This document shows, one piece after another, positions 1 through 64,000 of a stretch of DNA of 64,000 nt (within the stretch, counting starts at the first letter, position 1; every line of letters begins with the position of its first letter). Under the pieces are notes generated by a model. The model had not been told where the DNA came from. It worked only from the letters and a program-made list of their open reading frames with translations, and ran no database searches. The position numbers and the translations under genes are program-made. Origin of the DNA: an uncultured beta proteobacterium (lineage in GTDB: Bacteria; Pseudomonadota; Gammaproteobacteria; Burkholderiales; Rhodocyclaceae); contig CAIVQO010000077.1 in NCBI GenBank assembly GCA_903908065.1, positions 37,381-101,380 of the forward strand, written 5' to 3'.

Positions 1-1
1 G

Positions 2-1003
2 CTGCAGCTTGGCCCGGGCCTGGGCGCCGGCGGCAAGCCGGAGAAGGCGCGCGAACTGGCGATTGCAGAGCGTGAGCGTATCGCCGAGGCGCTGCAGGGC
101 GCGCACATGGTCTTCATCACCGCCGGCATGGGTGGCGGCACTGGCACCGGCGCCGGCCCGGTGGTGGCCGAGGTGGCGCGCGAGCTGGGCATCCTCACGG
201 TGGCGGTGGTGACCAAGCCCTTCGAATACGAAGGCAAGCGCAAGCGCCTGGCCGAAGACGGCGTCGCCGAACTTTCGCGCCACGTCGATTCGCTGATCGT
301 GATCCTCAACGAGAAGCTGGAGGAAGTGCTGGGCGACGAAGTCAGCATGCTGGAGGCCTTCAAGGCGGCCGACAACGTGTTGCGCAACGCCGTCGGCGGC
401 ATTGCCGAAATCATCAACGTGCCGGGTCTGGTGAACGTCGACTTCGAGGACGTGCGCACGGTGATGGGCGAGATGGGCAAGGCGATGATGGGCTCGGCGG
501 TTGCCGCCGGCGTCGATCGCGCCCGCGTTGCCGCCGAGGAAGCCGTCGCCAGCCCGCTGCTGGAAGGCATCGAGCTGTCCGGCGCCCGTGGCGTGCTGGT
601 CAACATCACTGCCAGCACCACGCTGGGCCTCAAGGAATACAAGGAGGTGATGAAGACCATCCGCCAATACACGGCGCCCGAAGCGACCGTGATTTGCGGC
701 GCGGTGTTCGACGAGGCCATGGAAGACCAGCTGCGCGTCACCGTGGTGGCCACGGGCCTTGGCATCGTCGCTGCACGCGAAGCGGCCAAGCCCAGTATGC
801 GGGTGGTGGAGACGGTTGGTTTGCGTACCGGCACCGACAACCTGCAGGTGTTCGATGTCGCCAGTGTGCAGGGCGCGATCGACCTCTCCAGCGTCAGCGT
901 CAGCGGTCGCGGCAGCCCGCGCAATGCGCAAGCCGACGCGATGGCGGCTTCGGGCGTGGACAAGTACGACATTCCGGCCTTCCTGCGCCGTCAGTCGGAC
1001 TGA
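2..1003 (+). CDS. ftsZ: Cell division protein FtsZ (5' truncated by window)
   Basis: Tubulin-like GTPase that polymerises at midcell into the Z ring. The reading frame is open from base 2, so the first part of the protein lies outside the window; about 333 residues are visible. The tubulin signature GGGTGTG is near visible residue 44, and the T7-loop region NVDFEDVRTVM follows. The C-terminal peptide DKYDIPAFLRRQ is the conserved tail that binds FtsA/ZipA-type partners. The track's ATG at 107 is internal, because the frame upstream encodes typical FtsZ sequence (LGPGLGAGGKPEKA). lpxC follows on the same strand, as at the end of the dcw cluster in many proteobacteria. Confidence 0.97.
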   Translation: MQLGPGLGAGGKPEKARELAIAERERIAEALQGAHMVFITAGMGGGTGTGAGPVVAEVARELGILTVAVVTKPFEYEGKRKRLAEDGVAELSRHVDSLIVILNEKLEEVLGDEVSMLEAFKAADNVLRNAVGGIAEIINVPGLVNVDFEDVRTVMGEMGKAMMGSAVAAGVDRARVAAEEAVASPLLEGIELSGARGVLVNITASTTLGLKEYKEVMKTIRQYTAPEATVICGAVFDEAMEDQLRVTVVATGLGIVAAREAAKPSMRVVETVGLRTGTDNLQVFDVASVQGAIDLSSVSVSGRGSPRNAQADAMAASGVDKYDIPAFLRRQSD

Positions 1004-1021
1004 GTTTTTCGCCACACGAAA

Positions 1022-1059
1022 GCCCGGCACGGGGGGCTGCCTCCCCCGCTGTGCCGGGC
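1022..1059 (+). terminator. GC-rich hairpin after ftsZ
   Basis: GCCCGGCAC and GTGCCGGGC form a perfect 9-bp outer stem, with GGGGG/CCCCC pairing inside it, 18 bases after the ftsZ stop. There is no clear T-run, so it may act as a weak terminator or an mRNA 3' stabiliser rather than a classic intrinsic terminator. Confidence 0.5.
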
Positions 1060-1067
1060 ATGCGTGC

Positions 1068-1073
1068 TAAAAT
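1068..1073 (+). promoter_or_regulatory. Putative lpxC promoter -10 box
   Basis: TAAAAT preceded by TGC gives an extended -10 (TGCTAAAAT) right after the ftsZ hairpin and 36 bases before the lpxC ATG. No convincing -35 is visible. The same hairpin-then-TAAAAT layout recurs before secA. Confidence 0.45.
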
Positions 1074-1109
1074 TGCGGCTCCGCAGCATCCCTTCTTCAT
1101 CCGCCTCCC

Positions 1110-2024
1110 ATGCTTCGTCAGCGCACCCTGAAAACCGTGGTCAAGGCCACCGGCGTGGGACTCCACTCCGGTGCCAAGGTCACGCTCATGCTGCGCCCGG
1201 CCCAGCCGGGCACGGGGGTCGTGTTCCGTCGCGTCGATCTGAATCCGCCGGTTGACCTCAAGGCCGATCCCTTGGGGGTAGGCGATACGCGACTGGCGTC
1301 CTGCCTGGAAAAGGACGGCGCCAAGGTCGCCACCGTCGAGCATCTGATGTCCGCCCTGGCGGGACTGGGCATCGACAACATCTACGTCGATGTCGATGCC
1401 GCCGAGTTGCCGATCATGGACGGCTCGGCTGCGCCCTTCGTCTTCCTGCTGCAATCGGCCGGGATCGAGGAGCAGAACGCGGCGAAGAAATTCCTCCGGG
1501 TGAAAAAGACGGTCGAGGTCAAGGACGGCGACAAATGGGCGCGCCTCTCGCCCTACGACGGCTTCAGCCTCGATTTCTCGATTGTCTTCAATCATCCGGC
1601 GGTGGATCGCTCGGCCTCGCGTGCGCGAGTGGATTTTGGCGACCAGTCCTACCTGAAGGAAGTCGCCCGCGCCCGCACCTTCGGCTTCATGCAGGACGTC
1701 GAATCCCTGCGTGATCAGGGCCTGGCCCTCGGCGGCAGCCTGGAAAACGCCATCGTGATGGACGAGTACCGGGTGCTCAACAGCGAAGGCCTGCGTTACG
1801 CCGACGAGTTCGTCAAGCACAAGATCCTCGACGCCATCGGCGATCTCTACCTCGCTGGCCACCCGTTGTTGGCTGCGTTCTCGGCCCACAAGTCAGGCCA
1901 TGCCCTGAACAACCAGCTGCTGCGGGCCCTGCTGGCTGACGCGGATTCCTGGGAACTGGTCAGTTTCCAGCGCGCCGAGGACGCACCCGGGCGCATCGCC
2001 AGCCTGTACCCGCAGCTTGCCTGA
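1110..2024 (+). CDS. lpxC: UDP-3-O-acyl-N-acetylglucosamine deacetylase LpxC
   Basis: Zinc-dependent deacetylase for the committed step of lipid A synthesis, in the cytoplasm. At 304 residues it has the normal family length. The catalytic Glu77-His78 pair in TVEHLMSAL corresponds to E78/H79 of the E. coli enzyme. [13 protein letters not shown] supplies the other zinc ligands (His and Asp), and [10 protein letters not shown] holds the general-acid histidine. The start at MLRQRTLK matches family N-termini. It follows ftsZ after 106 bases, with its own likely promoter, and is followed after 3 bases by a small membrane-protein gene. Confidence 0.97.
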
Positions 2025-2027
2025 GCC

Positions 2028-2210
2028 ATGTTCGTCCTGCGCATCGTCGGCATTCTGACGGCGATCGCAATCGGCAGTGGCATCCTGGCCTGGCTGATCA
2101 CCCGCGATCGACGCTACCTTGTGCTTTCGGGCCGCCTCGCGCTGGGCGCCCTGGCCTTTGCCTTGTTTATGCTGCTGCTGTTGGCGGCCGAGCGCCTGAT
2201 CATTCTTTGA
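2028..2210 (+). CDS. Small two-helix membrane protein
   Basis: A 60-residue protein starting 3 bases after the lpxC stop. Two hydrophobic segments (about residues 4-24 and 33-56) flank a basic turn TRDRRY, which suggests a helical hairpin in the inner membrane. I do not recognise a named family. Its tight coupling to lpxC and clean start make it more likely a real gene than a chance ORF. Its last 11 bases overlap the end of the convergent DciA-like gene. Confidence 0.6.
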   Translation: MFVLRIVGILTAIAIGSGILAWLITRDRRYLVLSGRLALGALAFALFMLLLLAAERLIIL

Positions 2211-2637
2211 CGCTTTGCAGCAGCCGCTCCAGGGCCGCCTTCAGCGGGGATCCGCCGGGGAGTGCCTGGGACAGCTGGGTGAGTCCTTGCTTCTGCTTAA
2301 TCCCTGGCAGGGCGGGACGTTCGCGAGCTTGCCTGGTCGAAGCCGGGATTCCGGCTTGCACTCGAACCTCGATTTGGGTAACCTTCACCCCCTTATTTGA
2401 CAATTCGCTGGCGAGACGCGGTCCCAACTGACGGACCTTCGCGGCGACCGCGCCGTTGGCGGCGTGGATAAAGAGTTTCCCCAGACGGAAGTTGGCAACC
2501 CGCGCATGGGGCGCAAGCGCCGCGGGCAGGGCAGCTTCCAGAGTTCGCTGGAATTGGAGCAGACGTTGGGCGTGGGCCGCGAGCCGCGCCATGCTGTCGC
2601 CGGACACAAGGTGTTCCTGGAGGCTGCGCGATGTCAT
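2200..2637 (-). CDS. DUF721/DciA-like protein
   Basis: A 145-residue protein of the DUF721 family, which includes DciA, the loader of replicative helicase DnaB in bacteria lacking DnaC. The KH-like core reads RVANFRLGKLFIHAANGAVAAKVRQLGPRLASEL, and the tail is basic. The track shows a 500-residue ORF, but its N-terminal two thirds are antisense to the M23 peptidase and are not real. I start at ATG 2637 (MTSRSLQEHL), as in family members; an in-frame ATG at 2715 is possible. It is divergent from the M23 gene, a common arrangement next to lpxC and secA in Betaproteobacteria. Confidence 0.85.
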   Translation of the reverse strand: MTSRSLQEHLVSGDSMARLAAHAQRLLQFQRTLEAALPAALAPHARVANFRLGKLFIHAANGAVAAKVRQLGPRLASELSNKGVKVTQIEVRVQAGIPASTRQARERPALPGIKQKQGLTQLSQALPGGSPLKAALERLLQSVKE

Positions 2638-2709
2638 TGATTTGGTTATCCGGGTCGGGCGACTGCTGTCGGGTCGGTCGTTCCGGAAAGAAGCTGAAGG
2701 GAGAGAAGT

Positions 2710-3657
2710 TTGCATATTATTCTCGTCTCGGATCGCCTTGCAACCGCAAGAAGCATCACCCTGACCTGGCGTCACCTTATCCTGTTTGCCGCCGCCATGA
2801 TGGCGTCGGTGGTGACGCTCTCCTCCGTGTTCTCCTACGTTACCGTGCGCCATGCCGCCGAGTTGCGCCTGCCTTTCCTGCAGGACATGCTGCGTTCGAT
2901 GAACGCCGAGGAGACCGAGAAATCCAAGGATTTCGTGCGCGAAAACCTCAATGCGATGGCCGTCAAGCTGGGCGAGATGCAGGCCCAGTTGCTGCGCCTC
3001 GACACCATGGGCGAACGCCTGGCGGCCATGGCCGGCGTCAAGCCGCAGGAACTCAAGGCCTTCGAGGGCAAATCCGACGGTCGCGGCGGCCCCCTGCTCA
3101 ACCCGAGCTCGATGTCGTCCACCGAACTCCAGCGCGCGGTCGATGCCCTGGCGCGGCAGGTCGAGGCCAAATCGGATGCGATCTCGATGATCGAATCCCA
3201 ACTGCTGGAAGAACGCATCAAGAAGAGCCTGCTGCCCACCAGCCTGCCGGTGGAGGCGCAATGGAACGCATCGGCCTACGGCTGGCGTGTCGACCCCTTC
3301 ACCGGGGAGCGGGCCATGCACGAAGGCGTTGATTTCGTCGCCCTCCCGGGGACGCAAATCCGTGCTGCGGCTGCCGGCGTGGTGGTTGCCGCCGAGCGCC
3401 ACCCGCAATATGGCTTTCTGGTCGAAATCGACCATGGCAAGGACCTGACCACGCGTTACGCGCATGCCTCCAAGCTGCTGGTCAAGCCGGGCCAGTTGAT
3501 CAAGCGCGGACAAAAGATCGCCGAAGTCGGCTCGAGCGGCCGCTCCACGGGACCCCACCTGCATTTCGAGGTGCGCATCCGCGGCATTGCGCAAAATCCC
3601 GATCGTTTCCTGCGCATGGCGCAGAACGGGCAGCGGCCGCCGCCCAAGCGCAACTGA
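2710..3657 (+). CDS. M23/LytM-domain peptidoglycan endopeptidase, membrane anchored
   Basis: A 315-residue periplasmic enzyme or amidase activator. The order is a short cytoplasmic start, one membrane helix (about 20-42), a long charged coiled-coil region (about 50-180), then the LytM domain (about 195-300). Zinc ligands are seen in HEGVD and in the PHLHFEV motif, and the TRYAH segment is intact, so the domain looks catalytically competent. The start is TTG at 2710, chosen because HIILVSDRLA is the usual N-terminus of these betaproteobacterial proteins and GGGAGAGAAG lies just upstream. It sits between the dciA-like gene and secA. Confidence 0.9.
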   Translation: MHIILVSDRLATARSITLTWRHLILFAAAMMASVVTLSSVFSYVTVRHAAELRLPFLQDMLRSMNAEETEKSKDFVRENLNAMAVKLGEMQAQLLRLDTMGERLAAMAGVKPQELKAFEGKSDGRGGPLLNPSSMSSTELQRAVDALARQVEAKSDAISMIESQLLEERIKKSLLPTSLPVEAQWNASAYGWRVDPFTGERAMHEGVDFVALPGTQIRAAAAGVVVAAERHPQYGFLVEIDHGKDLTTRYAHASKLLVKPGQLIKRGQKIAEVGSSGRSTGPHLHFEVRIRGIAQNPDRFLRMAQNGQRPPPKRN

Positions 3658-3680
3658 GGGCTTTCGGGCGCAGGCTTGGC

Positions 3681-3700
3681 GCGGGGAGCACTCTCCCCGC
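3681..3700 (+). terminator. Hairpin after M23 gene
   Basis: A perfect 8-bp stem, GCGGGGAG / CTCCCCGC, with a CACT loop 23 bases after the M23 stop. A T-rich stretch (GTTTTGCTTTT) comes only after the following TAAAAT box. It is a possible terminator that also borders the secA promoter. Confidence 0.5.
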
Positions 3701-3704
3701 ATGG

Positions 3705-3710
3705 TAAAAT
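3705..3710 (+). promoter_or_regulatory. Putative secA promoter -10 box
   Basis: TAAAAT lies 4 bases after the hairpin and 42 bases before the secA ATG. It is followed by CTGCG, much as the lpxC box is followed by TGCGG. No -35 is obvious. Confidence 0.45.
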
Positions 3711-3752
3711 CTGCGTTTTGCTTTTACCGGCTGAAGCGCGGCCGCGTTCCTC

Positions 3753-7464
<3,712 letters not shown>

Positions 7465-7474
<10 letters not shown>

Positions 7475-8109
7475 GCCAGGCCGAGCTGGCTGCAATGGTC
7501 CTCGCCACGGCGCGGGCGATGAATGCCTCTGGCATCAATCGCGGTAGCGCCGGCAATGTCAGCGCGCGCTGCGACAGCGGCTTCCTGATCACCCCCACCG
7601 GCATGGCCTACGACGCCTGCTCACCGGATGACATGGTGATGGTCGGCATGGACGGCGCGCCGCGCGGTCGGCGCAAGCCCTCCTCGGAATGGCGTTTCCA
7701 CCGCGACATATACGCGGCACGGCCGGAGGCCGGGGCGGTGGTGCATACGCATTCGCCCTTTGCCACGGCGCTGGCCTGCCAGGAGCAGGCCATCCCGGCT
7801 TTCCACTACATGGTGGCGCGCTTCGGCGGTGACGACGTGCGCTGTGCCGCCTACGCCACCTTCGGCACCCAGGAGCTTTCCGACGCCATCGTGATGGCGC
7901 TGCAGGACCGCAGCGCCTGCCTGATGGCGCATCACGGCATGGTGGTGTTCGGCCGCGATTGCGACCACGCCCTGGCCCTGGCGGTAGAGCTGGAAACCCT
8001 GTGCGAGCACTACTGGCGCGTCCTGCAGCTGGGTGCGCCGAGGCTACTCGACGCCGCGGAAATGCAGCGCGTGCTGGCGAAGTTTGCGAGCTACGGTCAG
8101 CAGGACTGA
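7465..8109 (+). CDS. Class II aldolase, probable methylthioribulose-phosphate aldolase (Ald2-like)
   Basis: A 214-residue fuculose-aldolase/adducin-type protein. Metal ligands fall where fuculose-phosphate aldolase has them: Glu75, His94 and His96 in HTHSP, and His157 in AHHGM. Family members include true aldolases and MtnB dehydratase. The overlap with mtnA points to the product of MtnA as substrate. It could be the DHAP-shunt aldolase, splitting methylthioribulose-1-phosphate into DHAP and methylthioacetaldehyde, or MtnB. HHGMVVFG resembles the fuculose/Ald2 branch, and no mtnC or mtnD lies nearby, so I favour aldolase. The exact substrate is inferred. Confidence 0.75.
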
Positions 8110-8280
8110 GAGCTTGTGAATCCCGAAAGGGACTTGCTTTGCGGCGTAAATCTACTGCGCGTGCCGGATCGGGGCTTGGGCGGTGGTCGCTATCCTCATG
8201 TACAACAACCTACATTCCGGTAGCTGCGCTCCGGCCGCACCCCGCTGCGGCCCGCTCGCGACGATTTCTCCACAAGCTCT
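8109..8280. repeat. Intergenic element with 10-bp terminal inverted repeats
   Basis: Fills most of the gap between the aldolase and fbp. AGAGCTTGTG at the left end (starting in the aldolase stop codon) is the exact reverse complement of CACAAGCTCT at the right end. Inside are an ATGTA/TACAT dyad and GC-rich blocks with GCTGCG-type repeats. No plausible ORF is visible. It looks like a short non-coding repeat of the MITE or REP-cluster kind, but I see no second copy in the window. Confidence 0.5.
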
Positions 8281-8292
8281 GAGGCGCCTGGC

Positions 8293-9291
<999 letters not shown>

Positions 9292-9323
9292 GGTCGCAAC
9301 GGGGCTGGCGGAAAGGTGCGAGG

Positions 9324-9329
9324 ATTATA
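9324..9329 (-). promoter_or_regulatory. Putative fbp promoter -10 box
   Basis: A perfect TATAAT on the minus strand, 32 bases upstream of the fbp ATG. The -35 region at 17-bp spacing (AACGAT) is poor, so an activator may be needed. Confidence 0.5.
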
Positions 9330-9409
9330 GCCGCCGGCTTCCGCGAATCGTTGCCGGGGCTGTGCCGGAGGGGCTTTGCTGCTATGCTGTCTCGAAAAAA
9401 TCGGGAGGA

Positions 9410-11929
9410 ATGGCCGGTGTTCCACGCAATTCCTGTTTCCTTGGTCGCGGACGGCCAGCGCCGTCATGCATCGCCGCCATGAGCGGGGACGCCGCGACGC
9501 CGCGTTCGCGCTGGCAAACGCCGGAAGAGGCGGAGAGCTACTACCGGCAGGTGATCGATAGCGCCATCGACGGCTTCTTCGCCATCGATGCCCAGCGCCG
9601 CTTCGTCGAAGTCAATGACCGGCTCTGCGAATTGTTCGGCTACCCGCGCGAGGAATGGCTGGGGCGCACGCCGCTCGATTTCATCACCGCGGAAAGCCGC
9701 GCCGAACTGATCCGGCAAATGCAGCGCATCGACACCAGCGACCGCCGACGCTATCAACTGGTGGCGCAGCGCAAGGATGGCAGCACCTTTCCCATCCTGC
9801 TCAACAACTCCACCCATCGCAACGCACAAGGTGAGGTCACCGGCTCCTTCGGCTTCATCACCGACCTGACGCCTATCCTCGCCGCGCAGCAGGCGGTGGC
9901 CGAATCGGAACGCGAGCTGCGCGGCATCCTCGACGACCTGCAGGACACCTATTACCGCACCGACCAGTCCGGCGTCATCGTGCGTGCCTCGCGCTCCGTT
10001 GAAGATTTGCTGGGCTACAAGGTCGAGGAAGTCCTTGGCCGCCGGCTGGCCGACCTGTATTGGTCGCAAGGCGATCGCGACGACTTCCTGGCGCGCATGC
10101 AGGCGAACGGCGGGCACATCGTCGGCGGCGAATCCCGACTGCGGCACAAGGACGGCCGCGAACTCTGGGTCCTCACCACCGCGCACTTCATTCGCGATGA
10201 CAAGGGTAACGTGGTCGGCGTCGAGGGCACCACCCGCGACAACACCCGGCAGCGGTTGATCCAACAGCAGCTGCGGCTGGCGGCCAAGGTGTTCGAGAGC
10301 AGCGGCGAGGCGATCATGATCACCGATCCGGATGGCGTGATCGTTTCCGTCAACCAGGCCTTCACTGCGGTCACCGGCTACGAGTCGACCGACGTGGCCG
10401 GGCGCAATGCCAGCCTGCTCGCCTCCGGGCGGCATTCCGCCGAGTTCTTTGCCGACCTCTGGCAGCAGCTGGGTAAGACCGGATACTGGCAGGGCGAGAT
10501 CTGGAACCGGCGGCGCAACGGCGAGGTTTTTCCCGAATGGCTCGGCATTTCCACCGTGCGCGACGAGCGGGGCGTGCTGGTCAATTACATAGGCATTTTT
10601 TCAGACATCAGCGAGCGCAAGGCCGCCGCCGCCAGGATCGAATACCTGGCGCACCACGACACGCTGACCGGCCTGCCCAACCGGCTCCTGCTCAAGGATC
10701 GCATGGCACAGGCGATCGCGCTGGCCGAACGCAGCGGGCGCCGCGTGGCCCTGTTGTTCGTCGACCTCGACCGCTTCAAGGCGGTCAACGATTCCTATGG
10801 GCATCCGGTGGGCGACATCCTCCTGCGTGAGGCTGCCCTGCGCCTGCAGTCCTGCGTGCGCGAGTCCGACACGATCAGCCGGCATGGCGGCGACGAGTTC
10901 CTAGTGGTCCTCAACGAAGTGCAGGATTCGCAGGTGCCGGCGCAGGTGGCGGCCAAGATCATGTCCGCGCTGGCGCAGACCTTCCACATCGAGGGCCATG
11001 AAGCCAGCATTTCGGCGTCGGTGGGCATTGCCGTGTATCCCGACGACGGCGCCGATTTCGACGAGTTGCTGAAGAAAGCCGACACCGCCATGTACCACGC
11101 CAAGGAAGCCGGGCGCAACGCCTTCCGCTTCCACACCCAGCCGATGAACGTTGCGGCGCGGCAACGCCTCGACCTTCACCTGCGCTTGCGTGAGGCAATG
11201 GGCCGCGACGAGTTTGAACTGTATTACCAGCCCACGGTGGCGCTGGACGGTGGCCGGGTGGTGGGTGGCGAGGCCCTGCTGCGCTGGCGCGTGCCAGGCG
11301 AGGGGGTGCTGAGCGCCGGCGAGTTCATTGCCGCGGCGGAACACGGAGGTTTGATCGTGCCACTCGGGGATTGGGTGCTGCACCAGGCCTGCCGGGAGTT
11401 GGCACGCTGGCAGAAGGCAGGGCGCCGGGACCTTGCCCTGTCGGTAAACATCTCGCCGATCCAGTTCCGGCGTGGTGACGTTGAGGACACCTTGCGCCGC
11501 GCCCTGGCCGCGTCCGGGGCCGATCCGGCCGGACTGGAGCTCGAATTCGGCGAAGCGATCCTGGCCGAAGGCAGCGATTCCGTCTGCGCCTGCCTGGGCA
11601 AGCTCAAGGCGCTGGGCCTGCGCCTGGTGATCGACGATTACGGCAGCGGCAGTTCCAGCCTGTCGGCGCTCAAGCGATTCGGCATCGATGCCCTGAAGAT
11701 CGACCGCGGCTTCGTCGGCGCTCTCGCGTCAGACGCCGGGAATGCAAACCTGGTGCGCGCCACGATAGGCATTGCCGAGAACCTCGGCCTGCGGGTCCAG
11801 GCCGAGGGCGTCGAAACGGACCGGGTCGCCGGTGAATTGAGGGCGATGGGTTGTACCCTGGCGCAGGGCTACGGTTTGGGCCGGCCGCTGCCGGCCGCGC
11901 AGTTCCGCCAGCTGGTCGGCATCGCCTGA
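9410..11929 (+). CDS. PAS-PAS-PAS-GGDEF-EAL cyclic-di-GMP turnover protein
   Basis: Cytoplasmic sensor with both cyclase and phosphodiesterase modules; no membrane helix is seen. Three PAS domains lie at about 42-160, 165-280 and 288-405. GGDEF follows at about 413-575 with an intact GGDEF motif near 493 and an RESD inhibitory site five residues before it. EAL spans about 593-835. EALLRW, LKIDRGF and AEGVET are intact, but the usual DDFGTGYSSL is DDYGSGSSSL and ITES is FGEA, so EAL activity is uncertain. ATG 9410 has GGGAGG one base upstream, which is tight; ATG 9479 is the alternative. The track start at 8873 is antisense to fbp. Confidence 0.88.
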   Translation: MAGVPRNSCFLGRGRPAPSCIAAMSGDAATPRSRWQTPEEAESYYRQVIDSAIDGFFAIDAQRRFVEVNDRLCELFGYPREEWLGRTPLDFITAESRAELIRQMQRIDTSDRRRYQLVAQRKDGSTFPILLNNSTHRNAQGEVTGSFGFITDLTPILAAQQAVAESERELRGILDDLQDTYYRTDQSGVIVRASRSVEDLLGYKVEEVLGRRLADLYWSQGDRDDFLARMQANGGHIVGGESRLRHKDGRELWVLTTAHFIRDDKGNVVGVEGTTRDNTRQRLIQQQLRLAAKVFESSGEAIMITDPDGVIVSVNQAFTAVTGYESTDVAGRNASLLASGRHSAEFFADLWQQLGKTGYWQGEIWNRRRNGEVFPEWLGISTVRDERGVLVNYIGIFSDISERKAAAARIEYLAHHDTLTGLPNRLLLKDRMAQAIALAERSGRRVALLFVDLDRFKAVNDSYGHPVGDILLREAALRLQSCVRESDTISRHGGDEFLVVLNEVQDSQVPAQVAAKIMSALAQTFHIEGHEASISASVGIAVYPDDGADFDELLKKADTAMYHAKEAGRNAFRFHTQPMNVAARQRLDLHLRLREAMGRDEFELYYQPTVALDGGRVVGGEALLRWRVPGEGVLSAGEFIAAAEHGGLIVPLGDWVLHQACRELARWQKAGRRDLALSVNISPIQFRRGDVEDTLRRALAASGADPAGLELEFGEAILAEGSDSVCACLGKLKALGLRLVIDDYGSGSSSLSALKRFGIDALKIDRGFVGALASDAGNANLVRATIGIAENLGLRVQAEGVETDRVAGELRAMGCTLAQGYGLGRPLPAAQFRQLVGIA

Positions 11930-11939
11930 CCGGCGACCA

Positions 11940-12764
11940 TCACCGCCAGCGATTGATGGCGTCGCGGGTTTCCAGGGCCACCTTGCGCGCCGCCGCGGCG
12001 TAGTCCTCGCCCTTGCCGGCATACAGGATGGCGCGTGAGGAATTGATCATCAGCCCGGTGCCGGCGGCGGTGCGCCCGGCTTTCACCGTTGCCTCGATGT
12101 CGCCCCCCTGGGCGCCGATGCCCGGCACCAGCAAAGGCATTTCGCCGACGATCTCGCGCACGCGTGCGATCTCGCCGGGAAAGGTGGCGCCGACCACCAG
12201 CGCGCACTGGCCGCTGGTGTTCCATTCGCCGGCCACCAGTTGCGCGACGTGTTCGAAAATCGCCGTCTCGCCAGCGCCGACTTTTGCCTTGAGGAACTGC
12301 AGGTCGCTGCCGCCCGGGTTGGAGGTGCGGCAGAGCAGGATCACGCCCTTGTCCTGGTAAGCCAGCCAGGGCTCCACCGAGTCGCGGCCCATGTAGGGAT
12401 TCACCGTCACCGCATCGGCCTGGTAGCGTTCGAAGGCCTCGATCGCGTATTGCTCGGCGGTGCTGCCGATGTCGCCGCGCTTGGCATCGAGGATTACCGG
12501 CACGCCCGGGTGCCTGGCGTGTATGTGCGCGATCAGGGCTTCCAGCTGGTCCTCGGCACGGCGCGCGGCAAAGTAGGCGATCTGCGGCTTGAAGGCGCAG
12601 GCGAGGTCGGCCGTGGCATCGGCAATGTCGCTGCAGAAACGGAGAATCGCGTCGGGTGCGTCCTTGAGGTGCGCCGGAAATTTCGCCGGGTCGGGGTCGA
12701 GCCCGACGCAAAGCAGCGAGTCGTTCTTCTTCCAGGCAGCGCCTAGGGTGTCAATGAAGGTCAT
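11940..12764 (-). CDS. pyrF: Orotidine-5'-phosphate decarboxylase PyrF (long type)
   Basis: Last step of UMP synthesis, decarboxylating OMP. At 274 residues it is of the longer PyrF type, with the catalytic motif [16 protein letters not shown] at about 92-107 (Lys95). [13 protein letters not shown] and the C-terminal GIGAQGGD phosphate-binding loop fit the family. A KVGAGETA stretch (161-168), encoded by one copy of the dispersed repeat, sits in a loop where I would expect fewer residues. ATG 12764 overlaps the stop of the upstream MFS gene (ATGA), so the two are translationally coupled. The 566-residue track ORF is an out-of-frame run into the transporter. Confidence 0.96.
12261..12283 (-). 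repeat. Dispersed bipartite repeat, copy 1 (in pyrF)
   Basis: AAGTCGGCGC-N7-ACGGCG on the minus strand, spacer TGGCGAG, exact in both half-sites. It is read in sense in pyrF as KVGAGETA. Confidence 0.85.
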
Positions 12765-13978
12765 GGCTTGGGTTCCGGGGTGAAAGTACGGCGCCACAGC
12801 GGCGCCAGCAGGACAAGGCCGAGCAGCGGGCCGGGCAGCAGCCACCAGGCGATGCGCGGCCCCCATTCTTCCACATGCGCGGTGGCAAGGTGGATCGCGG
12901 CCAGCGTGATGGCGAAGCCGATGCTGTTCTGGATCGCCAGCGCGCTGCCCACATCCTGCGGCGGGCAGGCGCGCGCCGACAACGCCGAGAACTGCGGCGA
13001 ATCGGCGACCACGGCAAAGCCCCAGAACAGCAGCAGCGCCAGCAGCAAGGGCGCCGGCAAGCCGGCGGCGAAAGGAAAGGCCAGGCAGCAGGCGGCCGAG
13101 CCGGCGAGCGCCAGTGCGGCGACGCGGGCGCCGCCAACGCGCAGGCCCAGCTGCCCGCCAGCGATGCAGCCGAGGCCGCCGCTGGCGATCACCGCGAAGC
13201 TCAGCAGCGCTGTGCCGCTGGCCGCATCCAGCCCCAGTCGCGCCGGCAACTCGGTGGACGCCAGCAGCAGCGGGGTCAGGGTCCAGAACGCGTACAGCTC
13301 CCACATGTGCCCGAAGTAGCCGCCGGCCGCGGCGCGGAAGTCGCGGATCGAGAAGGCATGCAGCACGTGGCCGAAAGCGATGCCCTGGCCCTTGCCGCGC
13401 GGTTTCAGGTGCGGTCCGTCGCCTAGCCGGAAGATGGCCGCCGCCGCCAAAACCGCCAGCGCTGAGGAGGCCAGCACCACCTGCTGCCAGGGCCAGCCGC
13501 CACCCAGTGCGCGCAGGCCGTGGGGCAGGGCAGTGCCGAAGGTCAGCATGCCGACCAGCCAGGCCAGGGTCTGCCCGGCGCGCTCGGGGGCCCAGCTCAC
13601 CACCAGCTTCATGCCGATCGGGTAGATGCCGGCGAGGCACAGCCCGACTGCGAAGCGCCAGGCCAGCGCCTGTTCGAGGTTGGCCGCAAGCAGGGCAAAG
13701 CCGGCATTGGCCAGTGCGCCGGCGAGTGCGGCGACAGCGAAGATGCGGCTGGCGGCAAAGCGGTCAGCGAGGCCGCTGATCGCCGCGCCCAGCGTGCCGA
13801 GGATGAAGCCGAGTTGCACCGCATTGGTCAGGCGCCCGATTTCGGCGCTGCCGAGATGCCACTGCCGTGCGAGGTCGGGCGCGGCAGCGTTGGCCGAGAA
13901 CCACAGCGAGGTGCCCAGCAGCTGGGCACCGACCACCAGCATCAGGGCGCGTTGCGCGGGGGATGCGGCGGTGGCCAT
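12761..13978 (-). CDS. Major facilitator superfamily transporter
   Basis: A 405-residue polytopic inner-membrane protein with about 12 hydrophobic segments. The MFS loop motif between helices 2 and 3 appears in degenerate form ([16 protein letters not shown]). [15 protein letters not shown] at the N-terminus resembles the MFS group that includes cyanate- and nitrate-like carriers, but the substrate cannot be read from sequence. It overlaps pyrF by 4 bases and may be cotranscribed; whether it carries a pyrimidine-related solute is speculation. The start is ATG 13978. Confidence 0.85.
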
Positions 13979-13991
13979 CGCGGTGGGGTGC

Positions 13992-15737
13992 CTACTTGGC
14001 CTTGGCCCAGGAATCCTTCAGCGTCACTGCCCGGTTGAACACCGGGGCGCCGGGTCGTGACTCGACGCGGTCGGCGACGAAGTAGCCGTGGCGCTCGAAC
14101 TGGAAACGGTCCTCGGCGGCGGCGTCCTTGAGCGAAGGCTCGAGTTGCGCGCTGACGGTCTTCACCGAATCGGGATTGATGTCGTCGAGGAAGTCCTGTT
14201 CCGCACCCGGCTGAGGAACGGCGAACAGGCGGTCATAGAGCCTTACGTCGGCGGCATAGGCGTGCCGTGCCGAGACCCAGTGGATGTTGCCCTTGACCTT
14301 GTAGGTATCCGAACCCGGCGTACCCGATTTCGAGTCGGCGAAGTAGTTGCAATGCACGGCGACCACATTCCCTGCGGCATCCTTGTCGCAGCCGGTGCAT
14401 TCAACGACGAAGCCGTAGCGCAGGCGTACCTTGTTGCCGGGAAAGAGGCGGAAGTAGCCCTTGGGCGGCACCTCGACGAAATCCTCGCGCTCGATCCAGA
14501 GCTCCCTGGCGAATGGCACCGGGCGCTTGCCCAGCTCGGGCTGTTGCGGATGGTTGGGCGCTTCGCACAATTCCTCCTGCCCTTCCGGATAGTTGTCGAT
14601 CACCAGCTTCAGCGGGTCGAGCACGGCGATGCGGCGCGGCGCGGTTTCGTTGAGCACCTCGCGCTGGCATTCCTCGAACACGCTGTAATCGATCAGCGAA
14701 TCGGATTTGGTGACGCCGATCATCTCGGCGAAGCGGCGGAAGCCTTCAGCCGTATAGCCTCGACGGCGGGCGCCAACCAGGGTCGGCAGGCGCGGGTCGT
14801 CCCAGCCGGCGACGTGCTTCTCGTCCACCAACTGGATCAGCTTGCGCTTGGAAAGCACGACGTAGGTCAGGTTCAGGCGCGCGAACTCGATCTGTTGCGG
14901 CAGCGGCGTGTTTACGCAGCCGTGCGCGGCCAGCTTGCCCAGCAGCCAGTCGTAGAAGGGGCGCTGGTCCTCGAACTCCAGGGTGCAGATCGAGTGCGTG
15001 ATGTTCTCCAGCGCGTCCTCGATCGGGTGGGCGTAGGTGTACATCGGGTAGATGCACCAGGCGTCGCCCGTGTTGTGGTGCGTGGCCTTGCGGATGCGGT
15101 AGATCGCAGGGTCGCGCAGGTTGATGTTGCCGCTGGCCATGTCGATCTTCGCCCGCAGCACATGGGCGCCGTCGGCGAATTCGCCGGCCTTCATGCGGCG
15201 GAAGAGGTCGAGGTTCTCGTCGGGCGTGCGGTCGCGGAAGGGCGAGGGCTTGCCGGGCTCGGTCAGCGTGCCGCGGTTGGCGCGCATTTCCTCGGCGCTC
15301 TGCGAATCGACGTAGGCATCGCCGTGGCGGATCAGGGTCTCGGCGAAGTCGTACATCCACTGGAAGTAGTTCGAGGCGTAGTAAAGATCCTGGTTCCAGT
15401 CCCAGCCCAGCCACTTCACGGCATCGACGATGGAATCGACGTACTCCTGCTCTTCCTTTTCCGGGTTGGTGTCGTCGAAACGCAGGTGGCAGGCGCCGCC
15501 GTAGTCGCGCGCCAGGCCGAAGTTGAGGCAGATCGACTTGGCATGGCCGAAATGCAGGTAGCCGTTGGGTTCAGGCGGGAAGCGGGTGCGGATTTTCGCC
15601 GTGTCGACAGCGCCGACTTTCTGCTGCGCAGCGGGTCCGGGCGCACCGGACCAATGGCGGGAGGCGTACCTTCCCGCGGCAAGGTCGGCATTGACGATAT
15701 TGCGGATGAAATTGGAGGGCTTTTCGGCGTCGGCCAT
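13992..15737 (-). CDS. glnS: Glutaminyl-tRNA synthetase
   Basis: Class I aminoacyl-tRNA synthetase that charges tRNA-Gln. The 581 residues include [13 protein letters not shown] at the N-terminus, the HIGH-type motif HFGH (about 62-65) after [10 protein letters not shown], and the KMSKS-type VLSKRKL near 291-298. Compared with my memory of E. coli GlnRS ([16 protein letters not shown]), about 22 extra residues, [22 protein letters not shown], sit between the N-terminal helix and the Rossmann strand. They include a dispersed-repeat copy. The rest looks complete, so the enzyme should be active. It is divergent from crcB. Confidence 0.97.
15597..15619 (-). repeat. Dispersed bipartite repeat, copy 2 (in glnS)
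   Basis: Minus strand, spacer TGTCGAC, both half-sites exact. It encodes KVGAVDTA within the apparent insertion of GlnRS. Confidence 0.85.
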
Positions 15738-15782
15738 GATGGCGTGGGGCTTTGCGGCAAAGGCGCGATTCTACCGGCAGCG

Positions 15783-15788
15783 TAAAAT
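15783..15788 (+). promoter_or_regulatory. Putative crcB -10 box, near-leaderless transcript
   Basis: TAAAAT ends 7 bases before the crcB ATG. If it is the -10, transcription would begin at or next to the start codon. No Shine-Dalgarno is visible. No convincing -35 is found at 16-18 bp. Confidence 0.35.
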
Positions 15789-15795
15789 CGCCACA

Positions 15796-16179
15796 ATGAA
15801 TGCCACCAGTCTTCTCGCCATTGGCGGCGGCGCCGTGCTCGGCGCCTGGCTGCGCTACGCGCTGGGGCTGTGGCTGAATTCGGTCCTGCCGACCATGCCG
15901 CTGGGCACCCTGGCCGCCAACCTGATCGGCGGCTACCTGATCGGCGCGGCGGTGGCCGTATTCCACATCAACGTCGAGCTGCCGCCGGAGCTCAAGCTCT
16001 TCTTCATCACTGGCTTCCTCGGCGCGCTGACCACCTTCTCGACTTTCTCCGCCGAGGTGGTGCACCTGATCCAGAACGCACGCTACGGCTGGGCCCTGCT
16101 TACGGCCTCGACCCACCTGTTCGGTTCGCTGCTGATGACGGGGCTGGGCATTTTCAGCATCCACAAGCTGGCGCAGTAA
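15796..16179 (+). CDS. crcB: Fluoride channel CrcB/FluC
   Basis: A 127-residue, four-helix membrane protein that exports fluoride as a dual-topology dimer. [29 protein letters not shown] and [16 protein letters not shown] are the family signatures; the TTFSTF segment lines the fluoride path. The start is ATG 15796, which removes the 77 track residues that are antisense to glnS. It is divergent from glnS. No fluoride riboswitch fold is visible, because there is essentially no leader. Confidence 0.93.
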
Positions 16180-16240
16180 AAGGCCTGTCGGCAGTCGGCT
16201 TGGCGCCGGAGCAAGCGTTGGCAGAACCTGACCTACTGGC

Positions 16241-16292
16241 TTGACCCAAGCACCCCTCCGCAAGTAAAGTAATGCGGTAAGGACGCATTACC
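16241..16292 (+). promoter_or_regulatory. Promoter and operator of the first MazEF-like pair
   Basis: TTGACC (16241-16246), an 18-bp spacer and TAAAGT (16265-16270) form a sigma-70-type promoter. TAATGCG/CGCATTA (16270-16276, 16284-16290) is a perfect 7-bp inverted repeat that starts inside the -10 box, and GGTAA/TTACC is nested in it. This placement fits autorepression by the antitoxin. Confidence 0.6.
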
Positions 16293-16304
16293 GAAGGAGT
16301 GAAC

Positions 16305-16535
16305 ATGCTCGCCGTCGCCAAAATCACCGCCAAGGGCCAGACTACGATACCGCAGGATGTGCGCAATGCCTTGCACGTCGCGCCAGGCGACATGATCACC
16401 TGGGAAGTTGGCGCCGACGGTACGGCGGTCGTGCGCCGTGCGCAGCCGCTCGACCTCGAATACCTGCGCGCGGTGGAAGGTACGCTTTCCGAATGGGCCG
16501 GCAAGGCGGATGAGGAAGCCTATCGTGGTCTTTGA
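16305..16535 (+). CDS. AbrB/MazE-type antitoxin
   Basis: A 76-residue SpoVT-AbrB swapped-hairpin protein: KITAKGQTTIPQDVRNALHVAPGDMITWEV is the DNA-binding half, and the acidic tail LSEWAGKADEEAYRGL would wrap the toxin. I start at ATG 16305, six bases after AAGGAG; the track GTG at 16299 overlaps that ribosome site. EVGADGTA at the end of the AbrB fold is encoded by a one-mismatch copy of the dispersed repeat. The toxin gene overlaps its 3' end, a classic antitoxin-first module. Confidence 0.85.
   Translation: MLAVAKITAKGQTTIPQDVRNALHVAPGDMITWEVGADGTAVVRRAQPLDLEYLRAVEGTLSEWAGKADEEAYRGL
16405..16427 (+). repeat. Dispersed bipartite repeat, copy 3 (antitoxin gene, one mismatch)
   Basis: AAGTTGGCGC-CGACGGT-ACGGCG; one T for C in the first half-site. 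It is read in sense as EVGADGTA. Confidence 0.6.
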
Positions 16536-16866
16536 GCGCTTCGCCGTACTGCGCGTGCCTTTCCCGTTCACCGACCGGCAGGCGACGAAAAATCGCCCGG
16601 CATTGGTGTTGTCGGACGCCAAAACCTTCAATGCGCCAGCAGGCCATTCCGTTCTGGCGATGATCACCTCGGCCGGCAACGCACCCTGGCCGCTCGATTG
16701 CGCGGTGGAGGACCTGGCGGCTGCCGGCCTGCCGTCGCCCTCCTTGGTGCGCTTCAAACTGTTCACGCTCGACCATCGCCTGATACGCGGGCAGTTGGGC
16801 AGCTTGGCGCCGAAGGATTGCAAACGGGTGGAAGCGGCGCTGCGCCGTTTGCTGGCGCCGGCTTGA
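16510..16866 (+). CDS. MazF/PemK-type toxin
   Basis: A 118-residue protein of the MazF/PemK endoribonuclease family: FAVLRVPFPFTDRQATKNRPALVLSD holds the usual beta-strand and the KNRPALV segment of the active-site face. The tail is LDHRLIRGQLGSLAPKDCKRVEAALRRLL. ATG 16510 overlaps the antitoxin by 26 bases; GTG 16525 (VVFERFAVLRVPFP) is an equally plausible start and gives a 113-residue protein closer to family N-termini. The track start at 16408 is inside the antitoxin and not real. Confidence 0.8.
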   Translation: MRKPIVVFERFAVLRVPFPFTDRQATKNRPALVLSDAKTFNAPAGHSVLAMITSAGNAPWPLDCAVEDLAAAGLPSPSLVRFKLFTLDHRLIRGQLGSLAPKDCKRVEAALRRLLAPA

Positions 16867-19800
16867 AGTTCGATCCCGAGGCGCGGCGGGCGGCGCGACC
16901 CACCATCGCCTACGACGAGGCGCTGCCGGTCAATCTGCGGCGCGCCGAGATCGCCGACGCCATCCTGAAAAACCAGGTGGTGGTGATCTGTGGCGAGACC
17001 GGCTCGGGCAAGACCACCCAGCTGCCGAAGATTTGCCTCGAACTCGGTCGCGGGCTCAACGGCCTGATCGGCCACACCCAGCCGCGGCGCATCGCGGCGC
17101 GCGCCACGGCGGCCCGTATCGCGCAGGAACTCAAGTCGGAACTCGGCCGCCACGTCGGCTTCAAGATCCGCTTCAGCGACAAGGTGACGCCGTCGAGCTA
17201 CATCAAGTTGATGACCGACGGCATCCTGCTGGCCGAGACGCAGACCGATCCGCTGCTGCGCCAGTACGACACGATCCTGATCGACGAGGCCCACGAGCGC
17301 AGCCTCAACATCGACTTCCTACTTGGCTACCTGCGGCAGCTCTTGCCGAAACGCCGCGACCTGAAAATCATCGTCACCTCGGCCACGCTCGACGCCGAGC
17401 GCTTTTCCAAACACTTCAATGCGGCACCGGTGATCGAGGTCTCGGGGCGGCTGTATCCAATCGAGACGCGCTTTCGCCCTTTCGACGAGAAGAAGGATAC
17501 CGACCTCAATGATGCGATCGTCGATGCCGTCGACGAAGCGCACCGCACCGGGCCGGGCGACGTGCTGGTGTTCCTCCCCGGCGAGCGCGAAATCCGCGAG
17601 GCGGCCGAGGCGCTGAGGAAGCACCATCCTCCGGGCCTGGAAGTACTGCCGCTGTTCGCGCGCCAGACGGCGGTGGAACAGGCCCGCGTCTTCGCGCCGC
17701 ACCAGGGCCGCCGCGTGGTGCTGGCAACCAACGTCGCCGAGACCTCGCTCACCGTGCCCGGCATACGTTACGTGGTCGACTCCGGGCTGGCGCGGGTCAA
17801 GCGCTACTCGCATCGCAACAAGGTCGAGCAGCTGCAGGTCGAGCCGATCTCGCGCGCAGCGGCGAGCCAGCGCGCCGGCCGCTGCGGCCGCGTTGCCGCC
17901 GGCGTCTGCTTCAAGCTCTACGACGAAGAGGACTTCAGCAAGCGCCCGGCCTACACCGAGCCGGAAATCCTGCGTTCCAGCCTGGCCGGGGTGATCCTGC
18001 GCATGAAGTCGCTGCACCTGGGCGACGTCGAGGACTTCCCCTTCCTCGAGGCGCCGGCGCCGCGCATGATTGCCGACGGCTACCAGCTGCTTACGGAATT
18101 GGGGGCGCTGGACGAGGCGAGCAAGGAGTTGACCAAGGTCGGCATCGAACTCGCCAAGCTCCCGCTTGACCCCAAGATCGGCCGCATGATCCTCGCCGCG
18201 CGCGAGCACAATTGCCTGCGCGAGGTGCTGGTCATCGCCGCCGCGCTGTCGGTGCAGGACCCGCGTGACCGGCCCCAAGAGGCTACCGGCTCGGCCGACC
18301 AGGCCCATGCCAAGTGGAAGGACGAGAAGTCCGAATTCCTCTCCTACCTGAAAATCTGGCAGGCCGCCGACGAGGTGTGGAAGCACGAGACCTCGAACAA
18401 GCAGCGCCAGTGGTGCCGCCACAACTTCATCAACTGGCTGCGCCTGCGCGAGTGGCGCGACGTGCATGGCCAGCTGATGACGCTGTGCCACGAGCACGGC
18501 TGGAAGGAGAACCAGATCCCCGCCTCCTACGAGGCGATCCACAAGGCGCTGCTCACCGGCCTGCTCGGTCATGTCGGCCTGATTGCGGAAGAAGACAAGA
18601 ACTACCTGGGTGCGCGCGGCATCCGCTTCTACATCCACCCCGGCTCGGCGCTGGTGAAGAAGGCCGGGCGCTGGATCGTCGCCGCCGAGCTGGTCGAGAC
18701 CTCGCGCCTGTTCGCCCGTTGCATCGCCCGGATCGAGCCGGAATGGCTGGAGCAGGTCGGCGCCCACCTGATCCGCAGGCACGTCTATGAACCGCACTGG
18801 GAGAAGGGGCCGGGGCAGGTGGTGGCCTGGGAGCGCGTTACCCTTCACGGCCTCATGATCCACGCCAAACGGCGCGTGCACTATGGCCCCAGCGACCCCA
18901 AGCTGGCACGCGAAATCCTGATCCGCGAGGCGCTGGTAAATGGCGAGGTGGGCGAGGACTGGGTGCGCAAATGGCGCTTCTTCCAGCACAACGCCAAACT
19001 GATCCGCGAGATCGAAACCCTGGAGCACAAGTCGCGCCGTCCCGACGTGCTGGTCGACGACGAGCTGATCCACGCCTTCTATGACGCCAAGCTTCCCGAG
19101 GGCATCGTCACGCTGGCCGCCTTCGACCACTGGCGGCGCGAGGCGGAAAGCGCGAACCCGAAACTGCTTTGCCTGGAAAAAGAGCAGCTGATGCGCCACG
19201 AGGCGGCCGGCATCACCACCGACGCCTTCCCGCCCGCCTTCACGCACCGCGGCCAGTCCTTCAAGCTCGCCTACCACCACGATCCCGGCGCGGCCGACGA
19301 CGGCGTGACCCTGACGCTGCCGCTGGCGGCGCTCAACCAGCTGCCGGCCAATCGCTGCGAATGGCTGGTGCCCGGCCTGCTCAAGGAAAAGCTGCTGGCG
19401 CTGCTGAAGACCCTGCAACAAAAGTACCGCCACCGCCTGCAACCGCTGGACGAGTTCGCCACCTCCTTCTGTGAGGCCGACCACGACCTCGACGAACCCC
19501 TGGTGCGCGCACTGACCCGCTCCGCCGAGGAATACCTGGCGATGAAGCTGCCGCTCGACGCCTTTCGCACCGGCGAGCTGCGGCCGCACCTGTTCATGAA
19601 CTTCCGCCTGGTCGACGAGCATGGCGGCACGCTGGCGATCAGCCGCAACCTGGCCGAACTGCGCGCCCAGTTCCGCGACCGCGTCGAACAGGTCTATGCC
19701 GCCGCCGAAGTGAAGCACGAGGCGGTCGACGAAGGCGAGGGCCATACCGAATGGAAGTTCGGCACACTGCCGGAATTGATGGAGGTAAAAGTCGGCGCGG

Positions 19801-20594
19801 GTACCACGGTGGGCTTCCCCGCGCTGGTCGACCTGGGCGACAAGGTGCGCCTCACCGCCTTCGATACCGAGGATAAGGCACGCGCCGAGCATCGCAAGGG
19901 CCTCACGCGCCTGTTCGCGCTGCAACTCGCGGCCCAGGTCAAGGCCGTCGAGAAACTGCCGGGCCTGCGCGAAACGGCGCTGCAGTTCATTGCGCTCGGA
20001 ACCGAGAAGGAACTGCGCGAGCAACTGGTGGCAGTGACCCTGGAGCGCACCTGCCTGATGGACCCGCTGCCCAACGACGAGTCGGCATTCGCCGCGCGGC
20101 GCGAGGCGGCGCGCGGGCGCATCCTGCTGGTGGCGCAGGAGATCCTGCGCCTGCTGGGAACGATCCTCACCGAACATGCGGCACTGGCGAAGAAGCTGGC
20201 AGCGATGCAGAAGGCCTTCCCGCAGGCGGCGGCCGACATCGCGGCCCAGCTCGCCGAGCTGATGCCGAAGCGGTTCATCCTCGCCACGCCCTTCGAGCGC
20301 CTGCAGCACTACCCGCGCTACCTCAAGGCCATCGCGCTGCGCCTGGACAAGGCCCGCAACGACCCGGCGCGCGACACGCGCCTGATGGCCGACTGGCAGG
20401 CACTCGGCAAGCCCTGGGAACGCGAACGCAACGCCATGCTGAAATCCGGCCAGCAGCAGGATGCCTTCCTCGACGAATTCCGCTGGCTGCTCGAGGAATT
20501 GCGCGTCGCGCTGTTCGCCCAGGAACTCAAGACCTCCTCGCCGGTCTCGGTGAAGCGATTGCAGAAGATGTGGGATAGTCGCGAACGATTCTGA
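16863..20594 (+). CDS. hrpA: ATP-dependent RNA helicase HrpA (DEAH box)
   Basis: A 1243-residue DEAH-box helicase implicated in RNA processing and ribosome rescue. Motif I GETGSGKT is at about 44-51, DEAHERS near 141, SAT in motif III, and QRAGRCGR near 336. The long C-terminal DUF3418 region follows and is full length for HrpA. I place the start at TTG 16863, overlapping the toxin stop (TTGA), because the residues before it are out-of-frame toxin; this start is tentative. KVGAGTT near 978 comes from a repeat copy. Its link to the TA pair is probably only positional. Confidence 0.93.
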   Translation: MKFDPEARRAARPTIAYDEALPVNLRRAEIADAILKNQVVVICGETGSGKTTQLPKICLELGRGLNGLIGHTQPRRIAARATAARIAQELKSELGRHVGFKIRFSDKVTPSSYIKLMTDGILLAETQTDPLLRQYDTILIDEAHERSLNIDFLLGYLRQLLPKRRDLKIIVTSATLDAERFSKHFNAAPVIEVSGRLYPIETRFRPFDEKKDTDLNDAIVDAVDEAHRTGPGDVLVFLPGEREIREAAEALRKHHPPGLEVLPLFARQTAVEQARVFAPHQGRRVVLATNVAETSLTVPGIRYVVDSGLARVKRYSHRNKVEQLQVEPISRAAASQRAGRCGRVAAGVCFKLYDEEDFSKRPAYTEPEILRSSLAGVILRMKSLHLGDVEDFPFLEAPAPRMIADGYQLLTELGALDEASKELTKVGIELAKLPLDPKIGRMILAAREHNCLREVLVIAAALSVQDPRDRPQEATGSADQAHAKWKDEKSEFLSYLKIWQAADEVWKHETSNKQRQWCRHNFINWLRLREWRDVHGQLMTLCHEHGWKENQIPASYEAIHKALLTGLLGHVGLIAEEDKNYLGARGIRFYIHPGSALVKKAGRWIVAAELVETSRLFARCIARIEPEWLEQVGAHLIRRHVYEPHWEKGPGQVVAWERVTLHGLMIHAKRRVHYGPSDPKLAREILIREALVNGEVGEDWVRKWRFFQHNAKLIREIETLEHKSRRPDVLVDDELIHAFYDAKLPEGIVTLAAFDHWRREAESANPKLLCLEKEQLMRHEAAGITTDAFPPAFTHRGQSFKLAYHHDPGAADDGVTLTLPLAALNQLPANRCEWLVPGLLKEKLLALLKTLQQKYRHRLQPLDEFATSFCEADHDLDEPLVRALTRSAEEYLAMKLPLDAFRTGELRPHLFMNFRLVDEHGGTLAISRNLAELRAQFRDRVEQVYAAAEVKHEAVDEGEGHTEWKFGTLPELMEVKVGAGTTVGFPALVDLGDKVRLTAFDTEDKARAEHRKGLTRLFALQLAAQVKAVEKLPGLRETALQFIALGTEKELREQLVAVTLERTCLMDPLPNDESAFAARREAARGRILLVAQEILRLLGTILTEHAALAKKLAAMQKAFPQAAADIAAQLAELMPKRFILATPFERLQHYPRYLKAIALRLDKARNDPARDTRLMADWQALGKPWERERNAMLKSGQQQDAFLDEFRWLLEELRVALFAQELKTSSPVSVKRLQKMWDSRERF
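19789..19811 (+). repeat. Dispersed bipartite repeat, copy 4 (in hrpA, one mismatch)
   Basis: AAGTCGGCGC-GGGTACC-ACGGTG; one T for C in the second half-site. It is read in sense as KVGAGTTV. Confidence 0.6.
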
Positions 20595-20614
20595 AGCCTG
20601 GGAACGAGGACCGC

Positions 20615-21328
20615 ATGATCGAACTGTTTGCCGCCTTCACCCGCTCGCTGCGCGACCTGTCGCGCGGCGAGGTGCTTTGGCATGCCCTGTGGCCGCCGCT
20701 GGCGGCGCTGGTGCTGTGGGCCGTGCTGGGGTACGCCTTCTGGGGCGATGCCCAGGCCCTGCTGGCGCGCATGCTGCCGCAGCTGCCCTGGACCGGCTGG
20801 GACTGGCTGGCGCGTTGGGCCGGCGTGTTCCTGTTGCTGGCCGTGCTGGCGGCGCTGACCTACATCACGGCGACGATGCTGGTCGCAATCTTTGCCCTGC
20901 CGCTGCTGATCCGCCTGGTGGCGCAGCGCGACTACCCCGAGCTGGGGCGCCATGGCGAGAACGTGTTCTTGGCCAGCCTCGGCAATACCCTGGCCGCCGG
21001 GGCCATCTTCCTCGTCGGCAGCCTGGCCATGCTGCCCCTGCTGCTGATCCCCGGCATGCTGCTGGTGCTGCCCCTGCTCTGGGCGGCCTGGCTCAACCAG
21101 CGCACCTTCCGCTTCGACGCCCTGGCTGAACATGCATCCGCCGCCGAACTCGGCCGCATCGTCGGCGACAACCGCCGCTCGCTGTGGCTGGCAGGCCTGG
21201 TCACCGCCGGTGCGGCACACCTGCCGCTGGTCAACCTGCTGGCGCCGGCCTTCACGGCGCTGGTCTTCGTCCATCTCGGGCTGGCGGCGCTGCGCCGCCT
21301 GCGCCAGGAACAAGGCATACAGCTATGA
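20615..21328 (+). CDS. EI24-domain inner-membrane protein
   Basis: A 237-residue protein with about five to six hydrophobic segments. AWLNQRTFRFDALAEHAS and the long helices before it match the EI24/CysZ-like family, whose CysZ members import sulfate; this one is not CysZ itself by length or context. The start is ATG 20615 with an ACGAGG site upstream. The stop overlaps the next ATG by 4 bases, so it is coupled to the molybdopterin-binding protein. Function unknown. Confidence 0.8.
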   Translation: MIELFAAFTRSLRDLSRGEVLWHALWPPLAALVLWAVLGYAFWGDAQALLARMLPQLPWTGWDWLARWAGVFLLLAVLAALTYITATMLVAIFALPLLIRLVAQRDYPELGRHGENVFLASLGNTLAAGAIFLVGSLAMLPLLLIPGMLLVLPLLWAAWLNQRTFRFDALAEHASAAELGRIVGDNRRSLWLAGLVTAGAAHLPLVNLLAPAFTALVFVHLGLAALRRLRQEQGIQL

Positions 21329-22107
21329 CATCGCAATCCAGGGGCATCGGCGCCCTGATCATCGGCGACGAGATCATCCTCGGCCGCCGCCAGGACAAGC
21401 ATTTCGCCCGCATCGTCGAGATCCTCGCCGCACGCGGCCTCACGCTCGACTGGGCGCAGTATGCCGGCGACGACCGCGCCCGGCTCACCGAAACCCTGCG
21501 CCGCAGTTTCTGCTCCGGCGACATCGTGTTCAGCTGCGGCGGCATCGGCAACACGCCCGACGACCACACCAGGCAGGCCGCCGCCGCCGCGCTGGACGTG
21601 CCGCTGGAGCTGCATGCGGATGCGGAGCGCGAGATTCGTGGCCGCTACGCCGAGGTTGGCCGCGAGGTGACGCCCTTCGCCCTCGACATGGGGCGCTTCC
21701 CGGTCGGCAGCCGCATCATTCCCAACCCGGTGAACCGCATCGCCGGCTTCTCGCATGGCGACCACCATTTCGTGCCCGGCTTTCCGCAGATGGCCTGGCC
21801 GATGATCGAATGGGTACTCGATACGCAGTATGCCGACCAATTCAACCGCAACCCGACGGCCGATGCCGCGATCCTGGTCTGGGACGGGCTGGAGAGCGTG
21901 CTGACGCCGCTGATGATCCGCATCGAGGCGGAGTATCCGGGGCTCAAGGTGTTCAGCCTGCCCTTCCTCGGCTCGGCCGAGCGGCGGCGGCACATCGAAC
22001 TCGGCGTGCGCGGTGCGCCGGAGCAGGTGCCGCCGGCGATGGAGCTGATGCGGCGCGAGGTGCGCGCGCTGGGCTACTCCATCGACGCGAAGGAGGCGGC
22101 CGGCTGA
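21325..22107 (+). CDS. Molybdopterin-binding (MoaB/CinA N-like) protein
   Basis: A 260-residue protein with a MoCF/CinA-type N-terminal domain: GALIIGDEIILGRRQDKHFARIVEIL and FSCGGIGNTPDDHTRQAAA are the typical phosphate- and cofactor-loop motifs. It lacks the CinA C-terminal nicotinamide deamidase domain. It is usually annotated as a competence/damage-inducible-like protein, although such labels are weak. The start at ATG 21325 overlaps the EI24 gene by 4 bases. It converges on tldD with only one base between them. Confidence 0.85.
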   Translation: MTSQSRGIGALIIGDEIILGRRQDKHFARIVEILAARGLTLDWAQYAGDDRARLTETLRRSFCSGDIVFSCGGIGNTPDDHTRQAAAAALDVPLELHADAEREIRGRYAEVGREVTPFALDMGRFPVGSRIIPNPVNRIAGFSHGDHHFVPGFPQMAWPMIEWVLDTQYADQFNRNPTADAAILVWDGLESVLTPLMIRIEAEYPGLKVFSLPFLGSAERRRHIELGVRGAPEQVPPAMELMRREVRALGYSIDAKEAAG

Positions 22108-22108
22108 A

Positions 22109-23566
22109 TCAGCCCGTGCCGCCCACCGTCAGGCCGTCGATGCGCACTGTCGGTTGGCCGACGCCAACCGGCACGCTCTGGCCTTCCTTGCCGCAGGTGC
22201 CGACGCCCGAGTCGAGCGCCATGTCGTTGCCGATCATCGACACGCGGGTCATGGCTTCCGGGCCGTTGCCGATCAGCGTGGCGCCCTTGACCGGGGTGGT
22301 GATCTTTCCGTTCTCGATCAGGTAGGCCTCGGCCGTCGAGAAGACGAACTTGCCGCTGGTGATGTCCACCTGGCCGCCGCCGAAGTTGGCCGCGTAGAGG
22401 CCTTTCTTCACCGACTTGATGATCTCCTGCGGATCGCGCTCGCCGTTGAGCATGGTGGTGTTGGTCATGCGCGGCAGCGGCAGGTGGGCGAAGGATTCAC
22501 GCCGCCCGTTGCCGGTCGGCGCCACGCCCATCAGGCGCGCGTTGAGCGTGTCCTGCAGGTAGCCGACCAGGATGCCGTCCTCGATCAGCACCGTGCGCTG
22601 GGTGGGGTTGCCCTCGTCATCGATGGTGAGCGAGCCGCGCCGGTCCGCGATGGTGCCGTCATCGACCACGGTGACGCCCTTGGCCGCCACGCGCTGGCCG
22701 ATGCGGCCGGAAAAGGTGGAACTGCCCTTGCGGTTGAAATCGCCTTCGAGGCCGTGGCCCACCGCCTCGTGCAACAGGATGCCCGGCCAGCCGGGGCCGA
22801 GCACCACCGTCATTTCGCCAGCCGGCGCCGGCTTGGCGGCGAGGTTGACGCTGGCCTGATGCACGGCGCGCTCGGCGTAGTCGCGCAGCACCGCATCGCT
22901 GAAGTAGGCATAGTCGAAGCGCCCGCCGCCGCCCGAGGAACCCTGCTCGCGCCGGCCCTTTTCTTCCATGATCACGGTCAGCGACACCCGCACCAGGGGC
23001 CGCACGTCGGCCGCCATGCGCCCGTCGGTACGCGCCACCAGCACCACTTCCCAGGTGCCGGCAATGTGGGCCATGACCTCGCGCACGCGCGGATCGAGTG
23101 CCCGCGTCATCGCTTCCAGGCGCTCCAGCAGGCGCACCTTGGCGTCGTCGTCGAGCGAGGCGATCGGGTCGCCGGCAGCATACAGGGCGGCCGGGGGCTT
23201 GCCAGCGCGCAGCATCGGCGCCAGGCGCTGGGCGCCGGCGGCGGCAATGGCGCGGGTTGCCGCCGCCGCGCCCTGCAGCGCCTTCAGGCTGATGTCGTCG
23301 GAATAGGCGAAGGCGGTCTTCTCGCCGCTGATGGCACGCACGCCCACGCCCTGCTCGATGTTGAAGCTGCCCGACTTGACGATGCCTTCTTCGAGGCTCC
23401 AGGCCTCGGAGCGCGCGTACTGGAAATACAGGTCGGCGTAATCGACATGGTGCCCGAGCAACTGGCCGAAGATGCGCTCCAACTGGTGCGGCGCCAACCC
23501 ATGCGGGCGCAGCAGGATCTGTTCGGCGATCTCGAAATGGGGGATGGGGCTGGCGATGGCGTTCAT
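22109..23566 (-). CDS. tldD: Metalloprotease TldD
   Basis: A 485-residue subunit of the TldD/TldE (PmbA) zinc protease, which trims antibiotic peptides and assists peptide turnover. The zinc motif [11 protein letters not shown] is near 263. The N-terminal [25 protein letters not shown] and the C-terminal [24 protein letters not shown] are family hallmarks. I start at ATG 23566 ([11 protein letters not shown]), not the track GTG/ATG 20 codons earlier, which lies in repeat-like sequence. It follows nitrilase and yhdP on the same strand, a common betaproteobacterial order. Confidence 0.95.
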
Positions 23567-23634
23567 GGGAATCCTATCTGGATGCATGCGTCTTGGCGCT
23601 CCGTGACAATCGAGCGAAGCGAGCATATCAGTAG

Positions 23635-23654
23635 CCTCCCCCGCGAGGGGGAGG
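23635..23654. repeat. GC hairpin between nitrilase gene and tldD
   Basis: A perfect 8-bp stem CCTCCCCC/GGGGGAGG with a GCGA loop. GCGAAGCGAGC and GGGAGGGGGCGG flank it. No T-run follows in either direction, so it is more like a REP-type stem-loop or mRNA processing site than an intrinsic terminator. Confidence 0.45.
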
Positions 23655-23724
23655 ATGGGAGGGGGCGGGACCGCTTGTTAGCGCGATTTTCGTGGTGCGG
23701 ATTTGTCATCGGCGACCCTGCACG

Positions 23725-24519
23725 TCAAAGTATGCGGTGTTTCAGCGCCGGCAGGCTGGCGCGGGTGTCGCTGATGCGTTGCGGGTCGAACTCGGCCACC
23801 ACCACGCCTTCCCCCTTGTCGATGCGGGCGAGCACCTCGCCCCAGGGGTCGATCAGCATCGAGTTGCCGTGGGTCATGCGCCCGGTCGGGTGCAAACCGC
23901 CCTGGGCCGAGGCCAGCACGTAGCACTGGTTTTCCACGGCGCGGGCGCGCAGCAGCATCTCCCAGTGGGCGCGGCCGGTGGTTTCGGTGAAGGCCGCCGG
24001 CAGCACCAGCAGGTCGAGCGGGCCCATGGCGCGGAAGAGTTCCGGAAAGCGCAGGTCGTAACAGATGGCGACGCCGACGCGGCCGAAGGGCGCATCGAAG
24101 GCAACCACCTGGTCGCCGCGCTCGATGGTCGCTGCCTCGTCGTAGGCCTCGGCACCCTTGCGGAAGCCGAACAGGTGGATCTTGTCGTAGCGCGCCACGC
24201 GCCGGCCCTGCGGGTCGAACACCAGGCAGCTGTTGCGTAGCTTGGCCGGATCGACCGCGTGCAGCGGAATCGAGCCCCCGACCAGCCAGATTCCGTGCTG
24301 GCGCGCGGTGGCGGCGAGGAATTCCTGGATCGGGCCGTTGCCCTCGGCTTCGCGCGCCGCCAGCCGGTCGGCATCGCTGGCGCCGATCAGCGGGAAGTAC
24401 TCGGGCAGGGCGACCAGCGTGGCGCCGGCAGCCGCGGCCTCGGCAATCAGGCGGGCGGCGGTGGCTAGATTGGGCGCCACCTCGGGGCTGGAAATCATCT
24501 GCACGGCGGCCAATTTCAT
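23725..24519 (-). CDS. Nitrilase-superfamily C-N hydrolase (Nit-like)
   Basis: A 264-residue carbon-nitrogen hydrolase. The catalytic triad is Glu40 in LPEYF, Lys113 in YDKIHLF and Cys153 in AICYDLRFPE. The family includes Nit1/Nit2-type repair amidases acting on deaminated glutathione or omega-amidates, the likely role here. The start is ATG 24519 with GGAGGAAAG upstream; it overlaps the end of yhdP by 4 bases. Operon with yhdP and tldD. Confidence 0.92.
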   Translation of the reverse strand: MKLAAVQMISSPEVAPNLATAARLIAEAAAAGATLVALPEYFPLIGASDADRLAAREAEGNGPIQEFLAATARQHGIWLVGGSIPLHAVDPAKLRNSCLVFDPQGRRVARYDKIHLFGFRKGAEAYDEAATIERGDQVVAFDAPFGRVGVAICYDLRFPELFRAMGPLDLLVLPAAFTETTGRAHWEMLLRARAVENQCYVLASAQGGLHPTGRMTHGNSMLIDPWGEVLARIDKGEGVVVAEFDPQRISDTRASLPALKHRIL

Positions 24520-27500
24520 TTGCTTTCCTCCGCGGGTTTGGCGGGTACCTGGCTCAGCTTTTCCACCTTCGGATCCGCCCAGCTGCCGGTTACGCCGTAC
24601 TCGAAGGCAAAGGCCTGGTCGAGCGGGTCCTTGAACAGCTTCTGCGCCGCCCAAACTACGGCCCCGGCCACCGGGTTGGCGATCATGGTACCCACCGCGA
24701 TCGATTCGCCGACCGCCGGCTGCACGCGCACCTTGAGGTCCTGGGTTTCGGCGCCGAGGTTGACGTTGCCGCTCATCAGCACCTTGGCCGAGGGGCCGCG
24801 GATTTGCAAGTCGCCGGTGCTCATGACGCCGCGCGCGACGGCAAACTGGCCGCCGATGGCGTCGAAGGCAAAGCCCTCGCTGAAGACATCGCGGAAATCC
24901 AGCGTGATGCGGCGCGGCAGCGATTGCAGGCTGAGGATGCCGAGCAGGCGGCCGACCCCGGGTTCGAGCTTGACGAACTGGCCGCCCGCGGCTTCCAGTT
25001 TCAGGTTGCCGGCCAGGGAAGGGTAGTCGATGGTGAAGGGCGTGCCGTTCCAGGAAAGGTTGCCGGCCAGGCTGGCGCTGCCGCGGCGCACGGTATCCGG
25101 GTAGCCGATGCGCGCCAGCAGCTTGTCGAGGTTCTTGGCCTCCAGCTTGAACTCGACGCGGGTATCGGCCTGGCTGGTGTGGCGCCGCCAGCGCCCATTG
25201 GCCTCCAGCGCGCCGTCGTCGTTTTTCACGTCGACGCGGGTGGTCCAGTAGCCCTCGCGGTTCTCGGCGGCGACGCGCACCGTGCCCAGTGCGCGCTCCT
25301 TGAAGGAAAGCTGGTCGACGGTGATGTCCAGGGCCGGGATGCGGTCGATCACTTCCGTGGTGCGCGCCTGCAGCACGGCGGGGCTGGCCGCTGTTTCCGG
25401 AATCGCGAACTGGCCGATGCGCCCGGTGAGCTTGCCGCCGCCGGCGCTGTTCCAGTCGAAGCTGCCCGTCACCTCGCGGCTCTTCAGCTCGAAGCGGGTG
25501 GCGGTGGCGCCTTCCGCGCGGCTGCCGCTGATGCGCACATCATGGAAGCTCTTCTCCTGGGCGATGGCTTCGCCGGCGCGCAGGTCGAACTGGATGCCCG
25601 GCAGGGGCGGCAGCGCCGAGGCGTTGCGGGCGTTGCCCTTGTCGTCCATCAGGCCGCGCCAGAAATCGGTGTCGATGCGCGGCAGGTTGATCGCCAGGTT
25701 GAGGTTGCGTTCCGGCAGGCTGGCGCCGGTATCGCCGATCGCGACCAGGCCGCGCGTGATCACGGCGCGGTCCTTCTCGTGGCGGCGCACCAGCTGCAGG
25801 CGAACGTTGCGGCCGAGGGCGATGTCGAGCATGTCCTGCGGCAGGGGCGGGGCGGCAACGGAGGCCGGGCCCGCATCGCGCGCCGGCGGCGTGCGCACGG
25901 CGGCAGCCGGTCGCGCACCGGGCCGCGCGGCCGGTTCGGGCGGCGGCTTGCGCTCGAATGTCAGGTTCATGGCTTCGGTGGCCGGCTTGTTGAAGGGCTC
26001 GGGCAGGCTGGACGAGAGTCCGACCAGGTTGGAGCTCAGTTTCACCTCGGCAGCCTTCTTGCGCACGCGCACGGTGCCGTTCCATTTGGCACCGCCGGTC
26101 AGGTGCTCGAACACCGGGTGCGGCAGTTCCCGGCGCAAGGTGGCAACGCTGGCCTCGCCGCTGGCATTGACCTGCACCCCGCCTTCGCCGGTGCGGATAT
26201 CGACCGACAGCGGCATGGCCAGCAAGTTGCCGCGGATGCCGCGCGCTTCCAGGTGGTCGCCGGAAAAGCGCAGGGCACCGCGCACCTCGGTGAGCGGCGG
26301 CAGGTCACTGTCGACCACCAGGCGATTGCCGTCGAAACGGTAGCTGCCGTCGATCTTCGAGCGCGCCAGGTTGCGCAAGGGCAGCGCCAGCTTCAGGTCG
26401 AGTTCGCCATTGCCTTCGGCGCGCATGTCCTCGGTGAAGCGATCGATGCGTTCGGCGACCGGGCTGGCCTCGATGAAGCGCAGGAAGTCGGCGGTCGCGC
26501 CAGCGGCCTTGCCGCTGATGGTGAGCAGTTCGTCATGCTGTTCGAGGTCGGCGATCTCCGCCTTCACGTCGCGCAGCTTGACGCCGAAGATGCTGCCGCG
26601 CTTGCCGGTGATCAGCATGCGCTGGCCGGAAAACAGCAGCTCGCCGTCGATCTGCTTAATTTCCGGCCAGGCATCGGCATAGCGCAGGTTGGCGTCCTGG
26701 AACTTGCCGCGCACTTCAAAGATGCCGTCCTTGCCGTCGCGGAAGGGGAAGTTCCAGAGGTCGCCGCGCAGCTTGAGCGTGGCATCCGACGCTTTGCCGC
26801 CGATGATCGCCTCGCGCAGCCATTCGCGGACGTTCTTGCCCACCACCAGCGGCATGTAGCGCCACACCGCATCGCCGCTGCCGCGCGTGATGCGCGCCTG
26901 CATGTCGATCTGCCCAGGCCCCTTTTCCAGCGGACGCCAGGTGCCGCTGGCTTCGCCGGCGGCGTCGCGGTTGTGGAAGGCAGCCTTTTGCAAGCGCACC
27001 TGCAGGCCGTCGTTGGCCAGCCGCCAGTCGGCTTCGGCGGCAAAGGCTTCGAGTTCGAGTTTCGGATCGGCAAAGATGGTCGGCAGCTCGAACACGGCTT
27101 TCTGGCCGTCGAGCACCAGGGTGCCGCCTTTCTCGTTGCCGTCGACGCGGCCATTGACGCCGGCCATGCCCGGCACCGGGCCGAGTGCGCTCAATCCCAG
27201 GCCTTCGAAGCGGCTGCTGACCGACCATTTCTGCAGCGCCGCCAGCTCCGCCGCGCTGGCGGTCCATTCCAGTTTGAGGTCGAACACCTTGCCCCGCGGC
27301 GCATGCCTGGCAAGCCGCGCGCGGCTGCCTTCGTCGAAGGGCAGGTGGGCTGCCAGCCCGGCCATCACGCCGAGATCGAGGCCGTTGGCGGTTGCCGAGC
27401 CCTGCCCGGGTCGATTCGCCGCCGCGCCGCGCCAGCTGAGTTTGAAGTCGGTTTCGGGCAGGGTCAGGCCGTCGCGGGTGGAAAGGCTCAGGCGCTTGAG

Positions 27501-28436
27501 TTCCGCCTCGAAGCCATTCTCCAGACGGCGTCCGGCGAGGCGGCCTTCGAGCAGCATCAGGTCGAGTTCCGGCAGGTCGCGACGCAAGCGCAGGCGCACG
27601 TCGGCCAGGCGCACATCGGCCGTGGCGGAGGCCAGCTGCTTGCCGGCAAAGCCCAGCCACAGGCGCAGCGCGCCCTTGCCCTGCGGCAGGGCCACCGGGT
27701 AGTCCACCCACGCGCGCCACACGGCGAGGTCGGCGTAGTCGAGCTCGGCGTAGGCCTCGCCCTTCCATGCGTTGAGCTGGTCGATGTCGCGGCCCTTGAA
27801 GTCGCCGCGCAAGTCGATGCGCGCGGCCAATTTGCGCGGCGGTTCGGCGGTAAGGCCGAAGCGATGGCGGTTGCCACTGTTGTCGAGCTGGAAGTTGAGG
27901 CGCTTCAGCTCCAGCGTCGGCGCGCCGCGCAATTCATCGGTCCAGGCGATGCTGGCATCGCGGATGACGACGCGATCCTGCGCCAGCAGCCAGTCGGCAA
28001 AGCCGTCCTCGTCGCCGGTCTGCGGCGTGATCTCCAGGCCGGCGGCGAAGAAGCGGCCCTGGGCGTCGCGCCGCAACTGGAGGTTGGGCGCATTGAGCTC
28101 CAGTCGCGCCAGGCGCAGTTCCAGGTGCCACAGCGAGCTCCAGGCCAGTTCGGTGTCGACCTCGTCGAAGCCCAGTGCCGGGCGGCCTTCGGCATCGCGG
28201 ATTTCGAAGCCGTCGAGGCGCAGCGCGGGGCGCAGGCCGGCCCAGTGCGCTTCGATCTTGCGGATGCCCACCGGACGGTTGATCGCGCTGCCCAGCATCC
28301 GCTCCAGATCGGGGCGATAGCTTTCGATCTGCGGCAGCACGGCATAGCGCAGGACCAGCACCAGCAGGGCGAAGGCAAAGTACGCCAGGGTCGCGATCCA
28401 GAGCAGCACGCGCAGCAGGCGGCGCAGTGGAAGCAA
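24516..28436 (-). CDS. yhdP: YhdP family (AsmA-like) envelope protein
   Basis: A 1306-residue protein with one N-terminal membrane helix (about 7-29, LLRVLLWIATLAYFAFALLVLVLR) and a long periplasmic beta-rich body. AsmA-like repeats end in the conserved C-terminal segment RITLDFRDVFSEGFAFDAIGG...LGAETQDLKVRVQPAVGES. YhdP proteins form bridge-like conduits for phospholipid transport to the outer membrane together with TamB and YdbH. A Pro/Ala-rich stretch near 870 is probably a linker. The gene is divergent from glnE; the 1218-residue plus-strand ORF over it is a shadow. Confidence 0.93.
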   Translation of the reverse strand: MLPLRRLLRVLLWIATLAYFAFALLVLVLRYAVLPQIESYRPDLERMLGSAINRPVGIRKIEAHWAGLRPALRLDGFEIRDAEGRPALGFDEVDTELAWSSLWHLELRLARLELNAPNLQLRRDAQGRFFAAGLEITPQTGDEDGFADWLLAQDRVVIRDASIAWTDELRGAPTLELKRLNFQLDNSGNRHRFGLTAEPPRKLAARIDLRGDFKGRDIDQLNAWKGEAYAELDYADLAVWRAWVDYPVALPQGKGALRLWLGFAGKQLASATADVRLADVRLRLRRDLPELDLMLLEGRLAGRRLENGFEAELKRLSLSTRDGLTLPETDFKLSWRGAAANRPGQGSATANGLDLGVMAGLAAHLPFDEGSRARLARHAPRGKVFDLKLEWTASAAELAALQKWSVSSRFEGLGLSALGPVPGMAGVNGRVDGNEKGGTLVLDGQKAVFELPTIFADPKLELEAFAAEADWRLANDGLQVRLQKAAFHNRDAAGEASGTWRPLEKGPGQIDMQARITRGSGDAVWRYMPLVVGKNVREWLREAIIGGKASDATLKLRGDLWNFPFRDGKDGIFEVRGKFQDANLRYADAWPEIKQIDGELLFSGQRMLITGKRGSIFGVKLRDVKAEIADLEQHDELLTISGKAAGATADFLRFIEASPVAERIDRFTEDMRAEGNGELDLKLALPLRNLARSKIDGSYRFDGNRLVVDSDLPPLTEVRGALRFSGDHLEARGIRGNLLAMPLSVDIRTGEGGVQVNASGEASVATLRRELPHPVFEHLTGGAKWNGTVRVRKKAAEVKLSSNLVGLSSSLPEPFNKPATEAMNLTFERKPPPEPAARPGARPAAAVRTPPARDAGPASVAAPPLPQDMLDIALGRNVRLQLVRRHEKDRAVITRGLVAIGDTGASLPERNLNLAINLPRIDTDFWRGLMDDKGNARNASALPPLPGIQFDLRAGEAIAQEKSFHDVRISGSRAEGATATRFELKSREVTGSFDWNSAGGGKLTGRIGQFAIPETAASPAVLQARTTEVIDRIPALDITVDQLSFKERALGTVRVAAENREGYWTTRVDVKNDDGALEANGRWRRHTSQADTRVEFKLEAKNLDKLLARIGYPDTVRRGSASLAGNLSWNGTPFTIDYPSLAGNLKLEAAGGQFVKLEPGVGRLLGILSLQSLPRRITLDFRDVFSEGFAFDAIGGQFAVARGVMSTGDLQIRGPSAKVLMSGNVNLGAETQDLKVRVQPAVGESIAVGTMIANPVAGAVVWAAQKLFKDPLDQAFAFEYGVTGSWADPKVEKLSQVPAKPAEESK

Positions 28437-28529
28437 GGCTGGGGTCAGGCGCGAACGTGAGCTCGGATTCGAGATGATGGTCCTGGTGGTCGTGATAACG
28501 GGTGCATGAGGCGGCGCCCGGGCGCAAGA

Positions 28530-28535
28530 TAGAAT
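28530..28535 (+). promoter_or_regulatory. Putative glnE promoter -10 box
   Basis: TAGAAT on the plus strand, 35 bases before the glnE ATG, in the yhdP-glnE divergent gap. No clear -35. Confidence 0.4.
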
Positions 28536-28570
28536 GCCTGCCGCTGCGCCGAATGCTCAAATTCTAACCG

Positions 28571-31237
28571 ATGGCCTCCCTCCCCGAAATCGCCGAAACA
28601 TCCCGTTACCTGGCGCGCCTGCTGGCCGCCAAGCCCGCCCTGGCGGCGGAAGTCGAGGCCAGCCTGGCGCAGGCGGTGACGGCCGCCGAACTGGCGACCT
28701 GGCTCGATGCGCAGCCGGTCAGCGAAGCCAACCTCAAGCCGCTGTTGCGCCAGCTGAAGCAGCGCGCCTATGCCCGCATCGCGGCACGCGACCTGGGCGG
28801 GCTGGCGCCGCTGGGCGAGGTCACCGAATGCATGACCCTGATCGCCGAGCTGGCGGTGGGTAAGGCGCTCGACGTCCTCGGCCGTGGCCTGCAGGAGCGC
28901 TACGGCCTGCCGCGCAGTGCCGATGGACGCGCCCAGGAGCTGATCGTGATCGGCATGGGCAAGCTGGGCGGGCGCGAGCTCAACGTCTCGTCCGACATCG
29001 ATCTGATCTTCGTCTACCCTGAAGACGGCGACACCGATGGCGCCAAGTCGATTTCCAATTTCGAATACTTCACGCGGCTGGGCCGCGCCCTGATCAACGC
29101 CATTGCCGACGTCACCGAAGACGGCCAGGTGTTCCGCGTCGATATGCGCCTGCGGCCCAACGGCGATTCCGGCCCGCTGGTGTGCTCCTTCGACATGCTG
29201 GAAAACTACTTCGTCACCCAGGGCCGCGAGTGGGAACGCTATGCCTGGATCAAGGCACGGCCGATGACGGGCTCGCGCTGGGACGAGCTGGAAGCCATCC
29301 GCCGGCCCTTCGTCTTTCGCAAGTACCTCGACTTCGGCGCCATCAACGCCATGCGCGAGCTGCACGCGCAGATCCGCCAGGAAGTGGCGAAGAAGGACAA
29401 GGCCGACAACGTCAAGCTCGGCCCCGGCGGCATCCGCGAGATCGAGTTCATCGCCCAGGTGTTCCAGCTGATCCGCGGCGGGCGCGATCCGGCCCTGCAG
29501 ATCAAGCCGACGCTGCAAGTGCTCAGGCTGCTGGCGAGCAATGCCGTGCTGGCTGCCGAGGCCGTGGCCGAACTTGCCGCCGCTTACGATTTCCTGCGCC
29601 GCGTCGAGCACCGCCTGCAATACCTCGATGACGCGCAGACCCACATGCTGCCGACCAGCGACAGCGACCGCGCCATCATTGCGCGGGCCATGGGCTACGG
29701 CTCCTTCGAAGGCCTGCTGGCGGAGCTCGACGACCACCGCGCCAACGTAGCGCGCCATTTCGAGGCAGTGTTCGCCGACCCCAACCGCGGCGAGCACAAG
29801 CTGGCCGGCATGTGGCGTGGCGCCGGCAACGAGGACCAGGACGAGGAATTCGCCCGGCTTGGCTACCGCCAGCCGGCCGAGGCGGCGCAGCGCGTCGCCT
29901 CGCTGCGCGAAGGGCCGCGCTACCAGCAGCTGGCCGCCAGCATCCGCGATCGCTTCGATGCCCTGGTACCGCAGCTGATCCAGGCCGCGGCCGAGATGCC
30001 GAATCCGGATGCAACCCTTTCGCGCAGCCTCGACCTGCTGGAAACCATTTCGCGCCGCGCTGCCTACCTGGCGCTGCTGCAGCAGTATCCGCAGGCGCTG
30101 CGCAAGGTTTCCGAGCTGGTCAGCAGTTCCAGCTGGGCCGCCGAGTATTTGCAGCGCCATCCCATCCTGCTCGACGAACTGCTCGACCCGCGCCTGCTCG
30201 AGGTGCTGCCCGACTGGAGCGGGGTGCGCAGCGCGCTCGAAGCCAGGCTGGCCGAACTGGAACCGGACACCGAGGCGCAGATGGACCTGCTGCGCGAGAC
30301 GCACCACGCCCAGGTCTTCCGTCTGCTGGCGCAGGACGTGGCCGGCCTGTACACGGTGGAGCGCCTGGCCGACCACCTGTCCGAACTGGCCGACATCCTG
30401 CTCGATGCCGCCCTGCGCCACGCCTGGATGAAGATGCTCAAGCGCCATGTCGAGACGCCGAACTTCGCCGTCATCAGCTACGGCAAGCTCGGCGGCAAGG
30501 AGCTCGGCTTCGCCTCCGACCTCGACCTCGTCTTCCTCTTCGACGATCCCTCGCCGGCGGCGGGCGAGAATTACGGCCGGCTGGGTACCCGCCTCAATAC
30601 CTGGCTCTCGGCGCAGACCGCCGCCGGCCAGCTGTTCGAGACCGACCTGCGCCTGCGGCCGAATGGCGAATCCGGGCTGGTGGTCAGTTCGATGGAGGCC
30701 TTCCGCAAGTACCAGCTCGAATCGGCCTGGGTCTGGGAGCACCAGGCCCTGACCCGCGCCCGCTTCTCGGCCGGCGACCCGGCGGTGGGCGAGGCCTTCG
30801 AAAAAATCCGCTGCGAAGTGATGTGCCAGCAGCGCGACCTGGCCAAGCTGCGCGCCGACATCATCGAGATGCGGCAGAAGATGATGGATGCCCACGCCAC
30901 GCGCGGCGACCTGCGCGACACCGTGTTCGACCTCAAGCACGACCCCGGCGGCCTGGTCGATGTGGAATTCATCGTGCAATACCTGGTGCTCGGCTACTCA
31001 CACGCGCACCACGAGCTCACCGGCAACAAGGGCAACATCGCCCTGCTGAAGATGGCCGCCGACGCCGGGCTGATTCCCGCCGAGCTGGCCGAGACCGTGC
31101 GCAACGCCTACCGCGATTACCGCCGCATGCAGCATGGATTGCGCCTCAACGGCACCAAGGCCCGTGTCGCGCCGGAAGAAGTCGGCGCCCGTGTCACGGC
31201 GGTGCGGGAGTTGTGGCGGGTGGTTTTCGGCGGGTAG
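28571..31237 (+). CDS. glnE: Bifunctional glutamine synthetase adenylyltransferase/adenylyl-removing enzyme
   Basis: Reversibly adenylylates glutamine synthetase in response to PII and glutamine. The 888 residues hold two nucleotidyltransferase domains. The N-terminal deadenylylase has IGMGKLGGRELNVSSDIDLIFVY (about 126-148) and the C-terminal adenylylase has YGKLGGKELGFASDLDLVFLF (about 637-657). Each has the paired Asp of the DxD motif. The C-terminus reads RVAPEEVGARVTAVRELWRVVFGG, where EVGARVTA is encoded by an exact copy of the dispersed repeat. It is divergent from yhdP. Confidence 0.97.
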   Translation: MASLPEIAETSRYLARLLAAKPALAAEVEASLAQAVTAAELATWLDAQPVSEANLKPLLRQLKQRAYARIAARDLGGLAPLGEVTECMTLIAELAVGKALDVLGRGLQERYGLPRSADGRAQELIVIGMGKLGGRELNVSSDIDLIFVYPEDGDTDGAKSISNFEYFTRLGRALINAIADVTEDGQVFRVDMRLRPNGDSGPLVCSFDMLENYFVTQGREWERYAWIKARPMTGSRWDELEAIRRPFVFRKYLDFGAINAMRELHAQIRQEVAKKDKADNVKLGPGGIREIEFIAQVFQLIRGGRDPALQIKPTLQVLRLLASNAVLAAEAVAELAAAYDFLRRVEHRLQYLDDAQTHMLPTSDSDRAIIARAMGYGSFEGLLAELDDHRANVARHFEAVFADPNRGEHKLAGMWRGAGNEDQDEEFARLGYRQPAEAAQRVASLREGPRYQQLAASIRDRFDALVPQLIQAAAEMPNPDATLSRSLDLLETISRRAAYLALLQQYPQALRKVSELVSSSSWAAEYLQRHPILLDELLDPRLLEVLPDWSGVRSALEARLAELEPDTEAQMDLLRETHHAQVFRLLAQDVAGLYTVERLADHLSELADILLDAALRHAWMKMLKRHVETPNFAVISYGKLGGKELGFASDLDLVFLFDDPSPAAGENYGRLGTRLNTWLSAQTAAGQLFETDLRLRPNGESGLVVSSMEAFRKYQLESAWVWEHQALTRARFSAGDPAVGEAFEKIRCEVMCQQRDLAKLRADIIEMRQKMMDAHATRGDLRDTVFDLKHDPGGLVDVEFIVQYLVLGYSHAHHELTGNKGNIALLKMAADAGLIPAELAETVRNAYRDYRRMQHGLRLNGTKARVAPEEVGARVTAVRELWRVVFGG
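31179..31201 (+). repeat. Dispersed bipartite repeat, copy 5 (in glnE)
   Basis: AAGTCGGCGC-CCGTGTC-ACGGCG, both half-sites exact. It is read in sense as EVGARVTA near the GlnE C-terminus. Confidence 0.75.
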
Positions 31238-31683
31238 CGACGGTGGTGGCCGGCAGGCCGCCCGCGTCACCGGCCCGGGTTCGCCGGCCTGCGGCGGTCC
31301 TTGCTGCGGGGCCGCGCCAGGCCGCCGGCGAAACTAGCCGCCGCCGGTAATGCCGGCGACGGCGTCGGACATCGCCAGCGGACACTCCCTGTCACGGCTC
31401 CTCGCCGCGGCGGCTCCCGAGGGCCGGCGCCGCGACCGCCCCGCCGGCTTTGGTCGATCCGTATGCTGGACGGGAACTTGCCACCGGCGTATTCTCGGCG
31501 GGTAATGCCATGGGCAGGAAATTGGCGCCGGTTCGATGCGAAGTTTTTTGGCCGTACTAAATCCGATCATCGGGCTGATTTCAAAAAACTATTTTTTATT
31601 CAAACCAGCTTAGGGGGCGCAATTGATGGATTGCTTTCCGTCTTTTAGGCAGCCGACTTTACGTTAGCCATTTCGGAGAACAC
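31238..31683. other. 446-bp gap after glnE, transition to low-GC DNA
   Basis: The first half is very GC-rich, with many short GCCGGC-type repeats. From about 31,540 it turns AT-rich (ATTTCAAAAAACTATTTTTTATT). I see no convincing gene; the overlapping short ORFs lack family features. The composition break marks the left edge of an acquired segment holding the next gene. Confidence 0.5.
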
Positions 31684-32472
31684 ATGGATCCAATTTCAAC
31701 AGTCGGTGCCGGACTTGCAGTAATCGGCTCCAAGGACATCCTTGTGAAAATGCTAGGCCCAACCGCTGACTATGTTGGTGGTGAAGTAAAAGGTCTTGTC
31801 GAGAAATGCAACGTAAATCTGGACGATATTTTTGTCCGAGCGAAAAAGAAACTGGGGGCCCGAATTGATGAAGATGGACAGGTTAGCCCGAGGGTTCTCA
31901 AACATGTAATCGATGAGGGGCGGTTTTGTGAAGATTCAATCGTTGCTGACTACTATGGAGGAGTGCTCGCTTCGTCAAAGACAGAAATCGAACGCGATGA
32001 CCGCGGCGTTTCTGTTCTAGCGACGATCAAGTCATTGTCCGTTTATCAGCTTCGGTTGCACTATCTTTTCTATTCGCTTGTGTACAGCATATACAAGGGC
32101 AAAGGGAAGAGCCTTGGAACAGATCGCGCCCAAATGTCGATCTACATTCCAATGTCGGTCTACCTCGAAGCAATGCAGTTTTCACCATCAGAAGACGCAT
32201 CGGCGATTCTTATTCACTCGGTCGAGGGGTTAGTGAGGTCAGGTCTGGTTGAGTCCAATTTCAATTACGGTAGCCAAGAGTACTTGGCGAAAAGATTTCC
32301 AGCCGCTACCGAACCCGGTGTGATCATGGCCCCGAGTGTGTTTGGAGCCGAGGTCTTTCTTTGGGGACAAGGTGTGAAAGGGGCGACCGGCCACGAGGTA
32401 GTCAAAGGGAATCTTCAACTTCCGCCACCTGAAATATCAATACCGGTTGGTTCCCCGGTTGTTCAGGGCTAA
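31684..32472 (+). CDS. Orphan low-GC protein, possibly Abi/DUF4393-like
   Basis: A 262-residue protein with much lower GC and different codon use (ATA, TTA-type and AGA-rich) from its neighbours, so probably transferred. Visible parts are a glycine-rich hydrophobic start (ISTVGAGLAVIG), a charged middle (VRAKKKLGARIDEDGQ) and SPRVLKHVIDEGRFCEDSIVADYYGGVLASSKT, then a helix-rich region and a Pro-rich tail. The arrangement loosely recalls DUF4393/Abi-alpha-type abortive-infection proteins, but I cannot confirm this. No signal peptide. It lies between glnE and a toxin-antitoxin pair. Confidence 0.7.
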   Translation: MDPISTVGAGLAVIGSKDILVKMLGPTADYVGGEVKGLVEKCNVNLDDIFVRAKKKLGARIDEDGQVSPRVLKHVIDEGRFCEDSIVADYYGGVLASSKTEIERDDRGVSVLATIKSLSVYQLRLHYLFYSLVYSIYKGKGKSLGTDRAQMSIYIPMSVYLEAMQFSPSEDASAILIHSVEGLVRSGLVESNFNYGSQEYLAKRFPAATEPGVIMAPSVFGAEVFLWGQGVKGATGHEVVKGNLQLPPPEISIPVGSPVVQG

Positions 32473-32486
32473 CCCATTAGCCAAAA

Positions 32487-32527
32487 GGGGTCAGAGTGAT
32501 TTGGTCTTCGCAAATTGCTCCGACCGC
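32487..32527. repeat. REP-like imperfect hairpin
   Basis: GGGGTCAGAGTGATTTG pairs with CAAATTGCTCCGACCGC (13 of 17 positions) across a 7-base loop. GGGGTCAGAG-type ends are typical of REP sequences near REP-associated tyrosine transposases. No transposase gene is left here, so it is probably a solo repeat. Confidence 0.45.
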
Positions 32528-32570
32528 TTCGATCTTCCTTCGAGATAAATAGGCGACGGACCACGATTCC

Positions 32571-32593
32571 CGCCGTCTTGCCAGCGCCGACTT
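32571..32593 (-). repeat. Dispersed bipartite repeat, copy 6 (intergenic)
   Basis: Minus strand, spacer TGGCAAG, both half-sites exact. It lies in non-coding DNA about 110 bases before the second antitoxin gene. Its upstream flank (GCTACCGGACTGCAGCC) resembles the flank of copy 10. Confidence 0.85.
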
Positions 32594-32642
32594 TCGGCGG
32601 CTGCAGTCCGGTAGCTGGATCGTTCGACCTTGTTGTCAGCGA

Positions 32643-32690
32643 TTGAAGGCAGCTCCCGTGGTGTGATAACATTGTTGCCACAAATTATTC
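32643..32690 (+). promoter_or_regulatory. Promoter/operator of the second MazEF pair
   Basis: TTGAAG (32643-32648), a 16-bp spacer and GATAAC with an upstream TG (extended -10). An imperfect dyad around ATAACATTGT-TGCC-ACAAATTAT follows the -10, where an antitoxin operator would be expected. Confidence 0.45.
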
Positions 32691-32701
32691 GAGGGGCTGC
32701 C

Positions 32702-32950
32702 ATGCAAGTGTCGATACGCAAGATCGGAAATTCCCAGGGGGTGCTGATTCCCAAGCCAGTGCTGGCCCAGGTTGGCCTGGATGATGTGGCCGAGTTGCGG
32801 GTCAATAATGGCGTGATCGAAATCCGTCCGGCAAAGCGTAATCCGCGTGAGGGATGGGCCAGGGACAGCCAGCGCATCGCCGAGGCCGGCGATGATGCCT
32901 TGGCATGGCCGGAATTCGCGAACGACGATGACCGGGATCTGGTCTGGTGA
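32702..32950 (+). CDS. MazE/PemI-type antitoxin
   Basis: An 82-residue AbrB-fold antitoxin. MQVSIRKIGNSQGVLIPKPVLAQVGLDDVAELRVNNGVIEIRPAK is the canonical MazE/ChpS DNA-binding domain; the acidic C-terminus WPEFANDDDRDLVW is the toxin-masking tail. The start is ATG 32702 with GAGGGG upstream; the track start at 32630 is too early. The stop overlaps the toxin GTG (GTGA). Confidence 0.92.
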   Translation: MQVSIRKIGNSQGVLIPKPVLAQVGLDDVAELRVNNGVIEIRPAKRNPREGWARDSQRIAEAGDDALAWPEFANDDDRDLVW

Positions 32951-33282
32951 GCGGGCCGACGGTAAAGACCGGCGAGATATGGCTGGCCTGCCTCGACCCC
33001 ACGGTAGGCAGCGAAATCCAGAAGACGCGTCCTTGTGTCGTGGTTTCGCCGGCTGAAATGAACGACTATCTGCGCACGGTCATCGTTGCGCCGATGACCA
33101 CGGGTTCGCGCCCTGCGGCGTTTCGCATTCCGCTCAGCTTTCAGGGCAAGTCCGGACTGATTCTGCTGGATCAGCTGCGAACGCTGGACAGGCTGCGACT
33201 GGTCAAGCGACTAGGCGCGGTGCATCCGGCGACGCTGGAGAGGACATTGCACACCTTGCAGGCGACTTTCGCGCCGGTCTGA
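32947..33282 (+). CDS. MazF/PemK mRNA interferase toxin
   Basis: A 111-residue sequence-specific endoribonuclease. GEIWLACLDPTVGSEIQKTRPCVVVSPAEMN carries the conserved Arg of the RP motif, VIVAPMTT the core strand, and SGLILLDQLRTLDRLRLVKRLG the family C-terminal half. All key segments are present, so it should be active. It starts with GTG 32947, overlapping the antitoxin stop, so the pair is translationally coupled. Confidence 0.93.
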   Translation: MSGPTVKTGEIWLACLDPTVGSEIQKTRPCVVVSPAEMNDYLRTVIVAPMTTGSRPAAFRIPLSFQGKSGLILLDQLRTLDRLRLVKRLGAVHPATLERTLHTLQATFAPV

Positions 33283-33295
33283 ACGCGGTTACCGT

Positions 33296-33318
33296 CGCCG
33301 TCCTACCAGCGCCGACTT
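33296..33318 (-). repeat. Dispersed bipartite repeat, copy 7 (intergenic)
   Basis: Minus strand, spacer TGGTAGG, both half-sites exact. Non-coding: 14 bases after the mazF stop and just upstream of the putative argJ -10 box. Confidence 0.85.
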
Positions 33319-33333
33319 TCGCCGGCAAGCCGC

Positions 33334-33339
33334 TAAACT
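33334..33339 (+). promoter_or_regulatory. Putative argJ -10 box
   Basis: TAAACT followed by GCGC, 39 bases before the argJ ATG. The expected -35 region falls at the end of repeat copy 7, so the repeat might affect promoter use. Confidence 0.35.
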
Positions 33340-33378
33340 GCGCACTTCCCTTGAATTTCCATTGCGCAGGTCCCGATC

Positions 33379-34614
33379 ATGCCCGTCAACTACGCCACCC
33401 CCGCCCCTGAAGCCCTGTTCCCCGTCGCCGGCCTGCGCCTTGGCACTGCCGAGGCGGGCATCCGCAAGAAGGACAGGCGCGACCTGACCCTGGTCGAGCT
33501 GGCGCCGGGTAGCCGCGCCGCCGGGGTGTTTACGCAGAACCGCTGCTGCGCGGCGCCGGTGACGGTGTGCCGCGAACACCTGGCGGGCGACGGCAGCCTG
33601 CGGGCGCTGGTGGTCAATACCGGTATCGCCAACGCAGCCACAGGCGAGCAGGGCATGCGCGCGGCGCGTGAAACGTGCGACGCAGTGGCGGGTCTGCTGG
33701 GTTGTTCGGCACGCGAGGTGCTGCCGTTCTCGACCGGTGTGATCCTAGAACACCTGCCGGTGGATCGGCTGGTTGGCGGGCTGCCGGCGGCCAAGGCGGA
33801 CCTCAAGGCCGACAACTGGCACGCCGCGGCACACGCCATTATGACCACCGACACGGTGGCCAAGGCCGCCTCGCGGCGCATCGAACTGGGCGGCAAGACC
33901 ATCACCGTCACCGGCATCAGCAAGGGCGCGGGCATGATCCGGCCCAACATGGCGACCATGCTCGGCTTTGTCGCCACCGATGCCGGGATTCCGGCCGCGC
34001 TGCTTGCTTCCCTGGCGAAGGATGCCGCGGACCAGAGCTTCAACTGCATCACCGTCGATGGCGATACCTCGACCAATGATTCCTTTGTCGTCATCGCCAC
34101 CGGCGCGGCGGGCCTCGACGTTGACGCCGCGTCGCCCCACTGGCCCGCCTTGCGTGCGGCGGTGTTCGCCGTGGCGCAGGAACTGGCACAGGCCATCGTG
34201 CGCGACGGCGAAGGCGCGACCAAGTTCATCACGGTAAAAGTCGGCGCTGGCGCCACGGCGGAGGAATGCCGCAAGGTGGCCTATGCCATCGGCCATTCGC
34301 CGCTGGTGAAGACGGCCTTCTTCGCCTCCGACCCCAACCTGGGGCGCATCCTCGCCGCGATCGGTTATGCAGGCATTGCCGACCTCGACGCCGCCGGCGT
34401 GCGGGTCTGGCTGGGTTCGGGTACCGAGGACGTGCTGGTCTCGGAAAACGGCGGGCGCGCCGCCAGCTACCGCGAGGAAGACGGCTCGCGCATCATGAAG
34501 AACGCCGAGATCACGGTGCGCGTCGACCTGGGCCGCGGGCAGGCCGCGGCCACGGTGTGGACCTGCGACTTTTCCTACGACTACGTGAAGATCAACGCCG
34601 ATTACAGGAGTTGA
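33379..34614 (+). CDS. argJ: Bifunctional ornithine acetyltransferase/N-acetylglutamate synthase ArgJ
   Basis: Moves the acetyl group from N-acetylornithine to glutamate in cyclic arginine synthesis. The 411-residue precursor self-cleaves before the Thr of [16 protein letters not shown] (Thr193). [12 protein letters not shown] in the alpha chain and [18 protein letters not shown] in the beta chain match the family, and the C-terminal [10 protein letters not shown] is canonical. KVGAGATA comes from an exact repeat copy in a stretch that is variable in the family. argH is in the same window, but 27 kb away. Confidence 0.97.
34238..34260 (+). repeat. Dispersed bipartite repeat, copy 8 (in argJ)
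   Basis: AAGTCGGCGC-TGGCGCC-ACGGCG. It is identical over all 23 bases, spacer included, to copies 10 and 11. It is read in sense as KVGAGATA. Confidence 0.85.
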
Positions 34615-34622
34615 TTGCGCTG

Positions 34623-35240
34623 ATGGACCAGCTTCCGTTGGCCCTCGGCTGGCTGCTCTACGCCGCGCTGCATTCGCTGCTGGCCGACTTGCGCATCAAG
34701 GCGGCGCTAACGAGGCGGTTTCCCGGTTTCGCGCCGTGGTACCGGCTGGCCTACAACGTCGTGGCGCTGCTGACGGCCCTGCCCCTGATGTGGCTGATGC
34801 GGGCCGCGCCGGGGGCCGAGTTGTGGGCCTGGAACGGTGCCTGGGCCTGGCTGGGCAATGGCCTTGCGGCGGCTGCGCTGTTCGGCGCCATGCAGTCGTC
34901 CAAGGCTTATGCGATGAATGACTTCCTCGGCCTTGGCGTGCTGGGCGGCGACAAGGGAATCGAGCGTGACGTGTTCCGCCTCTCGCCGCCGCACCGCTTC
35001 GTGCGCCACCCCTGGTACAGCTTTGGCCTGGTGATCGTGTGGACCCGCGACATGAACGCGGCGATGCTGGTGTCGGCGCTGGCGATCACCCTTTACTTCG
35101 TGCTTGGCTCCTGGCTGGAAGAGCAGAAGCTGATCGCCATCCACGGCGACACCTACCGGCGCTACCGCGAGCGGGTGCCCGGCCTGCTGCCCCTGCCCTG
35201 GAAATACCTGCGTCGCGAGGAAGCCGATCACTTTCGCTGA
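34623..35240 (+). CDS. NnrU/isoprenylcysteine-methyltransferase-like membrane protein
   Basis: A 205-residue polytopic protein with five or so helices. The C-terminal HRFVRHPWYSFGLVIVW...FVLGSWLEEQKLIAIHGDTYRRYRERVPGLLP is the hallmark of the PEMT/ICMT/NnrU group, where RHPxY and EEQ contact S-adenosylmethionine and substrate. The substrate is unknown. ATG 34623 is 12 bases after AGGAG; TTG 34611 is another possibility. It follows argJ closely and may share its transcript. Confidence 0.85.
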   Translation: MDQLPLALGWLLYAALHSLLADLRIKAALTRRFPGFAPWYRLAYNVVALLTALPLMWLMRAAPGAELWAWNGAWAWLGNGLAAAALFGAMQSSKAYAMNDFLGLGVLGGDKGIERDVFRLSPPHRFVRHPWYSFGLVIVWTRDMNAAMLVSALAITLYFVLGSWLEEQKLIAIHGDTYRRYRERVPGLLPLPWKYLRREEADHFR

Positions 35241-35307
35241 GCGGCGGGGCGATCCAGCGGGTACCATTAGGGGTTTCCCGCAAGACAAGAATACGAGGAG
35301 GAAACGC

Positions 35308-35919
35308 ATGATCGCCGACCAGGCCCGCTTCGAGCGCGCCATCGCCCTGTTCGATGCCGCCAATGCCGAAGACCCGAACCAGGACGAGGGGCAGCCCAAG
35401 GAGCTGCTTTACGCCAAACGCATGACCGAGATGATCGCCCGCTATGCACCCGAAGCCGGCGAGGCGGCGCAGCTCGCCGTGCGCGCCCAGCACATCAAGC
35501 GCTGGACCGTGCCGCGCAACAGCTACCCGATGACCAAGGAGGGCTACCACGCCTGGCGTACCGGGCTGTACAAGTTCCACGCCGAGACGGCCGGCGAGCT
35601 GATGCGCCAGGCCGGCTACGACCAGGAGATGATCGACAAGGTGAAGATGGCGGTGGGCAAGCGCCAGCTGAAGGTGAATGCCGATACCCAGATGATGGAA
35701 GACGTCACCGACCTGGTCTTCATCGAGCACTACATGCTCGGTTTTGCCGGCCAGCATGCCGAGTACAGCGAAGAGAAGTGGCTGGACATCATCCGCAAGA
35801 CCTGGAAGAAGATGTCCGAGCGCGCCCATGCCTTTGCCACCGGCGGCGGCATCAAGCTTCCCGAGCCATTGGTACCGCTGATCGTGAAAGCCATCACCCC
35901 CACGGAGGAAAAACAATGA
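35308..35919 (+). CDS. DUF4202 family protein
   Basis: A 203-residue soluble protein. RAQHIKRWTVPRNSYPMTKEGYHAWRTGLYKFHA is the conserved DUF4202 core, with several His, Arg and Trp residues that could form an active site, but no activity is known to me. The start at ATG 35308 has GAGGAGG upstream. Its stop overlaps the next gene start by 4 bases (ATGA), opening a four-gene coupled operon with two dehydrogenases and a c-di-GMP protein. An association with hydroxyacid metabolism is only inferred. Confidence 0.85.
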   Translation: MIADQARFERAIALFDAANAEDPNQDEGQPKELLYAKRMTEMIARYAPEAGEAAQLAVRAQHIKRWTVPRNSYPMTKEGYHAWRTGLYKFHAETAGELMRQAGYDQEMIDKVKMAVGKRQLKVNADTQMMEDVTDLVFIEHYMLGFAGQHAEYSEEKWLDIIRKTWKKMSERAHAFATGGGIKLPEPLVPLIVKAITPTEEKQ

Positions 35920-36797
35920 ACGTCGGATTCATAGGCCTCGGCCTGATGGGCCGCCCGATGGCCCTGCACCTGGAAAAAGCCGGCCACACGCTGCACCTGT
36001 GGGCGCGCCGCCCCGAGTCGCTCGTGCCGTTTGCAAACGTGAATGCCAAAACCTACGCGACCCCTGCGCAGGTGGCGGCGAATGCGGACGTGGTGATCAC
36101 CATGGTCGCCGATGCGCCGGACGTGGAGAAGGTCTGCCTCGGCGCCGACGGCCTGGCGGCGGGCGGCAAGGCCGGGCTGATCGTGGTCGACATGTCCACC
36201 ATCAACCCCAACGCCGCGCGTAGCATCGGCCAGCGCCTGGCGGAGAAGGGCATCGAGTTCGTCGATGCACCGGTGTCGGGCGGCGAGACCGGGGCGATCA
36301 ACGCCGCACTGACCATCATGGTCGGCGGCACGCCTGCGGCCTTCGAGAAGGTGAAGCCGCTGTTTGAGAAGATGGGCAAGTCCGTGACGCTGATCGGTGG
36401 CTCGGGTGCCGGCCAGGTGGCCAAGGCCTGCAACCAGATCCTCACCGGGGTCGGCGTGATGGCGGTGGCCGAGGCCTTCAACTTTGCCGCCAAGAGCGGC
36501 GTCGATGCGGCCAAGGTGCGCGAGGCCCTGCTCGGCGGCTTTGCCTATTCCAAGGTGCTGGAGAACCACGGCCAGCGCATGCTCGACCGCAACTTCAAGC
36601 CCGGCTTCAAGGCCTGGATGCACCAGAAGGACCTGCGCATCGTGATGGAAGAGGCACACCGCATGGGCCTCATGCTGCCCTCTGCGGCGGCCACGGCGCA
36701 GGCCTTCAATGCCATCGTCGGCAGCGGCATGGGCGAGAACGATTCGATCACCGCCCTGCAGCTTCTGGAGAAGATGAGCACGCCGGAAGCGAAATGA
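35916..36797 (+). CDS. 3-hydroxyisobutyrate-dehydrogenase-family oxidoreductase 1
   Basis: A 293-residue beta-hydroxyacid dehydrogenase. The N-terminal nucleotide fold is MNVGFIGLGLMGRPMALHL (GxGxxG), the substrate motif is DAPVSGGETGAINAALTIMVGG, and the catalytic Lys170 lies in GAGQVAKACNQI. NAD versus NADP preference and the substrate (3-hydroxyisobutyrate, tartronate semialdehyde or similar) cannot be fixed by eye; the motif set is closest to GarR/GlxR-type tartronate semialdehyde reductases. It overlaps both neighbours by 4 bases. Confidence 0.92.
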   Translation: MNVGFIGLGLMGRPMALHLEKAGHTLHLWARRPESLVPFANVNAKTYATPAQVAANADVVITMVADAPDVEKVCLGADGLAAGGKAGLIVVDMSTINPNAARSIGQRLAEKGIEFVDAPVSGGETGAINAALTIMVGGTPAAFEKVKPLFEKMGKSVTLIGGSGAGQVAKACNQILTGVGVMAVAEAFNFAAKSGVDAAKVREALLGGFAYSKVLENHGQRMLDRNFKPGFKAWMHQKDLRIVMEEAHRMGLMLPSAAATAQAFNAIVGSGMGENDSITALQLLEKMSTPEAK

Positions 36798-37657
36798 AGA
36801 TTGGATTTGTTGGCTTCGGCACCATGGGCCAGCCCATGGTCGAACACCTGATCAAGGCGGGGCATGAGCTGAGGGTCTGGAGCCGCCGTGCCGCCAGCGC
36901 CGACTTTGCCGTGGCGCTGGGCGCGACGCGCTGCGAATCGGTGGCCGAGGTGGCACAGGGCTGCGAGATCGTGTGCACCAACGTTACCGCCAGCGCCGAC
37001 GTGGCGGGGCTGGCCGCTGCGATGCGGCCGGGCCTGGCGCGCGGCGCGATCCATCTCGATTTCTCGACCATCGCGCCGAGCGTGGCCCGCGAGATCGCTG
37101 CAGCGCACGCCGAAGGCGGCGTCGATTTCGTCGATGCGCCAGTGTCGGGTGGCGGTGTCGGTGCGCGCAATGCCACGCTGGCGATCATGTGGGGCGGCCG
37201 CGAGGCGCTGGCGCCGCGCCTGGCGCCGGTGTTCTCGGCCGTCGGCAAGAGCGCGGTGCGCATTGGCGAGGCAGGCGCCGGCCAGGTGGCCAAGGCCTGC
37301 AACCAGATGATCCTGGTCAACCTGATCGAGGCCTGTGCCGAAGCCGCTGCGCTGGCGAATGCGGCCGGGGTCGATTTCAGCCTGGTGCGCGAGGCCATGC
37401 TGGGCGGCTCGGGCGGCTCGCGTGCGCTGGAGGTGTTTGGCGGGCGCATGGCAACACGGGACTTCGCCGCCGGCGTCGAGGCGCGGCTGCACCACAAGGA
37501 CTACGCGCTGCTGATGGACGAGGCGACCCGCCTCGGCGCGCCGCTGCCGGTGGCGGCGGCGGTGTGGCAGCAGCTGAATGCGCTGATGGCGCTGGGCTGG
37601 GGCAAGCAGGACACGGCCTCGTTGCTGCGCGTGCTGGAGACGGCCGGACGGCAATGA
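36794..37657 (+). CDS. 3-hydroxyisobutyrate-dehydrogenase-family oxidoreductase 2
   Basis: A 287-residue paralogue of the preceding gene: MKIGFVGFGTMGQPMVEHL, DAPVSGGGVGARNATLAIMWGG and Lys167 in GAGQVAKACNQM. The two proteins differ widely outside motifs, so this is an old duplication or separate recruitment, not a recent tandem copy. Overlaps on both sides (ATGA) couple it to its neighbours. AASADF near residue 37 is encoded by an antisense copy of the dispersed repeat; the length there is normal, so no insertion is needed to explain it. Confidence 0.92.
   Translation: MKIGFVGFGTMGQPMVEHLIKAGHELRVWSRRAASADFAVALGATRCESVAEVAQGCEIVCTNVTASADVAGLAAAMRPGLARGAIHLDFSTIAPSVAREIAAAHAEGGVDFVDAPVSGGGVGARNATLAIMWGGREALAPRLAPVFSAVGKSAVRIGEAGAGQVAKACNQMILVNLIEACAEAAALANAAGVDFSLVREAMLGGSGGSRALEVFGGRMATRDFAAGVEARLHHKDYALLMDEATRLGAPLPVAAAVWQQLNALMALGWGKQDTASLLRVLETAGRQ
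36884..36906 (-). repeat. Dispersed bipartite repeat, copy 9 (antisense in dehydrogenase 2)
   Basis: Minus strand, spacer TGGCGGC, both half-sites exact. It is the only coding copy read from the opposite strand (RRAASADF). Confidence 0.8.
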
Positions 37658-40236
37658 ACGGTGCACCGATGATCGCGACGCCGAAGAAGGTGTCGCTTGA
37701 ACTCAACGCGATCTTCGAGAACGCGACCGTCGGCATCCTGTTCACCCACAACCGCAAGCTGATGCAGGCCAACCGCCTGTGCGCCGAGATGTTCGGCTAT
37801 GCGCTGGAGGAGTTTATCGGCCAGTCGGCCTTGATCCTCTACCAGGACCCGGAGGCGTATTCCGCGCTGGGGCGGGAAGCCGGCCCGGTGCTGTCGGAAG
37901 GCAAGTCCTTCCGTGCCGAGACGCAGCTCAAGCGCAAGGACGGGCGACTGTTTTGGTGCCGCGTCTCGGCCAAGGCGGTCGATCCCGAGCGGCCGCGCGA
38001 CGGCACGCTGTGGATCATCGAGGACATGACCGATGACCACCTCATACTCGAGGCGCTGGAACGCAGCACGCTCGAGATGACGGCGATCCTCGATACGGCC
38101 TCGATCGGCATTGCCGTGGTGCGCAACCGCGAGTTCGTGCGCTGCAACCGGCGTTTCGAAGAGCTCTTCGACCTCGACCCCGGCACGCTGGTCGGCCAGT
38201 CGTCGCGGCGCCTGTTCGACAGCGACGAGGCCTTCCAGCGCATCGGCGAGCAGGTGTACAGCGAGTTTGCCGCCGGCATGGTGCATCGGCGCGAACAGCA
38301 GCATCGGCGACGTGACGGCCGCACCAGCTGGCTGCGGGTCAGCGGCAGCGTGTTCGATGCGGCCAATCCGCACGCCGGTTCGGTCTGGCTGACCGAGGAT
38401 TTCACCGCCACGCGCGAAGCCGAGGAACGTGCACGCCAGGCCTACGAGGAACAGCAGATCATTTTCGACAATGCGGCGGTGGGCATCCTGTTCGCCCGCG
38501 ACCGCATGGTGCAGCGTTGCAACCGCCGCCTGGCCGAGATTTTCGGCTATGCCGCGGAGGAACTGCCGGGGCGCTCGACGCGGATCTTCTACCTCAACGA
38601 AGACGACTACCAGCGCCACGGCGCCGAGCTGATGCCGGTGGTAACGGGCGGCGGCACCTATGTCGGCGAGATGCGCGTGCGCCACAAGGACGGCCACGCC
38701 TTCTGGGTGCGCGCCACCGGGCGGCGTGTCGCCGGCGAAGCCGAGAGCGTGGACCTGACCTGGATCTTCGAGGATGTCACCGAGCGCCACCAGGCCGAGG
38801 AGGCCCTGTTGCGCGCGCATGAGGAACTGGAGCAGCGGGTGGTCGAGCGCACCGCCGAGCTTGCCAGCGCCAATTCGCAGTTGCAGGAGGAAGTCTTCGA
38901 ACGCATGCAGGCCGAGCAGCGCATCTGGCACGTGGCCCACCACGACAGCCTGACCGGCCTGCCCAACCGCGCCCTGCTGCACGACCGCCTGCAGCAGGCG
39001 CTGACCAAGGCGCAGCGCAGCCGGCATCGGGTGGCCGTGATGTTCCTCGACCTCGATCGCTTCAAGAGCGTCAACGACAGCCTCGGCCATGCCGTGGGCG
39101 ACGAGTTGCTGAAGTACGTCGCGGCGCGGCTGACCGGCGTGGTGAGGGCGGTGGATACCGTTTCGCGCCTGGGCGGCGACGAGTTCGTGATCGTGCTGGA
39201 GGAAGCCGGGTCGCCCGACGACGTGGTGCTGGTGGCGGAAAAGATCATCGACGCGCTGGCGCCGGAAGTCAGCATCGGCGGCCACCAGCTGCGCGCTACG
39301 CCATCGATCGGCATCAGCATCTTTCCCGACGATGCGGTCGAGGTGTTCGCGCTGATGAAGAACGCGGATACCGCGATGTATCACGCCAAGGCGGCGGGGC
39401 GGAACAACTTCCAGTTCTTCGCGCGCAAGATGAACGAGCAGGCGACGCATTTCTTCACCCTGGAGAACAAGCTGCGCCACGCCATCGAGGCGGGGCAGCT
39501 GGTGTTGCATTACCAGCCGCTGATCCACTGGCCGCGGCGCCAGGTGTGCGGCCTGGAAGCGCTGGTGCGCTGGAAGGACCCGGCCAACGGTTTGATTTCG
39601 CCGGCCGAATTCATCCCGATCGCCGAGGAAACCGGCCTCATCGTCGCGGTCGGCGAATGGGTGCTGGGCGCGGCCTTGCGCCAGAACCGGATGTGGCAGC
39701 AGCAGGGGCGCCCCCTGTTGCCGGTGTCGGTAAATCTGTCGCCGCGCCAGTTCCGCGAGAAGGACCTGGTCAACAGCCTGCGCCGCATCCTCAACGACAC
39801 CGGGCAGCCGGCGCGCTTGCTGGAACTGGAGATCACCGAGAGCACGCTGATGCAGGACATCGAGGACACCCGGGCGCGCATGGAGGAGATCGCAGCGATG
39901 GGCGTGCGCCTGGCGATCGACGATTTCGGCACCGGCTATTCGAGCCTCAGTTACCTCAAGCGCTTTCCGGTGCACAAGCTGAAGATTGACCAGAGCTTCA
40001 TCCGCGACCTGACGGTCGACCGCGACGACGCGGCGATCGTCAATGCCATCGTCGGCCTGGCCGGCAGCCTGGGCCTGGACATCCTTGCCGAGGGGGTGGA
40101 AACCCGCGCCCAGCTGGATGCCTTGCTGGCGCTGGGCTGCAAGCACTTCCAAGGAAATTATTTTTCGCCGCCGCTGCCGCCGATCGGTGCCGACGAGATA
40201 TTCGGCGTCAGGTTGCGCGAGGGCGCTCAGGCATAA
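37654..40236 (+). CDS. PAS-PAS-PAS-GGDEF-EAL cyclic-di-GMP turnover protein
   Basis: An 860-residue cytoplasmic protein. Three PAS domains (about 17-130, 145-255, 267-375) are joined by a coiled coil (about 383-415) to GGDEF (about 425-580; motif near 507, RAVD inhibitory site five residues before) and EAL (about 600-850). The EAL residues EALVRW, LEITES, DDFGTGYSSL, LKIDQSF and AEGVET are all canonical, so phosphodiesterase activity is likely. ATG 37654 overlaps the dehydrogenase stop by 4 bases. It differs from the 9.4-kb protein, whose EAL is degenerate. Confidence 0.93.
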   Translation: MNGAPMIATPKKVSLELNAIFENATVGILFTHNRKLMQANRLCAEMFGYALEEFIGQSALILYQDPEAYSALGREAGPVLSEGKSFRAETQLKRKDGRLFWCRVSAKAVDPERPRDGTLWIIEDMTDDHLILEALERSTLEMTAILDTASIGIAVVRNREFVRCNRRFEELFDLDPGTLVGQSSRRLFDSDEAFQRIGEQVYSEFAAGMVHRREQQHRRRDGRTSWLRVSGSVFDAANPHAGSVWLTEDFTATREAEERARQAYEEQQIIFDNAAVGILFARDRMVQRCNRRLAEIFGYAAEELPGRSTRIFYLNEDDYQRHGAELMPVVTGGGTYVGEMRVRHKDGHAFWVRATGRRVAGEAESVDLTWIFEDVTERHQAEEALLRAHEELEQRVVERTAELASANSQLQEEVFERMQAEQRIWHVAHHDSLTGLPNRALLHDRLQQALTKAQRSRHRVAVMFLDLDRFKSVNDSLGHAVGDELLKYVAARLTGVVRAVDTVSRLGGDEFVIVLEEAGSPDDVVLVAEKIIDALAPEVSIGGHQLRATPSIGISIFPDDAVEVFALMKNADTAMYHAKAAGRNNFQFFARKMNEQATHFFTLENKLRHAIEAGQLVLHYQPLIHWPRRQVCGLEALVRWKDPANGLISPAEFIPIAEETGLIVAVGEWVLGAALRQNRMWQQQGRPLLPVSVNLSPRQFREKDLVNSLRRILNDTGQPARLLELEITESTLMQDIEDTRARMEEIAAMGVRLAIDDFGTGYSSLSYLKRFPVHKLKIDQSFIRDLTVDRDDAAIVNAIVGLAGSLGLDILAEGVETRAQLDALLALGCKHFQGNYFSPPLPPIGADEIFGVRLREGAQA

Positions 40237-40271
40237 TCCGCGTTTCGCCAACACGGTAAGGGAGCAGGGCA

Positions 40272-40616
40272 ATGAGTCAAGTCACCACGGCCAGCGGGCT
40301 GATCATCGAGGATCTGGTTGTCGGCGACGGCGCCGAAGCGACGGCCGGGCAGCACGTCACCGTGCATTACACCGGCTGGCTGACGGATGGCCGCAAGTTT
40401 GATTCGAGCAAGGACCGCAACGATCCCTTCCAGTTCGCGCTCGGCGCGCGCCACGTCATCGCCGGCTGGGACGAAGGCGTGCAGGGCATGAAGATCGGCG
40501 GCACGCGCAAGCTGACCATTCCCTCCGACCTGGGTTATGGCCCGCGCGGTGCGGGCGGCGTGATTCCGCCCAACGCCACGCTGGTGTTCGAGGTCGAACT
40601 GCTCGGCCTCGACTGA
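40272..40616 (+). CDS. FKBP-type peptidyl-prolyl cis-trans isomerase
   Basis: A 114-residue single-domain FKBP with no signal peptide, so cytoplasmic. [48 protein letters not shown] and [24 protein letters not shown] are the complete family motifs, including the Trp at the base of the active site. Start ATG 40272 after GGAGCAGGG. A CATAAT box overlaps the stop of the preceding gene and may be its own -10. Confidence 0.96.
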
Positions 40617-40624
40617 GCATCAAG

Positions 40625-40644
40625 GGGGAGCCGGCCGGCTCCCC
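40625..40644. terminator. 20-bp perfect palindrome after FKBP gene
   Basis: GGGGAGCCGG/CCGGCTCCCC is a perfect palindrome starting 8 bases after the FKBP stop and ending 9 bases before the aminotransferase ATG. It can form a strong stem but has no T-run, so it could attenuate rather than terminate. Confidence 0.45.
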
Positions 40645-40653
40645 GCACTTGCC

Positions 40654-41814
40654 ATGGCATTCTTTCCTTCGTCCCGGCTGCCCAACGTCGGCACCACGAT
40701 TTTCACCGTCATGTCGCGCCTTGCCGCCGAGCATGGCGCGATCAACCTGTCGCAGGGCTTTCCCGATTTTTCGCCCGAGGCCCAGTTGCTGGAGCGCGTC
40801 GGCCACCACATGGCAGCCGGCGCCAACCAGTACCCGCCGATGGCCGGCGTGGCGGCGCTGCGCGAAGCCATCGCCGAGAAGGTGGCGCGGCTTTACCTGG
40901 CCAACTACGACACGGAAAGCGAGATCACCGTTACCGCCGGTGCGACGCAGGCCATCTACACCGCCATCGGCTCCTGCGTGCGCCCGGGCGACGAGGTCAT
41001 CGTATTTGCGCCGGTGTATGACTCCTATGTCCCCGGCATCGAGCTGAACGGCGGCCATGCCGTCTATGCCCACCTGCGCTTCCCCGAGTTCAGGCCCGAT
41101 TGGGACGAGGTGCGGCGCCTGATCACGCCGCGCACGCGCATGATCATCATCAACTCGCCGCACAATCCGAGCGGCGCAGTCTGGTCGGCCGACGACATGG
41201 CGATGCTGGAAACCCTGGTACGCGACAGCAAGATCGTGGTCGTCAGCGACGAGGTCTACGAACATGTGGTGTTCGACCAGGGGAACGGCCGGCGGCATGA
41301 GAGCGTGACGCGCTACCCCGGTTTGCGTGAGCGCGCCTTCGTGGTGTCGAGCTTCGGCAAGACCTATCACGTCACCGGCTGGAAGGTCGCCTACTGCCTG
41401 GCGCCGCGGGCCTTGACCACCGAGTTTCGCAAGGCGCACCAGTTCATCGTGTTCACCGTGCATCACCCGTCGCAGCTGGCGCTGGCCGACTTCATGCGCG
41501 CCAGGCCCGAATTCGCCGACAACCTCGCCGCCTTCTACCAGGCCAAGCGCGACTTCTTTCGCCAGCAGCTGGAAGGTTCGCGTTTCGAGCTGCTGCCCTG
41601 CTCCGGGACCTATTTCCAACTGGCCACCTACGGTGCGATCAGCGACGAGCCGGATACCCGTTTCGTCCAGCGCCTGACCAAGGAATTTGGCGTCGCAGCG
41701 ATTCCGGTGTCGGTATTCAACCCCGATGGCAAGGACGATCGCGTGATCCGCTTCTGCTTTGCCAAGAACGAAAGCACGCTGGCGGCGGCAGGCGAAAGGC
41801 TGCGGAAGATCTAG
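40654..41814 (+). CDS. Class I/II aminotransferase, probable methionine aminotransferase (YbdL-like)
   Basis: A 386-residue PLP enzyme. INLSQGFPDF, the PLP-phosphate region and the Schiff-base lysine (Lys236) in SSFGKTYHVTGWKVAY match YbdL-type methionine:2-oxoacid aminotransferases; NSPHNPSGAVW carries the PLP-binding Asn. These enzymes can perform the last transamination of methionine salvage, which would link to mtnA elsewhere in the window, but that link is inference. The ATG 40654 start follows a strong palindrome. Confidence 0.9.
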   Translation: MAFFPSSRLPNVGTTIFTVMSRLAAEHGAINLSQGFPDFSPEAQLLERVGHHMAAGANQYPPMAGVAALREAIAEKVARLYLANYDTESEITVTAGATQAIYTAIGSCVRPGDEVIVFAPVYDSYVPGIELNGGHAVYAHLRFPEFRPDWDEVRRLITPRTRMIIINSPHNPSGAVWSADDMAMLETLVRDSKIVVVSDEVYEHVVFDQGNGRRHESVTRYPGLRERAFVVSSFGKTYHVTGWKVAYCLAPRALTTEFRKAHQFIVFTVHHPSQLALADFMRARPEFADNLAAFYQAKRDFFRQQLEGSRFELLPCSGTYFQLATYGAISDEPDTRFVQRLTKEFGVAAIPVSVFNPDGKDDRVIRFCFAKNESTLAAAGERLRKI

Positions 41815-41824
41815 TTCTTTCCGG

Positions 41825-41847
41825 CGCCGTGGCGCCAGCGCCGACTT
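41825..41847 (-). repeat. Dispersed bipartite repeat, copy 10 (intergenic)
   Basis: Minus strand, spacer TGGCGCC. It is identical over 23 bases to copies 8 and 11 (26 bases with copy 11 when three flanking bases are counted). It lies 10 bases after the aminotransferase stop, in non-coding DNA. Confidence 0.88.
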
Positions 41848-41879
41848 CTGGCTGCACTATCCGGCAAGCGGGATACCGT

Positions 41880-41897
41880 CTGCGCCTTTTGGCGCAG
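41880..41897. repeat. Short perfect hairpin
   Basis: CTGCGCC-TTTT-GGCGCAG, a 7-bp stem. It lies inside the repeat cluster after the aminotransferase gene, next to a GGATACCGTC box that recurs twice in the following inverted repeat. Confidence 0.5.
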
Positions 41898-41921
41898 GGC
41901 TTTGCCTGACGGGGAAAGCGC

Positions 41922-42009
41922 TTTATGTCCCGCAGGGACGGTATCCACGGACGCGCGCCGTCAATATCCTGCAAGGGGATACCGTCCCTGCGTCCCGCAG
42001 AGACATAAA
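41922..42009. repeat. Long inverted repeat with bulge
   Basis: The inner arms CGCAGGGACGGTATCC (41931-41946) and GGATACCGTCCCTGCG (41977-41992) are perfect 16-bp complements. After a 9-base bulge on the right, TTTATGTC (41922-41929) pairs with GACATAAA (42002-42009). The loop is 30 bases. The unit looks like a palindromic intergenic element placed before the phasin terminator. Confidence 0.65.
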
Positions 42010-42038
42010 AAAAGCCCGATGCTTTTGGCATCGGGCTT
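42006..42038 (-). terminator. Rho-independent terminator of the phasin gene
   Basis: An 11-bp perfect stem AAGCCCGATGC/GCATCGGGCTT with a 5-base loop. On the minus strand it is followed by a run of seven T, a textbook terminator about 50 bases after the phasin stop. Confidence 0.9.
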
Positions 42039-42086
42039 GAAACCAGCCCCATTGCGGGGCCGGAGGAGGAGACGTTACGGTGTTGC

Positions 42087-42650
42087 TTAAGCGGCCTTCT
42101 TGGCCTTCGGAGCGGCGGCGCCGGTACCGACAGCCTTGACGGTGGCGGAAGTCGCGGCAGCCACGTTGGCTTCGGCGATTTCAGCGACTTGCTTGGCAGC
42201 CTTGGTCATGCTGTCGTAGGCCGAGTTGGCGGCGGCGATCGCCGACTTGACGGCAGCGACGGCAACGTCGGAACCGGCGGGGGCGTTCTTGGCGGCCTTG
42301 TCGAGGGCGGTGGCGACGTTCTTGTTCATTTCCGAGAACTGGCTCTCGACAACCTTCGACAGCTCTTCCTGGGTCTGGGTGGCGATCTCATACACGCTGC
42401 GCGAGTAGGCAACGGCCTTCTCGACGGCGGGCTGGGCCAGCGAAGCCTGCATGGCGACGAGTTGCTGCACGTCCTTGACGGCGAGCAGGGCCTTGGCGTT
42501 GGCAACGCTGTCCTCGAGGACGGCGCGGGCGGTGTTCAGGTTCAGGGCGGCAAGGCGCTCGGCGCTGGCGAAGGCGGTGTTGGCGATGGTCAGCAGGGTC
42601 TCGACGTTGGCTTTGTTGGCGCTGGCGAATTGTTCGGCGGCTACGTTCAT
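42087..42650 (-). CDS. phaP: Phasin, PHA granule-associated protein
   Basis: A 187-residue, highly helical, Ala-rich protein (MNVAAEQFASANKANVETLLTIANTAFASAERLAALNLN), typical of the betaproteobacterial phasin family that coats polyhydroxyalkanoate granules. The C-terminal AAAPKAKKAA tail is Ala/Lys-rich, as in many phasins. A strong TTAGGAG ribosome site precedes ATG 42650, the promoter is near consensus, and two PhaR-type sites flank it. The gene is monocistronic, with its own terminator, fitting high-level regulated expression. Confidence 0.93.
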   Translation of the reverse strand: MNVAAEQFASANKANVETLLTIANTAFASAERLAALNLNTARAVLEDSVANAKALLAVKDVQQLVAMQASLAQPAVEKAVAYSRSVYEIATQTQEELSKVVESQFSEMNKNVATALDKAAKNAPAGSDVAVAAVKSAIAAANSAYDSMTKAAKQVAEIAEANVAAATSATVKAVGTGAAAPKAKKAA

Positions 42651-42719
42651 GGTGTTTCTCCTAAGATTGGATGGATTCGAAAGTTTTTTTACTGGCCCGC
42701 CCCTATCCCTCCGGAGCGA

Positions 42720-42734
42720 TGTTGCAGTGCATCA
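42720..42734. promoter_or_regulatory. Putative PhaR operator, downstream site
   Basis: TGTTGCAGTGCATCA, in the phasin leader just after the promoter. It resembles the TGC/GCA-rich sites bound by PhaR in front of phasin genes, and is the near-exact reverse complement of the site at 42779. Confidence 0.5.
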
Positions 42735-42742
42735 TGGTTCGT

Positions 42743-42770
42743 ATTATAGGTACGAAGAACGCCAAGTCAA
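42743..42770 (-). promoter_or_regulatory. Phasin sigma-70 promoter
   Basis: Minus strand TTGACT (42770-42765), a 16-bp spacer and a perfect TATAAT (42748-42743). It is the best sigma-70 match in the window. TTCGTA/TACGAA flanks the -10 as a small dyad. Confidence 0.8.
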
Positions 42771-42778
42771 GCACTTTT

Positions 42779-42793
42779 TGATGCATTGCAACA
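42779..42793. promoter_or_regulatory. Putative PhaR operator, upstream site
   Basis: TGATGCATTGCAACA matches the reverse complement of the downstream site at 14 of 15 positions and lies just upstream of the -35 box. The pair could hold a repressor bridge across the promoter. Confidence 0.5.
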
Positions 42794-42845
42794 AAAAAAT
42801 TTCCCTAGGGATTTAATCCATTAAAAACATTAAATTAGAAATAGC

Positions 42846-42871
42846 AAAGGGGCCCTGTCGGGCCCCTTTTT
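42846..42871 (-). terminator. Terminator of the enoyl-CoA hydratase gene
   Basis: GGGGCCC/GGGCCCC stem with a TGTC loop and A/T-rich flanks on both sides. On the minus strand it lies about 25 bases after the hydratase stop; it separates that gene from the phasin promoter. Confidence 0.75.
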
Positions 42872-42891
42872 GATGCGGTGCAGAAGGATGT

Positions 42892-43668
42892 CTAGCTATT
42901 TTTGAAGCTGGGTTTGCGCTTTTCGACGAAGGCCGCCATGCCTTCCTTCTGGTCGTCCAGGGCAAAGGCGGAATGGAAGGTCCGCCGCTCGAACAGGAGG
43001 CCTTCCTGCAAGGCTGATTCATAGGCGCGATTGACCGATTCCTTGATCATCATCACCACCGGCAGCGAGAAACCGGCAATCTGGGTGGCGGCGGCCAGGG
43101 TTTCCTCCAGCAGTTTGTCGGCCGGGATGATGCGTGCCACGAGGCCGGAGCGCTCGGCCTCGGCGGCGTCCATGAAGCGCGAGGTGAGGCACATGTCCAT
43201 CGCCTTGGCCTTGCCGATCGCGCGCGGCAGGCGCTGCGTGCCGCCGGCGCCGGGCAGCACGCCCAGCTTGATTTCGGGCTGGCCGAATTTGGCCGTGTCG
43301 GCAGCGTAAATCATGTCGCACATCATCGCCAGCTCGCAGCCGCCGCCGAGGGCGAAGCCGGCCACGGCGGCGATCAGCGGCTTGCGGCAGCGAGCGACGC
43401 GGTCCCAGTTGCGGCTGATGTAGTTGGCCTTGTAGACGTCCATGAAATTCCAGCTCGACATGGCGCCGATGTCGGCGCCGGCGGCGAAGGCCTTTTCCGA
43501 GCCGGTGATGACGATGCAGCCGATGGCTTCGTCGGCTTCGAAGCCATCGAGCGCGGCGCCGAGTTCGTCGATCAGTCGGTCGTTGAGGGCGTTCATCGCC
43601 TTGGGCCGGTTGAGGGTGATGAGGCCTACCTTGCCGCGGGTTTCGACGAGGATGTTTTCGTAATTCAC
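42892..43668 (-). CDS. Enoyl-CoA hydratase (crotonase family)
   Basis: Hydrates 2-enoyl-CoA in beta-oxidation. The 258 residues carry the oxyanion-hole motif AFAAGADI and the catalytic Glu residues in [11 protein letters not shown] and [23 protein letters not shown] 43668 is the start, 10 bases after AGGAG. It follows lptA after 29 bases, where lptB and rpoN are usually found in Betaproteobacteria. The phasin gene lies just downstream, so crotonyl-CoA/PHA metabolism may be a shared theme, but this is the S-type crotonase fold, not PhaJ. Confidence 0.94.
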
Positions 43669-43697
43669 TGCGTTGTCTCCTGAGCTGATATCCGGTC

Positions 43698-44246
43698 CTA
43701 CTTTGCCGCCGTGGTGCCGGCGTCCTTGTTGCGCGGCTGGATCACGGCGCGCACGCGCTCGCGGCTGCCGCTAGGTGCCTTGGTGCCGTTTGCGCCGCTA
43801 GTCACCACGTATTGTTCGCTGCGCGCATCGTAGGAAATGAACTGTCCGCGCACTTCATCGAGCCCGCTCTTGACCCGGGCGCGACCGAAGAATTCCGTCT
43901 TCTCGGCTTTCGCGTCGTGCTCGATGCGTTCTGCCTCGCCCTCGATGTATTCGTCGAGGCCTTCGCGCTTCTGGCGGAAATTCGGCAGGCTGCTGCCGCC
44001 ACTGGCGACGCCGCGCTGGTAGCCGTCGTCGTCCTGCTGCACCACGATGCGATCGGCGCGAATCACCAGCGTGCCCTTGGCCAGTTGCACGTTGCCTTCG
44101 AAGGTCTGCACCTTGCGCACGTCATCGACGCTGACACGGTCGGCTTCAATATTGACCGGCTTGTCGCGGTCGGCCTTTTCAGCCAGCGCGAACTGGGGGG
44201 CAAGCGCCATGCAGGCGATGCCGGCAAGTGTAAGGATAGGCTTCAT
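43698..44246 (-). CDS. lptA: LPS transport periplasmic protein LptA
   Basis: A 182-residue protein with a signal peptide ([22 protein letters not shown], cleaved near 22), then the OstA/LptA beta-jellyroll: [42 protein letters not shown]. It forms the periplasmic bridge for LPS between LptC and LptD. A short disordered tail is rich in Arg, Lys and Ala. It overlaps lptC by 4 bases. lptB is not the next gene, unlike the usual order. Confidence 0.94.
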
Positions 44247-44818
44247 GGTTTCTCCGTCCGTTTGCTGTACAGGGTACCGGTAACGCGGCCATGCAGCACC
44301 GAAATGCCGGTCTTGTTGTCAATTTCCATACCCTTGCCGCGAATCAGGCTGCGCCCCTGGGCGATGGTGACGGGGTCACGGGTGTATCCGCGTTCCTCGT
44401 CGGGAAAAACTTTCAGGGAACGCGTATCCAATTGGGTCGGGACATCGTCGCCCGAGGCGCCGTGGCGCAATACCCGCACCTCGTCGATCAGGTCGATTTC
44501 CTTGCCGTCAGCCCCGATGTGCGCCATGCGGGCGGTGATCTCGGTCGGCGAATTCTGGTGGTAGGTGAGGTGCGGGCCGGTGACGAGCGTGGTGTCGTCA
44601 TCGGGGTAGTGCGCCAGCTTTTGCGCCACCAGGGTGTGTTGCAGCTTGCCGCTGGGATCGAAGCGGCGCACCTGGAAACGCTCGACGACATAGTCCGGGT
44701 CGTGCCGCTGCGGCGCGCGCGGCTTGTCGCCCTCGATCACCCGGCTGAGCCAGAAGGTCAGGGCGGCCAGCAGCACCAGCATGGCCATGGGCAGCAGGGA
44801 GGCGCTGCGATCCTTCAT
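44243..44818 (-). CDS. lptC: LPS export protein LptC
   Basis: A 191-residue bitopic protein: one membrane helix (about 8-28, LLPMAMLVLLAALTFWLSRV) and a periplasmic jellyroll with YVVERFQVRRFDPSGKLQHTLVAQKLAHYPDDDTT, matching LptC. It passes LPS from LptBFG to LptA. I start at ATG 44818, overlapping kdsC by 4 bases; the track start ten codons earlier is inside kdsC. The KdsC-LptC-LptA overlap chain is typical. Confidence 0.93.
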   Translation of the reverse strand: MKDRSASLLPMAMLVLLAALTFWLSRVIEGDKPRAPQRHDPDYVVERFQVRRFDPSGKLQHTLVAQKLAHYPDDDTTLVTGPHLTYHQNSPTEITARMAHIGADGKEIDLIDEVRVLRHGASGDDVPTQLDTRSLKVFPDEERGYTRDPVTIAQGRSLIRGKGMEIDNKTGISVLHGRVTGTLYSKRTEKP

Positions 44819-45339
44819 GCCAGATAACCGGCCATCGCCGCCTGCCATTTGCCCTGGGCACGCAGGATCAGTTCGCAGACTTCGCGTACCGCACCGCGGC
44901 CGCCGCCTTTTCCGGCGACGTAATCGACGCGCGATTTGACCTCGTCGTGGCCGTCGGCCACGGTGGCAGAAAAGCCGCAGGCCCGCAGCACCGGCAGGTC
45001 GACCACGTCATCGCCCATGTAGCCTGCACGTTCCAGCCCCAGGCCACGCGCTGCCATCAGCCCGGCCAACACGCCGCGCTTGTCGTCGATGCCCATGTGC
45101 AACTCACTGATGCCGAGGTTTTCGGCGCGCAACTGGAGGGCGCGTGAACGGCGCCCGCTGATGATCGCGACTTCGATGCCGGCCGCCTGCAGCATCTTCA
45201 AGCCGTGGCCGTCGAGGCTGGAAAATGCCTTGATCTCATCGCCCTGGGAGCTGAAATACAGCGTACCGTCGGTCAGCACGCCGTCGACGTCGAAGCCCAT
45301 CAGGGCGAGCTTGGCGGCTTTGGCCACAGCCTGGCTCAT
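44815..45339 (-). CDS. kdsC: 3-deoxy-D-manno-octulosonate 8-phosphate phosphatase KdsC
   Basis: A 174-residue HAD phosphatase that makes free Kdo for LPS. FDVDGVLTDG holds the catalytic Asp17 and Asp19; ISGRRSRAL and GYMGDDVVDLPVL hold motifs II and III. As usual for KdsC it has no large cap domain and should be tetrameric. The start is ATG 45339, overlapping the kdsD TGA by one base; a GTG three bases earlier is also possible. Confidence 0.95.
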   Translation of the reverse strand: MSQAVAKAAKLALMGFDVDGVLTDGTLYFSSQGDEIKAFSSLDGHGLKMLQAAGIEVAIISGRRSRALQLRAENLGISELHMGIDDKRGVLAGLMAARGLGLERAGYMGDDVVDLPVLRACGFSATVADGHDEVKSRVDYVAGKGGGRGAVREVCELILRAQGKWQAAMAGYLA

Positions 45340-46340
45340 CACACCACCTTGGCGCGGAACAGGTCGTGCATGTTCAGTGCGCCGCGCAGCGAACCACCCT
45401 CGTCGGTGACCAACAGCTGGTTGATGCGGTTGGCTTCCATCATCTCGACCGCTTCGACGGCGAGCCGGCGCGGACCGATGCTGCGCGGCCCGCGCGTCAT
45501 CACGGCGGAGACCGGGGTGGTGCGCAGGTCGCCCAGGCGTTCCATGGCGCGGCGCAGGTCGCCGTCGGTAAAGATGCCGCTGATCGTACCCTTGGCGTCG
45601 AGCACCACCGCCATGCCCATGCCGCCGCGGGTCATCGCCGCCAGCGCGGTGGGCACGGTGACATCCTCGTCCAAGGTCGGCACGTCGCTGCGCATTACGT
45701 CGGCGACGTGGGTCAGCAGCTTGCGGCCGAGCGCACCGCCGGGATGGGAGCGGGCAAAGTCCTCGGCGCCAAAACCGCGCGCGTCAAGCAGGGCCACGGC
45801 CAACGCATCGCCCAGGGCCAGGGCGGCCGTGGTGCTGGCCGTCGGCGCCAGGTTGAGGGGGCAGGCCTCCTGGTCGACGCGAGCGTCGAGATGGATGTCG
45901 GCTTCATGCGCCAGGGAGGAGCTTTCATTGCCGGTGATGGCAATCAGCTTGCCGCCAAGGCGCTTGACCAGGGGCACGATGGTCAGCAGTTCGTCGTTCT
46001 CGCCGGAATTCGAAATTGCGATCAGTACGTCGTCGCGGGTGATCATGCCGAGGTCGCCATGCACGGCTTCTGCGGCATGTACGAAATAGGCGGGGGTGCC
46101 AGTGCTGGCGAAGGTGGCGGCCAGCTTTCTTGCGATGTGCCCGGACTTGCCGATGCCGCTGACCACCACACGGCCGCGGCTGTCGAGGATCAACTGAACG
46201 GCGGCCCGGAAGGTGTCGCCCAGCCGGCGCGCCAGCGCGGCCACCGCTGCCGCCTCGATCTCGAGAACCTGGCGGCCCATGGCCACGGCGCGATCTCCTG
46301 CCGGCCTGTCGCGGGCGCTTGGCGGATTGGCTTGGTTCAT
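45339..46340 (-). CDS. kdsD: D-arabinose 5-phosphate isomerase KdsD
   Basis: Converts ribulose-5-phosphate to arabinose-5-phosphate, the Kdo precursor. At 333 residues it has an SIS domain (about 45-180; VVVSGIGKSGHIARKLAATFASTGTPAYFVHAAEAVHGDLG, ISNSGEN) and two CBS domains (about 210-330; SGIFTDGDLRRAMERL). The start is ATG 46340; the 945-residue track ORF runs antisense through the Kef gene and is not real. It is divergent from the antiporter and heads the kdsD-kdsC-lptC-lptA run. Confidence 0.95.
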   Translation of the reverse strand: MNQANPPSARDRPAGDRAVAMGRQVLEIEAAAVAALARRLGDTFRAAVQLILDSRGRVVVSGIGKSGHIARKLAATFASTGTPAYFVHAAEAVHGDLGMITRDDVLIAISNSGENDELLTIVPLVKRLGGKLIAITGNESSSLAHEADIHLDARVDQEACPLNLAPTASTTAALALGDALAVALLDARGFGAEDFARSHPGGALGRKLLTHVADVMRSDVPTLDEDVTVPTALAAMTRGGMGMAVVLDAKGTISGIFTDGDLRRAMERLGDLRTTPVSAVMTRGPRSIGPRRLAVEAVEMMEANRINQLLVTDEGGSLRGALNMHDLFRAKVV

Positions 46341-46421
46341 CTCGGGCTGACGTTTATGATGGAGCCAAATTATAGCAACCGCACCGTGCGGCCTTTCTTC
46401 GCCCTCGCCGACGAACGCCCG

Positions 46422-48395
46422 ATGACCGACACCCTGCCGCTGATCCTGCTGTTGCTCGCCGCCGCCGTGGTGGTGGTGGTGATCTTCCGCATGCTGGGCC
46501 TGCCGCCGATCATGGGCTACCTGCTGGTAGGCACGGTGGTCGGTCCGCATGCGGCCGGCTGGGTGCCCGACACCGAGCAGACGCGCCACCTGGCCGAGTT
46601 CGGCGTGGTGTTCCTGATGTTCAGCATCGGCCTCGAATTTTCGCTGGCGCGGCTTTACAGCATGAAGCGCATCGTCTTCGGCCTCGGCGCTGCGCAGGTG
46701 GTGGCGAGCACCCTGGTGGCCACGCTGCTGGCCCGCTTCGCCGGCATTCCCTGGCTGGCCGGGCTGGCCTTGGGCGGTGCGCTGGCCATGTCGTCCACCG
46801 CGATGCTGTCCAAGCTGCTGACCGAACGCGGCGAACTCGACGCGCCGCATGGCCGCGAGGTGATCGGCGTGCTGTTGTTCCAGGACATCGCCGTGGTGCC
46901 CCTGCTGGTGCTGATCCCGGCCCTGTCGCAGCCGGTCGAGGCGATGGCCGGGGCACTGCTGGTCGCGGCGCTGAAGGCGGGCGTACTGCTGGCCCTGGTG
47001 CTGGTGGTCGGCCAGCGCCTGCTCTCGGCCTGGTTCTACATGGTGGCGCGGCAGAAGTCGGCCGAGCTGTTCATGCTCAATGTGCTGTTGATCACCCTGG
47101 GCCTGGCCTGGCTTACCGAGTTGGCCGGGCTGTCGCTGGCGCTGGGCGCCTTCACTGCCGGCATGCTGATCGGCGAGACCGAGTATCGCTACCAGGTGGA
47201 AGAGGACATCAAGCCCTTCCGCGACGTGCTGCTCGGCCTCTTCTTCGTTGCCATCGGCATGCGCCTCGACGTGCCGCACATCCTCGACCAGTGGTGGCTG
47301 GTCGCGGCCATCCTGGTGGCGCTGCTGCTGCTCAAGCTGGCCGTGGTCGGCATTGCGTCGCGCCTGCTGGGGAGTTCGCCGGGTACCGCGCTGCGCAGCG
47401 CCCTGTGGCTGTGCGCGGGCGGCGAATTCGGCTTCGTCATCCTGGCCCGCGGCGGCGACGTCGGTCTGCTCGGCAGCGAGCTGCTGCAGCCGGTGCTGGC
47501 GGCCATGGTGCTCTCGCTGCTGCTGGCGCCGCTGATCGTGCACTTCTCGGAGCGCATCGTGTTCCGATTCGTCGCCTCGGAATGGTTGCTGCGCTCGATG
47601 CAGCTGACCCAACTCGCGGCGCAGAGCATGTCCACCGACAAACACGCCATCCTCTGCGGCTATGGCCGCACCGGTCAGCACCTGGCGCGCTTCCTCGAAG
47701 CCGAGGGCATTTCCTTCATGGCGCTCGACCTCGATCCGGAGCGGGTGCGCGAAGCCAATATCGCCGCCGAGCCGGTGTCGTACGGCGATGCCGCGCGCAA
47801 GGAAACCCTGCTCGCCGCCGGCCTGCCGCGGGCACGCGTGGTGGTGATCACCTTTGCCGACATCGATGCCGGCCTGCGTGTGGTGCATCGGGTGCGCGAA
47901 CTGCGCCCCGATGTCGCCATCGTGGCCCGTGCCCGTGAGCAGGATGACGTCGAAAAGCTTTACGCCGCCGGCGCTGCCGAGGTGGTCCCGGAGGCGCTGG
48001 AGTCCAGTGTGATGCTGGCGACGCACGCCCTGGCGCTGTCCGGAATCCCGATGCACAAGGTGATCAAGCGCCTGCGCGAAATGCGCGAACAGCACTACGC
48101 GTTGCTGCGTGGCTTCTTCCACGGCGCCACCGACGCCGGCGCCAACCTGGCCGATGCCGATCAGCCCCGACTGCACGCGGTGACTCTGACGCCCGGTGCG
48201 GCGGCGATCGGCAAGGCCGTGGGCGAGGTCGATCTGGCAGAAGTCGGCGCTGGCGCCACGGCGATACGCCGTCGCTCGCAGCGCGGCCTCAAGCTGGAAG
48301 CGGACCTGACGCTGATCGAGGGCGACGTGGTGGTATTGATCGGCACTGCGTCGGCCGTGACGGCCGGCGAGGAGCGGCTGCTGCGCGGCAAGTGA
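46422..48395 (+). CDS. Monovalent cation:proton antiporter-2 (KefB/KefC-like)
   Basis: A 657-residue CPA2 transporter. An N-terminal membrane domain of about 12 helices (to about 385, with GLEFSLARL and LFFVAIGMRLDV) is followed by an RCK/TrkA-N nucleotide-binding domain (ILCGYGRTGQHLARFLEAEG, about 410-520) and a TrkA-C domain (about 565-655). It probably exports potassium under ligand control. EVGAGATAIRR in TrkA-C is encoded by a repeat copy, and the length there is normal. I start at ATG 46422; ATG 46356 is also in frame but precedes a likely -10 (TATAGC). Confidence 0.93.
   Translation: MTDTLPLILLLLAAAVVVVVIFRMLGLPPIMGYLLVGTVVGPHAAGWVPDTEQTRHLAEFGVVFLMFSIGLEFSLARLYSMKRIVFGLGAAQVVASTLVATLLARFAGIPWLAGLALGGALAMSSTAMLSKLLTERGELDAPHGREVIGVLLFQDIAVVPLLVLIPALSQPVEAMAGALLVAALKAGVLLALVLVVGQRLLSAWFYMVARQKSAELFMLNVLLITLGLAWLTELAGLSLALGAFTAGMLIGETEYRYQVEEDIKPFRDVLLGLFFVAIGMRLDVPHILDQWWLVAAILVALLLLKLAVVGIASRLLGSSPGTALRSALWLCAGGEFGFVILARGGDVGLLGSELLQPVLAAMVLSLLLAPLIVHFSERIVFRFVASEWLLRSMQLTQLAAQSMSTDKHAILCGYGRTGQHLARFLEAEGISFMALDLDPERVREANIAAEPVSYGDAARKETLLAAGLPRARVVVITFADIDAGLRVVHRVRELRPDVAIVARAREQDDVEKLYAAGAAEVVPEALESSVMLATHALALSGIPMHKVIKRLREMREQHYALLRGFFHGATDAGANLADADQPRLHAVTLTPGAAAIGKAVGEVDLAEVGAGATAIRRRSQRGLKLEADLTLIEGDVVVLIGTASAVTAGEERLLRGK
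48241..48263 (+). repeat. Dispersed bipartite repeat, copy 11 (in Kef gene)
   Basis: AAGTCGGCGC-TGGCGCC-ACGGCG, exact; 23 bases identical to copies 8 and 10. It is read in sense as EVGAGATA. Confidence 0.85.
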
Positions 48396-48404
48396 GCTGC
48401 GGGT

Positions 48405-49889
48405 TCAGCGTCGCAGAAAACCATGCAGCCAGTGCCCGTCACGCTTGGCGAAATAATGCGGCGGAAAGCCGCCCAGCGCCTGCGGCGCCGTGAGCCGGGT
48501 ATCCGCGGGCCAGGAACGCCCGCCGAGGGCACGCTGGATTTCCAGCAGCGGGGTGATTGCGCCCAGCACGAACAACAGCAGGAGCAGTTTGCGCCCCGCG
48601 CCCGACAGGCCGCCGTCGGCGGCGGTTGCGGTCAGCGTATCCGCCAGCAACAGCCAGAGGATGGCCAGGGCGGGAATCGAGGCGCGCATCAGCAGGTCGT
48701 TGTTGGGGCCGAAGCGGGTCCAGGGCAGCACGAGCAGCAGGGCGACGACTCCCAGCGTCAGCGGCGAACGATCGTGCCTTAGCAGGACGGCGCAGAACAG
48801 AGCGACTTCGAGCAGGATGAAAAGCAGGGTGTTGCCAAGGCCTGCAGGCTGCCGCAGCACGGTGGCAGTGGTGGAGAGCGCGTTCGGTTCCACGGCGGGG
48901 CCGAACATCCCCAGGAGCAGGTAACTCGCGACGAGCGCGCCGGGCAGCGCTACCAGCGCCAGCGAAGTCAGCAGCATCCGTCGATTGCCCGCGCCGAGCA
49001 GGTGGTGCCAATGTTTCGCGGCGGCGATGGCGGCCAGCGGCAACAGGCCCAGGGCCACCAGCGGCGACCAGAGCATCAGCGGCAGGAACAGCATGGGCAG
49101 GCGCGCCAGGAAGCGTGTGTCATCGCGAAAGCGCCACAGCCAGGCGGCCGCGATCCAGCCCGGCAGGCCATGGTTGGGCACCCAGAACAGCAGCGTCGTG
49201 TTTGACGAGTACTGCATGCCCTCTGCCCACCACTCGATGTGCTGCATCGGCCAGGGCAGGCTGCCATGGCGCAGGAGCAGGCCGACGGCATCGAGGCCGC
49301 TGGCGAAGGCGAATATCAGGGCCGCAGCAAGTTTGCGCTGGCGGCTGCCGCCGAGGTTGGCGCCGAAGAACAGGGCGACGCCCAGCCAGGTCCAGACCAG
49401 CAGCAAGGAGTCGGCCAGGGCCAAGCTCGTGACATTGGTCAGCCAGGCGACGGGCAGGTAGTAGCTCAGCGGCGCGCGCAACAGCATCGTGGTGCCGCCA
49501 TCTTCATAGCGTGGCGGCCAGGCCTCCACCACCAGGTCGCGCAGTACGGCAAAGCGCGGCACCCAGTCGGTGCCGTTGGCGTGGAACAGGTGGCCGGCGC
49601 CACCGAGCATGGCCCAGGCTGCAGCGAATACGGCGAGCAGAAGCAGGTCGCCCAGCGGCGGAATTGCGATCTGTGGGTTGCGTCCGGCACCGGCCAGAAA
49701 GTGCAGCCCTCCGGCAAGCGCAAGCATGGCCAGCGGAAGTCCTACGGCGGGCACGAAAAATCCGGGCAGGAAGATCAGCATCGGCAGCAGCAGGTACGCC
49801 CACAAGACACTGTCGAGCGTTGACCAGTGCGGAGGGAGCAACGGCTCAGGGCCGGGTGCCGCTGTCTTCGTGGTACTCGTCATCGACAT
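48405..49889 (-). CDS. Polytopic membrane protein, GT-C-like, last gene of glycan operon
   Basis: A 494-residue inner-membrane protein with about 11-12 hydrophobic segments. After helix 2 or 3 comes [28 protein letters not shown], a loop with acidic and aromatic residues of the kind used by GT-C glycosyltransferases, then repeated amphipathic helices. No named family is recognised with certainty. The start at ATG 49889 overlaps the FAD gene by 44 bases; ATG 49883 or TTG 49841 are alternatives. The position after GtrA and a UDP-sugar-mutase-like gene suggests sugar transfer on the periplasmic side. Confidence 0.75.
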
Positions 49890-51417
49890 TGATGTCCCAG
49901 ATCGCCTGCTTGTCGCCGCTTCCGGAAAGGATGGCCTCGACCGCGCACTTGGCGGTCAGCATCGAATGGTCCTGGTTGTTGTAGCGGTGCATGCCGTTGC
50001 GCCCGACCAGGAACAGGTTGTCGACGTCATCGAGCCAGGCACGCAGGCGCGGAAACTCGGCGTAGGCCCCGAAGTAGCCGGGGTAGGTTTTGGGTACGCG
50101 CAGGACCGTGCCATCGAGCACGGCGGCGCGATCGATCATGCCGATGCGTTCCAGTTCGCCGGCGGCGAAGGCGATCATGGCCTCATCATCGAGCCGCCAC
50201 AGGTCGTCGCCTTCGTTGCAGAAATACTCGAGTCCCAGCCAGATGCGCCCGGGGTCGGCCACCAGGTCGGGGCTCCAGTTATTGAAGATCTGCAAGCGGC
50301 CGACGCGGACATCGCGCTCCTGAATGTAGATCCAGTTGTCGGGCGGCATGTGCTTCGGGTGCGCGCTGCTCGCGCGCGGGTTGGCGCGCATGCCGCTCAG
50401 CAGCAGGCCGACCGTGATGAAGTCGCGGTAGGGCAGGGCCGCGGCGATGGCGGCGATTTCCAGGGGTGGCGGCGGTTGCATGCCGGCGACCAGGTCCTTG
50501 ATCGGCATCGTGGAGATGACCTGCGTCGCCGGCAACTCGTGGCGGCATCCTGCCGCATCCAGCGTTTGTATGGCGACCACCTGACCCGCGTCTCGGCGCA
50601 GGCCGACGACGTGTTGCCCGAGGCGCACTTCGCCGCCGCCGGCGACGATGCGATCCGCCACTTCCCGCCACAGCTGGCCCGGACCCAGGCGGGGATAGAG
50701 GAACTGCTCGATCAGGCTGGTATTGCGTGCCGCGTCGTTGCGGCGTGGCCCCAGGCGCTGCTGCAGGGCGTGGCGCAGGGCGGCGACGACGGAGAGCCCC
50801 TTGATTCGTTGTGCCCCCCAGTCGGCCTTGATCTGTTTGCAGGGCACGCCCCAGACTTTTTCCGTGTAGTCCCTGAAGAAGGTTCGGTACAGCTCGGCGC
50901 CGAAGCGATTGATCAGAAAGTCTTCCAGCGTTCGTTCCGGGCGGCGCGGAAAAATGGCTGCGGCGAGGTAGCTGACACCGATCCGCAGCAGGCGCGACGG
51001 GCCAAGATTGCGCAGCGTATTGGCATTGAGGGTGATCGGGTAGTCGAAGTAGCGGCGCAGGAAATAAATGCGTGAAAGCCGCTTCCTGACCAGCAGGGCA
51101 CGGCCGTGGGCCGGAACCGCCGTGTCGTCGGCGCCGACTTTCCGTTGCCGGCTGCGATAGCTGATTGCGACTTCTGCCTGATCAGCGGCAATGGGCAGGA
51201 TCTCTCGCCACCAGTTCATCACCCAGTCGGACTTGGAGAAAAAACGGTGGCCGCCGATATCCATCCGGTTGCCCTTGTACTCGACGGTGCGCGAGAGGCC
51301 GCCGACATCGTCGCCGGCTTCCAGCACGATCGGTTGCATGCGCCCGTCGCGCACAAGTTCGAGTGCTGCGGTGAGTCCGGCGGGGCCGCCGCCGATGATG
51401 ATGACCGTGGGCTTCAT
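49846..51417 (-). CDS. FAD-dependent oxidoreductase, UDP-galactopyranose-mutase-like
   Basis: A 523-residue flavoprotein. [25 protein letters not shown] is the FAD-binding fold, [26 protein letters not shown] the typical UGM/amine-oxidase second motif, and [14 protein letters not shown] a segment shared with UGM-like proteins of polysaccharide loci. The C-terminal [25 protein letters not shown] binds the flavin. The reaction is unknown; it may be a sugar-nucleotide mutase or a lipid oxidoreductase. KVGADDTA is encoded by a repeat copy. It starts 4 bases after the gtrA stop. Confidence 0.85.
51118..51140 (-). repeat. Dispersed bipartite repeat, copy 12 (in FAD oxidoreductase gene)
   Basis: Minus strand, spacer CGACGAC, both half-sites exact. 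It is read in sense as KVGADDTA, in a loop before the conserved LSRIYF segment. Confidence 0.8.
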
Positions 51418-51421
51418 GCGC

Positions 51422-51790
51422 TCAGAATAAGGCCAGTTTTCGCGCAGTGTAGTTGAACAGGAAACTCGTGCCGGCGGCCAGTGCCTTGGCGGCGAGCAGA
51501 TCCAGCGCGAGGCGGTCGACCGTGACATAGATGACGAAGTCGTTGAGGGTGAGGCCGGCCAGGCCGATCGCAACGAAGGTGGAAAACTCCACGGGCGCGC
51601 GGTCGGCCAGTTTGCGCCGGCGAAACACCCAGCGCGTCGACAGGAAATAGATCGCACAGGTGCCGGCGATGAAGCCGAGTGACGCCGCCAGCAAGTAGTG
51701 CAACCAGTGGGCTGCCAACCACAGGATGGCGACATCGAGCGCAAGGGCGCCCAGGCTGGCCAGGAAATAGCGCGCGAACTCGGCTGGCAA
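51422..51790 (-). CDS. GtrA family membrane protein (polyprenyl-glycan flippase type)
   Basis: A 122-residue, four-helix GtrA protein: [40 protein letters not shown] and a final [13 protein letters not shown] are diagnostic. GtrA proteins flip polyprenyl-phosphate-linked sugars or support glycosyltransferases in O-antigen modification. It is hidden in a 441-residue track ORF whose upstream part is out-of-frame. I choose TTG 51790, with GGAG eight bases upstream, because no ATG or GTG is available at the right place. It begins 26 bases after the large membrane-protein gene. Confidence 0.85.
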
Positions 51791-51816
51791 GCGTAAGTCT
51801 CCAGGAATGGCAGCGT

Positions 51817-53649
51817 TTACGTCGCGGCTAGCGCCGATTCCGGCGTATTGGCGCGCAGTGCCTCGCAGCGGTAGAGGTACCAGGGCGACTGACGCAGCGG
51901 GTCGGACCAGGCCCGTGCGGCGAGGCCATCGATAGGCTGGGCGAGGATTGCGACATCCAGTGCCGGATCGCGGCAAAGTTCGCGCAATGCCGATTCCTGC
52001 TCGCGGGTTGTTCCGCTGCGGTTGCTTGCCGCGTCGAAGGCGTCGATGCGTTTCTGGCGTCGCGCCGATTCCATTGCCGCCGCACGCGAAAACAGCGCAC
52101 TGGCCCCCTGTTCCCGCGAGGCGTAGGCACTCTGGCGCAGGACAAACCATGTGTAGATCAGATTGCCTTGCCAATGCACGGTGTCCGTTCGGCCAATCGC
52201 GTCTCCGAAGGGACGGACCAGGGGTGACGAATAGGCGAATCTTTGTACGGCGTCGTCGGCCCGGTACCAGCCGGCGGCGGCGATGCCTGCCGCCAGTGCC
52301 ACTATTGCCAAGGCCACCCGTGGCCGCCGCGCTTGCAAGCGCAGCAGGAGCGCCATGCCCAGCGGCAGCAGCAGGGCGAGCGGCCCCTGGAAGTAGGCGG
52401 CGAGGTCCCCCTTGGGCATCAGGCTGTCGCCTGTCAGCATCTCGCCGATGCGCTGCAGTAGAAAGCCGACATGTTGGACTATCGCCAGCAAGGTTTCCAG
52501 CAGCGTTACGGCAAGTGCCAGGTATCCGGCAATCGGCAGCCAGCGCGGCAACTCGGGTGCCGTACCGTTGCGCCAGGCACGGTGGGCGATCAGGGCGAGC
52601 GCCAGCGCAGCCGGGCCGCCCAGGGTTTGCGCCGTCAGCGCGGCGATCGCCAGCCCCGCCAGCAACCAGCGGTCGGCCAGGGAACGTGGCCAGCGCTCGG
52701 CGAACATCGCTACCAGCGCCTGCAGGGCCGCAAGCTTGAGCAGCCACAGGCAGCGCCAGGGCTGTGCCTGGATCAACAGGGCGGCATGGCTGAAGGTGCC
52801 GAGCACGGCAAGGTAGTAACCAGCCGCGCCCGCCAGCGCGATGCAGTGCCAGGCGAGGCGCGCCTTTTCACTTGCGCCAGCCGAAGCCGCGAGCAGGATG
52901 CCGATCCAGGCCAGAGGCTCCGACAGTTCGCCCCAGGACCAAGTGTCGAGCATCACAAAACGGGCACGGCGGCGCACTTCCGCCAGCCAGGCAGGATCCA
53001 TCTCGGGCAACAGAAACGCGGAAATCGCGGCAATTGCCGCGATTGCGAGAGTGAGGCGTGCGCTGGGTCGTACCAGCCATGCCGCGAGGAAGATGGCCCC
53101 CGGCAGGGCAATGATCGGGTGGCAAAGAAAGGCCAGCGCCGTCGCTCCGATGGCAAGGTTGCGATGGCCGGCAAGTGCGGCAGCAACAGCGCCGAGTACC
53201 AGCGGCTCGGCCCAACTGCGGGCGGTGAAAAAGCTTTCTGCGTAACGCAGTATGTCGTGTGCCGCCTCTGCCTGCGAGCCATAGTGGCCGGGCAGAGCGA
53301 ATACCAATGCGAGACCGATCCAGAAGGCCGATCCCGAGAGCCAGTGGCGGGCCATCGCGGCGGCGGCTCCGGCCCAGGCCAGCTGGGCGACAAGCAACCC
53401 CGCGAGCGCGGCGCCGGACAGGCCCAGCAGACCGATCAACTGGGCGTAGACCCGGCTGAACAGGCTGTAGTCATCCTGCGAACCAAAGGCGAAGAAGATG
53501 TCGTGCGCAAAGGCCTCCGGCGTGTTGTGCGCCAGTGCCTGCACCGCGTAATACAGCCCGTCGTGCTGGATGCCGAAGTAACGGTGCGTGAGCAGCCAGA
53601 GTGCTGCCAGGCCGAGCATGGCCGTTACGTTGAATGAGCGGGATGGCAT
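51817..53649 (-). CDS. Large polytopic membrane protein, GT-C-like, first gene of glycan operon
   Basis: A 610-residue protein with about 12 membrane helices. The first periplasmic loop has FGIQHDGLYYAVQAL and FGSQDDYSLFSRVYAQ, acidic motifs compatible with a GT-C active site. The C-terminal 100 residues are soluble (NRSGTTREQESALRELCRDPALD) and would face the periplasm. I do not recognise a named family. The start is ATG 53649 (GTG 53658 possible), right after the pilin terminator, so it heads a four-gene operon with gtrA, the FAD gene and another membrane protein. Confidence 0.8.
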   Translation of the reverse strand: MPSRSFNVTAMLGLAALWLLTHRYFGIQHDGLYYAVQALAHNTPEAFAHDIFFAFGSQDDYSLFSRVYAQLIGLLGLSGAALAGLLVAQLAWAGAAAAMARHWLSGSAFWIGLALVFALPGHYGSQAEAAHDILRYAESFFTARSWAEPLVLGAVAAALAGHRNLAIGATALAFLCHPIIALPGAIFLAAWLVRPSARLTLAIAAIAAISAFLLPEMDPAWLAEVRRRARFVMLDTWSWGELSEPLAWIGILLAASAGASEKARLAWHCIALAGAAGYYLAVLGTFSHAALLIQAQPWRCLWLLKLAALQALVAMFAERWPRSLADRWLLAGLAIAALTAQTLGGPAALALALIAHRAWRNGTAPELPRWLPIAGYLALAVTLLETLLAIVQHVGFLLQRIGEMLTGDSLMPKGDLAAYFQGPLALLLPLGMALLLRLQARRPRVALAIVALAAGIAAAGWYRADDAVQRFAYSSPLVRPFGDAIGRTDTVHWQGNLIYTWFVLRQSAYASREQGASALFSRAAAMESARRQKRIDAFDAASNRSGTTREQESALRELCRDPALDVAILAQPIDGLAARAWSDPLRQSPWYLYRCEALRANTPESALAAT

Positions 53650-53661
53650 CCGCGGCACCAG

Positions 53662-53687
53662 AAAAAAAGCCCGCCGAAGCGGGCTTT
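53662..53687 (-). terminator. Rho-independent terminator of the pilin gene
   Basis: A perfect 9-bp stem AAAGCCCGC/GCGGGCTTT with a stable TTCG loop on the minus strand, followed by a T-run. It lies 25 bases after the pilin stop. Confidence 0.92.
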
Positions 53688-53711
53688 CAGTCGTGTATCG
53701 TCGAGCCGGAA

Positions 53712-54404
53712 TCAGAGGCCCATGCAGACGATGAAGGAGCTTGAGTCATCGACAGCGGTGGTTGCGACCGCTGCGCCGCCACGAGTATGCGTTGCGGTCA
53801 CGACACGCATGGAACCGGTGGCGGTGTTGCCATCGTCGAGCGTAGTGTCGAGCTGCTTGGCATACTTGCCAAGGATGCCGGTGGAACACATCAGATAGGT
53901 TGGGGTCATGCCGCTGATGTAGGCACCACCCGTTGCGGCGGAACCGCTTTCAATGCCCATGCGACCGCCGTCGGCATTCACCGGGAAATATTGCGCATCG
54001 CTCGTGGAGGTCGGGCCGGCAGCCAGTCCGGCAAGGCGAACATGCTGCCAAAACAGGGCAGTTTCATCGGTGGTCGTCGTCGTGTTCCAGGTGCCGTCGA
54101 TTACACCGTTGCCTTGGCAGAGGTTGCTGACACAGGCCGCGCCACCCGAGGTGGTTGGTGTGGTGGCCTTGGTCGAGCCGGTGATTGCGGTCGTGACCGT
54201 ATTATGGTCACCAGGAAGTGCCTTGTACTTGTCCTGATAGCCATAGATGAACAGTGGAATGTTGCGGAAGTCGGTGGCGAAGTTCTTCACCTTGGCGCTG
54301 TTGATGAGCTCCTGGCCTTTGAGCACGCCGCCCAGCAGCAGACCGATGATGACCAACACGATGGCGATTTCGACCAAGGTAAAACCTGCTTGTCTGGATT
54401 TCAT
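53712..54404 (-). CDS. Type IV pilin-like/pseudopilin protein
   Basis: A 230-residue prepilin. The leader MKSRQAG|FTLVEIAIVLVIIGLLLGG is cut by prepilin peptidase before Phe1, with the conserved Glu5. The body is Thr/Ser/Gly-rich, has three other Cys (two in ACVSNLC, one in LMCSTG), and ends with FIVCMGL, so a C-terminal disulfide loop is likely. It is longer than a major pilin (about 150), which suggests a minor pilin or adhesin-type pseudopilin. It is monocistronic, with a sigma-54-type promoter and its own terminator. No other pilus gene is adjacent. Confidence 0.88.
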   Translation of the reverse strand: MKSRQAGFTLVEIAIVLVIIGLLLGGVLKGQELINSAKVKNFATDFRNIPLFIYGYQDKYKALPGDHNTVTTAITGSTKATTPTTSGGAACVSNLCQGNGVIDGTWNTTTTTDETALFWQHVRLAGLAAGPTSTSDAQYFPVNADGGRMGIESGSAATGGAYISGMTPTYLMCSTGILGKYAKQLDTTLDDGNTATGSMRVVTATHTRGGAAVATTAVDDSSSFIVCMGL

Positions 54405-54440
54405 GACTTTCTCCGTTTTGGTGTTTTGGTGAACAATATA

Positions 54441-54457
54441 AAGCAGATGTCGTGCCA
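54441..54457 (-). promoter_or_regulatory. Sigma-54 promoter of the pilin gene
   Basis: TGGCACGACATCTGCTT on the minus strand has GG and GC exactly ten bases apart, as in the -24/-12 consensus TGGCACG-N4-TTGC, with one mismatch in the -12 box. The predicted transcription start is about 27 bases before the pilin ATG. Sigma-54 control is usual for pilA genes. Confidence 0.75.
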
Positions 54458-54580
54458 GTTATGTAATTTCTTAATAAACATATGGATGCAAAATATTGTT
54501 GCGATATGAAGGATTTGCATCTGTCGAATATTGAACAGGTTCGTCAGCTATTTGGCAGATGGTCGGGTGCCGCGCGTCAC

Positions 54581-54586
54581 TAGAAT
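54581..54586 (+). promoter_or_regulatory. Putative histidine-kinase promoter -10 box
   Basis: TAGAAT, 44 bases before TTG 54631. Its place downstream of ATG 54559 argues that 54559 is not the real start of the kinase. Confidence 0.35.
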
Positions 54587-54630
54587 CGGCTTATCTTCCC
54601 CTTGGTTCGCCTAGCCGGCCCGACTTAATC

Positions 54631-56355
54631 TTGGTGCCTTACCCAATTTCGGCATCGCTCCCGGCGCGCCTGGTTTCCCTGCGCCGAGGCCTGTTGCTGG
54701 CTCTGTTTGCGGCCCTGTACGTGGTTCTTTGGCAGGGGCCCGGCACCTTGTTCGGGCGTACCCTGTTCGTCGCCCATCTCGGCTTGTTCATTCTTTGGCA
54801 GCCCTTTGTCCATACCGGTCAGCGCCTGTCCCTGCCATCCTTGCTGGCAGTCCTGACGGTAGCCCTGCTGGCGGGAATTTATCTCAAGGGCTGGATGATC
54901 ACGATGTGGATCATGATGCTGGCGGGAATCGTTGGCGGCAAGGTCCTGCTCTACGATACCCGTGCAGCACGGTTGTTTTACCTGCTTGCCCTGGCCTTCC
55001 TGGTGCTTGCGCTGACGCTGCTTGCAGCGCCTCTGACGGTCCCCCAGGCCAAGCCACCCGTCGAGATCGTCTGGTTGGGCCATGCCAGCCTTCTTTGCCT
55101 GCTGGTGGTAATGGCACTTCTGCCCCAGGGGCAGGAAGTCGATGGCGCGCGTGAAGTGGTCGATTTCGTTTACAGCTTGTTCATTTTTCTGCTGCTGACG
55201 GTGTTGATGCTGGGCAGCCTGGCGGCGATGCTGCTGCTCGGCAGCGGTTATGTCGAGGCACTGCTGCAGACCATGCTGGTGACGGGCGTGGTGTTGATGC
55301 TACTTGGCGTGGTGGCGAATCCGCGCTCCGGATTTGCCGGTATCGGTGGCTTGATCTCGCGCTACTTGATGTCGATCGGCCTGCCGGTGGAACAATGGCT
55401 GCAAGCCTTGTCCAACCTCGCCCTGGAAGAGGAAGACCCACACGCATTCCTGGAAAAGGCTTGCGTCGAGATCGCGCAACGCCTGCCCTGGGTCAAGGGG
55501 GGCGAATGGATCGCGGGCGGCAGTCGCGGCAGTTTCGGAGTGTCCAGCGGTCGCCGCTGGGAGTTCAGTCATGGTGGTCTGGTCCTGGTGTTGTTCACTC
55601 AACATGCACCGTCGCCCACACTGATCTGGCATTACAACCTCCTTGCCCAGTTGCTGGCGCAGTTCCATGCTGACAAGCAGCGGGCGCAGGCGCTCAGGCA
55701 ACTTTCCTACATGCGGGCGATTCACGAGACCGGGGCGCGCTTGACGCACGATGTGAAGAACCTGCTGCAATCGCTGAACACACTTTGTTCTGCCGGCATT
55801 GAGCCGGACGCCGAGGCCTCACCGGAGTACCAGTCGCTGCTGCGGCGTCAGCTGCCGGCGATTACCGATCGGCTTGCCGAGACCCTGGCCAAGCTCAATG
55901 CGCCACAAGGCAGTTCGGCGCTGCGGTGGATTGAGGCTGGCGAATGGTGGCGTGAGCAGACGCAGCGCCTGGCGGCGCTGGACTGGGTTGAGCTTCGCAG
56001 CGAAGGGGAACTGGAGGGCGAGTTGCCCCTGGAGGTGTATTCCGGGGTGCTCGACAATCTCCTGCGCAATGCCGCTGAAAAGCACCTGCGCGAACCGGGA
56101 CTCAAGTTGGCGTTGGCCTTCGGGGGACCTTCTGACGGACATGAACTGACCGTGACTGACGATGGTTCCGCCATCGGGGCTTCCATTGCGGCCGCCTTAT
56201 TCATCGGGCCGGTGTCATCGGAAAGCGGCTATGGCATTGGCCTGTATCAGGCAGCTCGCCATGCCGAGGCGGCCGGTTACAGGCTGGAGCTTGCCGAGAA
56301 TAGGGATGGCTGCGTCAGATTTCTCCTGGGCAAGACGGTATCGATGCCAGGCTGA
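54631..56355 (+). CDS. Membrane sensor histidine kinase
   Basis: About 574 residues. Seven or eight N-terminal helices (to about residue 235) are followed by a GAF-like stretch (about 260-360) and a kinase core. The phospho-acceptor is His373 in LTHDVKNLLQSL, an HDxKN-type H-box like that of PrsK-class kinases rather than HExxxP. LDNLLRNAAEKH is the N-box and SGYGIGLYQA the G-box. The start is uncertain: ATG 54559 (track), TTG 54631 or GTG 54634. No response regulator is adjacent. It is divergent from the pilin gene and converges on the cyclase. Confidence 0.8.
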   Translation: MVPYPISASLPARLVSLRRGLLLALFAALYVVLWQGPGTLFGRTLFVAHLGLFILWQPFVHTGQRLSLPSLLAVLTVALLAGIYLKGWMITMWIMMLAGIVGGKVLLYDTRAARLFYLLALAFLVLALTLLAAPLTVPQAKPPVEIVWLGHASLLCLLVVMALLPQGQEVDGAREVVDFVYSLFIFLLLTVLMLGSLAAMLLLGSGYVEALLQTMLVTGVVLMLLGVVANPRSGFAGIGGLISRYLMSIGLPVEQWLQALSNLALEEEDPHAFLEKACVEIAQRLPWVKGGEWIAGGSRGSFGVSSGRRWEFSHGGLVLVLFTQHAPSPTLIWHYNLLAQLLAQFHADKQRAQALRQLSYMRAIHETGARLTHDVKNLLQSLNTLCSAGIEPDAEASPEYQSLLRRQLPAITDRLAETLAKLNAPQGSSALRWIEAGEWWREQTQRLAALDWVELRSEGELEGELPLEVYSGVLDNLLRNAAEKHLREPGLKLALAFGGPSDGHELTVTDDGSAIGASIAAALFIGPVSSESGYGIGLYQAARHAEAAGYRLELAENRDGCVRFLLGKTVSMPG

Positions 56356-56359
56356 CCTA

Positions 56360-57688
56360 TCAGGAGAGCGCAACCGGAGTGCTTTGGTCTCCGCTTTGAG
56401 GCTCACTGCCTTTGCGGCCGATCAGGCGATACACCGTCATGTTGCCCTTGCCCTTGAGGTAAATCGTCTGCGGCTCATGAAAGTCGAAATTGGCCGACAG
56501 TCGATGATAGGTCATGGTGTCGCACTGGATCATGCCAGGGACGCCTTCGGAGGTGATGCGGCTGGCGATATTGACGGTATCGCCCCACAGGTCATAGATG
56601 AACTTCTTTTTACCCAGCACGCCGGCTACGATGGGTCCCGTGCCGATGCCGATGCGAACTTCGAGGTGGGATGCGTTGATCGAGAAATCGCGCCGCAATA
56701 AATCGCGCATGGCGATTGCCATGTCGGCAACGGCGGCGGAGTAGTCGGAGAGGTCTTCGTTCAGGCCGCCGGCAACCATGTAGGCGTCGCCGATGGTCTT
56801 GATCTTTTCCAGGCCAAACTCTTCGGCCAGTTCGTCGAAGGCGGAAAAAATCCGGTTCAGCATCGCAAAGACCTGCGACGGCGACATGTTGGCCGCGACC
56901 TGTGTGAAATTGACGATGTCGGCAAACATCACTGTGACATCGGCAAACCCGTCGGCGATGGTCTTGTCCGAGCTGCGCAGCCGATCAGCGATCGGTTCCG
57001 GCAGGATGTTGAGGAGCAGCTTTTCCGAACGCTCCTGCTCGATCTTGATCTGCTGGTGGGCAACTTCGAGGCTCTTGTGCATCTTGCGGTTCATGCCGAT
57101 GGAAAGCCGCAGTAGAAGGAAGATGATGACCGAGAAGGCGATGAAGTTAATGGCAAAAAAAACGATGGTGGTACGCGTCGGTACGATGGGCTTCGGCGTG
57201 AAGATCGGATCTGCCAGATACCAGTCGGCGAGGCCGGAGATCGCGGTGAGAACTACCCAGGCGGCAAACCAGCCAACGGACTGCCTTACCCCGATGCAAA
57301 GGATGGCCCCGATCGGGGCGAGCAATGCCCAGAGCAGGACTCCGCTGCTGGAAATGATGTCGCTGCTCCATTGGGCGACAAAGGGCAGGAAAAGGAACAG
57401 TCCGAGCTGGCTGACGCGGAAATAGTCGAAGTTTCGCGTGCGCAGGTAGATCAGCATGTTGCCGGCCAGCAAGAGCTGGAAGACCAGCGGCATGGTGGCG
57501 GAGAATACCGGGCCCAGTGTCCAATAAATTGCCACCCACAAAACAATGGCCACGCTGGCGAGGCCGGTCGCCAGCATCAGCAGCGACTTGTTGAGTTTGA
57601 GCTCCTCGCTGTCAGTTGCTTCGATGCCGGCATTGCGCAGCCGATCCATGAAGCTGTCGCCGGGGCTTGGGGATTCGAGCTTGCTCAT
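56360..57688 (-). CDS. Class III adenylate cyclase, membrane anchored
   Basis: A 442-residue protein: five or six membrane helices (about 40-215), a short coiled linker (KMHKSLEVAHQQIKIEQERSEKLLLNILP), then the catalytic domain. Metal-binding Asp residues are in VMFADIVNFT and KTIGDAYMV. IKTIGD and YDLWGDTVNIASR fit an adenine-specific enzyme (Lys and Asp), so cAMP is the likely product. The start at ATG 57688 (MSKLESPSPG) replaces the longer track start. A protein kinase with a cyclic-nucleotide domain is encoded 2 kb away and may be a target. Confidence 0.9.
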   Translation of the reverse strand: MSKLESPSPGDSFMDRLRNAGIEATDSEELKLNKSLLMLATGLASVAIVLWVAIYWTLGPVFSATMPLVFQLLLAGNMLIYLRTRNFDYFRVSQLGLFLFLPFVAQWSSDIISSSGVLLWALLAPIGAILCIGVRQSVGWFAAWVVLTAISGLADWYLADPIFTPKPIVPTRTTIVFFAINFIAFSVIIFLLLRLSIGMNRKMHKSLEVAHQQIKIEQERSEKLLLNILPEPIADRLRSSDKTIADGFADVTVMFADIVNFTQVAANMSPSQVFAMLNRIFSAFDELAEEFGLEKIKTIGDAYMVAGGLNEDLSDYSAAVADMAIAMRDLLRRDFSINASHLEVRIGIGTGPIVAGVLGKKKFIYDLWGDTVNIASRITSEGVPGMIQCDTMTYHRLSANFDFHEPQTIYLKGKGNMTVYRLIGRKGSEPQSGDQSTPVALS

Positions 57689-57885
57689 CTGAAGATTCTG
57701 CGCCGGGACGTCGTTAGCCAATTGATTTGCATTGGCGAAGTGTCGCGGAATCGCCAGCAATGGTCAAGAATCATGGCATCGAAATCGGGGGGCGGGTCGC
57801 CGGCCAGGCGCTGCGGCGCCCGCCACGCTCGGGAATCCTGATCTGCCTTGCCCGCTCGGGAGAATTGGTGTTCAATGCGGCCCAT

Positions 57886-58269
57886 ATGGCCGAAGCGAAA
57901 AAATACGAAATCAAGGTGGATGTCACGACGCAGTATGTCGCGGAGCAATCCGATCCGGCGATCAACCGGCATGTGTTTTCCTACACCATTGAAATCCGGA
58001 ATACCGGCAATGTCAGCGCTCAGCTGATTTCCCGGCATTGGATCATCACCGATACCGAAGGCCAGATACAGGAAGTGCGTGGTCTCGGCGTGGTCGGACA
58101 TCAGCCCCTTTTGGCGCCGGGGCAGAGCTTCGAATACACCAGTGGTTGCCAGTTGGCCACGCCGGTCGGCACCATGAAGGGCAGCTACCAGATGACGGCG
58201 GAAGACGGCACGCAGTTCGAGGCCGCAATAGCCGAGTTCGTGTTGTCCATGCCGCGCATACTGCACTAG
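57886..58269 (+). CDS. apaG: ApaG (DUF525) protein
   Basis: A 127-residue single-domain protein with the FnIII-like ApaG fold: YEIKVDVTTQYVAEQSDP, YTIEIRNTGNVSAQLISRHWIITDTEGQIQEVRGLGVVGHQPLLAPGQSFEYTSG and MKGSYQM. Family members are linked to cobalt/magnesium resistance, and the biochemical role is unclear. I start at ATG 57886 to match the family length of about 124. It is divergent from the cyclase. Confidence 0.94.
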   Translation: MAEAKKYEIKVDVTTQYVAEQSDPAINRHVFSYTIEIRNTGNVSAQLISRHWIITDTEGQIQEVRGLGVVGHQPLLAPGQSFEYTSGCQLATPVGTMKGSYQMTAEDGTQFEAAIAEFVLSMPRILH

Positions 58270-58327
58270 CAAGCCCAGTCAGCGCCGCGGGCAGCACGGG
58301 CAGTTGACCGATCTCGAAGGCTGCCGC

Positions 58328-58333
58328 TAGAAT
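58328..58333 (+). promoter_or_regulatory. Putative grxD promoter -10 box
   Basis: TAGAAT, 37 bases before the grxD ATG in the short apaG-grxD gap. Confidence 0.4.
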
Positions 58334-58370
58334 ATCTCGACTTTTTTACTCAACTATTTTGGGTGATTCC

Positions 58371-58691
58371 ATGGACGTCAAGCAAAAAATCCACGAAACA
58401 GTTACCGGCAATCCCGTGGTGTTGTACATGAAGGGCAACAAGCAGTTTCCGCAATGCGGCTTCTCGGCGCGTGCGGTGCAGATTCTTCAGGCCTGCGGCG
58501 TGAAGGATTTTCTCACCGTGGATGTGCTGGCTGACCCGGAGGTGCGTCAGGGGATCAAGGATTACGCGAACTGGCCGACGATTCCGCAGCTGTATGTAAA
58601 CGGCGAATTCATCGGCGGCAGCGACATCATGACTGAGATGTACCAGGCGGGCGAACTCCAGAAGCAGCTCGAGTCGCTCAAGAACGGCTAA
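58371..58691 (+). CDS. grxD: Monothiol glutaredoxin GrxD
   Basis: A 106-residue CGFS-type glutaredoxin that carries or transfers 2Fe-2S clusters with glutathione and BolA partners. KGNKQFPQCGFSARAVQIL has the single active Cys; WPTIPQLYVNGEFIGGSDI is the GSH-binding TIP motif and GG-D segment. ATG 58371 (MDVKQKIHETV) is preferred over the track TTG four codons upstream. The stop overlaps the convergent fructosamine-kinase gene by 4 bases. Confidence 0.97.
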   Translation: MDVKQKIHETVTGNPVVLYMKGNKQFPQCGFSARAVQILQACGVKDFLTVDVLADPEVRQGIKDYANWPTIPQLYVNGEFIGGSDIMTEMYQAGELQKQLESLKNG

Positions 58692-59578
58692 CGGCGCAAA
58701 TCTGCCAGCACACCCTCGATCATGCGTCCGGCCTGGCCGAGATAGGCAGCACCGAAAAGGTTGTAGTGATTGAGGACATGGTAGAGGTTGTATAGCGGTT
58801 TGCGGCGTTCATAGTCGCGGTCCAGAGCCCACTCACCGCGATAGGCGGCAAAAAAGCTGGTGGGGAAGCCGCCAAACAGTTCCGCCATGGCGATGTCGGC
58901 CTCCCGATCTCCCCAGTAGCACGCCGGGTCGAACACGACAGGTTCACCGTTTCCGAGTTGCCCGGCGTTGCCTGCCCACAAATCGCCATGCAAGAGGCTC
59001 GCCTGCGGCCGGTAGTCGAGGAACAATCCCCCCAGCCTGTCGACGATGCCTACGCCTTTTGCATGAAGTTCCCTGCCCAGACCGCGAGACAGGGCCAGGT
59101 CGAGCTGAGGGCGCAGGCGGTATTCGCCGAAAAAATGCGCCCAGTCGCGGTGTGGTGTGTTGATCTGCGGCGTCGTGCCGATGAAATTGTCCTCAGTCCA
59201 GCCCCAGGACTCGCCCAGGCATCGATGCAATTCTGCAAGCTTGCGGCCGAGGATCGATCCCCCAGCCTGGCTCAGGGGAAGCAGGTCGAGCCATTCCAGC
59301 AGAATAAAAGCGCAGTCGTTGGCCGCACCATGCCCGATCACGGCAGGCGTGCGGATGACACCTGCCGACGCGAGCGCGTCGAGACCGGCAGCCTCGCCGG
59401 CAAACATGGGCAACGCAGCGGCTCCACTGGTCTTGAGGAAATATCGACGCGGACCGTCCTCGATCCGCCATGCGGAGCGAATCGACCCTCCGTGAACCTG
59501 ATTGATCCTTGCCTTGGAGATGTCCTTCCCGGTGGTCGCGCCGATCAGCTCGGCGACAAATGGCCATTCCGGTGTCAC
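58688..59578 (-). CDS. Fructosamine kinase family protein
   Basis: A 296-residue FN3K-family kinase (YniA-like), which phosphorylates ketosamines or ribulosamines for protein deglycation. INQVHGGSIRSAWRIEDGPRRYFLK is the N-lobe with the Lys, LLHGDLWAGN the catalytic loop and VVFDPACYWGDREADIAM the metal-binding Asp region. The start is GTG 59578, overlapping the stop of the upstream kinase (GTGA); the longer track ORF is out of frame with that gene. It is the third gene of an argH-kinase-FN3K run. Confidence 0.92.
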   Translation of the reverse strand: MTPEWPFVAELIGATTGKDISKARINQVHGGSIRSAWRIEDGPRRYFLKTSGAAALPMFAGEAAGLDALASAGVIRTPAVIGHGAANDCAFILLEWLDLLPLSQAGGSILGRKLAELHRCLGESWGWTEDNFIGTTPQINTPHRDWAHFFGEYRLRPQLDLALSRGLGRELHAKGVGIVDRLGGLFLDYRPQASLLHGDLWAGNAGQLGNGEPVVFDPACYWGDREADIAMAELFGGFPTSFFAAYRGEWALDRDYERRKPLYNLYHVLNHYNLFGAAYLGQAGRMIEGVLADLRR

Positions 59579-60888
59579 AGGGAAGCGATGCGCGCGTTGG
59601 CGTAGGCCAGACGGCCGGCGATGACAGCGAGGAAGCCCTGATAGAAATGCATGCGACAGGCATCCGACGCGTGTTGCAGTGCGCGCGCCGGGATGGTCAC
59701 CACTCGCGCAGCCGTTCGCGCCACCACATCGGCGCCACGGCTGTGCTCGCCACGCCGGATGATGGCCATCTCGCCGAAACACTCTCCAGATGTGAGCAGT
59801 CCCAGCGGGTGGCTGTTTTTCGAAACCGTCAATTCACCGTCGAGCAGAAAGGCAAAAAAATCTCCCCGCTCGCCATCGCGCATGATCATGGTTCCAGCTG
59901 CAACTTCGTCCCAGCGCGAAAAGCGAACCACCTCCCAGAGATCGACATCCGAAAACTCGCCGAAAAAGGGCAGGGCGCGCAATGATTCGAACTTCTCGCT
60001 ATCCGGGAATGCCTGCCGGTAGGACGAGAGCTGCTTGTTGCGGAATGATTGGGCGAGGTCGTGGGAGAACTCCTCCCAGGTCTGATAGCGCGCCTCCACT
60101 TCCTTCTGCATGGCGCGCGCGACCACCGCATCCAGGCTGGCGGGGAGGTCGCTGCGAAAGGTCGACGGCGGAGGCGGGTCGGTGTTGCAAATCTGGTACA
60201 CCATGCCGTAATTGGAGGTCGACTGGAAAGGCAGCCGCCCACTGAGCAACTGGTACATCACCACGCCGAGGGAATAGATGTCGGTCTGGTGATCGAGCGG
60301 GTGATCGCGCACCTGCTGCGGCGACATGTAGGCTGGTGAGCCGACGCCGGACACTTGAGTACGCGTCTGGTCGGAGCCGGTCATCATCGCAGCGCCGAAA
60401 TCCGAAATCTTGATGTCGCCGCCGACATGGTCGGGGCTGTCCGCCGGATTGGCCAGCAGAATGTTGGCCGGCTTGATGTCGCGGTGGGTGATCCCGGCGC
60501 GGAAGGCGTAATCCAGCGCACGCGTGCATTTGAATATCATCTCGACCAGGCGATCGACGGGGAGCAGCGTGCTGGGTGAGCAAAATGGCTCCAGGGTGCC
60601 GCCCTTGACGTATTCCATGACGATGTAACTCTGGTCCTCTCCGAGTACCGCATCAAATATCTGGACGATGTGGGGATGGACCAGCTTGCCGGCGAGCGAG
60701 GCCTCGGTCATCAGCAGGTTGCGATACAGCTTGCCCCGTTCCTTGTCGCGCAGAACTTCCGGAAAGATGGCCTTGACCGCTACCTCACGCTTGGCAAAGG
60801 GGTCGTAGCCGAGATAGACAATGGAGGTCGCCCCCTCACCGAGTTTGGACCGGATTTCGTACTTGCCAATGCGCTCCGGCGTAGCCAT
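59575..60888 (-). CDS. Ser/Thr protein kinase fused to a cyclic nucleotide-binding domain
   Basis: A 437-residue Hanks-type kinase (about 10-285) with a C-terminal CNB domain (about 305-425). KLGEGATSIVY is the glycine loop, Lys39 in VAVKAI, HRDIKPAN (Asp137), DFG (163-165) and SPAYMSPQQ the activation end. The CNB phosphate cassette is GECFGEMAIIRRGEHSRGADVV, with Glu373 and Arg384 in the places that bind cyclic nucleotide. No transmembrane segment. It resembles a bacterial PKG/PKA with the order reversed. It starts 3 bases after the argH stop. Confidence 0.92.
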   Translation of the reverse strand: MATPERIGKYEIRSKLGEGATSIVYLGYDPFAKREVAVKAIFPEVLRDKERGKLYRNLLMTEASLAGKLVHPHIVQIFDAVLGEDQSYIVMEYVKGGTLEPFCSPSTLLPVDRLVEMIFKCTRALDYAFRAGITHRDIKPANILLANPADSPDHVGGDIKISDFGAAMMTGSDQTRTQVSGVGSPAYMSPQQVRDHPLDHQTDIYSLGVVMYQLLSGRLPFQSTSNYGMVYQICNTDPPPPSTFRSDLPASLDAVVARAMQKEVEARYQTWEEFSHDLAQSFRNKQLSSYRQAFPDSEKFESLRALPFFGEFSDVDLWEVVRFSRWDEVAAGTMIMRDGERGDFFAFLLDGELTVSKNSHPLGLLTSGECFGEMAIIRRGEHSRGADVVARTAARVVTIPARALQHASDACRMHFYQGFLAVIAGRLAYANARIASL

Positions 60889-60891
60889 CTT

Positions 60892-62295
60892 TCAGAGTCG
60901 GTTCCTGGCCCGGGCGATAGCGGCGCGTACCTGGGCGGGCGCTGTACCGCCAACGTGGTTGCGTGCGCCAAGCGAGCCCGCGACGGTAAGTACGGAAAAT
61001 ACGTCGTCCTCGATCAGCGTTGAGAATTCCCGCAACTCCGCGAGGTCAAGATCGGGCAGGTCGCACGCTTTCGCCTCGCAGCGGCGCACGGCACGCGCTA
61101 CTGCCTCGTGGGCATCGCGGAAGGGCAGGCCCTTCTTGACCAGATAGTCGGCCAGGTCGGTCGCAGTGGCGTAGCCCTGGCGCAAGGCAGATGCCATGGC
61201 GTCTGCCTTGACGCGGATTCCGGGCACCAGGTCGGCAAAGATGCGCAGAGTATCGACCAGCGTATCTGCGGTGTCGAACAGGGGTTCCTTGTCTTCCTGG
61301 TTGTCCTTGTTGTAGGCCAACGGCTGTCCCTTCATCAATGTCAGCAGTCCCATGAGATGGCCGAATACCCGCCCGGTTTTGCCGCGCGCAAGTTCGGGAA
61401 CATCCGGGTTCTTTTTCTGCGGCATGATCGAGGAGCCGGTGCAGAAACGATCGGCCAGATCAATGAAGCCGACGCGGGGGCTCATCCAGAGAATCAGTTC
61501 TTCGGAAAAGCGTGACACATGCGTCATGACCAGCGAGGCGGCAGCACAGAATTCGATGGCGAAATCCCGGTCCGAAACGGCATCGAGGGAGTTTTCGCAA
61601 ACACCATCGAATCCAAGCTCCTGCGCAACGAAGGCGCGGTCAATGGGAAAGGTGGTTCCCGCCAACGCGGCCGCGCCTAGGGGGAGTCGATTCGCCCGCC
61701 GTCGGCAATCGGCAAAGCGGCTGCGATCACGCTCCAGCATCTCGACATAGGCCAGCAGGTGGTGGCCGAAGGTGACAGGTTGTGCGACCTGCAAATGGGT
61801 GAAGCCCGGCATGGGTGTTTCCGCATGTGTCTCGGCGAGCCCCAGCAAGGCAGCCTGAAGCTGGCGCAACAACTGGTCGATGCCATCCATCGTATCGCGC
61901 AGCCAGAGCCGGATGTCAGTCGCCACCTGGTCGTTGCGCGAGCGACCGGTATGCAATCGTTTGCCCGGGTCGCCGACCAGCGCGGTAAGGCGCTTTTCAA
62001 TGTTGAGATGCACGTCCTCGTCATCGAGGTTCCAGTTGAATTTGCCGGCTTCGATTTCCGCCACGATGGTGGCCATGCCCGTCTCGATCGCGGCCAGATC
62101 GGCACCGGAAATGATCTCCTGGCGGGCGAGCATGCGCGCATGGGCCAGCGACCCGCGTATGTCCTGGCGCCACATTCGCTGGTCGAAGAATACCGATGCG
62201 GTGTAGCGTTTGACGAGATCGGAAACCGGCTCGGAAAAGCGTCCGGACCAGGCAACGGAAGTCTCGTCTGTTTTGGTGGGGTGGTGAATGCTCAT
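60892..62295 (-). CDS. argH: Argininosuccinate lyase ArgH
   Basis: A 467-residue fumarase-superfamily enzyme for the last arginine step. The signature [24 protein letters not shown] holds the catalytic Ser loop; [32 protein letters not shown]-type (here [17 protein letters not shown]) and [28 protein letters not shown] are conserved. The start is ATG 62295. It is divergent from ispB across a 285-bp gap. The Ser/Thr kinase gene follows almost without a gap, so it may be cotranscribed. Confidence 0.97.
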
Positions 62296-62521
62296 GGTAG
62301 TTCAGTCTGTGCCGCGAGCGCGGCGTGATTCGGTTCGTGACACGCGGGACAAGCAAAATCACTGGAAAATCAATGTGGATCAGCCTGTGGGTGAGGATGG
62401 CAGTATACGGGAAATCCGATTCAGGCCCGGCAACCGGGGGGCGCGGGCATGCCGCGCAGGAAGCCGGGCATCGGGGGATGCCGGAACAAAATCGATACCC
62501 GGTTTCATTGGTTGCGACGCG

Positions 62522-62550
62522 TTGACGACCTCCGGATCGCCGCCTAACAT
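62522..62550 (+). promoter_or_regulatory. ispB promoter
   Basis: TTGACG (62522-62527), a 17-bp spacer and TAACAT (62545-62550). A start near 62557 leaves about 24 bases before GTG 62581. The rest of the argH-ispB gap holds only short GC hairpins and no ORF that I trust. Confidence 0.6.
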
Positions 62551-62580
62551 CGCTCCTTTCGCCCAGTGCCCCTTGATCCC

Positions 62581-63549
62581 GTGAATATCGCCAGCCTCTA
62601 TGCCCCGATTGCCGCCGACATGAATGCCGTGGATGAAGTCGTCCGTGCCCGGCTGCATTCGGACGTGGTGCTGGTTCGACAAGTCGCGGAGTACATCATT
62701 TCCGCGGGTGGCAAACGAATGCGGCCTGCGCTGGTGCTCCTTTCGGCAGGCGCCTGCGGTTATTCCGGTGTCAAGCACCACGAGCTTGCCGCTGTGGTCG
62801 AGTTCATCCACACCGCGACCCTGTTACATGACGATGTTGTCGATGAATCATCCTTGCGCCGCGGGCGTGACACCGCGAATGCCGTGTTCGGCAATCCGGC
62901 GAGCGTGCTGGTTGGCGATTTCCTGTACTCACGCGCCTTCCAAATCATGGTCGGGGTGGGGAGCATGCGCGTGATGCAGGTGCTGGCCGATGCCACCAAC
63001 ATCATTGCCGAAGGCGAGGTCCTGCAGTTGATGAACTGCCGCAACGCGGACATCGAAGTCGATGCCTACCTGCGGGTGATTCGCTACAAGACGGCAAAGC
63101 TTTTCGAGGCCGCCGGTCGCCTCGGTGCGATCCTTGGCGGGGCGACGCCAGCAGTCGAAGAAGCCCTCGCGTCCTATGGCACTCACATTGGCACTGCATT
63201 TCAGTTGATCGACGATGTGCTCGACTATTCGGGCCAGGAAGCGGAAACCGGAAAGCATCTCGGCGACGATTTGGCCGAAGGGAAGCCGACGCTGCCCCTG
63301 ATACATGTCATACAGAATGGCACGACAGAACAGGCAGGCTTAGTACGCGATGCGATCGAGCAAGCCAGCGGGGAACGCTTTGCCGATGTGCTCGAGGCGG
63401 TTCGATCCAGCGGTGCACTCGAGGCGGCAAGGCGCCACGGAGAGGCCGAGGCGGCAGTGGCCAAAGCTGCCTTGGCTGTGCTGCCGGATTCAAAGTTCCG
63501 TGAAACGCTGCTACAATTGGCAGACTTTGCCGTGCAACGGAGTTTTTGA
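62581..63549 (+). CDS. ispB: Octaprenyl diphosphate synthase IspB
   Basis: A 322-residue trans-prenyltransferase that makes the ubiquinone side chain. GGKRMRPALVLL, the first Asp-rich motif HDDVVDESSLRRGR (about 83) and the second LIDDVLDYSG are intact; GKPTLPLIHVI follows as in the family. I choose GTG 62581 (MNIASLYAPIAADM) over the track GTG 62566, because the promoter would leave too short a leader for the latter. It is single, followed by tRNA-Pro after 86 bases. Confidence 0.94.
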   Translation: MNIASLYAPIAADMNAVDEVVRARLHSDVVLVRQVAEYIISAGGKRMRPALVLLSAGACGYSGVKHHELAAVVEFIHTATLLHDDVVDESSLRRGRDTANAVFGNPASVLVGDFLYSRAFQIMVGVGSMRVMQVLADATNIIAEGEVLQLMNCRNADIEVDAYLRVIRYKTAKLFEAAGRLGAILGGATPAVEEALASYGTHIGTAFQLIDDVLDYSGQEAETGKHLGDDLAEGKPTLPLIHVIQNGTTEQAGLVRDAIEQASGERFADVLEAVRSSGALEAARRHGEAEAAVAKAALAVLPDSKFRETLLQLADFAVQRSF

Positions 63550-63635
63550 TTGCCGCAATGTTCGCAAGGATGACCCTCCGGGCCGGATGCAAGGGCCTGT
63601 TCCCGCAACGTCAATCCTTGTTACCAACCTGCCAT

Positions 63636-63712
<77 letters not shown>

Positions 63713-63770
63713 TTCCACCCTTGTATTTTTGGGCGTTACACGCTAAGTAACGACTTACTTTTGCTCGTCT

Positions 63771-63799
63771 AAAGTAGTACAGTTATTGTGTACTACTTT
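63771..63799. terminator. Hairpin downstream of tRNA-Pro
   Basis: A perfect 10-bp inverted repeat AAAGTAGTAC/GTACTACTTT with a 9-base AT-rich loop, followed by further T. It may terminate the tRNA transcript. The surrounding DNA is AT-rich, unlike the rest of the window. Confidence 0.6.
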
Positions 63800-63881
63800 T
63801 TCCTGAAAAGCGCCCCTTAACGCCGCCATTGTTCGCGTCAAATATGGCTGCGAGACTAGGAATCATGGGCGTTTCCACATA

Positions 63882-63942
63882 TGTTGACGCGCACTGAAAA
63901 GTACCCGGAAATCGAGGTGGCTGCGCGCTGAAAAATACCCGG
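63882..63942 (+). mobile_element. Left end of an IS21-family element (truncated by window)
   Basis: It begins with TGTTGACGCGC, the usual IS21-type terminal TG-start. Two near-identical 20-bp boxes, GCGCACTGAAAAGTACCCGG (63889-63908) and GCGCGCTGAAAAATACCCGG (63923-63942), match at 18 of 20 positions and look like the internal transposase-binding repeats of IS21 ends. A ribosome site and start codon follow. The right end and genes istA/istB lie beyond the window. Confidence 0.6.
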
Positions 63943-63986
63943 GGTGTTCAACTCGCCTGCTTTCAAACGAGCAGGGCGTAAGGGAG

Positions 63987-64000
63987 ATGATCACCATGAA
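63987..64000 (+). CDS. Start of a transposase gene (istA-like), 3' truncated by window
   Basis: AAGGGAG is followed by ATG 63987 (MITMK) and, nine bases on, ATG 63996, which has the better spacing. Only five codons are visible. The assignment rests on the IS21-type end just upstream, not on protein similarity. Confidence 0.35.

What the first reader, a model, noticed from the sequence alone, without database searches (positions are those of the whole stretch)
42720..42793. Near-consensus phasin promoter flanked by an inverted pair of TGC/GCA operators
TTGACT-N16-TATAAT lies between TGTTGCAGTGCATCA and TGATGCATTGCAACA, which are reverse complements at 14 of 15 positions and about 45 bp apart. 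PhaR is known to repress phasin genes through TGC/GCA-type sites when no granules are present. Two facing sites could allow DNA looping or bridging across a very strong promoter.
Basis: partly seen in the sequence, partly recalled or inferred. Interest (0 to 1): 0.5.

Follow-up and report, generated by a model that had tools for sequence, protein, structure and literature searches.

The report
PhaR-type operator pair flanking phasin promoter
The switch in front of a gene for a bioplastic-granule coat protein carries two near-identical docking sites for the repressor that senses the plastic, one on each side of a strong promoter; this layout is already known from Ralstonia eutropha, and here it proves to be kept almost to the base across many related bacteria.

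Summary
On the minus strand, a near-consensus promoter (TTGACT-N16-TATAAT) of a phasin gene (42650-42087, PF09361) sits exactly 8 bp from a 15-bp site on each side (42779-42793, 42720-42734). Each site is itself a palindrome (TGNTGCANTGCANCA), so the pair being "inverted" means little. The sites match the published beta-proteobacterial PhaR motif. The genome has phaR in a phaC-phaB-phaB-phaR cluster, with a matching site upstream of phaC. In 107 phasin promoters from two groups the layout O1-8-(-35)-16-(-10)-8-O2 recurs; 98 have a centre spacing of 58-60 bp. A second phasin in the same genome carries a degenerate pair at 57 bp. This is the two-site layout footprinted at R. eutropha phaP1, so it is a new member of a known kind. 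The best mechanism is steric exclusion of RNA polymerase by PhaR at O2 (start site) and O1 (just upstream of -35). Looping is not excluded, but 59 bp is 5.6 helical turns and length changes in the gaps are almost never compensated, so the spacing looks set by each site's place beside the promoter. PhaR binding itself was not tested.

The parts
42087..42650 (-). phasin gene (Phasin_2, 187 aa), the regulated gene
   Evidence: PF09361 E 1.8e-30; TIGR01841 phasin
42720..42734 (.). O2: palindromic PhaR-type operator, about +2 to +16 relative to the inferred start site
   Evidence: sequence; motif match; conserved in relatives
42735..42737 (-). inferred transcription start region (not mapped)
   Evidence: inference: 6-8 nt downstream of the -10 box
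42743..42748 (-). -10 box TATAAT
42765..42770 (-). -35 box TTGACT, 16-bp spacer to the -10 box
42779..42793 (.). O1: palindromic PhaR-type operator, centre about -50, with A/T tracts on both sides
   Evidence: sequence; motif match; conserved in relatives
42871..42885 (.). possible third, auxiliary operator (O3), 92 bp upstream of O1, between the upstream gene's stop codon and its terminator
   Evidence: recurs at a similar position in a minority of relatives
42846..42869 (-). terminator-like hairpin of the upstream enoyl-CoA hydratase gene

Best explanation
This is a [13 protein letters not shown] phasin promoter of the R. eutropha phaP1 type. [quoted passage not shown] When granules form, the polymer takes PhaR away and the promoter fires, so coat protein is made in step with granule surface. 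Shown here: the sites, the promoter geometry, their conservation, and the presence of phaR. Inferred: that this PhaR binds these sites, that it represses, and where transcription starts.
For: Phasin gene directly downstream. phaR with both PhaR domains (PF07879, PF05233) in a phaC-phaB-phaB-phaR cluster. The sites match the motif YTKNTGCRNYGCANMAR deduced for R. eutropha PhaR (PMC12849132) and the footprinted H. seropedicae PhbF motif TG[N]TGC[N]3GCAA (PMC3206438). R. eutropha PhaR protects two phaP1 regions, directly upstream of -35 and around the start site, which is the layout here. Phylogenetic footprint: in 79 relatives the core TGCRNYGCA piles up in two 10-bp bins (68 and 69 loci) within about 1.7 kb; operator columns stay conserved while most spacer and flank columns do not. 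In a second family 27 of 30 phasin genes carry the pair, with 0 hits for a reversed control pattern. The strict 59-bp pair occurred in only 2 of 369 genomes of the class, upstream of a phasin both times. A second phasin of this genome carries a pair with one mismatch in each site at 57 bp. Matching sites lie upstream of phaC, acetate-CoA ligase alpha subunit, an acetate kinase and isocitrate lyase.
Against: No binding, start-site or expression data for this organism. The motif can be matched by chance in this GC-rich genome, and several of the 19 genome hits lie inside likely coding sequence. No matching site was seen immediately upstream of phaR itself. Another regulator with the same half-site is not formally excluded.
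Confidence: 0.9

Rival explanations
1. PhaR bound at O1 and O2 is bridged (a tetramer or two touching dimers), making a small loop or wrapped complex across the promoter, as the first reader proposed and as was suggested for R. eutropha.
For: PhbF concentrations in H. seropedicae were calculated assuming a tetramer. R. eutropha PhaR binding curves are sigmoid, implying cooperativity, and phaP3 fragments with two sites shift at lower PhaR concentrations. The spacing is 58-60 bp in 98 of 107 promoters.
Against: 59 bp is 5.6 helical turns, a short stiff segment with the two sites out of phase. Spacing runs from 56 to 60 bp, and only 2 of 36 promoters that depart from 8-16-8 keep a total of 59, so total spacing does not look selected beyond each site's place beside the promoter. 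In S. meliloti either copy alone suffices for binding (PMC12542648).
Confidence: 0.15
2. O1 mainly acts by covering the DNA contacted by the polymerase alpha subunit (an UP-element-like A/T tract) while O2 does the main blocking; the two sites act independently and additively. This is a finer version of the best explanation.
For: A conserved A-tract lies between O1 and -35 (columns -9 to -5) and O1 occupies about -43 to -57. O1 is flanked by A/T on both sides, which also fits the AT-rich arms reported for S. meliloti PhaR sites.
Against: No UP-element activity was tested; the A-tract may simply be part of the PhaR site.
Confidence: 0.35
3. The sites belong to a regulator other than PhaR.
For: No binding data here.
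Against: The motif equals the one deduced and bound for PhaR in related beta-proteobacteria, phaR is present, and sites recur at polymer and acetyl-CoA genes.
Confidence: 0.04

Closest known systems
phaP1 promoter of Ralstonia eutropha H16 with PhaR (Potter et al. 2002, as described in PMC3206438 and PMC12849132)
   Same: sigma-70 promoter of a phasin gene; one PhaR site directly upstream of -35 and one around the start site; palindromic TGC-N3-GCA sites with a single central base
   Different: R. eutropha has a third predicted site inside the phaP1 gene; here no intragenic peak was seen, but a possible third site lies 92 bp upstream of O1. The R. eutropha spacing could not be measured here
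PhbF (PhaR) regulon of Herbaspirillum seropedicae (PMC3206438)
   Same: motif TG[N]TGC[N]3GCAA; represses phaP1 and its own gene
   Different: no two-site geometry for its own phaP1 came up in the passages of that paper that were read; here phaR lacks a site immediately upstream
phaP1 and phaP2 promoters of Sinorhizobium meliloti with AniA/PhaR (PMC12542648)
   Same: two palindromic PhaR sites per phasin promoter
   Different: the two sites there flank only the -35 element (18 bp apart at phaP1), instead of enclosing the whole promoter at 59 bp

Membership tests
[13 protein letters not shown] phasin promoter (R. eutropha phaP1 type) | controls a phasin gene | tested here: met
   PF09361
[13 protein letters not shown] phasin promoter (R. 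eutropha phaP1 type) | palindromic PhaR motif YTKNTGCRNYGCANMAR | tested here: met
   core TKNTGCRNYGCANMA matched without mismatch by both sites; motif from PMC12849132
[13 protein letters not shown] phasin promoter (R. eutropha phaP1 type) | one site directly upstream of -35 and one at the start site of a sigma-70 promoter | tested here: met
   the start site itself is inferred from the -10 box
[13 protein letters not shown] phasin promoter (R. eutropha phaP1 type) | phaR gene with its DNA-binding and regulatory domains in the genome | tested here: met
   PF07879 and PF05233
[13 protein letters not shown] phasin promoter (R. eutropha phaP1 type) | PhaR binds the sites and represses in the absence of polymer | not testable with these tools
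   needs footprint and reporter assays
LacI-like looping operator pair | operator spacing under selection for helical phase | tested here: inconclusive
   56-60 bp range, 5.3-5.7 turns; 2 of 36 non-standard promoters compensated, which speaks against it; relatives are not independent, so the test is weak

The most novel reading that the evidence does not exclude
The near-fixed cage (operator, 8 bp, -35, 16 bp, -10, 8 bp, operator), kept across two families and echoed in two paralogous phasin genes of one genome, is a dedicated nucleoprotein lock in which a bridged PhaR complex encloses the promoter and is opened by polymer, rather than two independent blocks.
Probability: 0.12. Interest if true: 0.4.

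Novelty: new member of a known kind. Interest (0 to 1): 0.2.

Why it matters
It turns a single footprinted example into a comparative rule: the two-site PhaR promoter is kept nearly to the base across the phasin genes sampled in two groups, and the spacing data allow a first, weak test of looping against independent blocking. The same motif points to a coherent polymer and acetyl-CoA regulon in this Rhodocyclales lineage. As regulation biology it is mostly confirmatory.

Tried and rejected
A search for the R. eutropha phaP1 oligonucleotide in 401 genomes of family f2 gave no hit, so the R. eutropha spacing could not be measured directly. A first pass over the f2 loci found no pairs in most loci because loci on the minus strand were not turned; corrected. 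Rejected: chance, absence of phaR, and 'inverted orientation' as a meaningful feature (each site is a palindrome). No solved structure related to PhaR was found (best E 0.19). No paper joining PhaR, phasin and Rhodocyclaceae was found in the library, and a search for PhaR with DNA looping gave nothing relevant.

Full report
Observation. Between them on the minus strand is TTGACT-N16-TATAAT, the only promoter-like match in 42000-43700. The downstream gene on the minus strand, 42650-42087, is a phasin (PF09361, E 1.8e-30; TIGR01841). With the published motif core TKNTGCRNYGCANMA the 64-kb window has three hits, all in this intergenic region, against 0.15 expected, and none of 100 shuffles reached three.

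One correction. Each site is itself an imperfect palindrome, TGNTGCA-N-TGCANCA, the usual shape of a site for a protein dimer. A palindrome has no direction, so 'an inverted pair' or 'facing sites' is not a feature of its own.

Geometry. The layout is O1 - 8 bp - -35 - 16 bp - -10 - 8 bp - O2. The start site, inferred at 42735-42737, puts O2 at about +2 to +16 and O1 at about -43 to -57.

Conservation. A scan of genome contigs gave 80 relatives of the phasin, mostly Rhodocyclales, the closest being Sulfuritalea-like. Without any spacing constraint, the core TGCRNYGCA falls within the 10-bp bins at -20 and +40 relative to the -35 box in 68 and 69 of 79 promoters; apart from a minor cluster near -110, no other 10-bp bin in about 1.7 kb reached 4 (one search lists the sites). 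In 66 promoters under 85% identical, the defining operator positions carry about 0.8-1.8 bits, against under 0.4 for most spacer and flank columns (the -35 and -10 columns are fixed there by how the promoters were anchored). In a second family of the same order, 27 of 30 phasin genes carry the pair, with no hit for the reversed control pattern; there the -35 box is often weak (TTGCAA) while the operators are kept. Of 107 promoters in all, 98 have a centre spacing of 58-60 bp and 71 are exactly 8-16-8. The strict 59-bp pair was found in 2 of 369 genomes of the class, this one and another whose pair also precedes a phasin gene. This genome has three phasin-like genes; the one on contig C90 has a pair with one mismatch per site, 57 bp apart, around TTGACA-N17-TATATT, and the one on C48 has none.

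Regulator. phaR is present, with the DNA-binding domain PF07879 and the PF05233 domain, at the end of a phaC-phaB-phaB-phaR cluster (phaC by TIGR01838). A matching site lies 26-40 bp upstream of the phaC start, overlapping a possible promoter. No match lies immediately upstream of phaR. Other hits of the motif in this genome lie upstream of an acetate-CoA ligase alpha subunit, an acetate kinase, isocitrate lyase, a thioesterase and an acyl-CoA ligase; others lie inside likely coding sequence and may be chance.

What is known. R. [quoted passage not shown] the authors liken the arrangement to the lac operators and suggest dimer-dimer contact (PMC12849132). H. seropedicae PhbF binds TG[N]TGC[N]3GCAA and represses phaP1 (PMC3206438). 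S. meliloti phasin promoters also have two sites, but flanking the -35 box (PMC12542648). So both the sites and the two-site layout are known; what is added here is the breadth and precision of conservation.

Mechanism. The positions fit steric exclusion: O2 covers the start site and O1 abuts the -35 box. Against it, 59 bp is 5.6 turns, the spacing ranges from 56 to 60 bp, and among 36 promoters departing from 8-16-8 only two (L010 8-17-7, L109 9-16-7) keep a total of 59, as expected if each site is held in place by the promoter and not by the other site. This is weak evidence, because relatives share changes by descent. Cooperative binding without a strict phase remains possible.

Third site. 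42871-42885 (TGATGCGGTGCAGAA) matches the motif core. A core recurs between -92 and -118 before the -35 box in 14 of 79 promoters, eight of them at -106 to -108, several times just before the terminator of the upstream gene. It may be an auxiliary operator; the case is modest and shared descent is not excluded.

Noticed in passing
42871-42885: Third PhaR-type site between the stop codon of the upstream enoyl-CoA hydratase gene and its terminator; a site recurs at a similar distance in a minority of relatives.
   Followed up: partly
L095 (genome contig C42) 1561-3015: Acetate kinase with an N-terminal cyclic nucleotide-binding domain (PF00027 + PF00871), preceded by a PhaR-type site (TTGTGCGATGCAGCA) close to its start.
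   Followed up: partly
L003 (genome contig C72) 1501-1515 and 1582-1938: Strict match to the PhaR-type site just after a TAGAAT box, upstream of a 118-aa protein with no match in Pfam or NCBIfam.
   Followed up: partly
L101 (genome contig C66) 1501-1515: PhaR-type site 72 bp upstream of isocitrate lyase, suggesting a link between polymer sensing and the glyoxylate shunt.
   Followed up: partly
L100 (genome contig C64) 1501-1515: PhaR-type site upstream of phaC that seems to lie inside the promoter spacer, a different position from the phasin pair.
   Followed up: partly
42743-42770 and relatives: The promoter spacer is 16 bp in nearly all of the 107 phasin promoters compared, where 17 bp is usual.
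   Followed up: no

Follow-up and report, generated by a model that had tools for sequence, protein, structure and literature searches.

Four genes follow one another on the minus strand of the window, that is, the whole stretch of 64,000 nucleotides of an uncultured Rhodocyclaceae bacterium analysed in this study. These are gene 1 (51817..53649, 610 aa), gene 2 (51422..51790, 122 aa, TTG start), gene 3 (49846..51417, 523 aa) and gene 4 (48405..49883, 492-494 aa, polytopic). They encode, respectively, a proposed pilin-specific glycosyltransferase of the GT-C fold, a small membrane protein of the GtrA family proposed to flip a lipid-linked sugar, a flavoprotein resembling UDP-galactopyranose mutase (UGM) and proposed as a pyranose-furanose mutase, and a candidate second periplasmic transferase. 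The gaps of 26 and 4 bases and the overlap of 44 bases that had been read from the sequence were recovered at these coordinates, and the same spacing was kept in two genomes of the same genus (G425 and G557). The dN/dS values across the four genes in these three genomes ranged from 0.12 to 0.36, and the four reading frames are therefore regarded as conserved coding genes. The reading frame of gene 4 opens at 49889, but this first ATG is replaced by ACG or ATA in relatives and only the ATG two codons further on (49883) is conserved; the overlap between genes 3 and 4 is therefore probably 38 bases, not 44. The start of gene 2 at 51790 is backed by relatives. A search for plasmids found none.

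Insertion of the genes behind a core pilin

A pilin gene (53712..54404, minus strand) is located immediately upstream of gene 1. The encoded protein of 230 aa carries an N-terminal methylation motif (PF07963, E 1.3e-7) and is the proposed acceptor. A strong Rho-independent terminator (53665..53688, minus strand; GAAAGCCCGC-TTCG-GCGGGCTTTT followed by a T run), absent from the earlier description, separates the pilin from gene 1, so that gene 1 lies directly 3' of the pilin and its terminator on the same strand, as in pilin-accessory cassettes. On the other side of the pilin, a divergent membrane histidine kinase (54559..56355, plus strand) has a PrsK-like C-terminus (TIGR02916, E 1.8e-10, below cutoff). 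The site is closed by a convergent gene for a KefB-like Na/H exchanger with TrkA domains (46422..48395, plus strand; PF00999, PF02254).

The pilin is a core gene of the family, mostly in single copy; 83 of the 101 genomes of the family contain a homologue, and its neighbours are the same in relatives. The order lptA-lptC-kdsC-kdsD, kefB, pilin, histidine kinase and cyclase is common to the family. Between pilin and kefB, nothing was found in three genomes (G069, G019 and G020), gene 1 alone in three others (G390, G626 and G604), and all four genes in this genome, G425 and G557; kefB is directly 3' of the pilin at three loci without the cassette (L227, L230 and L231). As the site is empty or holds only gene 1 in other members of the family, the four genes are interpreted as an accessory block inserted behind a core pilin. 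The histidine kinase accompanies the pilin with or without the cassette, and is thus not a member of it. Two further genomes (G001, where small ORFs lie close to a masked stretch, and G073) hold accessory DNA of another kind at this site; it was unrelated to the cassette and was set aside.

The terminator is also present at an empty site (L227); it therefore belongs to the pilin and did not evolve for the cassette. In other genera, most pilins upstream of the cassette are likewise followed by a terminator, L067 being one of the exceptions. About 16 bases separate the T run of the terminator from the start of gene 1, leaving this gene little room for a promoter of its own, and no sigma-70-like site was found. 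Gene 1 is therefore probably expressed by read-through from the pilin promoter, which would give little enzyme for much pilin.

The pilin itself (window 53712-54404, compared with those of L186 and L190) shares 63% identity with its counterpart in the close relative G425, in which the flanking genes are 88-97% identical, and 91% with the pilin of the more distant G604; the gene therefore seems to have been exchanged or diversified between strains. The PrsK-like histidine kinase and the adenylate/guanylate cyclase (window 54559-57760) are core neighbours of the pilin and are perhaps its regulators.

Predicted functions of the four genes

Gene 1 matched no Pfam or NCBIfam family; a comparison of 36 members with Pfam yielded one spurious match and nothing credible, and PDB sequence profiles gave spurious glycerol-facilitator matches or none for genes 1 and 4. 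Structure prediction, which had been named as a check for a GT-C fold, was informative for this protein. The AlphaFold2 model built from 36 sequences reached a pLDDT of 88 and a pTM of 0.89, and the leading Foldseek matches in the PDB were all GT-C enzymes, namely, ArnT (probability 1.00), AglB, AftA, ALG12, ALG9 and PimE, with a best E-value of just 4.5e-3. Gene 1 is classed as a predicted GT-C protein by fold only; the E-values are weak and the agreement on fold class is clear. Two aspartates, D30 and D50, are invariant in the 36 homologues and lie right after the first helix (residues 2-21), thereby supplying the acidic residue that GT-C enzymes conserve in their first periplasmic loop. A class-level search for gene 1 found none outside the family, from which no absence is claimed because few candidates were scored per genome.

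Gene 2 matched GtrA (PF04138) over its full length (E 3.4e-17; 61-63 bits against a cutoff of 26.1), which bears out its earlier assignment to the GtrA type. GtrA and GT-C proteins are classical components of O-antigen side-chain systems.

Gene 3 belongs to NCBIfam NF005546 (the PRK07208 group, E 4.8e-223), and its profile aligns over the full length with solved UGMs (E 1.2e-24). Active-site residues were mapped from the UGM of Aspergillus fumigatus on a HMMER alignment, with a numbering offset of 3 confirmed by the position of R327, and were then checked in 88 sequences. Equivalents of H63, F66, Y104, F158, W167, R182, W315, Y317, R327, Y453 and N457 are invariant in 88/88 homologues, gaps apart, so the active-site His, Tyr and Trp and the two diphosphate-binding Arg of UGM are all present. 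The bacterial-type F-x3-YT-x3-W motif is also invariant, and the position of N163 is occupied by Thr, as in bacterial UGM. Equivalents of F106 and Q107 are not conserved; Q107 lies at the uridine site of the A. fumigatus enzyme, and the nucleotide, or even the carrier, used by gene 3 may therefore differ. Against TIGR00031, gene 3 scored 21 bits, below the cutoff of 303.75. Judged by sequence, gene 3 is UGM-like and not a UGM in the sense of the curated models (TIGR00031 and PF03275). No classical Glf (PF03275) and no DprE1-type oxidase (PF04030) were found in this genome, which leaves gene 3 as its only UGM-type candidate. The original call of a UGM-like flavoprotein thus holds, with full-length homology and an intact active site. 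This active site is consistent with the furanose product that had been suggested, whereas the identity of the sugar is putative. Genes 1 and 3 co-occur strongly (9 and 11 carrier genomes of 101, 8 in common; Fisher p 7e-9).

The PRK07208 flavoproteins are widespread, with at least 569 loci in many phyla. A search of the accessible literature on PRK07208, polyprenyl-linked galactofuranose and pilin galactofuranose found nothing relevant. The UGM active site was kept in the members that were checked, and UGM-like mutase is the name they should carry instead of 'hypothetical protein'.

Gene 4 has about 10 hydrophobic segments, with D108, W109, R112 and D118 conserved. Both large membrane proteins had been described as GT-C-like with acidic first loops. 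This description stands for gene 1, but in gene 4 the acidic loop follows not the first hydrophobic segment but the second or third. A search of Pfam with 9 members gave no family, NCBIfam gave nothing credible, PDB sequence profiles gave no match, and a model predicted from only 3 sequences reached a pLDDT of 43. A profile comparison found genes 1 and 4 to be unrelated. Gene 4 is left unclassified, with a candidate role as a second periplasmic transferase suggested by its hydrophobic segments, its conserved residues and its gene neighbourhoods, in which its homologues usually adjoin a GtrB/PgfS-like GT2.

Proposed supply of a lipid-linked donor

The observation that the operon includes no GT2 held for the window. 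The GtrB-type GT2 that marks the operons of Gtr (O-antigen) systems is thus missing here, and GT2 is encoded only in trans in this genome. In several relatives, the gene next to gene 3 or GtrA encodes a GT2 that resembles AglJ, PpgS and ArnC. No orthologue of this GT2 was found in a search of this genome; one weak match (L129) was rejected as ArnC-like by its neighbours. A GtrB/PgfS/ArnC-like GT2 is located on another contig (C91:22510-23472) beside a paralogue of gene 4. It recurs at 91-93% identity in the two relatives whose cassettes also contain gene 4 and is missing from the four remaining genomes of the comparison; the gene 4 paralogue next to it confounds this distribution. The GT2 found beside gene 4 homologues gives a PgfS score that stays below the cutoff. 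The idea of a complete system is therefore only partly sustained: the putative mutase, GtrA and the predicted GT-C gene are present in the cassette, but the GT2 must come from elsewhere.

The C91 region of this genome (L027) constitutes a second pilus-type locus, with a PilA-C-like small protein, an ABC transporter, NeuB-like and thiamine-diphosphate enzymes, an FkbM methyltransferase, the GT2 and the gene 4 paralogue. It is probably a pathway for another pilin or surface sugar.

Association of gene 1 with pilins across genomes

The first sample comprised 80 loci found by gene 3 (L049-L128), among which 30 had a gene 1 homologue and 50 had none. A pilin was present in 19/30 loci with gene 1 and in 1/50 without it (p 8e-10); the 11 gene 1 loci without a detected pilin include some contig ends. 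Since taxonomy confounds this comparison, a second sample was taken, in which 20 loci retrieved with gene 1 were set against 20 regions elsewhere in the same genomes; one of the loci (L195) repeats a record of the first set. Pilins were present in 19/20 gene 1 loci and 1/20 control regions (p 6e-9).

The same-strand order pilin, gene 1, GtrA and gene 3 was detected in Casimicrobiaceae (L053), Burkholderiaceae (L062) and Methylococcaceae (L086), and with two gene 1 copies in Thiobacillus (L061) and Silvimonas terrae (L066), in the latter of which gene 4 follows gene 3. Together with the recurrence of the whole block at the same spacing within the genus, this provides the neighbourhood conservation that had been proposed as a check. 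Over the 51 labelled tips of the gene 1 tree, the nearest pilin switches class 4 times, against a mean of 20 and a minimum of 15 when labels were shuffled. In four genomes (G046, G390, G626 and G604), a single gene 3 is combined with two copies of gene 1 from different clades; one copy adjoins the core pilin and the other a PilA-N-type pilin. Acceptor-specific transferases sharing one donor would look like this. The agreement between tree and pilin class could instead reflect the co-inheritance of neighbours. The suggestion that the upstream pilin is the acceptor gains strong comparative support from the control comparison, the tree and the insertion behind the pilin.

Several other features recur around gene 1. 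Loci with PilA-N-type pilins (L031, L036, L192-L194, L196 and others) repeatedly contain an ABC transporter, a GAF-HD-GYP protein, a GAF-PilB-like ATPase and a TPR protein with a GT41 (O-GlcNAc-transferase-like) domain. In three pilin loci (L032, L036 and L203), gene 1 adjoins the gene of a Wzy_C membrane protein (O-antigen ligase family), possibly a TfpO/PglL-like pilin oligosaccharyltransferase. Gene 1 pairs, in tandem or separated by GtrA, are present in single loci (L061, L066, L070, L071 and L034) and suggest two sequential transfers on one pilin.

Proposed pathway and alternative explanations

The four genes are best explained as a pilin-accessory glycosylation cassette behind a core pilin, in which gene 3 provides a furanose donor and gene 1 transfers the sugar to the pilin; we regard this reading as probable. 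We infer a pathway in which gene 3, acting as a reduced-flavin mutase, would contract a UDP-hexopyranose to a UDP-hexofuranose, as its intact UGM active site suggests. In the chemistry of UGM, N5 of the reduced flavin attacks the anomeric carbon, and the ring is contracted (PMC7662398). A GT2 encoded elsewhere, such as the PgfS/ArnC-like protein on C91, would then load the sugar on undecaprenyl phosphate, and GtrA, as expected of its family, would flip the lipid-linked sugar to the periplasm. Gene 1, with its predicted fold, would link the sugar to the pilin in the inner membrane, the acceptor being indicated by comparative genomics. Gene 4 might add a second sugar or act on a second site. The earlier guess of a furanose-type sugar system acting on the upstream pilin is largely supported by the gene 1 fold, the gene 3 active site and the pilin association.

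Part of this scheme could be wrong without affecting the cassette or its acceptor. Gene 3 may act on a polyprenyl-phosphate-linked sugar or catalyse another flavin reaction, and the sugar then need not be a furanose. PRK07208 is a branch separate from Glf, the F106 and Q107 positions have diverged, and GtrA neighbours in many loci suggest work on a membrane lipid; however, all tested catalytic and diphosphate-contact residues are invariant, as is the F-x3-YT-x3-W motif, and we consider this version unlikely. An alternative acceptor is LPS or another surface polysaccharide (O antigen or core), modified in the manner of Gtr systems, with the adjacency of the pilin incidental. GtrA with a GT-C protein is the classical pairing of O-antigen side-chain systems (PMC11127046), and lptA, lptC, kdsC and kdsD lie just past the KefB gene. 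These LPS genes, however, belong to the core surroundings of the pilin site whether or not the cassette is present, and gene 1 elsewhere adjoins PilA-type pilins in unrelated neighbourhoods, with a tree that tracks pilin class; modification of LPS therefore seems quite unlikely to us. Modification of the pilin with D-arabinofuranose by a TfpW-type enzyme through the DPPR/DprE1/DprE2 route would also fit the layout, as TfpW is a GT-C enzyme whose gene follows a pilin and its terminator (PMC11841053). This route is very improbable here, as the genome has no DprE1-type (PF04030) gene and the sugar enzyme of the cassette is of the UGM type, not DprE1, UbiA or a phosphatase.

A broader reading of the glycosylation cassette is that it represents a second, independently evolved furanosylation of type IV pilins. 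The sugar would pass from a UGM-type mutase (not DprE1/DprE2) to undecaprenyl phosphate, GtrA and a new pilin-specific GT-C family, with each pilin served by its own transferase and a shared donor pathway. We put this forward tentatively, at somewhat less than an even chance.

Pilin glycans shield pili from phages and antibodies. To our knowledge, pili bearing furanose-type sugars have been described in few bacteria, and no more than a handful of the enzymes that attach pilin glycans have been identified. The cassette appears to be a separately evolved, uncharacterised route to pili with an unusual, probably five-membered-ring sugar. Our analysis predicts an unnamed family of pilin glycosyltransferases in several proteobacterial groups and offers a likely function for a large flavoprotein group labelled 'hypothetical'. 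Cultured environmental carriers include Silvimonas terrae DSM 18233, Caldimonas manganoxidans ATCC BAA-369 and Tepidimonas fonticaldi. If the proposal is true, one small operon would unite a mutase, a flippase and a periplasmic transferase, making it a useful unit for glyco-engineering.

Comparison with known systems

By analogy, the locus would combine the workings of a pilin-accessory glycosyltransferase cassette with those of a Gtr-type donor pathway that includes a mutase. In the pilA-tfpO and pilA-tfpW loci of Pseudomonas and others, the pilin gene is followed by a Rho-independent terminator and a membrane glycosyltransferase gene (PMC11841053), and TfpW is a GT-C enzyme that adds D-arabinofuranose (PMC11841053, PMC12369383). 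The same layout is present here, but the transferase is accompanied by donor genes for GtrA and a UGM-like mutase, the genome has no gene of the DprE1 type, and gene 1 is likened to TfpW by layout and predicted fold. Gtr systems comprise the GtrA flippase, the Und-P-sugar synthase GtrB and a serotype-specific GT-C, and the lipid-linked monosaccharide is used in the periplasm (PMC11127046). They share the pair of GtrA and GT-C, known here from genes and a predicted fold, whereas the present GT2 lies outside the operon, a UGM-like flavoprotein is added, and the linkage is to pilins rather than O-antigen loci.

In the Pgf system of Streptococcus mutans (pgfS-pgfM1-pgfE-pgfM2), the gene of the modified surface protein adjoins genes for a GT2, an enzyme that modifies the sugar and a pair of large membrane proteins, and cnm-pgfS is co-transcribed through an intervening terminator (PMC5856776). 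A putative sugar-modifying enzyme, two large membrane proteins and a terminator after the putative acceptor gene are present here too; Pgf, in contrast, serves Gram-positive adhesins, uses a UDP-glucose epimerase instead of a mutase and has no GtrA. Gene 3 shares full-length homology and invariant active-site residues with eukaryotic and bacterial Glf/UGM, but it lacks PF03275, lies below the TIGR00031 cutoff, differs at the F106 and Q107 equivalents and has another genetic context. The three-component pentofuranose systems of GT136 combine a lipid-linked furanose donor, a flippase and a GT-C, with a polyprenyl phosphoribose synthase and a MATE flippase (PMC11127046). The proposed cassette resembles them in its putative lipid-linked furanose donor, flippase and GT-C transferase, and differs in using GtrA and a UGM-type mutase in place of the MATE flippase and the polyprenyl phosphoribose synthase.
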